Shown: positions 1 through 33,892 of the stretch, in pieces
How positions within the stretch are numbered: the first letter of the stretch is position 1
Layout of the letters: each line of letters opens with the position of its first letter
Assembly (NCBI GenBank): GCA_902765625.1
Contig: CACXAO010000023.1
Coordinates: 1 to 33,892 of the forward strand
DNA length: 33,892 nt
DNA from: an uncultured Ruminococcus sp.
GTDB lineage: Bacteria > Bacillota > Clostridia > Oscillospirales > Acutalibacteraceae
Direction of reading: 5' to 3'
Notes under the pieces: model-generated
Databases searched by the model: none
The model's input: the letters and a program-made list of their open reading frames with translations, nothing else
What the model was told of the DNA's origin: nothing
Translations under genes and position numbers: made by a program

Positions 1-760
1 CCGATTTTTGGGATTCCTGTACGACGTAATTTCAATGCTGCTGAAGCTGAAAAATAACCTCATAACCGTTTCGTGCGGTTAATGAGCAGAGACTAATTAA
101 GCGTTTGGGCTTTTTCCCATTCGAAAAAGGAATCCCTCCTTCTTTATTCACATTACCCATGGATACCTTGTGATAGTAAAGCCATTACTACTTTTTTTTA
201 TGTAGTTGTTTTATATTCTGGAGTTTCAAGTTTTGAAAAGTCAGACGGGAAATATGACTTCTTCTAAGAGTTCAAGCCTAAATCACCGTCCCACCCGTCA
301 CATCGTCACGGAAATAATAAATTTTTCCCTGCTGCTTATGACAATTTTCCTGTTCATTCCGTGTTCATTATTGCCGGAAAACGCAATATAACACTATGTG
401 GTCAAACCTCGAAAAATGGCTTAAAACCTGCAAAAATCGCCTTTTTCGAGCCGGGATTTCGGCTTCTTCATGGACTTCAAATCCCTTGTCTTCCGATAAA
501 GCCATAAATCCGTGGGCTTCCTTCCTGATTATCACGGAATCATCGTTCACGATTGTTGGGCTTCCTATTGGAGTTTTGACGCTGTGACGCATTCCGTATG
601 ATGCGCTCATCTTTTGAGAGAACTGAACGGAATAATTGAATATAACGCTCTCGCTGAACACTTTTGGTGAAGAATAGCCGCAGTAAGGGTCAGATGAAGC
701 TGTACCGCGAAAACGTGCAGCAAAAGCAAAATAAAACTGTAAGTACGCGAAATAAAATAC
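1..760. other. AT-rich left flank, no recognisable gene
   Basis: This stretch is visibly more AT-rich than the genes that follow. An open frame on the plus strand enters from outside the window and stops at 80-82; its short tail is hydrophobic and could be the end of an upstream protein, but I do not recognise it. The minus-strand frame 368-856 runs back through the T-box leader, has no ribosome binding site and resembles no family I know. Small inverted repeats are visible (GGGATTCC at 10-17 with GGAATCCC at 129-136; CTTTTTC at 110-116 with GAAAAAG at 123-129). I see no tRNA, CRISPR or clear terminator. It may hold decayed sequence. Confidence 0.5.
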
Positions 761-789
761 TTGCAAAATAAAACGAATAGTGGTATTAT
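761..789 (+). promoter_or_regulatory. sigma-A promoter of pheST
   Basis: TTGCAA at 761-766 and TATTAT at 784-789 are separated by exactly 17 bp. Transcription would start near 796, right at the beginning of the T-box leader. Confidence 0.75.
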
Positions 790-796
790 GTAAAGA

Positions 797-1040
797 GATA
801 ACACGGCGACGGAGAGAGTAGCACGGAGCTACCGTTATGAAAGAGAGACGCGTCATCGGCTGAAAGCGCGTTATAACGGCTCAGTGTGAAGTTCACTCCC
901 GAGTGGTGAGGCTGAAACCGCAGTAGGCTTCAACGGCTTGCCCCGTTACAGGCACAATGAGCGTCCGGTAAAACGGAAATCAGGGTGGTACCACGGAAAT
1001 TTTTCGTCCCTGTGCAGGAAACTGCACAGGGCTTTTTTCT
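797..1040 (+). ncRNA. T-box leader (tRNA-Phe sensing)
   Basis: The canonical T-box sequence AGGGTGGTACCACGG lies at 982-996, just before a strong terminator and upstream of pheS. A purine-rich stem I region starts near 810. A TTC triplet at 892-894, inside GTGAAGTTCAC, is the likely specifier codon for phenylalanine and matches the downstream gene. In this family, uncharged tRNA-Phe pairs with the specifier and the T-box bulge and stabilises the antiterminator, so pheST is expressed when charged tRNA-Phe is scarce. Confidence 0.93.
1008..1038 (+). terminator. T-box regulated terminator
   Basis: A perfect 10-bp stem, CCCTGTGCAG at 1008-1017 with CTGCACAGGG at 1022-1031, closes a GAAA loop and is followed by a run of T. 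It is the alternative fold to the T-box antiterminator, which uses the sequence just upstream. Confidence 0.92.
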
Positions 1041-1072
1041 GCAAAATTACAAAATTTATATAGGAGGATACT

Positions 1073-2128
1073 ATGGACAACAGAATTGATGTTCTCAGAG
1101 AAGAAATCAAACAGAAGCTGAGCAGCGTCGGCGACCTTGCAGAGCTTGATAAGCTCAGAGTCGGCTATCTCGGCAAAAAGGGCAGCATCACCGCGCTGCT
1201 CAAGGGTATGAAGGATCTCACTAACGAGGAGAGAAAGACCTTCGGCGCAGAGGTAAACAAGCTCAAGGCGAATGCCGCCGAGCTGATTGACAAGAAGGTG
1301 GAGGAGCTTAACCGCAGAGCTATCGAAGCGGAGATAAAGCTCATGCCAGTTTTTGACGTTACAACTCCGCCTGAGCTCACACGCGGCTCATATCACCCCG
1401 TAACCCTTTCGCAGCGTCAGTGCGAGGCTGTGTTCAAGTCGATGGGCTTCACCGTAGAGGATTACGCCGAGGTCGTTACCGACTACGAGTGCTTTGAGGC
1501 GGTAAATATTCCCAAGCACCACCCTGCGCGCGATATGCAGGACACCTACTATCTCGAGAACGGTCAGCTGCTCAAAACCCAGACCTCCGCGGCTCAGAAC
1601 GCTATCCTCAGAAAGTACGGCAAAAACCTCGTCGAGAACGGCGTGCCGATCAAGGCTATCTTCCCGGGACGCTGCTTCCGCAACGAGGCTACCGACGCCT
1701 GCCACGAGAATACCTTCTTCCAGATGGAGGGTATGATGGTGGACAAGGATATCTCTATTTCAAACCTCATTTACTTTATGAAAACAATGCTCTCCGAGGT
1801 GTTCAGACGCGACATCAAGGTTCGCCTGCGTCCGGGCTTCTTCCCGTTCGTAGAACCCGGCTTCGAGCTTGACATCAACTGCGAGATCTGCGGCGGCGAT
1901 GGCTGTCCCTCATGCAAGCACAGCGGCTGGCTGGAGCTTTGCCCCTGCGGAATGATTCACCCGAACGTTCTGCGCGAGGGCGGCGTAGACCCTGAAAAGT
2001 ATACCGGCTTTGCGTTCGGTCTGGGTCTTACCCGTCTTGCGATGATGAAGTACGGCGTCAAGGACATCCGTGACCTCAACAGCGGCAACCTCAAGGCGCT
2101 GTCGCAGTTCACCGACGATGATAACTAA
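1073..2128 (+). CDS. pheS: phenylalanine--tRNA ligase alpha subunit
   Basis: This is the catalytic alpha subunit of the alpha2-beta2 PheRS, which activates phenylalanine with ATP and charges tRNA-Phe in the cytoplasm. The N-terminal ~90 residues are a charged coiled coil used in tRNA binding. The class II synthetase core follows, with a motif 2-like segment (FPGRCFRNEATDACHENTFF) and the C-terminal motif 3 (GFAFGLGLTRLAMMKYGV). A Cys-rich insert (CEICGGDGCPSCKHSGW, about residues 274-290) resembles a metal-binding knuckle and is known in some bacterial PheS proteins. At 351 aa the length is normal. The start has a clear AGGAGG-like site (TAGGAGGATACTATG). It sits behind the T-box and 15 bp ahead of pheT, so the two subunits are made from one transcript. 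Confidence 0.97.
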   Translation: MDNRIDVLREEIKQKLSSVGDLAELDKLRVGYLGKKGSITALLKGMKDLTNEERKTFGAEVNKLKANAAELIDKKVEELNRRAIEAEIKLMPVFDVTTPPELTRGSYHPVTLSQRQCEAVFKSMGFTVEDYAEVVTDYECFEAVNIPKHHPARDMQDTYYLENGQLLKTQTSAAQNAILRKYGKNLVENGVPIKAIFPGRCFRNEATDACHENTFFQMEGMMVDKDISISNLIYFMKTMLSEVFRRDIKVRLRPGFFPFVEPGFELDINCEICGGDGCPSCKHSGWLELCPCGMIHPNVLREGGVDPEKYTGFAFGLGLTRLAMMKYGVKDIRDLNSGNLKALSQFTDDDN

Positions 2129-2143
2129 GGGAGGGTATAAGCT

Positions 2144-4510
2144 ATGTTCCTGTCAATGAACTGGATTTCGGACTTCGTGGATTTTACGGGTCTTGATAAG
2201 GTGGATCTGATTCACCGTTTTTCGCTTTCTACCGCCGAGGTGGAGAACGAGATTTTCTTTAAGGGTTCCGAGCTGAGCGGCGTGGTTGTCGCGGAGATCA
2301 AGTCCGTCGAGAATCACCCCGATTCAAAGAAGCTCCATCTTTTGAAGGTCGACGCCGGCGAGCCTGAGCTGACCGACGTTGTGTGCGGCGCGCCGAACGT
2401 GCGCGTCGGAATGAAAACCGCTTTCGCCAAGGTAGGCGCAAAGCTGGGCGAGATCGAAATCGCGCCCCGTCCTCTTGCGGGACATATGTCATACGGAATG
2501 TGCTGCTCCGAGTCTGAAATCGGCATCAGCGACGACCATTCCGGCATTATGGAAATCACCGACGACGTGCCCAACGGCACCGACATCAAGGACGTTTACG
2601 ATATCGACGACATCATCTTTGAGGTCGACAACAAGTCCCTCACCAACCGTCCCGACCTCTGGGGTCACTACGGAATCGCGCGTGAGTTCGCGGCACTTGC
2701 CGGCAGAGAACTCAAGCCGCTCGATACCGCCGATCCGGAGGCTTACAGCGAGCTTGCAAAGGTCGATATGAAAATCGAGGATCCGCTCTGTCAGCGTTAT
2801 TCCTGCCTGCAGGTCGAGAATATCTCGCGCAGCGTCAGCCCTGTCAACATGAGAATCCGCCTTTTCTACTGCGGAATGCGCGGTATCAACTTCCTCGCAG
2901 ACCTCACAAACTACCTCATGCTCGAAATGGGTCAGCCCATGCACGCGTTCGATTCGCGCAAGGTAGGCAAAATCCGCATCAAGCGCTTTGAGCAGCCCTT
3001 CGTTTTCCAAACCCTCGACGGCGTTGAGAGAAATATCGACGAGAACACCCTGATGATATGCAACGACAACACTCCCGTCGCGATCGCCGGCATTATGGGC
3101 GGTCTTGATTCCGAGATCGTTGAGGACACCACCACCCTCACCCTCGAATCCGCCACCTTTGACGCGGCTTCAATCCGCAAGTCGACCGTCCGTCTTGCTC
3201 ACCGCACCGACGCTTCAATGCGCTACGAAAAGAGTCTTGACCCCGAGCTGACCGTTCCGGCAATCGCCCGTTTCCTCTATCTGCTGATGAAGTACGACGG
3301 CGGCGTTAAGGTCGTTTCGGCGCTGACCGACGAGTCCGCGTTTGAGTATCCGCAGGTTGACCTCAGCTTTGACAAGAGCTTCGTCGACCGCTACACCGGC
3401 ATTGAGATCGACAACGACACCATCGTCAAGACCCTCACAAGCCTCGGCTTTAAGGTAACCCTCGACGGCGACAAATTCGACGTTCTCGTTCCCTCGTGGA
3501 GAGCGACGAAGGATGTTACCATGAACGCCGACATCATCGAGGAGATCACCCGTATTTACGGCTACGATAATTTTGCGGTCAACACCACCCGTTCGCCGCT
3601 TTATCCCGTCCGCGAGGACGTTGTAAAGAACAACGAGGACAGAATCAAGGACATGCTCGTTAAGCGTTACAGTCTGCACGAGGTTCACTCCTACATCTGG
3701 GCTTACGCGGACGAGCAGAAGGCTCTCGGCATTCCCGTTGAGGAGAATGTCCGCCTGCTCAACGCCACCAACCCCAACATCGAGACTATCCGCCGTTCGA
3801 TGATCCCCACCCAGCTCTGTCAGGTAAAGAGCAACGTCGGCTACGCGCCCGATTTCGGCATCTTCGAGGTCGGCAGAGTGGTTGACGGTGTTGACGAAAA
3901 CAACCTCTGCGTTGAGCATAAAATGCTCGCAATCACCCTTTACAGCAAGACGAAGGACGTCCGCACGCTCTACTTTGAGCTGCGCGATATGCTCGCGACG
4001 ATCGCCGACGACCTCAAGCACAAGTCCCTCGGCTACAAAATCGCTCAGCCGAAGCACTGCTACGAGCACCCCGTCAACCTCAACACTATCATCCTTGACG
4101 GCGTGGAGATCGGCAAGATCGGAATCGTTCACCCGACAGTCGGCAAGAAGATCGACAAGAAGAGCAGCGTCGTGTTCGCGGAGATCGACATGAACGCGTT
4201 CGCGGATGCTGAAAACGCCTCCATCTGCTACGAGGAGCCTTCAAAGTTCCCGCCGATGGATTACGACATCAGCGTTGTTGTTCCCGCCGGCGTGTTCTAC
4301 GCAGACCTCGAGCACTGCTGGAAGAACGAGGGCAGGGGTATTCTTAAAAACACCAAAATCGTAGACACCTACGACACCGAGATTTTCCACAGCATTACCA
4401 TCCGCTTTGAGTTCTCGTCCGCAGAGCGCACGCTCAGCTCGGGCGAGGTTCAGGAGATCATGGATAAGATTATTGCCAATCTCAAGGAGATAAAGGTTAC
4501 GCTCAGATAA
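2144..4510 (+). CDS. pheT: phenylalanine--tRNA ligase beta subunit
   Basis: This is the beta subunit of PheRS, needed for tRNA-Phe binding and for editing of mischarged Tyr-tRNA-Phe. The 788-aa length fits the full-length bacterial form. In order I see: the N-terminal region; an OB-fold tRNA-binding domain around residues 40-150 (VVAEIKSVENHPDSKKLHLL, then VVCGAPNVRVGMK); the B3/B4 editing region; the B5 domain; the catalytic-like core (GIFEVGRV region); and a C-terminal FDX-ACB anticodon-binding domain (FPPMDYDISVVVPAG to the end). GGGAGGG precedes the ATG at a good distance. It follows pheS on the same T-box-controlled transcript and ends just before a strong terminator. Confidence 0.97.
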   Translation: MFLSMNWISDFVDFTGLDKVDLIHRFSLSTAEVENEIFFKGSELSGVVVAEIKSVENHPDSKKLHLLKVDAGEPELTDVVCGAPNVRVGMKTAFAKVGAKLGEIEIAPRPLAGHMSYGMCCSESEIGISDDHSGIMEITDDVPNGTDIKDVYDIDDIIFEVDNKSLTNRPDLWGHYGIAREFAALAGRELKPLDTADPEAYSELAKVDMKIEDPLCQRYSCLQVENISRSVSPVNMRIRLFYCGMRGINFLADLTNYLMLEMGQPMHAFDSRKVGKIRIKRFEQPFVFQTLDGVERNIDENTLMICNDNTPVAIAGIMGGLDSEIVEDTTTLTLESATFDAASIRKSTVRLAHRTDASMRYEKSLDPELTVPAIARFLYLLMKYDGGVKVVSALTDESAFEYPQVDLSFDKSFVDRYTGIEIDNDTIVKTLTSLGFKVTLDGDKFDVLVPSWRATKDVTMNADIIEEITRIYGYDNFAVNTTRSPLYPVREDVVKNNEDRIKDMLVKRYSLHEVHSYIWAYADEQKALGIPVEENVRLLNATNPNIETIRRSMIPTQLCQVKSNVGYAPDFGIFEVGRVVDGVDENNLCVEHKMLAITLYSKTKDVRTLYFELRDMLATIADDLKHKSLGYKIAQPKHCYEHPVNLNTIILDGVEIGKIGIVHPTVGKKIDKKSSVVFAEIDMNAFADAENASICYEEPSKFPPMDYDISVVVPAGVFYADLEHCWKNEGRGILKNTKIVDTYDTEIFHSITIRFEFSSAERTLSSGEVQEIMDKIIANLKEIKVTLR

Positions 4511-4514
4511 AACA

Positions 4515-4546
4515 AAAGCGGAAGCGCCGGGTGCGCTTCCGTTTTT
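4515..4546 (+). terminator. terminator after pheT
   Basis: CGGAAGCGC at 4519-4527 pairs with GCGCTTCCG at 4533-4541 around a 5-nt loop, preceded by AAAA and followed by TTTTT. It closes the pheST operon. Confidence 0.92.
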
Positions 4547-4646
4547 ATGTATACTTCTCTGTCCTCCGTTGATGACCGTTTCAGGAGATGAACGTTTTCA
4601 AAGGGGGAGAGAGCGCCCGGTATAGCTTTAAAATGTATAAAAAGAC

Positions 4647-4675
4647 TTGCAATTTTTAGCTTTTTCCTGTATAAT
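4647..4675 (+). promoter_or_regulatory. sigma-A promoter of ireB
   Basis: TTGCAA at 4647-4652 and TATAAT at 4670-4675 are separated by 17 bp. The site lies about 30 bp ahead of the ireB start. Confidence 0.8.
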
Positions 4676-4706
4676 AATAAAATAGATAAACGGGAGGTGC
4701 TTCGGT

Positions 4707-4952
4707 ATGTTAGAAAAGACGATGATTTTTTCCTTGGGCGATGAAAAGGACGATCAGATAAAAACCGGACTTACAATCGTATATGACGCGCTGCGGCAGA
4801 AGGGCTACAACCCTATTAACCAGATTGTGGGCTATATTCTCAGCGAGGATCCCACGTACATCACTACCTTCAATAACGCGCGCAACATCATCAGCGCGAT
4901 TGACCGCGACGATCTGCTCGAAGCACTGGTTAAATCGTATCTTAATGTTTAA
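4707..4952 (+). CDS. ireB: IreB family regulatory phosphoprotein (UPF0297)
   Basis: This 81-aa protein has the conserved UPF0297/IreB pattern, with a Thr-rich N-terminus around [10 protein letters not shown], then [37 protein letters not shown] and a charged helical end. In Enterococcus, IreB is the substrate of the PASTA kinase IreK and tunes cephalosporin resistance; the same role here is inference, and no such kinase is in this window. The start is supported by GGGAGGTG eight bases upstream and a consensus promoter. The family is commonly followed by ruvX (Holliday junction resolvase). Here that place holds a MITE-like element whose outer end includes the ireB stop codon. The native C-terminus may therefore have been altered by a residue or two. 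Confidence 0.93.
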
Positions 4953-5117
4953 GGCAATTCCGCACAATTCGGGTGTGCGGATTGCGAAGTAAGTTTTTTC
5001 GTCAGCTTGAAAAAATAAATTGAGGTAAGGCTGACGCCTTGCCGAGATTTTTTTGGCGAGTTGACGGAATAAAATTCAAGCAAGGCGTACGCCGTGAATT
5101 GAGCGGTGTTGCCTTAA
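4949..5117. mobile_element. MITE-like inverted-repeat element (~169 bp)
   Basis: The two ends form an imperfect 22-bp terminal inverted repeat: TTAAGGCAATTCCGCACAAT... at 4949-4970, against the complement of the segment ending GCGGTGTTGCCTTAA at 5117 (19 of 22 positions agree). The interior also folds on itself: GGTAAGGC-TGAC-GCCTTGCC forms a hairpin near the centre, flanked by CGTCAGCTTG and GAGTTGACG arms. There is no coding capacity. The TA at each edge would fit a TA target-site duplication of the IS630/Tc1-mariner kind, which is inference. It lies exactly between the ireB stop codon and the ribosome binding site of the next gene. Confidence 0.72.
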
Positions 5118-5133
5118 GAAAGGATGATGCCTT

Positions 5134-5436
5134 GTGGCAGAAGCGAAAGCGCCAAAGGAGTTCTCTACCTATAAGGGCAGACCTCTTGTTCGCTGCGGCG
5201 ACGAAATCTACTACGGCAACATGGAAGAGCCGTATGTCATCAGACTTCAGATCAAGTCCAAAAAGGAGGTCGGCGGAATAGAGGTTGCCGACAAGATCAC
5301 GGTTCAGCTGATGGCTACCGACCCATACCTTTTACCAAGAAAGGCGATCGTAAAGACCAGCGAAAAGCAGGGCTTTTATCTTGCGATGGATATCGCCGAC
5401 ATCTGGCTCGGCAGAGCACTTGCAGGAAAAATGTAG
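5134..5436 (+). CDS. conserved clostridial protein of unknown function
   Basis: This 100-aa soluble protein has no signal peptide or membrane segment. From memory it resembles small hypothetical proteins common in Ruminococcaceae-type clostridia, with a pattern like YKGRPLVRCGDEIYYGNM, then YVIRLQI, VADKITVQLM, DPYLLPRKAIVKTSEK and a helical end (LAMDIADIWLGRALAG). No function is known to me. The start is GTG at 5134, chosen because AAAGGA lies about nine bases upstream. That site begins only a few bases after the MITE-like element, so the insertion left it intact. The gene ends just before a terminator and is probably read from the ireB promoter through the element. Confidence 0.85.
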   Translation: MAEAKAPKEFSTYKGRPLVRCGDEIYYGNMEEPYVIRLQIKSKKEVGGIEVADKITVQLMATDPYLLPRKAIVKTSEKQGFYLAMDIADIWLGRALAGKM

Positions 5437-5443
5437 TAAAAAG

Positions 5444-5474
5444 AAAGGAGCGCTTAGTTCAGGCGCTCCTTTTT
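5444..5474. terminator. bidirectional terminator between convergent genes
   Basis: AAAGGAGCGC at 5444-5453 pairs with GCGCTCCTTT at 5463-5472, with T runs on the plus strand and A-rich sequence at the other side. It lies between the plus-strand unknown gene and the minus-strand lipoprotein and can serve both. Confidence 0.85.
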
Positions 5475-5481
5475 GCGTGCA

Positions 5482-6213
5482 TTAATTTGTGTTGAGGTTA
5501 ACGCTGTAGGTCTTTGCCGAGGGACTGTACTGCATATCGCCGCGCACAACGCCGCTCTGGAAGTAGTCGCGCTGATACTGGTACGCGTCCTGATAATTGT
5601 CGCGCAGGATCTCGTCTTCATAGTCGCAGCGCACGTCGGTGGGCTTGAAGTAGGTCAGGTACTTTTTCTGTCCGTTTACAACAACAGAGCCTGCCGGATG
5701 ATCGATTTCAACATTCGATTCCTCGTCGTTCAGCGATACCGAGAACAGGAAGCCGAGACTCGCTCTGCCGTATTTCTCAATGCCTCTGATAAGGTTCGAT
5801 GCCTCATAGAACTCCAGATAATAGCTGCCTTTCTCGGAGGTGCCTGTTACGGCGTAGACCTTGCCTTTCCACTCGGTGATAGTGAAGGTGATGCCGAGAG
5901 TGTCGTCGGTGTATGTGTCGTCGGTTACAAGAACGAAGCCGCCGTCCTGAACGATGGGATAATCCCATTCAACGGAGCTGCTCTCTGTAGTGGGAGCTTC
6001 TGTCGCGGCTTCTGTTGTTGCGGCTTCTGTTGTCGCGGCAGCGGTTGTGGCTGCGGCGGTTGTTGCGGCAGGCGCGTTTGTCGCGATCTGAACGGAGGTG
6101 GTAGGCTCGTTTCTTCCGCCCAAAATGTCCTTGATGATGTTGCAGCCCGAAAATACCGTAACGGCGGTTGCCGCGGATAGGGTAAGAGCCAGCGCTGCGG
6201 TCAGCTTTTTCAT
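5482..6213 (-). CDS. putative lipoprotein with Thr/Ala-rich linker
   Basis: This 243-aa protein starts with a lipoprotein signal peptide (MKKLTAALALTLSA...) ending in the lipobox VFSGC, so Cys24 is the predicted lipid-modified residue. A low-complexity Ala/Thr/Glu linker follows at about residues 40-78, of the sort that spaces a domain away from the membrane through the cell wall. The remaining ~165 residues form a mixed alpha/beta extracytoplasmic domain that I do not recognise; there are no Cys residues or obvious catalytic motifs. AAAGGAG lies upstream of the ATG. No own promoter is evident in the 75 bp after khpA, although a strong terminator lies there, so its transcription is unclear. 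Confidence 0.82.
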   Translation of the reverse strand: MKKLTAALALTLSAATAVTVFSGCNIIKDILGGRNEPTTSVQIATNAPAATTAAATTAAATTEAATTEAATEAPTTESSSVEWDYPIVQDGGFVLVTDDTYTDDTLGITFTITEWKGKVYAVTGTSEKGSYYLEFYEASNLIRGIEKYGRASLGFLFSVSLNDEESNVEIDHPAGSVVVNGQKKYLTYFKPTDVRCDYEDEILRDNYQDAYQYQRDYFQSGVVRGDMQYSPSAKTYSVNLNTN

Positions 6214-6253
6214 GCGTAAATCTCCTTTGCGAGTGGATTTGTCAATTTATTAA

Positions 6254-6281
6254 CAAACAAAAAGGGCGGTATACGCCCTTT
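6254..6281 (-). terminator. terminator after khpA
   Basis: AAAGGGCG at 6261-6268 and CGCCCTTT at 6274-6281 form the stem. Read on the minus strand it is followed by TTTTTGTTTG. It ends the ylxM-ffh-rpsP-khpA transcript. Confidence 0.85.
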
Positions 6282-6287
6282 AACTGT

Positions 6288-6521
6288 TTAGTCGATTTCA
6301 ACCATAACTCTTTCATCCATGCGGATAGACGCGCTCTTGGCGATCGTGCGGATAGCCTTGGCGATTCTGCCCTGCTTACCGATGATTCTGCCCATGTCGT
6401 CCTCTGCAACGTGGATGTGGTATACGGTCACGCCTTCCTCGTTGGTCTCGTCTCTGTCAACGCTTACTGCGTCGGGGTCGTCTACCAAGCCCTTGGCGAT
6501 GATAGCAAGTAATTCCTGCAT
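6288..6521 (-). CDS. khpA: KH-domain RNA-binding protein KhpA (YlqC)
   Basis: This 77-aa protein is essentially one KH domain, with the GXXG-type RNA-binding loop in GRIIGKQGRIAKAIRTI (about residues 44-60). KhpA partners with KhpB/EloR in Firmicutes to bind RNAs and affect cell elongation and division; that partner is not in this window. It is the last gene of ylxM-ffh-rpsP-khpA, 24 bp after rpsP, the place the family usually holds. GGAAGGAA precedes the ATG. In many Firmicutes rimM and trmD follow directly. Here they lie about 9 kb away on the other strand. Confidence 0.95.
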   Translation of the reverse strand: MQELLAIIAKGLVDDPDAVSVDRDETNEEGVTVYHIHVAEDDMGRIIGKQGRIAKAIRTIAKSASIRMDERVMVEID

Positions 6522-6545
6522 TCTACTATTCCTTCCTGCCCGAAA

Positions 6546-6791
6546 TTAGTCGATGATGCCGTTTTTCTTGAGCAGAGCCTTTACGGTATCGGTGGGCTGA
6601 GCGCCGTTGGCGATCCACTTCTTAACAGCCTCGGCGTCTACGTTGAACTCAGAGGGCTTCTTGAGGATGTCGTAGGTACCGATTTCCTCGATGAATCTGC
6701 CGTTTCTGGGATATCTTGAATCCGCAACGATTACTCTGTAGTAGGGAGCCTTCTTGGAGCCCATTCTTCTAAGTCTGATTTTTACTGCCAT
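6546..6791 (-). CDS. rpsP: 30S ribosomal protein S16
   Basis: The 81-aa sequence is a full-length bS16, with the signature [20 protein letters not shown], then [19 protein letters not shown], and the C-terminal [17 protein letters not shown]16 binds 16S rRNA and helps assembly of the small subunit. GAGGTG lies seven bases before the ATG. It sits between ffh and khpA, the standard order, and is co-transcribed with them. Confidence 0.98.
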
Positions 6792-6856
6792 AATTTACAC
6801 CTCTATAAAAATTTTGATTATATATTCACCATTGTAAAATGGAAGAATAGCGTTGG

Positions 6857-8233
6857 TTAAAACGGCATTCCGTTGCCGCCGCCGCCCATCGGCATTCCGC
6901 CGAGTCCGGGAAGCATTTTGTTTTTGCGGCGCTTCTTTGAGCCTTTGCCGCCCTTCATCTGCTTGATCATCTTCTGCATCTGTTCAAGCTGCTTGAGGAG
7001 CTTGTTGACCTCCTCGACGCTTCTGCCCGAGCCTGCCGCGATACGGCGTTTTCTCGAGGGATTGATGATCGAGGGATTTGCTCTCTCTTCGGGGGTCATC
7101 GAGTAAATAAGTGCCTGCAGCCAGTCGATCTGCCTGTCGTCGATGTCGACGTCGTCGAGCTGGTTGCCGATTCCGGGAAGCTTCGAGAGTATGCCCTTGA
7201 GCGGTCCCATCTTTTTTATCTGGTTGAACTGCTCGTTGAGGTCGTTGAAGTCGAGCTTGTTGTTGAGCATTTTCTGCGCCATTTCCTCGGCTTTTTTCTC
7301 GTCGAGCTTGCTCTGCGCGTTCTCGATCAGGGTGAGCACGTCGCCCATGCCGAGAATACGGCTCGCCATACGGTCGGGGTGGAACACCTCTAGGTCGTCG
7401 AGCTTTTCGCCCGTACCGGCGAACTTGATCGGCTTGCCGGTCACCGCCTTTACGGAGAGCGCCGCACCGCCTCTGGTGTCGCCGTCGAGCTTTGTGAGGA
7501 TAACGCCGGTGATTTCGAGCAGGTCGTTGAAGCTCTTTGCCACGTTGACCGCGTCCTGACCTGTCATCGAGTCGATAACGAGGAGGATCTCGTCGGGGCT
7601 GACCTCAGCCTTTACCTCTTTAAGCTCGTTCATCAGCACCTCGTCGATGTGCAGACGGCCGGCGGTATCGAGGATCACAACGTCGTTGCCGTAGTCCTTT
7701 GCGTGACGAACTGCCGCTCGCGCGATCTTAACGGGGTTTTCGGTGCCCATCTCAAAAACGGGAACGCCTGCCTTTTCGCCGACGACCTTGAGCTGATCGA
7801 TAGCTGCCGGACGGTAGATGTCGCAGGCAACGAGCATCGGGCGGCGGTTCTGCGCCTTGAGCATTTTTGCGAGCTTCGCCGAGTGGGTAGTTTTACCCGA
7901 ACCCTGCAGACCGCACATCATAATTACGGTCGGAGGCTTTGAGTTGAAGTTGAGCCTTTCGTTTTCGCCGCCCATAAGAGAAGTAAGCTCCTCGTCGACG
8001 ATTTTGATTACCATCTGCGCAGGAGTAAGGCTCTCCATTACATCCTGACCGATGGCGCGTTCGGTGACCTTGTTGGTAAAGTCCTTCGCGACCTTGTAGT
8101 TAACGTCAGCCTCGAGCAGTGCGAGTCTGACCTCGCGCATTGCGCCTTTAACGTCGTTTTCGCTAAGCTTACCCTTGCTTTTAAGTTTTTTGAACGCGTT
8201 GCTTATTTTATCCGCAAGTCCTTCAAATGCCAT
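6857..8233 (-). CDS. ffh: signal recognition particle protein Ffh
   Basis: This is the GTPase of the signal recognition particle, which binds SRP RNA and signal sequences of nascent membrane proteins and docks with FtsY. The 458-aa sequence shows an N-terminal helical domain, then the NG domain with P-loop [31 protein letters not shown] and [10 protein letters not shown]. The C-terminal M domain contains [13 protein letters not shown], the SRP RNA-binding loop, and ends in a Met/Gly-rich tail ([13 protein letters not shown]), usual in clostridia. It starts four bases after the ylxM stop codon, and its ribosome binding site lies inside the end of ylxM, so the two are translationally close. Confidence 0.98.
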
Positions 8234-8237
8234 AAGC

Positions 8238-8594
8238 TTATTCCTTTTCCTTGAGTTCGCCCGTCTGCCTCAGAATGTCAGCGGCAAGCGCGCGAATGTC
8301 GTTGTTATTTGTGAGTTCCGAGATTTCCTGCGCCTTCTCTGCAATGACGTCCAAGCCGTTTTCAAGCTGCTGGAACCGGCTGAGCAGTCCGAGCTTTTGT
8401 TCAAACTCAAAGAGCTGCTGCTCGGCGCGCTTTATCCTGTCGCGGACGCCCTGCCGGGTGATGCCTGTTTCGGCGGCGACCTCGGCGAGGGAAAGGTCGT
8501 CGTTGTAGTAAAGCTGCGCCATTTGCTTTGCCGAGGGCTTCAAAAGCTCCCCGTAGAAGTCGAGCAAAAGCGAAACCTCAATGTTTTTTTCCAT
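8238..8594 (-). CDS. ylxM: YlxM family DNA-binding protein (SRP-associated)
   Basis: This small helix-turn-helix protein of the UPF0122/YlxM family is encoded directly ahead of ffh. Recognisable segments are [43 protein letters not shown] (about residues 10-52), a sigma-70 region 4-like HTH. In streptococci YlxM associates with the SRP and modulates it. Two in-frame ATGs exist at 8600 and 8594. The second lies eight bases from AAGGAG whereas the first is only two bases away, so I start at 8594 (118 aa). A consensus promoter lies 55-80 bp upstream. Confidence 0.93.
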
Positions 8595-8648
8595 TTTCAT
8601 AGCTCCTTGCTATGCGGTCTGTAAAGTGAATTTCTTCACACCTGTGCC

Positions 8649-8677
8649 ATTATAACGCATAACCGGCAGTTTGTCAA
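8649..8677 (-). promoter_or_regulatory. sigma-A promoter of ylxM-ffh-rpsP-khpA
   Basis: Read on the minus strand, TTGACA (complement of 8672-8677) and TATAAT (complement of 8649-8654) are both full consensus and separated by 17 bp. It is the strongest promoter in the window, fitting an operon with a ribosomal protein and SRP. Confidence 0.88.
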
Positions 8678-8712
8678 GCTTTTCGGGGCTTGCGCTTCTG
8701 AATTGAGTAAAC

Positions 8713-8741
8713 TTGAAATTTTTGCGAAAGATATATATAAT
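8713..8741 (+). promoter_or_regulatory. possible upstream promoter facing phoH
   Basis: TTGAAA at 8713-8718 and TATAAT at 8736-8741 have 17-bp spacing and point towards phoH about 300 bp away. Chance matches are likelier in AT-rich sequence, so support is moderate. If used, it would make a long leader or a small RNA. Confidence 0.5.
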
Positions 8742-8974
8742 CAAAAATATTTTTTATAACTATTATCTAAAAAAGAACGGGATTTTGGCTTTCAAAATAA
8801 TACTATGTTGCGTGACGGGTCGGAAATCACAAATATTTACGCCGCAAATTACCCAAATAAAACATAAAACCTCCAAAAACGGGGGTCAAAAAAATCACAT
8901 CTTTGTATATTATTTATGAAGTTTTTAAAATTGTTTAAAAAACCTGATTTTTACAAGCTATTCCTGAAAAATTG
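8742..8974. other. AT-rich gap upstream of phoH, no gene seen
   Basis: The open frame at 8713-8919 encodes a Lys/Ile/Tyr-rich string without a ribosome binding site and overlaps the promoter-like sequence, so I do not call it. A short stem ACCTCC-AAAAAC-GGGGGT near 8870-8887, with T-rich sequence on the minus side, is the only structure noted. Confidence 0.4.
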
Positions 8975-8983
8975 TGTTATAAT
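8975..8983 (+). promoter_or_regulatory. extended -10 promoter of phoH
   Basis: TGTTATAAT (8975-8983) has the TGN extension in front of a perfect TATAAT. There is no good -35 at 17 bp. It lies about 40 bp upstream of the probable phoH translation start. Confidence 0.55.
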
Positions 8984-9047
8984 TCTATTATAAAATCAGC
9001 AAAATTGGGAGCTGTGTCCTACGGAACAAATAATCAGTATCGACAGA

Positions 9048-9977
9048 ATGGAAAACGCCGTCGCGCTGTTCGGCAGCTTTGACGAGAATATCAAGCTTAT
9101 CGAGCGCGAGTTCGGCGTAAAGATCACCTGCCGCGGAAGCGAGCTTAAAATCGAGGGCGACGTTGAGAACGCCGCACGCGCGCGCACGGTGATCGAGAGC
9201 CTGCTGCAATTTTTGAGCCGCGGCGAGGCGCTCTCGGAGCAGAATATCCGCTACTGCATTTCGCTTGTGCGCGAGGGCAGCGAGGAGAAGATTGAGGAGC
9301 TTGCGGGCGACTGCATCTGCATAACCTCAAAGGGCAAGCCGATAAAGCCGAAAACCATCGGTCAGAAGCGCTACTGCAGCATGATCGCGAAGAACACCAT
9401 CACGGTGGGCGTCGGACCCGCGGGTACCGGCAAAACCTACCTCGCGGTGGCAATGGCTGTAACGGCTTTCAGAGGCAAGCAGGTCAACCGCATCATCCTT
9501 ACGCGCCCCGCGGTAGAAGCAGGCGAAAAGCTCGGTTTTTTGCCGGGCGATCTGCAGAGCAAGGTAGACCCCTACCTCCGTCCGCTCTACGACGCGCTTT
9601 TTGACATGCTCGGTGCCGAGACATACCAAAAGTATGTTGAACGCGGAAATATCGAGGTCGCGCCGCTGGCGTATATGCGCGGCAGAACGCTCGACGACAG
9701 CTTTATCATTCTCGACGAGGCTCAGAACACGACCCGTGAGCAGATGAAGATGTTTCTGACGCGTCTCGGCTTCAATTCCAAGATGGTCATCACCGGCGAC
9801 ATAACCCAGATCGACCTTCCTAACGGCGCAAAGAGCGGCTTGAAGGACTGCATGAAAATTCTGCGCAATATTGAAGGCATAGGACAGTGCGCCTTTGACG
9901 AAAAGGACGTTGTTCGCCATAAGCTGGTTCAGGACATTATCAAGGCATATGCAAAATTCGAAAACGGCAGACAATAG
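9048..9977 (+). CDS. phoH: PhoH-like ATPase (PhoH/PhoL family)
   Basis: This protein is a P-loop ATPase of the PhoH/YbeZ family, which pairs with YbeY in RNA and ribosome metabolism. Visible motifs are an N-terminal KH-like region (FDENIKLIEREFGVKITCRG), Walker A GPAGTGKTYLAVA near residue 123, Walker B FIILDEAQNT, and MVITGDITQIDLP. The first ATG in frame is 9048, but it has no ribosome binding site. The frame stays open upstream, and the codons from about 9021 (TEQIISIDRMENAVALFG) align with the start of known family members (for example B. subtilis, which begins MPEKLVTLNI). GGGAG at 9007-9011 would suit a start at the ACG of 9021. The true start is therefore probably upstream and non-canonical. 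ybeY follows after 32 bp. Confidence 0.93.
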   Translation: MENAVALFGSFDENIKLIEREFGVKITCRGSELKIEGDVENAARARTVIESLLQFLSRGEALSEQNIRYCISLVREGSEEKIEELAGDCICITSKGKPIKPKTIGQKRYCSMIAKNTITVGVGPAGTGKTYLAVAMAVTAFRGKQVNRIILTRPAVEAGEKLGFLPGDLQSKVDPYLRPLYDALFDMLGAETYQKYVERGNIEVAPLAYMRGRTLDDSFIILDEAQNTTREQMKMFLTRLGFNSKMVITGDITQIDLPNGAKSGLKDCMKILRNIEGIGQCAFDEKDVVRHKLVQDIIKAYAKFENGRQ

Positions 9978-10009
9978 AAATTTTAATTATATTCAGAAAG
10001 GGTGAAATA

Positions 10010-10507
10010 ATGGCAGACAAAATCAAAGTAGTAATCACAAACAAGCAAAAAGCGGTTAAGATCCCAACGGGTATTCGTATGCTCGTCCGCCGCTGCTGCA
10101 ACGCAGTGCTCAAGCTCGAGAACTTTGAAGGTCCTGCAGAAATCAGCGTCACCTTCACGGACAACGCCGGAATACGCGAGCTCAACAAGCAGTACCGCGA
10201 CAAGGATATCGACACCGACGTACTGTCCTTCCCGATGGGAGAAAACGGCGTGTACGATATCGACATGGAAACAGGCGCAAAAATCCTCGGCGACGTAGTC
10301 ATTTCCATGGAAAAGGCGAGAGATCAGGCGGAGCGCTTCGGCCACTCCTTCCAGCGCGAGGTAGGCTATCTCACCGCTCACAGCGTGCTTCACCTGCTCG
10401 GCTACGACCACGTTGACAACCTCGAAAAGGTAAGAATGCGCGAAAAGGAAGAGCTTGTTATGGAGCAGCTCGGACTTCCCGCTTCCTCAAGCTATATTCT
10501 CAACTGA
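10010..10507 (+). CDS. ybeY: endoribonuclease YbeY
   Basis: YbeY is a zinc-dependent endoribonuclease needed for 16S rRNA 3' end maturation and ribosome quality control. The 165-aa sequence holds the metal-binding motif HSVLHLLGYDH, with His124, His128 and His134 as ligands (the usual HGXLHLXGYDH carries Gly where this has Ser), and the upstream segments IRELNKQYRDKDIDTDVLSF and LGDVVISME. AAAGGGTG precedes the ATG. It sits between phoH and dgkA, the standard order in Firmicutes, and its stop codon overlaps the dgkA start by one base, indicating coupled translation. Confidence 0.97.
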   Translation: MADKIKVVITNKQKAVKIPTGIRMLVRRCCNAVLKLENFEGPAEISVTFTDNAGIRELNKQYRDKDIDTDVLSFPMGENGVYDIDMETGAKILGDVVISMEKARDQAERFGHSFQREVGYLTAHSVLHLLGYDHVDNLEKVRMREKEELVMEQLGLPASSSYILN

Positions 10508-10998
10508 TGAAAAAACAGCTTCTCAGTTTCTTTTACGCGTTCCGCGGAATTTGGGACGCGGTCTGCACGGAGGCTCATCTGCGGTTTCATCTGACGGCGG
10601 CGTTTTACGTGCTGCTGCTGTCTCCGTTTTTTGAGCTTGGCGCGGCGCAGTACGGCGTGCTGATACTGCTTATCGCGGCGGTCATCGCGGCGGAGCTTTT
10701 CAATACCGCGATAGAAAACGTGTGCGACCTTGTCACAAAGGAGAGAAGCTATTATGTCCGTCTCGCCAAGGATATCTCCGCGGCGGCGGTTCTCGTGCTC
10801 TCGATCGCGGCAATAGCCGTTGCGGTCGTGTTCTTCTGGAACGCGGCGGCGTTCGCGGCGATGTTCGGCTTTTTCGCGGCAAATCCGCTTTTGGCGGCGC
10901 TGCTGCTGTTGTCGGCGGTATTCGCAGTGATTTTTGTCGTGACGGGACCGGGAAAAATAAGGGAAAGAATTTCTAAAAACCGCAAACCAAAGGGCTAA
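10507..10998 (+). CDS. dgkA: undecaprenol/diacylglycerol kinase family protein
   Basis: This is a small integral membrane kinase of the DgkA family. In Gram-positives it phosphorylates undecaprenol to recycle the lipid carrier for cell wall synthesis. Signature segments are FYAFRGIWDAVCTEAHLRFHL near the N-terminus and AAELFNTAIENVCDLV (about residues 62-77), followed by VRLAKDISAAAVL. At 163 aa it is longer than the ~120-140 aa usual for the family. The extra C-terminal part adds at least one hydrophobic helix (LLAALLLLSAVFAVIFVV) and a basic tail. The ATG overlaps the ybeY stop. Its stop codon lies inside the stem of the terminator that follows. Confidence 0.92.
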   Translation: MKKQLLSFFYAFRGIWDAVCTEAHLRFHLTAAFYVLLLSPFFELGAAQYGVLILLIAAVIAAELFNTAIENVCDLVTKERSYYVRLAKDISAAAVLVLSIAAIAVAVVFFWNAAAFAAMFGFFAANPLLAALLLLSAVFAVIFVVTGPGKIRERISKNRKPKG

Positions 10999-11018
10999 AC
11001 TTCGCGTTAGCCCTTTTC
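10989..11018 (+). terminator. terminator after dgkA
   Basis: AAAGGGCTAA (10989-10998) pairs with TTAGCCCTTT (11007-11016) around an 8-nt loop, followed by TTCTT. The dgkA stop codon forms part of the stem. It separates phoH-ybeY-dgkA from era. Confidence 0.82.
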
Positions 11019-11084
11019 TTGCGCCGATTTTTGTGGTATACTAAATTAATAACGCACAAATAATAACTAAAACGAGGTGTTCAT

Positions 11085-11999
11085 ATGCAATACAATACAA
11101 GCGACAAAAGCGCGTTCATCGCGATCGTCGGCAAGCCGAACGTAGGCAAAAGCTCGATTCTCAACCGCCTGCTCGGACAAAAAATCGCGATCGTCTCCTC
11201 AAAGCCGCAGACTACGCGTAACCGCATAACAGGCGTGCTGACCGACGGCGAGTACCAGATCGTGTTTTTTGACACGCCCGGAATGCACAAGCCAAAGAAC
11301 ACCCTCGGCAAATATATGGTTCGCTCGGTGAACGAGAGCGTAGGCGGCGTAGACTGCTGCATGCTCGTTGTCGAAGCCGGAAAGGAACCTACCCCGGCGG
11401 ATCTGTCGCTGATCGAAAAGTTCAAGTCGATCGGCATGCCGGCGATCCTCGCGATAAACAAAATCGATATGCTCAAAGAAAAGGACGAGCTGATGAAGCA
11501 GATACTCGCGTATTCGCAGCTCTTCGACTTCGAGGCGGTGGTGCCCGTCAGCGCCCAGGACGGCAGCGGCATGGACGAGCTGCTCGACGAGCTTAAAAAG
11601 CAGGCGTCCGAGGGCGGTCATTTCTTTGACGACGACACCCTCACCGACCAGCCCGAACGCGTTATTGCCGCCGAGCTTATCCGCGAGAAGATACTCCGTC
11701 TATGCGACAAGGAGATACCCCACGGAACCGCCGTTCTGATCGAAAAGATGAAAACGCGCGACAACGGCATTCTCGACATCGACGCGACCATCTACTGCGA
11801 GCGCGAAACCCACAAGCGCATCATCATCGGCAAAAACGGCGCGATGCTCAAAAAGATCAGCACCTACGCCCGTCAGGATATCGAGAGATTCTTCGACTGC
11901 AAGGTATTTTTGCAGACGTGGATAAAGGTCAAGGAGGACTGGAGAAACCGCGCTCAGCTCGTTCAGAACTTCGGCTACGACGAGCGCAATTTTGACTGA
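11085..11999 (+). CDS. era: GTPase Era
   Basis: Era is an essential GTPase that binds the 3' end of 16S rRNA and acts in 30S assembly. The 304-aa protein shows G1 GKPNVGKSSILNRLLGQK, switch/G2 around PQTTRNRITG, G3 FFDTPGMH and G4 NKIDML, and a C-terminal KH domain with GKNGAMLKKISTYARQDIE. It is preceded by GAGGTG nine bases before the ATG. A weak promoter may lie at 11015-11042 (TATACT as -10). It follows dgkA as in many Firmicutes, but a terminator separates them. A yqzL-like gene and recO come next. Confidence 0.98.
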   Translation: MQYNTSDKSAFIAIVGKPNVGKSSILNRLLGQKIAIVSSKPQTTRNRITGVLTDGEYQIVFFDTPGMHKPKNTLGKYMVRSVNESVGGVDCCMLVVEAGKEPTPADLSLIEKFKSIGMPAILAINKIDMLKEKDELMKQILAYSQLFDFEAVVPVSAQDGSGMDELLDELKKQASEGGHFFDDDTLTDQPERVIAAELIREKILRLCDKEIPHGTAVLIEKMKTRDNGILDIDATIYCERETHKRIIIGKNGAMLKKISTYARQDIERFFDCKVFLQTWIKVKEDWRNRAQLVQNFGYDERNFD

Positions 12000-12093
12000 T
12001 AGAACCTGAGCAAAAATTGTTAATATCTGCATTAAAATTTTACCAGCCATAAACCGCCGCTTTCGTGCGACACTAACCAATGGAGGTGTTGTT

Positions 12094-12267
12094 ATGGAAG
12101 AATGGTATATGTGGCAGGTGTTCTTTACCACCGGCAGCGTGCTCGATTACATCCGCTACAAAAGTATTCAAAACGCCGCAGATACGGGCGCAGACACGGT
12201 TGTCAGGGAGATAAGCGATGAAATTCCGGACGGACGGACTGATTATCAGAGAACAGAATATCGGTGA
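12094..12267 (+). CDS. yqzL: small YqzL-like protein
   Basis: This 57-aa frame starts at an ATG with a strong site (GGAGG) nine bases upstream, between era and recO, exactly where B. subtilis has yqzL. The N-terminal half, MEEWYMWQVFFTTGSVLDYI, fits the YqzL pattern of a Trp followed by F-x-x-TGS/N and D/A-Y, then a Tyr-Lys. The function of the family is not known to me. The last 50 bases overlap the recO start in another frame, longer than usual, so the C-terminal part may be poorly constrained. The recO ribosome binding site lies inside this gene, so translation of the two is likely coupled. Confidence 0.75.
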   Translation: MEEWYMWQVFFTTGSVLDYIRYKSIQNAADTGADTVVREISDEIPDGRTDYQRTEYR

Positions 12268-12961
12268 AAACGACAGGCTCGTCTGGGTGCTTACGCGCAC
12301 GCACGGCGTAATCAAGGCGTTTGCGCGCGGCGCGAAGAAGCTGACCAACTCAAAATGCTCGGCAACCTCGTTGCTTGCCTACTCCCGGCTCACGTTCTAC
12401 AAGGGTCGGGAGCACTACATAATCGGCGACGCCCAGTCGCTCAGGATTTTCTCGAAGCTCCGCAGCAACGTGCAGAAGATGTGCCTTGCGCAGTATTTCT
12501 GCGAGCTTGCGCGTCACGTCTGCCCGAGAGAACAGTCCGCCGAGCAGTTTTTGCGGCTGTTCCTCAACTCGATTTATCTTCTCTCGGAGGACAAGCGCGG
12601 CGAGAAGCTGGTTAAGCCGTGCTTTGAAATGCGGTTTGTGTGCATGGCAGGCTACACGCCCGATTTGCTCATGTGCCGCCGCTGCGGAACGTATTCCGCG
12701 AAAAATATGTATTTCCTTCCGCGCGAGGGCAGGCTTGAGTGCTGCGGCTGCCGCAATAATCCGAACGGAGCCGTGCTGCTCAACGAGGCGGCGCTCACCG
12801 CGCTCAGGCACACGGTCTACGCCGAGGACTCAAAGCTCTTTTCGTTCGCGCTTTCGGACGAGAGCCTTGATATGCTCAACCACGCAACCGAGATGTACCT
12901 GCGCTGCCAGCTCGAAAGGGATTTTCAGACGCTGAATTTTTATAAAACGATTTCATCATAA
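12218..12961 (+). CDS. recO: DNA repair protein RecO
   Basis: RecO loads RecA onto SSB-covered single-stranded DNA together with RecR, in gap repair. The 247-aa sequence has an N-terminal OB-fold (DGLIIREQNIGENDRLVWVLTR, then GVIKAFARGAKKLTNSK) and a helical C-terminal domain. A four-Cys zinc site (CRRCG ... CCGC) lies near residues 150-175. GGGAG stands six to nine bases before the ATG, inside the yqzL-like gene. mutS2 follows after ten bases, so era-yqzL-recO-mutS2 may be one transcript. Confidence 0.95.
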   Translation: MKFRTDGLIIREQNIGENDRLVWVLTRTHGVIKAFARGAKKLTNSKCSATSLLAYSRLTFYKGREHYIIGDAQSLRIFSKLRSNVQKMCLAQYFCELARHVCPREQSAEQFLRLFLNSIYLLSEDKRGEKLVKPCFEMRFVCMAGYTPDLLMCRRCGTYSAKNMYFLPREGRLECCGCRNNPNGAVLLNEAALTALRHTVYAEDSKLFSFALSDESLDMLNHATEMYLRCQLERDFQTLNFYKTISS

Positions 12962-12970
12962 GGTAAGACT

Positions 12971-15334
12971 ATGAACCGAAACTACAGAACACTTGAACTT
13001 GATAAAATACTCGAAAAGCTCGCCGCCATGACGACCCTCGAGGACGCTAAGGAAGCGGCGCTGAAGCTCGAACCGCAGTTTGACCTCAAGCGCGTTGAGC
13101 TGCTTTTGAAGCAGACCGACGACGCGGTAGCACTCAGCGGCAGGTTCGGCGCGCCCTCGTTCGGAGGAGCCGTAAACTGCGGCGGCAGTCTGCGCCGCGC
13201 TGAGGCAGGCGGCTGCCTTACTACGGGCGAGCTGCTCGCCGTCGCGCGGACAATGCACGTTATCCGCACCGTCAAGGAGTGGCACAGCCGCTGCGCCTCG
13301 GTCGAGACCGCGCTCGACGGCTATTTCAGCGGACTTATCTCAAACAAATACCTCGAGGAGCGCATAACCACGGCGATAATCAGCGAGGACGAGATTTCCG
13401 ACAAGGCGAGCCCGGCGCTCTCGGATATCCGCCGCAAGATCCGCACTGCGTCCTCAAAGGCGCGCGAGACCCTCGACAAAATCATTCACAGCTCAAAATA
13501 CATCAAATATCTTCAGGACGCCATCGTCACCCAGCGCGACGGAAGATATGTTGTTCCCGTCAAGGCTGAGTGCCGCAACAACGTGCCGGGTCTGGTGCAC
13601 GACACCTCCGCGTCGGGTCAGACCGTGTTCATCGAGCCGATGGGCGTGGTTCAGGCGAACAACGACATCAAGGTGCTTCACGGCAAGGAGGAAGAGGAGA
13701 TCGAGCGTATTCTCTTTGACCTCAGCGCGAACGCCGGAGAGTTTGCCGACAGCGTTATCCGCAGCTACAAAAACCTCACGGAGCTGAACTTCATCTTCGC
13801 AAAGGCTGATCTGGCGTATTCGATGCGCGCCAGCCGTCCCGTCATGAACGACCGCGGCGAGGTACATATCCGTCAGGCACGCCATCCGCTTATCCCCAAG
13901 GACAGGGTGGTTCCCGTGGATATCACCCTCGGCAAGAGCTTCGACACCCTCGTCATCACCGGCCCCAACACAGGCGGCAAGACCGTTACGCTCAAGACCC
14001 TCGGACTGTTCACGCTGATGGCTATGTGCGGTCTGCTCGTTCCGTGCGCGGACAACAGCGAGCTGAGCGTTTTCCGCAGGGTGCTTGTCGATATCGGCGA
14101 CGAGCAGAGCATCGAGCAGAGCCTTTCGACCTTCTCGGCACACATGACGAATATCATTCAGATATTAAAGCTCGCGAACGCAGGCTCTCTCTGCCTGATT
14201 GACGAGCTCGGCGCCGGCACGGACCCTGTTGAGGGCGCGGCGCTTGCTACGGCGATTCTTGAGCGGCTGCGCGAAAAGCACGCAAAGATAGCCTCAACGA
14301 CCCACTACGCGGAGCTGAAGGAATTTGCCCTGCGCACGGAGGGAGTCGAAAACGGCTGCTGCGAGTTCGACGTAGCTACATTGCAGCCAACCTACCGCCT
14401 GCTCATCGGCGTTCCCGGCAAGAGCAACGCCTTCGCGATTTCGCGCAGGCTCGGCATGGACGCTTCGATAGTTGACCGCGCAAAGGAGCTTGTTTCAACC
14501 GAGAGCCGTCAGTTTGAGGACGTTGTCGGAAAGCTCGAGCAGCAGCGGCAGAGCCTTGAAAAGCAGGTTGAAAACGCCAACCGCCTGACCGCCAAGGCGA
14601 ACACCGAGAAGCAGCGAGCCGAAAACGAAGCGCGGCGCGCGCGAGAGGACGCCGAACGCGAGATCGAACGCGCAAAGCAGGAGGCTCAGCGCATAGTATC
14701 GCGCACAAGGGCGCAGGCTGACGCGCTTATCGAGGAGCTTGAAAAGGCAAGGCGCGAAAAGGAGATGACCGCCGAGCAGCGCACAAAGCTGCGGCAGGAC
14801 ATCAACCGCATGGAAGCTCACGCAGACCCCGTAAAGCTCAAAAACACACCCGACGAGGAATATGTTCTTCCGCGTCCGCTCAAGGTGGGCGACGAGGTGC
14901 TCATTTACGATATAGACAAAAACGCCACGGTGCTCGCGCCGCCGAACAAGGACGGTCTGGTGCTCGTTCAGGCGGGAATCATCAAGACGCGCGTCGACAT
15001 CAAGAACCTCCGCCTGCTCAAATCGCAGATAAAGCCGAAGGCAGACCGCTTCTCGTCAACGCGGAGAGTGCCGAGCCGCATAGACGTGCGCCCCGAAACG
15101 GAAATCGACGTTCGCGGCGAAACCGGCTTTGACGCGGTAAATATCGTCGACAAGGCGATCGACAACGCCATGCTTTCGGGCGTGGGCAAGCTGACGATAA
15201 TCCACGGCAAGGGCACGGGAGTGCTGCGCCGCGAGATAAATAAGTATTTACGCACCAACAAGCACGTCAAATCCCACCGCCTCGGCACCTTCGGAGAGGG
15301 CGAGGACGGCGTGACGATCGTTGAACTGAAATAA
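12971..15334 (+). CDS. mutS2: endonuclease MutS2
   Basis: MutS2 is a MutS-like ATPase without the mismatch recognition domain. It suppresses homologous recombination and, in B. subtilis, rescues collided ribosomes. The 787-aa length is normal. In order: the core/lever region; the ATPase domain with Walker A GPNTGGKTVTLK near residue 331 and Walker B LCLIDELGAGTDP; STTHYAELK; a long Arg/Glu/Ala coiled coil (about residues 515-620); a KOW-like segment (LKVGDEVLIYDI); and the C-terminal Smr nuclease domain from about residue 712 (IDVRGETGFDAV, then IIHGKGTGVLRREI). AAGGT precedes the ATG. rimM follows after 14 bases. Confidence 0.97.
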   Translation: MNRNYRTLELDKILEKLAAMTTLEDAKEAALKLEPQFDLKRVELLLKQTDDAVALSGRFGAPSFGGAVNCGGSLRRAEAGGCLTTGELLAVARTMHVIRTVKEWHSRCASVETALDGYFSGLISNKYLEERITTAIISEDEISDKASPALSDIRRKIRTASSKARETLDKIIHSSKYIKYLQDAIVTQRDGRYVVPVKAECRNNVPGLVHDTSASGQTVFIEPMGVVQANNDIKVLHGKEEEEIERILFDLSANAGEFADSVIRSYKNLTELNFIFAKADLAYSMRASRPVMNDRGEVHIRQARHPLIPKDRVVPVDITLGKSFDTLVITGPNTGGKTVTLKTLGLFTLMAMCGLLVPCADNSELSVFRRVLVDIGDEQSIEQSLSTFSAHMTNIIQILKLANAGSLCLIDELGAGTDPVEGAALATAILERLREKHAKIASTTHYAELKEFALRTEGVENGCCEFDVATLQPTYRLLIGVPGKSNAFAISRRLGMDASIVDRAKELVSTESRQFEDVVGKLEQQRQSLEKQVENANRLTAKANTEKQRAENEARRAREDAEREIERAKQEAQRIVSRTRAQADALIEELEKARREKEMTAEQRTKLRQDINRMEAHADPVKLKNTPDEEYVLPRPLKVGDEVLIYDIDKNATVLAPPNKDGLVLVQAGIIKTRVDIKNLRLLKSQIKPKADRFSSTRRVPSRIDVRPETEIDVRGETGFDAVNIVDKAIDNAMLSGVGKLTIIHGKGTGVLRREINKYLRTNKHVKSHRLGTFGEGEDGVTIVELK

Positions 15335-15348
15335 AACGGAGTTAATAT

Positions 15349-15864
15349 ATGAAAAAACAATTTTTGGAAACAGGCAAAATCGTGGGAACGCACGGAATAA
15401 AGGGCGAGGTGCGCATTGAACCGTGGTGCGATTCGCCGGAGTTCCTCTGCGCCTTCAAAAAGCTCTACCTTGACCCGAACGGCGCGGCCGCCATTGAGGT
15501 CAAGAGCCGTCCGCATAAGAATATCACGCTTGCGAAAATCAAGGGCGTCGAAACTATTGACGAAGCCGAGCGTCTGCGCGGCAAAACGGTGTATATCAAC
15601 CGCGACGATATAAATCTCGGCGAGGGCGTTCACTTTGTTCAGGACCTGCTCGGTCTTGAGATACGCGACGCCGACAGCGGCAGGGTCTACGGCACCCTCA
15701 CCGAAGTGCTGCGCACCGGCGCAAACGACGTTTACGAGATCACCGCAGACGACGGCAAAAAATACCTTGCGCCCGTTATCGACGAGGTCGTAATAGAAAT
15801 AAACACCGACGGCGGCTATGTTCTGCTGCGCCCGATGAAAGGAATTTTTGACGATGAGGATTGA
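15349..15864 (+). CDS. rimM: ribosome maturation factor RimM
   Basis: RimM binds ribosomal protein S19 and helps mature the head of the 30S subunit. The 171-aa sequence has the N-terminal RimM barrel (GKIVGTHGIKGEVRIEPWCD) and the C-terminal PRC barrel (LLGLEIRDADSGRVYGTLTE, then APVIDEVVIEINTDGG). CGGAG lies about ten bases before the ATG. Its last 11 bases overlap the trmD start. In many bacteria these two genes follow rpsP. Here they sit behind mutS2 instead. Confidence 0.97.
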   Translation: MKKQFLETGKIVGTHGIKGEVRIEPWCDSPEFLCAFKKLYLDPNGAAAIEVKSRPHKNITLAKIKGVETIDEAERLRGKTVYINRDDINLGEGVHFVQDLLGLEIRDADSGRVYGTLTEVLRTGANDVYEITADDGKKYLAPVIDEVVIEINTDGGYVLLRPMKGIFDDED

Positions 15865-16540
15865 CATCATCACTCTGTTTCCCGAGATGTTCGAGCCGGT
15901 TCTGGGCGACAGCATAATCGGACGTGCGCAGAAAAGCGGAGCGGTTGAAATACACACCCACCAGCTTCGCGACTTCGCCTTTGACAAGCACCGCCGGGTC
16001 GACGACAGTCCCTACGGCGGCGGAATGGGTATGCTGATGAAGGCTGAGCCTATAGCGCTCTGTTTTGAGCATATTTGTGAGGAGATAGGCAGCCGCCCGA
16101 GGTTTATCTATATGTCTCCTCAGGGCAAAACTCTCTGTCAGCAGCGGCTGCGCGAGCTGAGCGCCGAGGAAAACATCACGATCCTCTGCGGCCACTACGA
16201 GGGAGTAGACCAGCGGCTGCTCGATATGTTCATCGACGAGGAGATATCCATCGGCGACTACGTTCTCACCGGCGGCGAAATACCCGCGATGGTCTTTGCC
16301 GACGCGCTATGCCGCATGGTTCCCGGGGTTCTCACGAACAACGAGTGCTTTACCGAGGAGAGCCATTTCAACGGACTTCTGGAGTATCCGCAGTACACAA
16401 AGCCTGCCGAGTGGCGCGGAGAGGCGGTTCCGGAGGTGCTTCTGAGCGGTCACCACGCAAATATCGAAAAATGGCGGCGCGAAAAAAGCCTTGAGGTGAC
16501 CCGAATAAAGCGTCCCGACCTTTTGAACCAAACGGATTAA
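15854..16540 (+). CDS. trmD: tRNA (guanine-N1)-methyltransferase TrmD
   Basis: TrmD methylates G37 of tRNAs carrying G36, using S-adenosylmethionine, which prevents +1 frameshifting. The 228-aa protein of the SPOUT trefoil-knot class starts MRIDIITLFPEMFEPVLG and shows DDSPYGGGMGMLMK, LCGHYEGVDQRLLD and ISIGDYVLTGGEIPA. I chose the ATG at 15854, which matches the usual N-terminus, with GAAAGGA ten bases upstream. A TTG six bases earlier in frame is less likely. It overlaps the rimM stop by 11 bases. No terminator is evident before the HPr promoter. Confidence 0.97.
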   Translation: MRIDIITLFPEMFEPVLGDSIIGRAQKSGAVEIHTHQLRDFAFDKHRRVDDSPYGGGMGMLMKAEPIALCFEHICEEIGSRPRFIYMSPQGKTLCQQRLRELSAEENITILCGHYEGVDQRLLDMFIDEEISIGDYVLTGGEIPAMVFADALCRMVPGVLTNNECFTEESHFNGLLEYPQYTKPAEWRGEAVPEVLLSGHHANIEKWRREKSLEVTRIKRPDLLNQTD

Positions 16541-16677
16541 TCCACAAATTTCGGCGCTGATAATTCAACCTTTTGACTTTTGTCATAACATATCTGTATA
16601 GTTTTTGTAATAATGCACAATAAACCGAATAAAATCTTTTCGTGTGGTGATTATAAGCACGAAATTGAATATTCTTA

Positions 16678-16706
16678 TTGACCTTGCACGAAAAAAATAT
16701 TATAAT
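16678..16706 (+). promoter_or_regulatory. sigma-A promoter of the HPr gene
   Basis: TTGACC at 16678-16683 and TATAAT at 16701-16706 are spaced by 17 bp. About 65 bases of leader follow, with a short stem CCCTTTCAGGGG-like sequence near 16720-16733. Confidence 0.85.
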
Positions 16707-16777
16707 AGTAGCGGTAAATGACCCTTTCAGGGGACGACGAAACTAAATACATGTATTCAGAGAAGAGGGTAATAAAA

Positions 16778-17041
16778 ATGTATGTTAAGGAAGTTTTAGT
16801 TCAGAACAAAGCCGGCCTCCACGCCCGCCCCGCAACTTTTTTCATTCAGAAGGCTAACGAGTACAAGGCTACTATCTGGGTTGAGAAGGAAGAGCGTCGC
16901 GTAAACGCAAAGAGCCTTCTCGGCGTACTTTCACTGGGCATCATCGGCGGCACAACAATCAAGATTATCGCGGACGGCTCCGACGAGACCGACGCTGTAG
17001 AAGGTCTTGCGGCTTTGGTAGAGAGCGGCTTCGCCGAGTAA
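16778..17041 (+). CDS. ptsH: phosphocarrier protein HPr
   Basis: HPr carries phosphate from Enzyme I to sugar-specific EIIA proteins of the phosphotransferase system. The 87-aa protein has the active-site His15 within NKAGLHARPA and the regulatory Ser46 within NAKSLLGVLSLG, the site of HPr kinase in Firmicutes. Its presence means the protein can serve carbon catabolite repression as well, and the His distinguishes it from Crh. The ATG at 16778 is preceded by AGAGGG. A longer open frame from 16718 lacks homology in its extension. It stands alone with its own promoter and terminator. No ptsI is nearby. Confidence 0.95.
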   Translation: MYVKEVLVQNKAGLHARPATFFIQKANEYKATIWVEKEERRVNAKSLLGVLSLGIIGGTTIKIIADGSDETDAVEGLAALVESGFAE

Positions 17042-17068
17042 TTAAAACAGAAACTGCATTATATTTAA

Positions 17069-17098
17069 GGGCGAAGTATCTTCGCCCGTTTTATTTTT
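17069..17098 (+). terminator. terminator after HPr gene
   Basis: GGGCGAAG (17069-17076) pairs with CTTCGCCC (17080-17087) around a 3-nt loop, followed by GTTTTATTTTT. Confidence 0.9.
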
Positions 17099-17117
17099 AA
17101 ATCCGAAAGGAAAATCC

Positions 17118-18950
17118 ATGAATCCCAAACTTCCCGAGCTGCGCAAAAAGGCTATGGCGCTTCCGCTTCTGCCCGGCGTGTACATCATGCACGCTCAAAA
17201 TAATGAAATAATATACATCGGCAAGGCAAAGGCTCTCAAAAACCGCGTCAGTCAGTACTTCGGTTCGCAGAACAACCACGCCGAAAAGGTTCGCCGCATG
17301 GTCGACAACGTCGACTGGTTCGAGTACATCATCACCGACAGCGAGTTTGAGGCGCTTATCCTCGAGTGCAGCCTTATAAAGCAGCATACCCCGAAATACA
17401 ATATACTTTTAAAGGACGACAAGGGCTACTCCTATATACGCGTCGGTGCAGGCGACTGGGGCAAGCTGAGCTACGTGCTGCAAAAGCAGGACGACGGCGC
17501 GACCTACATCGGACCCTACAAAAGCAGCTTTTACGTTAAGACCGCGGTTGAGGAGGCTAACAAGATTTTTATGCTGCCCACCTGTAACCGCAAATTTCCG
17601 CAGGACTTCCGCAAGGCGCGGCCGTGTCTCAATTACCACATAAAGCAGTGCATGGCTCCGTGCACCGGCAGGGTAAAGGTCGAGGAGTACCGCGAAAGCA
17701 TGCAGCAGGCGCTCGACTTTCTGAAGGGCGGCTCGTCAAACTCCGTAAAGCAGCTTACCGCTCAGATGGAAGAGGCTGCCGAGAACCTCGAGTTTGAGCG
17801 CGCCGCGAGGATAAGGGATAAAATCGCCGCCGTTAAAAAGATGGGCGACAAGCAGAAGGTCGTCGCGAACAAGGTGCTCGACGAGGACGTTATCGCGTCG
17901 TTTTCGGACGGCAGCAAAACCTGCTTTCAGGTGTTCCGCTTTGAGGGCGGCAGGCTGTTTGACCGCGAGAGCTTTATCGTCGACAGCGGCGACAGCGACA
18001 CCGAGGAGTTCATTCTCCGCTACTACACCCTTCGTCCCGACGTGCCCAAGAACGTCGCCGTCGGAACCGAGTGGGACGGCATGGACGAGGTCGCGCGCTG
18101 GCTGAGCGAGAAGCGCGGCAGCAAGGTGAACCTCACCGTTCCGCAGAGAGGAGAGCAGGCGCAGCTTGTGAGCATGTGCCGCTCAAACGCCGCCGAGGCG
18201 CTCGCCCAGCAAAAGGGCGCTACGGTTCGCGAATACGGCGTTCTGGAGGAGCTTAAAGAGGTGCTCGGTCTTGATTCTCTGCCCGGCTACATCGAATCCT
18301 ACGATATCTCGAACCTCAACGGCACCGAAAACGTAGCCGGCATGATCGTTTACCACAACGGCAGACCGCTCAAATCCGCCTACCGCAAGTTCAAAATCAA
18401 GGGCTTCGAGGGTCAGGACGACTACGCTTCGATGGCGGAGGTGCTCACGCGAAGATTTGAGGAGTACCGCAGGGCTGAAAACGACGAGGGCTTCGGCAGA
18501 CTGCCCGATCTGATTCTTCTCGACGGCGGCGCCGGTCAGGTTCACGCGGTCAGAGAGGTCATGCGGAAGCTGGATATCGACGTTCCGCTTTTCGGCCTTG
18601 TCAAGGACGACAGGCACCGCACGCGCGCCGTGACGGGCGACGGAGGAGAAATCGCGATCAGTTCTCGCCGTCAGCTATTTGCATTCCTGAGCAAGATGCA
18701 GGACGAGGTTCACCGCTTCGCGATCGGCTATCACCACGCGCGCCGCAGCAAAAACACCTTCCGCAGTTCGCTCACCTCGATCGAGGGAATAGGCGAGGTA
18801 AGGGCAAAGGCGCTGCTTAAATATTTCCGCACGGTCGAAAACATCAGCAAGGCTGATTTGGAGGAGCTTGAGTCGGCTCCAAAGATGACAAAGGACAGCG
18901 CGCTTGCGGTCTACCGCTATTTTCACGCGGACGACGGCGACCGCGGGTAA
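17118..18950 (+). CDS. uvrC: excinuclease ABC subunit C
   Basis: UvrC makes the two incisions around bulky DNA lesions in nucleotide excision repair with UvrA and UvrB. The 610-aa protein has an N-terminal GIY-YIG nuclease domain (PGVYIMHAQNNEIIYIGKAK), a CMAPC-type segment (YHIKQCMAPCTGRV), a UVR/UvrB-binding motif (about residues 203-238), the RNase H-like C-terminal nuclease (SYDISNLNGTENVAGMIVY, then LILLDGGAGQVHAV) and helix-hairpin-helix motifs at the end (SIEGIGEVRAKALLKYF). GAAAGGA precedes the ATG. It starts 20 bases after the HPr terminator, so its promoter is not obvious and may depend on read-through. Confidence 0.97.
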   Translation: MNPKLPELRKKAMALPLLPGVYIMHAQNNEIIYIGKAKALKNRVSQYFGSQNNHAEKVRRMVDNVDWFEYIITDSEFEALILECSLIKQHTPKYNILLKDDKGYSYIRVGAGDWGKLSYVLQKQDDGATYIGPYKSSFYVKTAVEEANKIFMLPTCNRKFPQDFRKARPCLNYHIKQCMAPCTGRVKVEEYRESMQQALDFLKGGSSNSVKQLTAQMEEAAENLEFERAARIRDKIAAVKKMGDKQKVVANKVLDEDVIASFSDGSKTCFQVFRFEGGRLFDRESFIVDSGDSDTEEFILRYYTLRPDVPKNVAVGTEWDGMDEVARWLSEKRGSKVNLTVPQRGEQAQLVSMCRSNAAEALAQQKGATVREYGVLEELKEVLGLDSLPGYIESYDISNLNGTENVAGMIVYHNGRPLKSAYRKFKIKGFEGQDDYASMAEVLTRRFEEYRRAENDEGFGRLPDLILLDGGAGQVHAVREVMRKLDIDVPLFGLVKDDRHRTRAVTGDGGEIAISSRRQLFAFLSKMQDEVHRFAIGYHHARRSKNTFRSSLTSIEGIGEVRAKALLKYFRTVENISKADLEELESAPKMTKDSALAVYRYFHADDGDRG

Positions 18951-18963
18951 GCTAAAAATATTA

Positions 18964-18992
18964 TTGCAAAAAAGAAAAATATATGATATAAT
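18964..18992 (+). promoter_or_regulatory. sigma-A promoter of rsmD-coaD
   Basis: TTGCAA at 18964-18969 and TATAAT at 18987-18992 are spaced by 17 bp, about 28 bases before the rsmD start. Confidence 0.82.
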
Positions 18993-19020
18993 ATCGAAAA
19001 CAGTCTATGAGGAAGATAAT

Positions 19021-19569
19021 ATGCGAGTAATTACAGGTACCGCGCGCGGCAGACGGCTGCTGACCCTCGAGGGAGAGGACGTTCGTCCCACCACAGACAG
19101 GGTAAAGGAAGCGGTTTTTTCAATAATTCAGTTCGAAACGGAAGGCAGAGCGTTTCTCGACCTCTTTGCGGGCTCGGGGCAGATGGGCATTGAGGCTCTC
19201 AGCCGCGGCGCAAAGGAGGCTGTCTTTGTGGACAGCGCCAAAAAAAGCGTCGGGATCATCCGCGAAAACCTTGCGTCGACCAACCTCGCCCAAAACGCCA
19301 AGGTGTGTCAGCTCGACTGGCAGAGCTTCCTCTCGATGAACACCGCAAAGTTTGACACTGCCTTTCTCGATCCGCCGTACGGCAAGGGTATTTTGCAGGC
19401 TGCGCTCGAAAAAGTACCGGCGCACATGAAGGACACGGGCGTTATTATCGCGGAAAATCCGTTAAATGAGGAAATTTTGTCAAAATACGGTGATTTTGTA
19501 CTTGACAGACAGTATCGCTATGGTAAAATAAAAATAAGCACATACAGGCATGAGGATTTTGTAAAATGA
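19021..19569 (+). CDS. rsmD: 16S rRNA (guanine966-N2)-methyltransferase RsmD
   Basis: RsmD methylates G966 of 16S rRNA in the 30S subunit. The 182-aa protein starts MRVITGTARGRRL and shows RPTTDRVKEAVFSI, the SAM-binding FLDLFAGSGQMGIEALSRGA and the catalytic NPPY-type motif as DPPYGKG, all in normal order. The start at 19021 fits homologs and follows a good promoter and a GAGGAAG site. A longer frame from 18904 runs back into uvrC and has no homology there. Its stop overlaps the coaD ATG by four bases, the common rsmD-coaD coupling. Confidence 0.96.
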   Translation: MRVITGTARGRRLLTLEGEDVRPTTDRVKEAVFSIIQFETEGRAFLDLFAGSGQMGIEALSRGAKEAVFVDSAKKSVGIIRENLASTNLAQNAKVCQLDWQSFLSMNTAKFDTAFLDPPYGKGILQAALEKVPAHMKDTGVIIAENPLNEEILSKYGDFVLDRQYRYGKIKISTYRHEDFVK

Positions 19570-20054
19570 AAAGATCGGTAATCTATCCCGGCAGCTTCGA
19601 CCCGGTTACTCTCGGCCATCTTCAGGTCATCCGCAGAGCGGCTAAGATGTTCGACAAGGTGATCGTGGCTGTGCTGATTAATTCCTCCAAAACCCCGACC
19701 TTCTCGATCGAGGAGCGCACCGACCTGCTTCGTCAGGTCACAGCGGATTTGGATAACGTAGAAATCGCCGGCTTCGAGGGTTTGCTGGCCGCTTACGCAC
19801 GCGAACGCGGAGTTACCGCGATAGTCAAGGGCTTACGCGCGGTTTCTGACTTCGAGTACGAGTTCCAGATGGCTATCGCCAACAAAAAGCTCAACCCCGA
19901 CCTCGAGACGATTTTTATTACCGCCGATTCCGATCTGATGTACCTCAGCTCGAGCATGGTCCGCGAAATCGGCTCAATGGGCGGAGATATCAGTAATTTC
20001 GTGCCGGAGTGCGTTCACGACAGGATCGTGGACAGATTAAGATACAAAAAGTAG
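19566..20054 (+). CDS. coaD: phosphopantetheine adenylyltransferase
   Basis: CoaD transfers an adenylyl group from ATP to 4'-phosphopantetheine, the fourth step of coenzyme A synthesis. The 162-aa length is normal. The nucleotidyltransferase signature YPGSFDPVTLGHLQVI, with the GxxH motif, lies at residues 6-21; VKGLRAVSDFEYE and the ISSTxVRE-type motif as LSSSMVREIGSMGG follow. The ATG overlaps the rsmD stop in ATGA. A weak GAGGA site lies inside rsmD, so translation is probably coupled. Confidence 0.97.
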   Translation: MKRSVIYPGSFDPVTLGHLQVIRRAAKMFDKVIVAVLINSSKTPTFSIEERTDLLRQVTADLDNVEIAGFEGLLAAYARERGVTAIVKGLRAVSDFEYEFQMAIANKKLNPDLETIFITADSDLMYLSSSMVREIGSMGGDISNFVPECVHDRIVDRLRYKK

Positions 20055-20113
20055 TTGCTGCTTTTTATGATTCAGAAACTGACAACTATTAATATATAAG
20101 GAGTGGAGTAAAA

Positions 20114-20569
20114 ATGAAAGTTGATGATTTAATTTTAGATTTACAGAATTTGGTTGACAATGCCAGACCGGTGCCTCTTTCGGGCGGCAAGGTTATGGTA
20201 AACAGCGACGAGGTTTTTGAGATTATCGCGCAGATTCAGGACGCTATGCCCGCCGAGGTAAGACAGGCAAAGAACATCGTTGCCGACAGAAAGCAGATTC
20301 TCAACGAGGCTAACAGCGAGGCGGAGAACATTATCCGCGCTGCCGAGGAGCGCAAGAAGATCATGCTCAACCAGAACGAGATGGTTCGCGAGGCTCAGGC
20401 TAAGGCTAAGGAGATCGTTGACGACGCAAAGGCTAAGTCCGCCGAGATCCGCAAGGCGGCAAACGTCTATGCCGACGGCATTCTCAAGCGCGCCGAGGAG
20501 AGCCTGTCGACCCAGCTCACCGACATCAAAAAGACCCGTTCAACTCTTGCAAATTCCCAGAAAAAGTAA
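20114..20569 (+). CDS. coiled-coil protein downstream of coaD
   Basis: This 151-aa soluble protein is mainly one long Ala/Glu/Lys/Arg coiled coil (about residues 55-140) after a conserved N-terminal segment (DDLILDLQNLVDNARPVPLS). Similar proteins next to coaD in clostridia are often labelled as an ATPase or V-type ATPase subunit H-like protein because of the coiled coil, but I see no P-loop and no evidence for ATPase activity. Its function is unknown; a structural or cell-envelope scaffold role would be a guess. AAGGAG lies nine bases before the ATG. A strong terminator follows. Confidence 0.85.
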   Translation: MKVDDLILDLQNLVDNARPVPLSGGKVMVNSDEVFEIIAQIQDAMPAEVRQAKNIVADRKQILNEANSEAENIIRAAEERKKIMLNQNEMVREAQAKAKEIVDDAKAKSAEIRKAANVYADGILKRAEESLSTQLTDIKKTRSTLANSQKK

Positions 20570-20587
20570 TAATTACGCTGATTGCGA

Positions 20588-20618
20588 AAGGCTTGACAAT
20601 TCGTCGGGCCTTTTTTTT
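20588..20618 (+). terminator. terminator after coiled-coil gene
   Basis: AAGGCTTGAC-type arm at 20588-20597 pairs with GTCGGGCCTT at 20603-20612, including two G-U pairs, followed by eight T. It separates the coaD region from the division cluster. Confidence 0.87.
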
Positions 20619-20784
20619 GCGCTTTTTTAATAAAACGCGCTTTTCGAAAACATAATAATACAGCCGAAAACAGGCTTTTTAACAGGCGCGGCTTGTGCTT
20701 TTGTGCTATTTGAAATAAATTATTCTCCGTTTGTGAGCGGCAGGTTAAAAAATAACGAAAAATTAAAGAAAATGTAATATCTGC

Positions 20785-20813
20785 TTGATTTTTGTGACAC
20801 GATGGGTTATAAT
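20785..20813 (+). promoter_or_regulatory. sigma-A promoter of the dcw cluster
   Basis: TTGATT at 20785-20790 and TATAAT at 20808-20813 are spaced by 17 bp. Transcription would begin near 20820, directly in front of three GTG repeats. The sequence between the previous terminator and this promoter (20619-20784) is AT-rich, with no gene visible. Confidence 0.82.
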
Positions 20814-20824
20814 AGGGGTAATCG

Positions 20825-20853
20825 GTGTCATTTTGTGTCATTAAGTGGCAGTG
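20825..20853 (+). promoter_or_regulatory. putative MraZ operator (three 10-bp repeats)
   Basis: GTG occurs at 20825, 20835 and 20845, exactly 10 bp apart, in the related decamers GGTGTCATTT, TGTGTCATTA and AGTGGCAGTG. MraZ proteins are known to bind repeated short GTG/TGGG boxes at 10-bp spacing upstream of their own gene. The position just after the predicted start site and before mraZ fits autorepression, which is inference. Confidence 0.68.
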
Positions 20854-20888
20854 AAATGCCGAAATTCGCCAAACGGAGGTGGGCAAGC

Positions 20889-21308
20889 GTGTTTTTGGGT
20901 ATGTCAAACCACAATATCGACTCCAAGGGCAGAATCGTATTGCCCGCGAAATTCCGCGAGGAGCTCGGCGAGAGCTTCATTGTGGCGAACGGCTTCCACT
21001 CAAACTGCGTTCAGGTGATGTCAAAGGCGGAGTACGAAAACATTTCCACCCGTATCCGTCAGCTGCCGGCAAAGCAGGCGATGGCTATGCAGTACAACTT
21101 CACCGTGACCGCTTCCGAGGTGACTCCGAATGCTCAGGGTCGGTTCGTTATTCCGCCCGCGCTGCGCAAGATCGCCAAAATCGAGGGCGAGGCGCTTGTG
21201 CTGGGTATGGATACTCGCATCGAGATCTGGAGCAAAGAGGTATATGACGAGTTCATGCTGTCGCAGCAGCCCGTGATAGACGAGGCGCTGGAGAACTTCG
21301 TATTCTAG
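20889..21308 (+). CDS. mraZ: transcriptional regulator MraZ
   Basis: MraZ is an AbrB-fold DNA-binding regulator of the division and cell wall cluster. The 139-aa protein has two SpoVT/AbrB-like half-domains with the DxKGR-type motifs DSKGRIVLPAKFRE (N-terminal) and NAQGRFVIPPALRK (C-terminal). I chose GTG at 20889, giving MFLGMSNHNIDSKGR, which matches the usual MFxGxxxHxID start and has GGAGGT eight bases upstream. A longer frame from 20802 would run through the promoter and operator. rsmH follows after nine bases. Confidence 0.96.
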   Translation: MFLGMSNHNIDSKGRIVLPAKFREELGESFIVANGFHSNCVQVMSKAEYENISTRIRQLPAKQAMAMQYNFTVTASEVTPNAQGRFVIPPALRKIAKIEGEALVLGMDTRIEIWSKEVYDEFMLSQQPVIDEALENFVF

Positions 21309-21317
21309 GAGGGCGCT

Positions 21318-22241
21318 ATGGAATTTTCTCACAAGCCCGTCCTGCTTAACGAGGCTATTGAAGGACTCGCAATAAAAGAGAACGGAATATATGTGGACGG
21401 AACAGCAGGCGGAGGCGGACATTCGGGCGAAATACTCAAGCGCCTCCGCGGCGGTACTTTGATTTCGATCGACCGCGACCCCGACGCTATTCAGACGCTG
21501 ACGCAGCGTTTCAGCAAAAACGAAAATTCGATCATCGTCAAGGGCAACTACGGCGATATGCGCGAGCTGCTCGCCCAGAGAAAGCTCTACAGGGTAGACG
21601 GAGTGCTGCTCGATATCGGCGTGTCGTCGCATCAGCTCGATACAGCCGACCGCGGTTTCTCGTTTCACGAGGACGCGCCGCTCGATATGCGCATGAGCCG
21701 GAAGGGCACGACGGCTGCTCAGCTTGTCAACACCCTGCCGTTTGAGGAGCTTAGGCGCATCCTGTTTGAGTACGGCGAGGAGAAGTACGCGTCGTCTATT
21801 GCCAAGGGAATAATCGCGGCGCGCGAACAGAAGCCGCTCGAAACCACCTTTGAGCTTGCCGAGATCGTCAAGGCAAACGTGCCGCAGAGGGTAAGACGCG
21901 ACGGTCATCCCGCGCGAAAAACCTTTCAGGCGATACGCATTGCGGTCAACGACGAGCTGGGCGAACTGAGGCGCGGTCTTGAGAGCGCGTTTGAGCTTTT
22001 GGGCAGCGGCGGAAGGCTCGCTGTGATCACCTTTCACTCGCTTGAGGACAGAATGGTGAAGCAGCAGATGGCGGCTTGGTGTCAGGGCTGCACATGCCCC
22101 AAAGACTTCCCGGTATGCGTCTGCGGAAACGCTCCAAAAGCAAAATTAGTCAATAAAAAACCCATTTGTGCAAATGAAACAGAATTGACAGAAAACCCCA
22201 GAGCGAGGAGTGCAAAGTTGAGAATATGCGAAAAATTTTAA
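21318..22241 (+). CDS. rsmH: 16S rRNA (cytosine1402-N4)-methyltransferase RsmH
   Basis: RsmH (MraW) methylates C1402 in the 30S P site. The 307-aa protein starts EFSHKPVLLNEAIEGL and shows the SAM-binding DGTAGGGGHSGEIL, DGVLLDIGVSSHQLD, RGFSFHEDAPLDMRM, and the C-terminal ITFHSLEDRMVK. A Cys-rich segment near residues 255-270 (CQGCTCPKDFPVCVCG) is usual for Firmicutes members. AGGAGGG lies before the ATG. It follows mraZ as in nearly all dcw clusters. Confidence 0.97.
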   Translation: MEFSHKPVLLNEAIEGLAIKENGIYVDGTAGGGGHSGEILKRLRGGTLISIDRDPDAIQTLTQRFSKNENSIIVKGNYGDMRELLAQRKLYRVDGVLLDIGVSSHQLDTADRGFSFHEDAPLDMRMSRKGTTAAQLVNTLPFEELRRILFEYGEEKYASSIAKGIIAAREQKPLETTFELAEIVKANVPQRVRRDGHPARKTFQAIRIAVNDELGELRRGLESAFELLGSGGRLAVITFHSLEDRMVKQQMAAWCQGCTCPKDFPVCVCGNAPKAKLVNKKPICANETELTENPRARSAKLRICEKF

Positions 22242-22539
22242 GTTTTTTCCTCTCAGCTATGGACAAACGCCGCGTTTTGGTGTAAAATATAACAAAACTG
22301 TAAATAATGTTACAGCTACAACAGCTTGTGATTTACAAAGCTGTTATGACTAAATATCCGTAAAAAACGGCTTCAAACCGTAATTTCGGACAGATTGTGT
22401 GTGAATTCCGAAATCAAATTGTTAAAATTTTGAAACTTTTTGATTTATAAGAATTAAATTGCCGTTCGTTTTTCGAGAACCGGCGCAAACGTGTGTTTTA
22501 TGAAAATTTTGTATAGAGAAAGGCATAAGGTGCAATCCA
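22242..22539 (+). other. AT-rich structured gap between rsmH and ftsL
   Basis: No coding frame is convincing here. Hairpins are visible: AACAGCTTGT at 22320-22329 with ACAAAGCTGTT at 22335-22345 (one bulge); a short CCGT/ACGG stem at 22358-22370; and ATTTCGGA at 22383-22390 with TCCGAAAT at 22407-22414. None is followed directly by a long T run. In many relatives ftsL follows rsmH closely, so a gap of about 300 bp is unusual and may hold a promoter or leader RNA for the downstream genes. Confidence 0.5.
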
Positions 22540-23073
22540 ATGGCATACAACAATAATGCTGCTTATGACTTAACGCTTTTTGACGAGGAAAATACATATT
22601 CCTCCGCCGCTCCCAAGCGACGCGAGGAGGAGCCTGTCAGAAAGCCTAAGAAAAAAGCTAAGAATAACGTTGTTGAGTTTTCCGAGGAGGACAAGCTCAA
22701 ATCAAGACGCCGCAGACATAATCCCTTCAAGATGGTGCTCGGCGGATTGAGCGCGGCGGTAGTCACCGTGATCATCGGTTTTATCATTGTAGGTCAGGTG
22801 CAGCTCACCGAGCTTAACCAGCAGATCATTACAGCTCAGGAGACCCTTGAGGACACCCAGAGCATCTACACCCAGAACCAGATGAAGCTTGAAGCGAATC
22901 TCTCTAACGCCGAGATCGAGAAGTACGCCGCTTCTCTCGGTATGACCAAAGCCTCCAATGCCCAGAAGGAGTTTATCTCTCTTGAGGGCGGAGATAAAGC
23001 GGAGGTAAGCGTTCAGAAAAGTGAGAATATTTTCACCCAGTTTATCGAATCAATTAAAAATCTTTGGTCATAA
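22540..23073 (+). CDS. ftsL: FtsL-like cell division protein
   Basis: This 177-aa bitopic protein has a charged cytoplasmic N-terminus rich in Lys/Arg (about 1-63), one membrane helix (VLGGLSAAVVTVIIGFIIVG, about 66-85), then an extracellular coiled coil (QLTELNQQIITAQETLEDTQ onward) and a short tail with YAASLGMTKASNAQ. This is the FtsL/DivIC topology, and its place between rsmH and the class B PBP is that of ftsL. FtsL joins FtsQ and FtsB/DivIC to activate septal peptidoglycan synthesis. Sequence conservation is low in this family, so the call rests on topology and position. AAGGTG lies nine bases before the ATG. Confidence 0.87.
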   Translation: MAYNNNAAYDLTLFDEENTYSSAAPKRREEEPVRKPKKKAKNNVVEFSEEDKLKSRRRRHNPFKMVLGGLSAAVVTVIIGFIIVGQVQLTELNQQIITAQETLEDTQSIYTQNQMKLEANLSNAEIEKYAASLGMTKASNAQKEFISLEGGDKAEVSVQKSENIFTQFIESIKNLWS

Positions 23074-23102
23074 CATTCATTGAAATTAAATATAATGAAC
23101 TG

Positions 23103-23136
23103 ACAAATCAGAATGAGAGACAAATCAGAATGAGAG
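23103..23136 (+). repeat. 17-bp perfect tandem duplication
   Basis: ACAAATCAGAATGAGAG occurs twice back to back (23103-23119 and 23120-23136) in the 180-bp gap between ftsL and the PBP gene. A TATAAT stands just upstream at 23091-23096 without a good -35. Confidence 0.9.
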
Positions 23137-23185
23137 TTAAGACTGCAAATGTCTTGGCTCTTTTCCTTGTTTATAGAGGGCAAAC

Positions 23186-23215
23186 GCAAAATGTCTGATT
23201 TCTCTGACATATTGC
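23186..23215 (+). promoter_or_regulatory. dyad / hairpin upstream of PBP gene
   Basis: GCAAAATGTC (23186-23195) and GACATATTGC (23206-23215) are inverted repeats with one mismatch around a 10-nt spacer TGATTTCTCT. They lie about 27 bases before the ribosome binding site of the PBP gene. The dyad could be an operator or an RNA hairpin. The spacer shares TCTGATTT with the complement of the upstream tandem repeat. Confidence 0.5.
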
Positions 23216-23253
23216 ATGAAACTAATACACGATTGCGGTAGAAGGAGCTTATT

Positions 23254-25527
23254 TTGGAAGATAACAAGAAAAAGTCAACGCCTCCCAAAAAGCGCGCCGA
23301 CAAGGGACCCAACCAGCGGCTCCGTCAGCGTACGGCGGTCCTGATAATACTCATCCTCGTCGTCGGCTTCGGCGCTACTCTTTTGCGCCTGTCGTTTCTG
23401 ACGATGGTTCAGGGCAGCGAGCTTCAGGAGAAGGCGGTAAACCAGCAGCTTAGCGACACCGTTTTAACAGCCAAGCGCGGCTCGATTTACGACGCAAAGG
23501 GAACCACCCTTGCAGAGAGCGCGTCGGTATGGCAGGTAGTGCTCGCGCCGATAAACTTCACAAACGACGAACAGCGTCAGGCGGCGGCAAAGGGCTTGTC
23601 GGAAATTCTCGGTCTTGACTACGAGAACGTTCTCGAAAAGACCAAACAGCAGAATTACTACACTGTCGTTAAGCGCAAAATCGAGGTTGAGCAGCGCGAC
23701 AAGGTCATCGAGCTTCAGGAAAAGCTCACGAAGGACTACGACTGCGGCGCGGTCATTCAGCTTCTCGACGACTACAAGCGCTATTATCCCAAGGACGACC
23801 TCGCGTCCTGCGTAATCGGCTTCACCGGCGCGGACGAACAGGGTCTTGAGGGCGTTGAATACAAATACGACGACTACCTCTCGGGCACCCCGGGACGAAT
23901 CGTCACCGCCAAAAATGCCCGCGGCACCAACATGCCCTTCCAGTTTGAGCAGAACGTTGAGAGTCAGGACGGCAACAACATCTACCTCACGATCGACGAG
24001 GGCATTCAGAGCATCTGCGAAAAGCACATGGCTCAGGCGATAATCGACAACAACGTACTCAACCGCGGCGTTTGCATCGCGATGGACGTCAACACCGGCG
24101 CGATCCTCGCTATGGTCACCGCAAACGGCTACAACTTAAACGACCCCTACACCCTTCCGACCGATACGCAGCTCAAAATCAAGGAGCTGCCCGAGAAGGA
24201 GCAGGACGCAGAGGAGAGCAAATCTCTCGCGGCAATGTGGCGAAACAAGTGCGTTGCGGATACATACATGCCCGGTTCGGTATTCAAGATGTGTACCGCT
24301 TCAATGGCTCTTGAGGAGGGCAAAATCACCGACAGCTCGCGCTTTACCTGCGGAGGCTACATGCGCGTTGAGGACTACGACATCGGCTGCTCGGTAACCT
24401 CGGGTCACGGCACCCAGACCTTCCTCGAATCCTTCTGCCATTCCTGCAACCCTGCCTTTATTCAGATCGGTCAGCTTGTGGGAATAGATAAATTCCGCGA
24501 CTATTACACCGCCTTCGGCTTCTCGGAGAAGTCGGGCATCGACCTCCCCGGCGAGGCGGACGACAGCTTCTGGCCTGAGGGCGAGATGGGCATGGTCGAC
24601 CTCGCGGTTGCTTCCTTCGGACAGAACTTCAACATCACTCCGCTCAGCATGATAACCGCCTGCGCGGCTGTCTGCAACGGCGGCTACGTTCTCCAGCCCT
24701 ACGTTGTTTCGAAAATCACCGATTCTCACGGCAACGTTATCAAGACGATGGAGAAAAAGGTAAAGCGTCAGGTAATCTCGAACGAGACCTCAAAGAAGAT
24801 GTGCGACATGCTCGCCGCTTACCCCGAGGCAAACGGCGCTTCGGGCGGCTACGTTGCCGGCTACAAGACCGGCGGCAAGACCGGTACCTCCGAGAAAATC
24901 GGCGTTGAAAAGAAGCAGAGCTCCTTTGAGAAGGACTACATCTCGTCGTTCTGCGGTATCGCGCCGACCGACGATCCGCAGATCGCGCTGCTTGTTTTCC
25001 TCGACACTCCCGACGGCGGTGCGTACTACGGCTCGCAGATTGCGGCGCCTATCTTCATCAATATTATGACGGAGCTGCTTCCGTATCTCGAAATCAAGAC
25101 GGACTACTCCGACGAGGACCTTGCGTACCTCAACGTCAGCATGGGCGACTACACGACGCTTTCGGTTGACGAGGCGCTCAAGAAGGCTGAGGCTGACGGC
25201 TTTATTGCAACGGTTGTCGGTTCCGGCTCAACCGTACTCTCGCAGATACCCACGGTATCGAATCAGGTTGCGGCAGGTTCCAGCGTTGTTCTCTACACCG
25301 AGGGCAACCAGCCCGAAAAGGTTACGGTGCCCAGCTTTATCGGCTGCGCGGCATACGAGGCAAACAGCGTGGCGCTTGAGGCAGGCGTCAACGTCAGCTA
25401 CAACGGCGCGGTAAGCGCAGGCGGCGTAGCGGTTGCCCAGAGTATAGCGGAGGGTGCGGAGGTAAGCCGAGGCACGGTTATCAGCGTCACCTTTGCCGCC
25501 AACACGAGCGAAGGCAACAGCGACTGA
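23254..25527 (+). CDS. class B penicillin-binding protein with PASTA domains (FtsI/SpoVD type)
   Basis: This is the septal transpeptidase that crosslinks peptidoglycan with FtsW. The 757-aa protein has a cytoplasmic basic N-terminus, one membrane helix (about 32-52), a pedestal domain, and the transpeptidase domain with SVFK (Ser342-Lys345), SCN (397-399) and KTG (542-544). Two C-terminal PASTA domains follow (about residues 625-750), which bind muropeptide or help localisation. Vegetative PbpB and sporulation SpoVD share this design, and I cannot tell which role applies; being the only PBP in the cluster suggests division. The start is TTG at 23254, with AGGAG six bases upstream. The preceding gap holds a tandem repeat and a dyad. 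Confidence 0.95.
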   Translation: MEDNKKKSTPPKKRADKGPNQRLRQRTAVLIILILVVGFGATLLRLSFLTMVQGSELQEKAVNQQLSDTVLTAKRGSIYDAKGTTLAESASVWQVVLAPINFTNDEQRQAAAKGLSEILGLDYENVLEKTKQQNYYTVVKRKIEVEQRDKVIELQEKLTKDYDCGAVIQLLDDYKRYYPKDDLASCVIGFTGADEQGLEGVEYKYDDYLSGTPGRIVTAKNARGTNMPFQFEQNVESQDGNNIYLTIDEGIQSICEKHMAQAIIDNNVLNRGVCIAMDVNTGAILAMVTANGYNLNDPYTLPTDTQLKIKELPEKEQDAEESKSLAAMWRNKCVADTYMPGSVFKMCTASMALEEGKITDSSRFTCGGYMRVEDYDIGCSVTSGHGTQTFLESFCHSCNPAFIQIGQLVGIDKFRDYYTAFGFSEKSGIDLPGEADDSFWPEGEMGMVDLAVASFGQNFNITPLSMITACAAVCNGGYVLQPYVVSKITDSHGNVIKTMEKKVKRQVISNETSKKMCDMLAAYPEANGASGGYVAGYKTGGKTGTSEKIGVEKKQSSFEKDYISSFCGIAPTDDPQIALLVFLDTPDGGAYYGSQIAAPIFINIMTELLPYLEIKTDYSDEDLAYLNVSMGDYTTLSVDEALKKAEADGFIATVVGSGSTVLSQIPTVSNQVAAGSSVVLYTEGNQPEKVTVPSFIGCAAYEANSVALEAGVNVSYNGAVSAGGVAVAQSIAEGAEVSRGTVISVTFAANTSEGNSD

Positions 25528-25599
25528 TTTATTTCGGCATTTGTTCCGGTTATCCCGGTTTACATTGGCATACAAGCGAAAATGAAAGGAACGGTAAAT

Positions 25600-26628
25600 A
25601 TGTTAGTATACGGAATATGGACGTTTTGCGCGGCTATCGCTGCCTTCCTGATTTCGGCTGTGACGGGAAAGTTTCTGATTCCCTTCCTTCACAAGCTCAA
25701 CTTCGGGCAGACTATCCTTGAGGACGGTCCCAAGTGGCACAAGAGCAAGCAGGGTACTCCCATTATGGGCGGTATCATGTTTATCATCGCAATCGCAGCG
25801 GTTTCGGTCATCAGCACCGTGGTCTATATGCTCACGGGCGCAGGCTTTATTGAAACCTACTTTGCGGACATCAGCCGCGAGGTCACCTTCATCTTCGCGG
25901 GACTCGGTCTTGCGCTCGCCAACGGCCTTATCGGCTTTATCGACGACTACACCAAGGTAGTCAAGAAGCGCAACCTCGGTCTTACGGCTATTCAGAAGCT
26001 CGTTTTACAGTTCGCTGTCGCAGCGGCTTATCTCGCCACTCTCGGCATCGCCGGCTACGGCACCTCTACCGTCATTCCGTTTGTAGGCTCGGTAGACCTC
26101 GGATTCTTCTATTATATTATCGCGGCGATCGTGATCGTCGGCGTTGTAAACGCGGTCAACCTCACCGACGGCGTCGACGGTTTGGACGGCTCAATCACCT
26201 TCTTTGTAGCGGTCAGCTTCATGCTCATCGCCAGCAAGCTTTATTCTCTGGGCATTACCGCTGTCAGCGCGGCTGTTGCAGGCGCGTGCCTCGGATTCCT
26301 GGTTTGGAACTTCCACCCTGCAAAGGTATTTATGGGCGACACAGGCTCGCTCTTCCTCGGCGGTATCGTATGCGCTCTCGCGTTCGCGGTCAATATGCCG
26401 ATCCTGCTTCTGCCGCTTGGCATCGTTTACCTCTGCGAGATGTTCTCGGTTATGCTTCAGGTCAGCTACTTCAAGCTCACCCACGGCAAGCGCCTCTTTA
26501 AGATGAGCCCGATCCACCACCACTTTGAGATGTGCGGCTGGAGCGAGGTCAGGATCGTGGGCGTATTCAGCGCGGTGACCGCACTGTTCGGCGCGGTTTC
26601 GTTCCTGCTGGTGCTCTTCGGAGTATGA
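25600..26628 (+). CDS. mraY: phospho-N-acetylmuramoyl-pentapeptide transferase
   Basis: MraY attaches phospho-MurNAc-pentapeptide to undecaprenyl phosphate, making lipid I at the inner face of the membrane. The ~342-aa protein has about ten membrane helices and the family motifs [54 protein letters not shown] and [14 protein letters not shown] chose ATG at 25600, with AAAGGA nine bases upstream. An earlier ATG at 25582 lies before that site. murE and murF, which often sit just upstream, and murD, often just downstream, are absent here. Confidence 0.97.
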
Positions 26629-26660
26629 TAAAAAATCAACTATTCCTTTGGAGGTAAGCA

Positions 26661-27920
26661 ATGGCTCCAAACAGAAAATTACTTTATAAGGGCGACGTCA
26701 ACCGCATTTACGACGACGAGTACAAGGCGGAGCAGTCGGCTAAAAAGGAGAAGCTTTTCATCAGACCGACGCGTCAGCGCAAGATGAAGAACGCCAAGTG
26801 GTTCGCAATCGGCATGGGTATCGACCTGCCGTTCTGCATCATCCTCCTTATTCTGCTGACCATCGGCACCATCATGATGTTCTCGGCGAGCTACGCCTTC
26901 GCCTATTACACCCAGAACGACAGCTATTACTTTTTGATACGTCAGCTCATATTCATCGCAGTCGGCGTGTTCGTTATGGGCGTAATGTCCTTTTTCAACT
27001 ACAATAAGCTCCACAAAATCGCGCCGCTTGTTCTCGGCATAGCTTATGTCTGTCTGCTTATCGTGCTTGTGCTTCCTGCAGGCGACGGAGGCGTAAGGCG
27101 CTGGATCCCTCTGGGCATGTTCAATATTCAGCCCTCCGAGATCGCGAAATTCGCGGTTATCCTGTTCTTCGCGCACTGGGCTAGTAAGTATTACGACAAA
27201 ATGCAGCTCGCAAAGTTCAGCGTGCTGCCGGGCGTGATTGTATTCGGCTCCATCGCCATGCTGCTTATTCTGGAGCCGCACTATTCCGGTATCGTAATTA
27301 TCGGCATGCTCACCGTGCTCATGCTTTATATCGGCGGAATGAAAACAAAGTACCTGCTTATCGGCGGAGTTATCCTTGTCGGTCTTGTGCTTGTGCTCGC
27401 TGTGACGGGCGGTCTGTCGTACGCGATGAGCCGAATGGACGGCTGGGGTCAGGCGCTTGAGTATACCACCGAGGAGATGTGGCAGACCACATGGCAGACG
27501 CGCAACTCGCTCTACGCGATCGGTTCCGGCGGCTTGTGGGGCTTGGGTCTCGGACAGTCCCGTCAGAAGTACCTCTATCTGCCCGAACCGCAGAACGACT
27601 TCATCTTCGCAATCGTCGTCGAGGAGCTCGGACTCATCGGCGCGGCGATCATACTGCTTATTTTCGCACTGCTCGTATGGAGAGGAATCACCCTCTCGCT
27701 GCGTTCAAAGGATAAATTCGGCAAGCTGCTCGGCATCGGACTGACCTCGCAGATCGGCATTCAGGTCGTCCTCAACATTCTCGTTATCACCGACTGGCTG
27801 CCCAATACCGGTATCAGCCTTCCGTTCTTCAGCTACGGCGGCTCCTCGCTTATTATGCTTTTGGCGCAGATGGGCATCGTGCTCTCGATTTCGAGAACGG
27901 CAAATATTGAACGGCAGTAA
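26661..27920 (+). CDS. ftsW: FtsW family lipid II polymerase
   Basis: FtsW is a SEDS glycosyltransferase that polymerises lipid II at the septum with its class B PBP partner. The 419-aa protein has a charged N-terminal extension of about 50 residues before the first helix, then about ten membrane segments. Signature segments are GVRRWIPLGMFNIQPSEIAK, LEPHYSGIVIIG, LYAIGSGGLWGLGLGQSRQK, LPEPQNDFIFAIVVEELG and GISLPFFSYGGSSL. TTTGGAGG precedes the ATG. It stands between mraY and murG, as in many dcw clusters, which favours FtsW over RodA. Confidence 0.96.
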   Translation: MAPNRKLLYKGDVNRIYDDEYKAEQSAKKEKLFIRPTRQRKMKNAKWFAIGMGIDLPFCIILLILLTIGTIMMFSASYAFAYYTQNDSYYFLIRQLIFIAVGVFVMGVMSFFNYNKLHKIAPLVLGIAYVCLLIVLVLPAGDGGVRRWIPLGMFNIQPSEIAKFAVILFFAHWASKYYDKMQLAKFSVLPGVIVFGSIAMLLILEPHYSGIVIIGMLTVLMLYIGGMKTKYLLIGGVILVGLVLVLAVTGGLSYAMSRMDGWGQALEYTTEEMWQTTWQTRNSLYAIGSGGLWGLGLGQSRQKYLYLPEPQNDFIFAIVVEELGLIGAAIILLIFALLVWRGITLSLRSKDKFGKLLGIGLTSQIGIQVVLNILVITDWLPNTGISLPFFSYGGSSLIMLLAQMGIVLSISRTANIERQ

Positions 27921-27934
27921 TTTTGGAGGTTCTT

Positions 27935-29056
27935 ATGAAGGTTTTACTCGCGGGCGGCGGTACGGCGGGTCATATCAATCCCGCACTCGCCATTGCAGGC
28001 TATATCAAATCCATGCGACCCGATACCCGGTTCCTTTTTATCGGCAACGAGGGCGGCATGGAGCAAAGGCTCGTTCCTCAGGCGGGCTATGATATCAAAT
28101 CGATTTCAATCAGCGGCTTCAAGCGCAGCTTCAAGCCTAAGGCGGCTGTTGAAAATATAAAGACTCTGGGCAGGACGGTTTCGTCGTCGGCTCAGGCTAA
28201 AAAAATCATCAAGGAATTCAATCCCGACATCTGTATCGGCACAGGCGGCTACGTATCGGGACCCGTTGTCCGCACAGCGGCAAAAATGGGGATTCCTTGT
28301 CTTATCCACGAACAAAACGCCTATCCCGGCGTTACGAACAAGCTCCTCAGCAAGCGCGTGAAAAAGATCATGCTCGCGGTTGAGGCGGCTAAAAAATACT
28401 TTCCCGAAGCGGACGTTGTCGTAACCGGCAACCCCGTCCGCGGCGAGATCCTCACGGCTGACAGGGAAGCCTCGCGCGAAAAGCTCGGTCTTGACCAGCG
28501 TCCGGTCGTGCTTTCGTTCGGCGGAAGCCTCGGCGCACAGAAGGTGAACGAGGCTGTGGCTGACATCGTAGCGCGCAGCGGAATCGACGGCAGGTATCAG
28601 CACATTCACGCCTACGGAAAGTTCGGCAGCTTCTTCCCGAAGCTTGTTGAGGAGAAGGGCGCCGACCTGAGCAAGGCTCCGAATCTCGACATCAGACCGT
28701 ATATCGACAATATGCCCGAATGTATGGCGGCGGCAGATCTGGTCATTTGCCGCGCAGGCGCGATCACGCTCAGCGAGCTTCAGGCAATGGGCAAGCCGGC
28801 TATTCTGATCCCCTCGCCGAACGTTTCGGAAAATCATCAGTATCACAACGCGATGGCGCTTGTTAACGCAGGCGCGGCTGAACTGATAGAGGAGAGCGAA
28901 CTCACGGGAGAGCTGCTCACAAAGAAGATCGACGAGATGCTCTCGGACCGCGAAAAGCTCAGAAAATACGGCGAATGTGCAAAGCGTATGGCGATAACCA
29001 ACGCCGGCGAGCGCATTTACGCGATAGTAAAAAAGACGCTCGAGAGCGCAAAATAA
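27935..29056 (+). CDS. murG: UDP-GlcNAc:lipid I N-acetylglucosaminyltransferase MurG
   Basis: MurG adds GlcNAc to lipid I, making lipid II on the cytoplasmic face of the membrane. The ~373-aa GT-B protein begins MKVLLAGGGTAGHINPALAI, with the donor/acceptor G-loop, and shows CIGTGGYVSGPVV, LIHEQNAYPGVTNK, VLSFGGSLGAQKVNE and the C-terminal RAGAITLSELQAMGKPAILI. ATG at 27935 is preceded by GGAGG. An in-frame TTG at 27923 lies before the binding site. It starts 14 bases after ftsW and is co-transcribed. Confidence 0.97.
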   Translation: MKVLLAGGGTAGHINPALAIAGYIKSMRPDTRFLFIGNEGGMEQRLVPQAGYDIKSISISGFKRSFKPKAAVENIKTLGRTVSSSAQAKKIIKEFNPDICIGTGGYVSGPVVRTAAKMGIPCLIHEQNAYPGVTNKLLSKRVKKIMLAVEAAKKYFPEADVVVTGNPVRGEILTADREASREKLGLDQRPVVLSFGGSLGAQKVNEAVADIVARSGIDGRYQHIHAYGKFGSFFPKLVEEKGADLSKAPNLDIRPYIDNMPECMAAADLVICRAGAITLSELQAMGKPAILIPSPNVSENHQYHNAMALVNAGAAELIEESELTGELLTKKIDEMLSDREKLRKYGECAKRMAITNAGERIYAIVKKTLESAK

Positions 29057-29119
29057 TCCGCTCACAAACCTCTTGATTTAACATATGATATACTGTATTC
29101 TTATTAAGAGGGTGTCAGT

Positions 29120-30373
29120 ATGTCAAGGTTATTGGTTGCAGGACGGCAGCGGCTTGAGGGCGAGGTATCTGTTCAGGGCGCGAAAAACAGCGCGCTACCG
29201 ATCATCGCGGCGACCCTGCTCACAAAGGGCGAAAACGTGATTTTCAACTGTCCGCGGCTCTCGGACGTCGAGGCTTCATGCGCGATACTGCGCTATCTCG
29301 GCGGCAAGGCTCAGCGCACCGACGGCGCGCTGCTGATCAATTGCGACGGAGTCTGCCGGTACGAGATCCCGGATTCGCTGATGCGGCGAACCCGAAGCTC
29401 TATCGTGTTTTTGGGAGCGGTGCTCGCGCGAACGGGCAGAGCAAGACTCAGCTTTCCCGGAGGCTGCGAGATCGGACCGCGTCCGATAGATATGCACCTC
29501 AGAGCGCTGCGCGGACTTGGCGCGGAGATCGAGGAAAAGCACGGCGTGCTCGAATGCAAGGCGCCCTACGGACTTCGCGGAGCAAAGATATCGCTGTCGT
29601 TCCCGAGCGTGGGAGCGACCGAGGACGTAATGATAGCCGCAACGCTTGCGGCAGGCACAACTACGATTACAAACGCGGCGAGGGAGCCTGAGATACGCGA
29701 CCTTGCCGATTACTTAAACAAGTGCGGCGCTGAGATTTACGGCGCAGGCGAGGGAGTTATCGTCATCGAGGGCGTATCCTCGCTTCACAGCGCGGCGCAC
29801 ACGATCATTCCCGACCGTATCGTCGCGGCGACGCTGATGTCCTGCGCGGCGGTCACAGGCTCCGAAATCGTCCTCAGGGGCGCAGTCGCGAGCCATCTGG
29901 GCGCGGTGATCCCCGTCTTTGAGGAAGGCGGCTGCCGCGTGACTCTCAGCGACCGCGATATCAGGCTAAAAGCTCCGAAGCGGCTCGGTTCAATGCGGAT
30001 CGTCCGCACAATGCCGTACCCGGGCTTTCCAACCGACGCACAGGCTCCTCTTATGGCGGCTGCCTGCGCGGCTGACGGCACAACGGTATTTATCGAGAAC
30101 ATATTTGAGAACCGCTACCGCCATATCGCCGAGCTTTCGCGAATGGGCGCGTCTGTGCGCACCGAGGGCAAGGTTGCCGTAGTCGAGGGCGTTCAAAGGC
30201 TCTACGGAGCGCCCGTTGAGGCTACCGATCTGCGCGGCGCGGCGGCTCTTGTTACCGCGGGACTTTGCGCGGAGGGCACAACGTCCGTCGGCGGAATACG
30301 CTACCTCGAGAGAGGCTACGAGGACTTTGATCTGATCCTCTCGTCGCTCGGGGCGGACGTTAAAAAGGTATAA
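29120..30373 (+). CDS. murA: UDP-N-acetylglucosamine 1-carboxyvinyltransferase
   Basis: MurA transfers enolpyruvate from PEP to UDP-GlcNAc, the first committed step of peptidoglycan synthesis and the target of fosfomycin. The 417-aa protein has Lys22-Asn23 in VQGAKNSALPI and the catalytic loop Cys, about residue 116, in SFPGGCEIGPRPID. A Cys here predicts fosfomycin sensitivity of the enzyme. Later motifs include PDRIVAATLM, PYPGFPTDAQAPLMA and NIFENRYRHIAEL. GAGGGTG lies before the ATG. Firmicutes often carry two MurA paralogs; which one this is cannot be told. Confidence 0.97.
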   Translation: MSRLLVAGRQRLEGEVSVQGAKNSALPIIAATLLTKGENVIFNCPRLSDVEASCAILRYLGGKAQRTDGALLINCDGVCRYEIPDSLMRRTRSSIVFLGAVLARTGRARLSFPGGCEIGPRPIDMHLRALRGLGAEIEEKHGVLECKAPYGLRGAKISLSFPSVGATEDVMIAATLAAGTTTITNAAREPEIRDLADYLNKCGAEIYGAGEGVIVIEGVSSLHSAAHTIIPDRIVAATLMSCAAVTGSEIVLRGAVASHLGAVIPVFEEGGCRVTLSDRDIRLKAPKRLGSMRIVRTMPYPGFPTDAQAPLMAAACAADGTTVFIENIFENRYRHIAELSRMGASVRTEGKVAVVEGVQRLYGAPVEATDLRGAAALVTAGLCAEGTTSVGGIRYLERGYEDFDLILSSLGADVKKV

Positions 30374-30421
30374 AGGGTTATCCGCGTTGACGGAATTACG
30401 AAAAAAAAAGGAGGTATGCCC

Positions 30422-31834
30422 ATGGCACTCAGCTCAAAAGAGAAGAAGGAGCTTGCTAAGCAGCGCAAGGAAAACGCAAGGCAGGCGCTGAAGTTCCATA
30501 AGGAGCAGGAAAAACGGGCGAAAAAATCCTCTTCCAAATCAAAAAAGCAGAACGAAGATAAGCCCAAAAAGCCTTCGGCGAGCAAAATCGAGGAGGCTGT
30601 TAATTCGGGCAAAACCGCTAAATTTCAAAAAATCAGCCGTGAGGAGAAGTTCCGCCGCGAAAGCGAGGAAAAAATCCGCAACCTCAAGCCCCAGGACTTT
30701 GAGGACGGCTATTACATAGACGAGTTCAGCGAGAAGCAGCGCAGCGAACGCCGCGCAAAGATCATCCGTCAGCAGGAGACCGAGACCATCCGCCGCAACA
30801 AAAAGCCCATGACCAGCAAGCAGGTGCGTATGCGCCGCATTCTGATCACGGCGGCAACGCTGATCGCGGTCATCGCGATAGGCGTGATTCTCAGCTTCAC
30901 CGTACTCTTTAAGACCGAGAATATTATCGTCGAAGGCTGCTCATACTATTATGACGACCAGATCATCAGCTACAGCAACGTTGCGCTGCAGCAGAATATT
31001 TTCATCGCGAAGATGAACAGCACACCGCAGGAGATCATCGACAACTTTGCATATGTTGAGGACGCGAAGGTAGATTTCAACATTCCCGACACCGTCACGA
31101 TCACCATCACAGACGCGGTTCCCTCGTACTACATGGTTGAGGGCAACAACTACCTGCTTGTCAGCGCAAAGGGCAGGGTGCTTGAGCGCACCGAGAATAA
31201 GCCCGACAATATCCCCGAGCTGATCTGCGGCGAGGTGAGCGGCAAGGAGGTTGGCTCGTACATCAATTTTGACGACCCCACGGTGCCCGAAATCCTCAGC
31301 AAGGTTGCAAAGAGCCTCGCGGACAACGAGTTCACCGGAGTAATCGGCTTTGACGTTACAAATACCGCGGAGATCACCCTCAACTACGAGGGCAGGATCC
31401 GGATAAACCTCGGCGTTTCGGAGGATCTTGACTACAAGCTCCGCACCGCTCAGGCGATCATCGACAAGAAGCTCGACCCCAACCACACCGGTCAGGTCTA
31501 CGGCAATCTCGACGTTTCGACCTGTTCCAAAAACAAAATGTCGCGCTATGTGCCTGCCGCCACGGTTCCGCAGACAACTCAGAGCGGTTCGGTTCCGGCT
31601 ACAACGGGAGCTGCCGACGGCTCGGGAAGCGGCGACGGTACCGACTGGAACGGCGATTACGGCAACGAGTGGTACGACGAGAACTACAACTGGGAGGATA
31701 ATTCCAACGAGTGGAGCGACGACGGAAACTCTGACTGGAGCGACGACTCAGGCAGCGGCGGCTATGACGACGGCGGTAATAACAACGGCGGCGGTCAGAA
31801 CACAGGCTACGACGGAGAGGTTCCGGAGTTCTGA
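30422..31834 (+). CDS. ftsQ: FtsQ/DivIB-type division protein with acidic tail
   Basis: FtsQ (DivIB) is a bitopic divisome protein that links FtsL/FtsB to late septal enzymes. The ~470-aa protein has a long Lys/Glu/Arg-rich cytoplasmic region (about 1-137), one membrane helix (about 138-161), the POTRA domain starting TENIIVEGCSYYYDDQIISY and a beta domain. The final ~75 residues are a low-complexity tail of Asp, Gly, Asn and Trp/Tyr repeats, outside the membrane. ATG at 30422 has GGAGG seven bases upstream; an ATG at 30416 is too close to it. It lies between murA and ftsZ, the standard place. Confidence 0.93.
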   Translation: MALSSKEKKELAKQRKENARQALKFHKEQEKRAKKSSSKSKKQNEDKPKKPSASKIEEAVNSGKTAKFQKISREEKFRRESEEKIRNLKPQDFEDGYYIDEFSEKQRSERRAKIIRQQETETIRRNKKPMTSKQVRMRRILITAATLIAVIAIGVILSFTVLFKTENIIVEGCSYYYDDQIISYSNVALQQNIFIAKMNSTPQEIIDNFAYVEDAKVDFNIPDTVTITITDAVPSYYMVEGNNYLLVSAKGRVLERTENKPDNIPELICGEVSGKEVGSYINFDDPTVPEILSKVAKSLADNEFTGVIGFDVTNTAEITLNYEGRIRINLGVSEDLDYKLRTAQAIIDKKLDPNHTGQVYGNLDVSTCSKNKMSRYVPAATVPQTTQSGSVPATTGAADGSGSGDGTDWNGDYGNEWYDENYNWEDNSNEWSDDGNSDWSDDSGSGGYDDGGNNNGGGQNTGYDGEVPEF

Positions 31835-31887
31835 TAAATTTACCAAAATTCAAAACTTTATAACTTAAAAAAATACCGTAAAAACCA

Positions 31888-31916
31888 TTGATATTTTCAC
31901 AATAGTGTGATAATAT
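31888..31916 (+). promoter_or_regulatory. putative ftsZ promoter
   Basis: TTGATA at 31888-31893 and TAATAT at 31911-31916 are spaced by 17 bp in the gap between ftsQ and ftsZ. The -10 is imperfect. A separate ftsZ promoter is common. Confidence 0.55.
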
Positions 31917-31992
31917 AGTAACATAAGTATGTAAAATACGAAATTAGGCACTTTTCTGTGATAGATAAGATTGCGTTAAGGAGGACAACAAA

Positions 31993-33083
31993 ATGGCTTA
32001 CTGGAAAATGAGTACACCCCGAAAATTAAAGTAATAGGCGTAGGCGGAGGCGGCGGCAACGCTGTCAACAGAATGGTTACCACAGGCATTAAGAACGTAG
32101 AGTTTATCGCGGTCAATACCGACGAGCCTGTACTTCGTCTTTCAAAGGCTACGCAGAAGATACACATCGGCGAGAAGCTGACAAGAGGTAAGGGCGCAGG
32201 CGCAAATCCCGCAATCGGTCAGAGCGCTGCCGAGGAGAGCAAGGACGAGATTGCAGCTCTTCTCAAGGACACAGACATGGTATTCGTAACCGCAGGTATG
32301 GGCGGCGGCACCGGTACAGGCGCAGCTCCCGTTATCGCGAAAATCGCCAAGGACCTCGGAATCCTCACCGTTGGCGTAGTTACAAAGCCCTTCGCTTTTG
32401 AGGGCAAAAAGAGAATGACTCAGGCTGAGCAGGGTATCTCGGAGCTTACTCCCTGCGTGGATTCGCTTATTATCGTTCCTAACGAGGGACTCAAGAAGGT
32501 TTCAGACACAACCATCACACTTCTCAACGCTTTCGAAATGTCAGACGACGTTCTCAGACAGGGTGTTCAGAGTATTTCCGACCTCATCCTTCTTCCCGGT
32601 CTTATCAACCTCGACTTTGCTGACGTTACCTCCGTTATGAAGGACGCCGGCAACGCTCACATGGGTATGGGCAAGGCTTCCGGCAAGGACAAGGCGAAGA
32701 TCGCCGCTACAAAGGCAATTTCCTCTCCGCTGCTTGAGACCTCTATCGACGGCGCAAAGGGCGTTATAATCAATATCACCGCTTCCTCCGACATCAGTCT
32801 TGAGGATATCGATACCGCGGCTACCATGATCAAGGATAAGGTAAGCGAGGACGCGAACATTATCTGGGGTGCCGTTATCGACGACAAGATGAACGACGAG
32901 ATGAGCGTAACCGTTATCGCCACAGGCTTTGGCGGTCCCGACCAGAAGCCCGCTGAGGCTCCCGTAGACAACGTTATCGTAGACACACCCATCGTTGCTA
33001 CTCCATCTTCAAGAGCGACTAAGGATACCACCGACGACGAGGACGACACCTTCTACGATATCATGTCGATCTTCAATAAATAA
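31993..33083 (+). CDS. ftsZ: cell division protein FtsZ (5' frame disrupted by one base)
   Basis: FtsZ is the tubulin-like GTPase that forms the division ring. The frame from 32001 to the stop reads [20 protein letters not shown], the tubulin signature [25 protein letters not shown], and a C-terminal linker ending [13 protein letters not shown], the likely membrane-anchor-binding peptide. An excellent ribosome binding site (AAGGAGG) and ATG at 31993 precede it, but that ATG is in another frame and stops after 13 codons. One base seems to be missing near 31998, since ATG GCT TA(n) CTG GAA AAT GAG would restore the usual N-terminus. An ATG at 32073 would remove the GTP-binding loop and is unlikely. 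I annotate from the expected start. Confidence 0.9.
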
Positions 33084-33100
33084 TTAATTTCAAAACGCAG

Positions 33101-33131
33101 AGCGGTACAGCAAGAGCTGTACCGCTTTTTT
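33101..33131 (+). terminator. terminator after ftsZ
   Basis: AGCGGTACAGC (33101-33111) pairs perfectly with GCTGTACCGCT (33116-33126) around AAGA, followed by TTTTT. It ends the division cluster and lies two bases from the stop of the convergent gene, for which it may also serve weakly. Confidence 0.93.
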
Positions 33132-33132
33132 G

Positions 33133-33892
33133 TCAGTTTTCCATTTGTTTTCCGAGGAACGCCGCCGCCGACTGCGCAAGCTTGATTTCGACCCCGGTCG
33201 GAATTTTAGCGTTCTCGCCCGTGAGCAAAACCACAGCGCCCATAACGTCGCCAGAGGCGATGATGGGATAGATAACCGCCGCGTCGTGCTCAATGCCCTC
33301 AATCGGCTGAACGTTGCCGAGGGTCTGATTTGTAGCGGCGTAGCTTTTGCGGTTGTCCATGTAGCTCTCGAGAATCGAGCTTATCCTCCGCTCAAGATAT
33401 TCGCGCTTCGAAACTCCTGCAGCAGCTATAACATGATCTGTATCGCAGATAAGGGTGGGCATAGAGCTTATGCGCGCGATTACGTCGGCATACTGCCCGG
33501 CAAATTCACTCAGCTCGCCGACAGGCGAATATTTCTTGAAAATAACCTCGCCGTCCGTAGCAGTGTAAATCTCCAGCGGGTCACCGTCACTGATAATATT
33601 GACATCATAGACCTTGTCTTTCCGGCATTTTTCCTTCGAGACGAGTGTGACAGATAAGTTATCCATGATGCCTGAATCAAAATTTGCGGCTTCCTCCATA
33701 TCCTCGGCAAGCGTTCCGCAGCGCAGAAGGCTGTCGATGTCCGCTTTGAGCTGAACGTCAACGTGATCCTCGTACACGCGGATCCGCTCGATAATCAATT
33801 GCAGGTCGCTGCGGTCGAGCTTGTCCTTGTTGAGTATGTCGTCGAATACCTCGAGCGCGAGCTTTGCCGTGCGGTTTACCCTGATGATGGTA
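33133..33892 (-). CDS. serine recombinase C-terminus fused in frame to SpoVT C-terminal domain (partial)
   Basis: The frame is open from the right window edge to its stop at 33133. From GDPLEIY onward, the ~150 C-terminal residues follow B. subtilis SpoVT closely from memory: GEVIFKKYSPVGEL, FAGQYADVI, LICDTDHVIAAAGVSKREYL, PIIASGDVMGAVVLL and AAAFLGKQMEN, which is the GAF-like sensory domain. The SpoVT N-terminus, with its AbrB DNA-binding hairpin, is absent. In its place the frame reads NRTAKLALEVFDDIL, LIIERIRVYEDHVDVQLKAD and IDSLLRCGTL, which look like the end of a large serine recombinase. The junction is near 33580-33590. The simplest reading is an element integrated into spoVT, with its recombinase at this end; most of it lies beyond the window. 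An internal TTG at 33798 is not a start. Confidence 0.75.
   Translation of the reverse strand, partial: TIIRVNRTAKLALEVFDDILNKDKLDRSDLQLIIERIRVYEDHVDVQLKADIDSLLRCGTLAEDMEEAANFDSGIMDNLSVTLVSKEKCRKDKVYDVNIISDGDPLEIYTATDGEVIFKKYSPVGELSEFAGQYADVIARISSMPTLICDTDHVIAAAGVSKREYLERRISSILESYMDNRKSYAATNQTLGNVQPIEGIEHDAAVIYPIIASGDVMGAVVLLTGENAKIPTGVEIKLAQSAAAFLGKQMEN
33576..33595 (-). other. predicted recombination junction inside spoVT
   Basis: Here the recombinase-like sequence gives way to SpoVT-like sequence, around the minus-strand bases GACGGTGACCC that encode DGDP. In SpoVT homologs the same Gly-Asp-Pro lies just after the AbrB hairpin. The crossover core is likely a few bases within this segment. 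The exact bases cannot be set without the other end of the element. Confidence 0.45.

Follow-up and report, generated by a model that had tools for sequence, protein, structure and literature searches.

The window analysed here, 33,892 nucleotides from an uncultured Ruminococcus sp., is one entire contig (C23, bases 1-33892) of a fragmentary assembly of 93 contigs, and its right end carries a 252-aa open reading frame on the minus strand whose 5' end is open at the contig end (33133-33891; Table 1). A first-pass annotation had read this frame as the tail of a serine recombinase joined in frame to the sensory domain of SpoVT, with the AbrB-type DNA-binding hairpin replaced, and both parts of that description proved correct. 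Residues 126-251 cover the whole of the Pfam model SpoVT_C (PF15714, E 8.8e-42), and the residues before them align with the recombinase of the related locus L042. The NCBIfam model spore_V_T is matched from model position 26 only, at 158.3 bits and thus below its cut-off of 235.9, which means that the AbrB-type DNA-binding part is absent from the frame. The junction falls at Gly-Asp-Pro, with the recombinase end preceding GDPLEI, and two related loci (L040 and L041) are 96-98% identical to the window frame across all 252 aa.

Because the window is a whole contig, the sequence to its right is unreadable and the rest of the recombinase was taken from relatives. Neither the remainder of the recombinase nor a spoVT 5' half is present on any other contig of the 93-contig assembly. 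Five recombinases near contig ends were examined as possible continuations and none could be joined; those on contigs C15 and C2 have a fitting orientation, but share no 15-mer with the last 300 bases of the window and are 28-34% identical to the L042 recombinase, against 78% for the window. An AbrB-like match on contig C46 was rejected as the 5' half, being a complete protein of 88-94 aa in its own right. For the window's own genome the insertion model is therefore argued from relatives, as the recombinase N-terminus and the 5' half are both unassembled there. In those relatives the full-length frames carry Resolvase, Recombinase, Zn_ribbon_recom and SpoVT_C domains in one open reading frame (four of four scanned, 716-783 aa), and the first three are likewise present in the frame of the single-contig genome G405; the catalytic domain expected upstream by the annotation was thus found in the same reading frame of relatives.

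Table 1. Features at the window junction and related features in other genomes
Feature	Location	Strand	Remarks
In-frame recombinase-SpoVT reading frame	33133..33891	-	252 aa, 5' end beyond contig; full-length frames in relatives 716-783 aa
spoVT 3' half, Gly codon of GDPLEI to stop, GAF-type sensory domain	33133..33585	-	PF15714, whole model; spore_V_T from model position 26
Recombination core GGTGACCC of attR, probable crossover at central GA	33578..33585	-	Common to both junctions in relatives
attP element-side arm GTCAATATTATCAGTGAC	33586..33603	-	Pairs with far-end arm in relatives, mean 14.7/18, 46 pairings
Large serine recombinase C-terminal part, cut by contig end	33586..33891	-	78% identity to L042 recombinase residues 472-570
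Cas9/CRISPR islands in spoVT	L151 11199-18589 (G012); L164 2766-8135 (G017)
spoVT 5' half in cis, first set			G012, G015, G063, G071, G073, G079, G080, G086, G089
spoVT 5' half in cis, second set			G200, G213, G269, G373, G383, G391, G399, G405, G423, G447, G467

Far edge, empty site and attachment site

In 20 genomes (Table 1) a spoVT 5' half lies upstream of the 3' half on the same contig and strand, with 7.9-56 kb between the two, and the same searches found no intact spoVT in any of these 20, which include the single-contig genome G405. In further genomes the halves are on different contigs, and several close relatives of the window, e.g., G059, G060, G064, G066, and G067, yielded no 5' half. 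The annotation had predicted a truncated 5' half at the far end of an inserted element; this holds for the 20 relatives, while in the window's own genome that half is unassembled. In two genomes, G265 (contig C2) and G110 (contig C2), the halves are on one contig but on opposite strands, in G110 at a distance of 240 kb. Two others, G061 (L165 and L166) and G084 (L174 and L175), each have two different 5' halves and one 3' half, which may reflect a nested or remnant element, or contamination.

An empty site is provided by the intact locus L101, which matches the split locus L063 with flanks 87-97% identical; when the flanks of L063 are joined in silico they give an unbroken SpoVT frame that is 96.5% identical to L101 across 637 nt. 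The proposal that an element is inserted in spoVT is thus upheld in relatives by the catalytic domain upstream in frame, the 5' half at the far end and the empty site, and a fused gene family conserved without any element, which the annotation had named as its alternative, does not describe these loci. Halves in the same orientation, a shared core, a large serine recombinase at the edge and precise removal in silico, the features of known sporulation gene-intervening elements (we compared skin, SPbeta/spsM, vfbin, vrin, gin, and yin), are all found here. A stretch of 2.5 kb just upstream of the intact spoVT (L101 6581-9092) is 81% identical to the interior of the L063 element (4111-6633) and is perhaps the scar of an earlier insertion, or a product of cargo exchange. 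Contig breaks were considered as a sign of mixed states: the start of three of 79 contigs is no more than 3 nt away from the core, and G092 has two contigs with an overlap of exactly 99 nt, one of them starting at the core, as would fit intact and split copies in one sample. This reading is weakened by the bins G092, G093, and G094, which are without a close recombinase, and strain mixture or another cause is possible.

The core GGYGACCC is, with a few variants, common to both junctions. The sequence before it at the recombinase edge and the sequence after it at the other edge are inverted repeats with the consensus GTCAATGTTATCAGTGAC ... GTCACTGACAACATTGAC; across the 46 pairings between 10 and 17 of the 18 positions are paired (mean in Table 1), and eight slid registers gave 2.4-4.3. 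Among 38 distinct pairs, from which G061 and G084 were left out, true partners averaged 14.5 and permuted ones 13.0 (sd 0.19), with none of 20,000 permutations as high, a difference that relatedness can inflate. The pairing of the two ends of the element indicates that stretches many kb apart are the two arms of one palindromic attP. From this symmetry, and from the bases that differ between the two ends, we infer the GA dinucleotide as the probable point of crossover. A search for the excised circle with the attP pattern gave no matches in viral contigs or in 216 loci.

Beyond the junction at the far edge the spoVT 5' half continues for about 27 codons into the element and then stops, often at codon 58. 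These tails are alike between elements (e.g., ...SLTTLTNWQRFSFAMLDLAKRAGFD) and would be the C-terminus of the recombinase in the circular form of the element. There is modest support for the tail being coding, in that its reading frame has pS 0.498 and pN 0.311 against 0.427/0.342 and 0.377/0.351 in the other two frames (18 elements with a tail of that length). The position of attP within the recombinase gene, close to the 3' end, means that on integration the recombinase and SpoVT trade C-termini. At the level of sequence, these comparisons establish that the window ends in the attR of an integrated island splitting spoVT at codons Gly31-Asp32, that the integrated recombinase has its last ~27 codons swapped for the SpoVT sensory half, and that at the other edge the SpoVT DNA-binding half is followed by the ~27 codons of the recombinase. 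An odd arrangement is that of G435 (contigs C13 and C10), where the recombinase frame terminates short of the core and a stop follows immediately in the 5' half.

Distribution, cargo and constraint

The whole 252-aa query was matched by 31 of the 80 loci kept from a search of genome contigs, which returned 116 related stretches in all (L043 and L011 are one locus, reached twice). Within the genus the fused form is present in five of 36 genomes, that of the window included; 26 match from about residue 100 onward only, one from residue 131 only, and four are without a match. Across the order 34 of 394 genomes, in 27 of 168 genera, carry the recombinase (profile of 16 recombinases, E 1e-120 or better), and in two families of the order it was found in 61 of 400 and 13 of 87 genomes at a threshold of 1e-150. 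The recombinase runs in frame into SpoVT in 28 of the 30 loci of the order search; in the other two, G262 and G198, it lies elsewhere and runs into other sequence, and spoVT is whole. A further 49 loci gave 44 fusions to SpoVT (43 by pattern, and L350 by reading its ends), the remainder being L322, L333, and L349, which run into other sequence, L319, which is cut by a contig end, and L335, a member of a more distant subfamily. Insertion at a place other than spoVT is seen for family members at L239, L246, L322, L333, and L349. Close relatives are also borne by five IMG/VR contigs (L210-L213 and L215), and two sequences from human faeces labelled Bacteriophage sp. encode recombinases of the same family: that of L209 (MT836658.1) is fused to SpoVT, and that of L208 (MT839487.1) ends about 50 nt before the expected core.

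In nine fully read islands (243 ORFs of at least 70 aa, together with two parts of the G017 island) no genes other than the recombinase and a small gene are common to more than three. The cargo assignments that follow are gene matches to putative systems. The G012 island encodes Cas9 (best PADLOC E 7.5e-250; 38 ORFs scanned) and has a CRISPR array, visible as repeats within ORFs; a copy of Cas9 and CRISPR was recognised in the G017 island from a shared ORF start and shared repeats. In five other islands (57 proteins) there are matches to type I restriction, type IV restriction-like, GmrSD, AbiEii, TIR-type, and other genes, while surface-polysaccharide genes are among the matches listed for the G015 and G073 islands (44 of 69 proteins scanned, Pfam). 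The G405 island carries a relaxase (PF03432), S-layer-domain proteins, and RhuM. A second relaxase, recognised by reading, is one of the 57 proteins of the five islands (in G086); in this count the 38 proteins of G012 were covered by PADLOC only, and G015 and G073 by Pfam for 44 of 69, with the top 25 families listed. An integration module together with a relaxase, the mark of integrative and mobilizable elements (IMEs), was seen in G405 and G086.

The dynamics of these islands were addressed by comparing the synonymous divergence of the recombinase with that of the spoVT 3' half. Several pairs have a lower recombinase dS (0.125 vs. 0.376; 0.276 vs. 1.163 for L041/L042; 0.478 vs. 1.261; 0.279 vs. 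1.507; and, for G200/G269, 0.208 vs. a spoVT dS of 1.693), often three to eight times below that of spoVT, and this pattern shows that the element moves between species. Since many insertions look young by the same measure, preservation of the reading frames does not have to reflect use while split. In three pairs the values are similar or the recombinase value is higher, namely L075/L077 (0.142 vs. 0.110), L080/L081 (0.644 vs. 0.670), and G382/G447 (0.447 vs. 0.284), and here the omega of the spoVT 3' half is 0.00, 0.03, and 0.04, respectively; higher values were obtained for G382/G405 (0.485) and for a rabbit-gut group (0.07-0.28). The 5' halves of split genes (n = 28) are likewise under constraint, with pN 0.066 and pS 0.666, those of intact genes (n = 67) pN 0.053 and pS 0.781. 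On a FastTree phylogeny of 130 spoVT-C rows (65 split and 65 intact), which is approximate as many branches are long, the split state changes 29 times, at least 16 of them by well-supported branches. All 62 genomes searched have SpoIVA and 60 of them SASP; spoVT is intact in the two that gave no SASP, and both genes are kept in all 31 split genomes tested. It should be noted that three genomes without detectable SpoVT also keep SpoIVA and SASP, so that a need for SpoVT is not shown by these genes.

The small upstream gene and its promoter

The small gene (about 70-110 residues, typically about 85) precedes the recombinase in 43 of 58 loci and in 34 of 49 further ones, so that in about a quarter to a third no copy was detected at that place. 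Of the 15 misses in the first set, four offered less than 175 nt of upstream sequence to search. Its product has no NCBIfam or PHROGs match (41 members) and nothing significant in PDB; in Pfam three of four members are without any match and the fourth has weak ones only. Where the gene lies, how long its product is, and the type of its promoter make the small protein a candidate recombination directionality factor, although this assignment is a guess.

Of 55 recombinase upstream regions, 35 have an extended -10 of sigma-A type (TGNTACAAT-like) within 160 nt, against 0.56 in shuffled sequence; a strict -35/-10 regular expression found only six of the 55. The small gene is preceded by a different motif, GNATA ... 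GGAAAATA, which was first noticed post hoc, and in the upstream regions of spoVT GNATA is likewise present, spaced equally far from an AATA-like element. Written as G[ACT]ATA-N20..22-A[AC]TA, the pattern occurs in 71 of 102 spoVT regions (shuffled 1.66), 16 of 33 small-gene regions (0.44), and one of 51 recombinase regions (0.87), and the TGNTACAAT-like extended -10 in none, none, and 27 of the same three sets. The prediction was then written down before a single test on recombinase loci that had played no part in the earlier counts, the families of which overlap the earlier ones. The pattern was found in 16 of 30 non-redundant small-gene regions (shuffled 0.17, maximum 2; slid spacings 0 and 1) and in none of 40 recombinase regions, and the TGNTACAAT-like element in one of 30 and 21 of 40, respectively. 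About half of the small genes are without the strict pattern. A sigma-F pattern with GGNAANA was also tried, and was abandoned with five of 33 small genes and none of 102 spoVT regions. In Clostridioides difficile a G at that side of the pattern marks sigma-F promoters, and spoVT of that species answers to sigma-F and sigma-G (PMC3789822); on this basis we call the small-gene pattern forespore-type and sigma-F-like. In many loci, e.g., L063, the -10 region (TACAATRTTATC) about 60 nt upstream of the recombinase start resembles an attP arm, and the recombinase upstream regions beat their shuffles for the attP-arm profile in 47 of 55 cases; self-repression of the recombinase through this arm-like region is possible.

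A proposed switch in a forespore gene

Elements splitting sporulation genes have been named for sigK, spsM, spoVFB, gerE, and yabG (PMC5595907, PMC10747680, PMC4191935). In the skin element of C. difficile sigK the recombinase is made from a sigma-A promoter in all cells, and the small sporulation-specific protein CD1234 gives it its direction in the mother cell only (PMC5025042). The spoVT islands share with skin a split regulator gene, a sigma-A-type recombinase promoter, and a separate small gene, but in the terminal mother cell CD1234 is controlled by sigma-E and SpoIIID (PMC5025042), whereas here the promoter is of forespore type and the target a forespore gene. In SPbeta, inserted in spsM of Bacillus subtilis, a constitutive sigma-A-type SprA acts with the mother-cell-specific small protein SprB on inverted-repeat attachment sites, a layout that recurs in the spoVT islands; SPbeta is a phage in a mother-cell gene, and the forespore genome is stressed as keeping the prophage (PMC4191935), in contrast to the forespore gene targeted by the spoVT islands. 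Similar in kind is gin of Bacillus cereus ATCC10987, an island of non-phage type that carries genes for restriction-modification and interrupts a sporulation regulator at a short shared core; its large serine recombinase and the small factor GirX restore gerE in sporulation (PMC5595907), and the layout here is analogous, with excision as a putative counterpart. The gin element targets the mother-cell gene gerE and has three recombinases (PMC5595907), whereas the spoVT islands have a single one with attP within its gene and an in-frame fusion to the host gene, and carry unlike cargo in many genera. The yin element in yabG is, as here, a recombinase element in a clostridial sporulation gene, but is a prophage described as unique to one strain and has a putative factor with a putative SigK promoter (PMC10747680). 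Mycobacteriophage BPs likewise has its attP within a coding gene, so that integration alters the C-terminus of a protein (PMC4557955). In BPs the altered protein is the repressor, whereas in the spoVT islands it is the recombinase and a host regulator that trade C-termini. Integration of BPs reportedly shortens the repressor.

The mother-cell target common to sigK, spsM, and gerE is not shared by spoVT, a forespore gene in B. subtilis and C. difficile (PMC5061766, PMC3789822) and presumably in the present hosts; in B. subtilis its product is made in the forespore under the control of sigma-G (PMC5061766). Excision is confined to the mother cell for C. difficile sigK (PMC5025042) and for spsM (PMC4191935), and as the mother cell dies the element is never lost from the lineage. 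In a forespore gene, excision would reach the genome of the spore itself and would need reintegration, and loss of the island from the germ line would be a cost for reintegration to offset.

The annotation had left three outcomes open, namely loss of SpoVT, a recombinase-GAF fusion, or excision restoring spoVT. The palindromic attP, the kept reading frames, and the promoter pattern favour restoration, although excision itself is unobserved. The best reading, which we consider probable, is a skin-like two-part excision switch in the forespore gene spoVT, in which the insertion is documented by the comparisons above and the timed excision is what we infer. The sigma-A-type promoter would have the recombinase made in growing cells, holding the island integrated; in sporulation a forespore sigma factor would turn on the small gene through its sigma-F-like promoter, and the product of about 85 residues would act as a directionality factor. 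The island would then leave and spoVT would be whole again in the forespore just before SpoVT is needed. The excised circle, enclosed in the spore, would re-enter spoVT after germination by means of the vegetative recombinase, a step of reintegration that is purely conjectural. That spoVT is in this way a germ-line gene switch, with excision in the forespore, a circle carried in the spore, re-entry at the same codons, and an exchange of C-termini in each cycle, we put forward more tentatively, as somewhat short of an even chance.

The islands could instead be plain parasitic insertions that use highly conserved spoVT codons as a landing site, so that spoVT is simply off and any excision serves transfer, the halves looking intact because the insertions are young and have passed between species. 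We hold this account to be unlikely, though deserving of serious weight. A recombinase dS far below that of spoVT in several pairs, the minimum of 16 changes of the split state, which implies frequent transfer, the relaxases in two islands, which suggest conjugal mobilization, and the retention of SpoIVA and SASP in three genomes without detectable SpoVT are all as it would predict. It does not readily explain why a gene of the integration module should have a forespore-type promoter, a finding that recurred in previously unseen loci, nor the very low spoVT omega (0.00-0.04) of pairs in which the recombinase dS matches that of spoVT. Lasting loss of SpoVT should moreover be costly, since a C. 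difficile spoVT mutant formed no heat-resistant spores (PMC3789822); SpoVT is also essential for sporulation in B. cereus, with a milder effect of its loss in B. subtilis (PMC5061766).

Far less probable is a working recombinase-SpoVT fusion, either as an integrated recombinase controlled by a ligand through the sensory domain or with the fusion and the truncated SpoVT together replacing SpoVT. Conservation of the frame in 28/30 and 44/49 loci and constraint on the SpoVT half would suit such a fusion, but the frame follows from the position of attP in the recombinase gene and from a core read in the frame of spoVT, and the constraint is equally expected if excision restores spoVT. The same-family recombinases at L239, L246, L322, L333, and L349, which run into other sequence, indicate that the sensory domain is unneeded for integration. 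Misassembly or chimeric contigs, which the fragmentary window genome and a contig end about 300 nt from the junction might suggest, can be set aside almost entirely, and for the family are refuted by the recurrence of this junction across many genera, in assemblies made independently, as well as in a genome of one contig.

Among the matches listed in the open-licence PMC literature, none concerned an element in spoVT. The junction in the window is the edge of mobile islands within spoVT that form a common family in the order. In gut and rumen bacteria they link a sporulation gene with cargo for defence and surface glycans, and they present a site-specific recombinase whose own C-terminus depends on its state of integration. 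A split forespore gene breaks the mother-cell rule of the known elements: either germ-line excision can be reversed, or these bacteria form spores without SpoVT.
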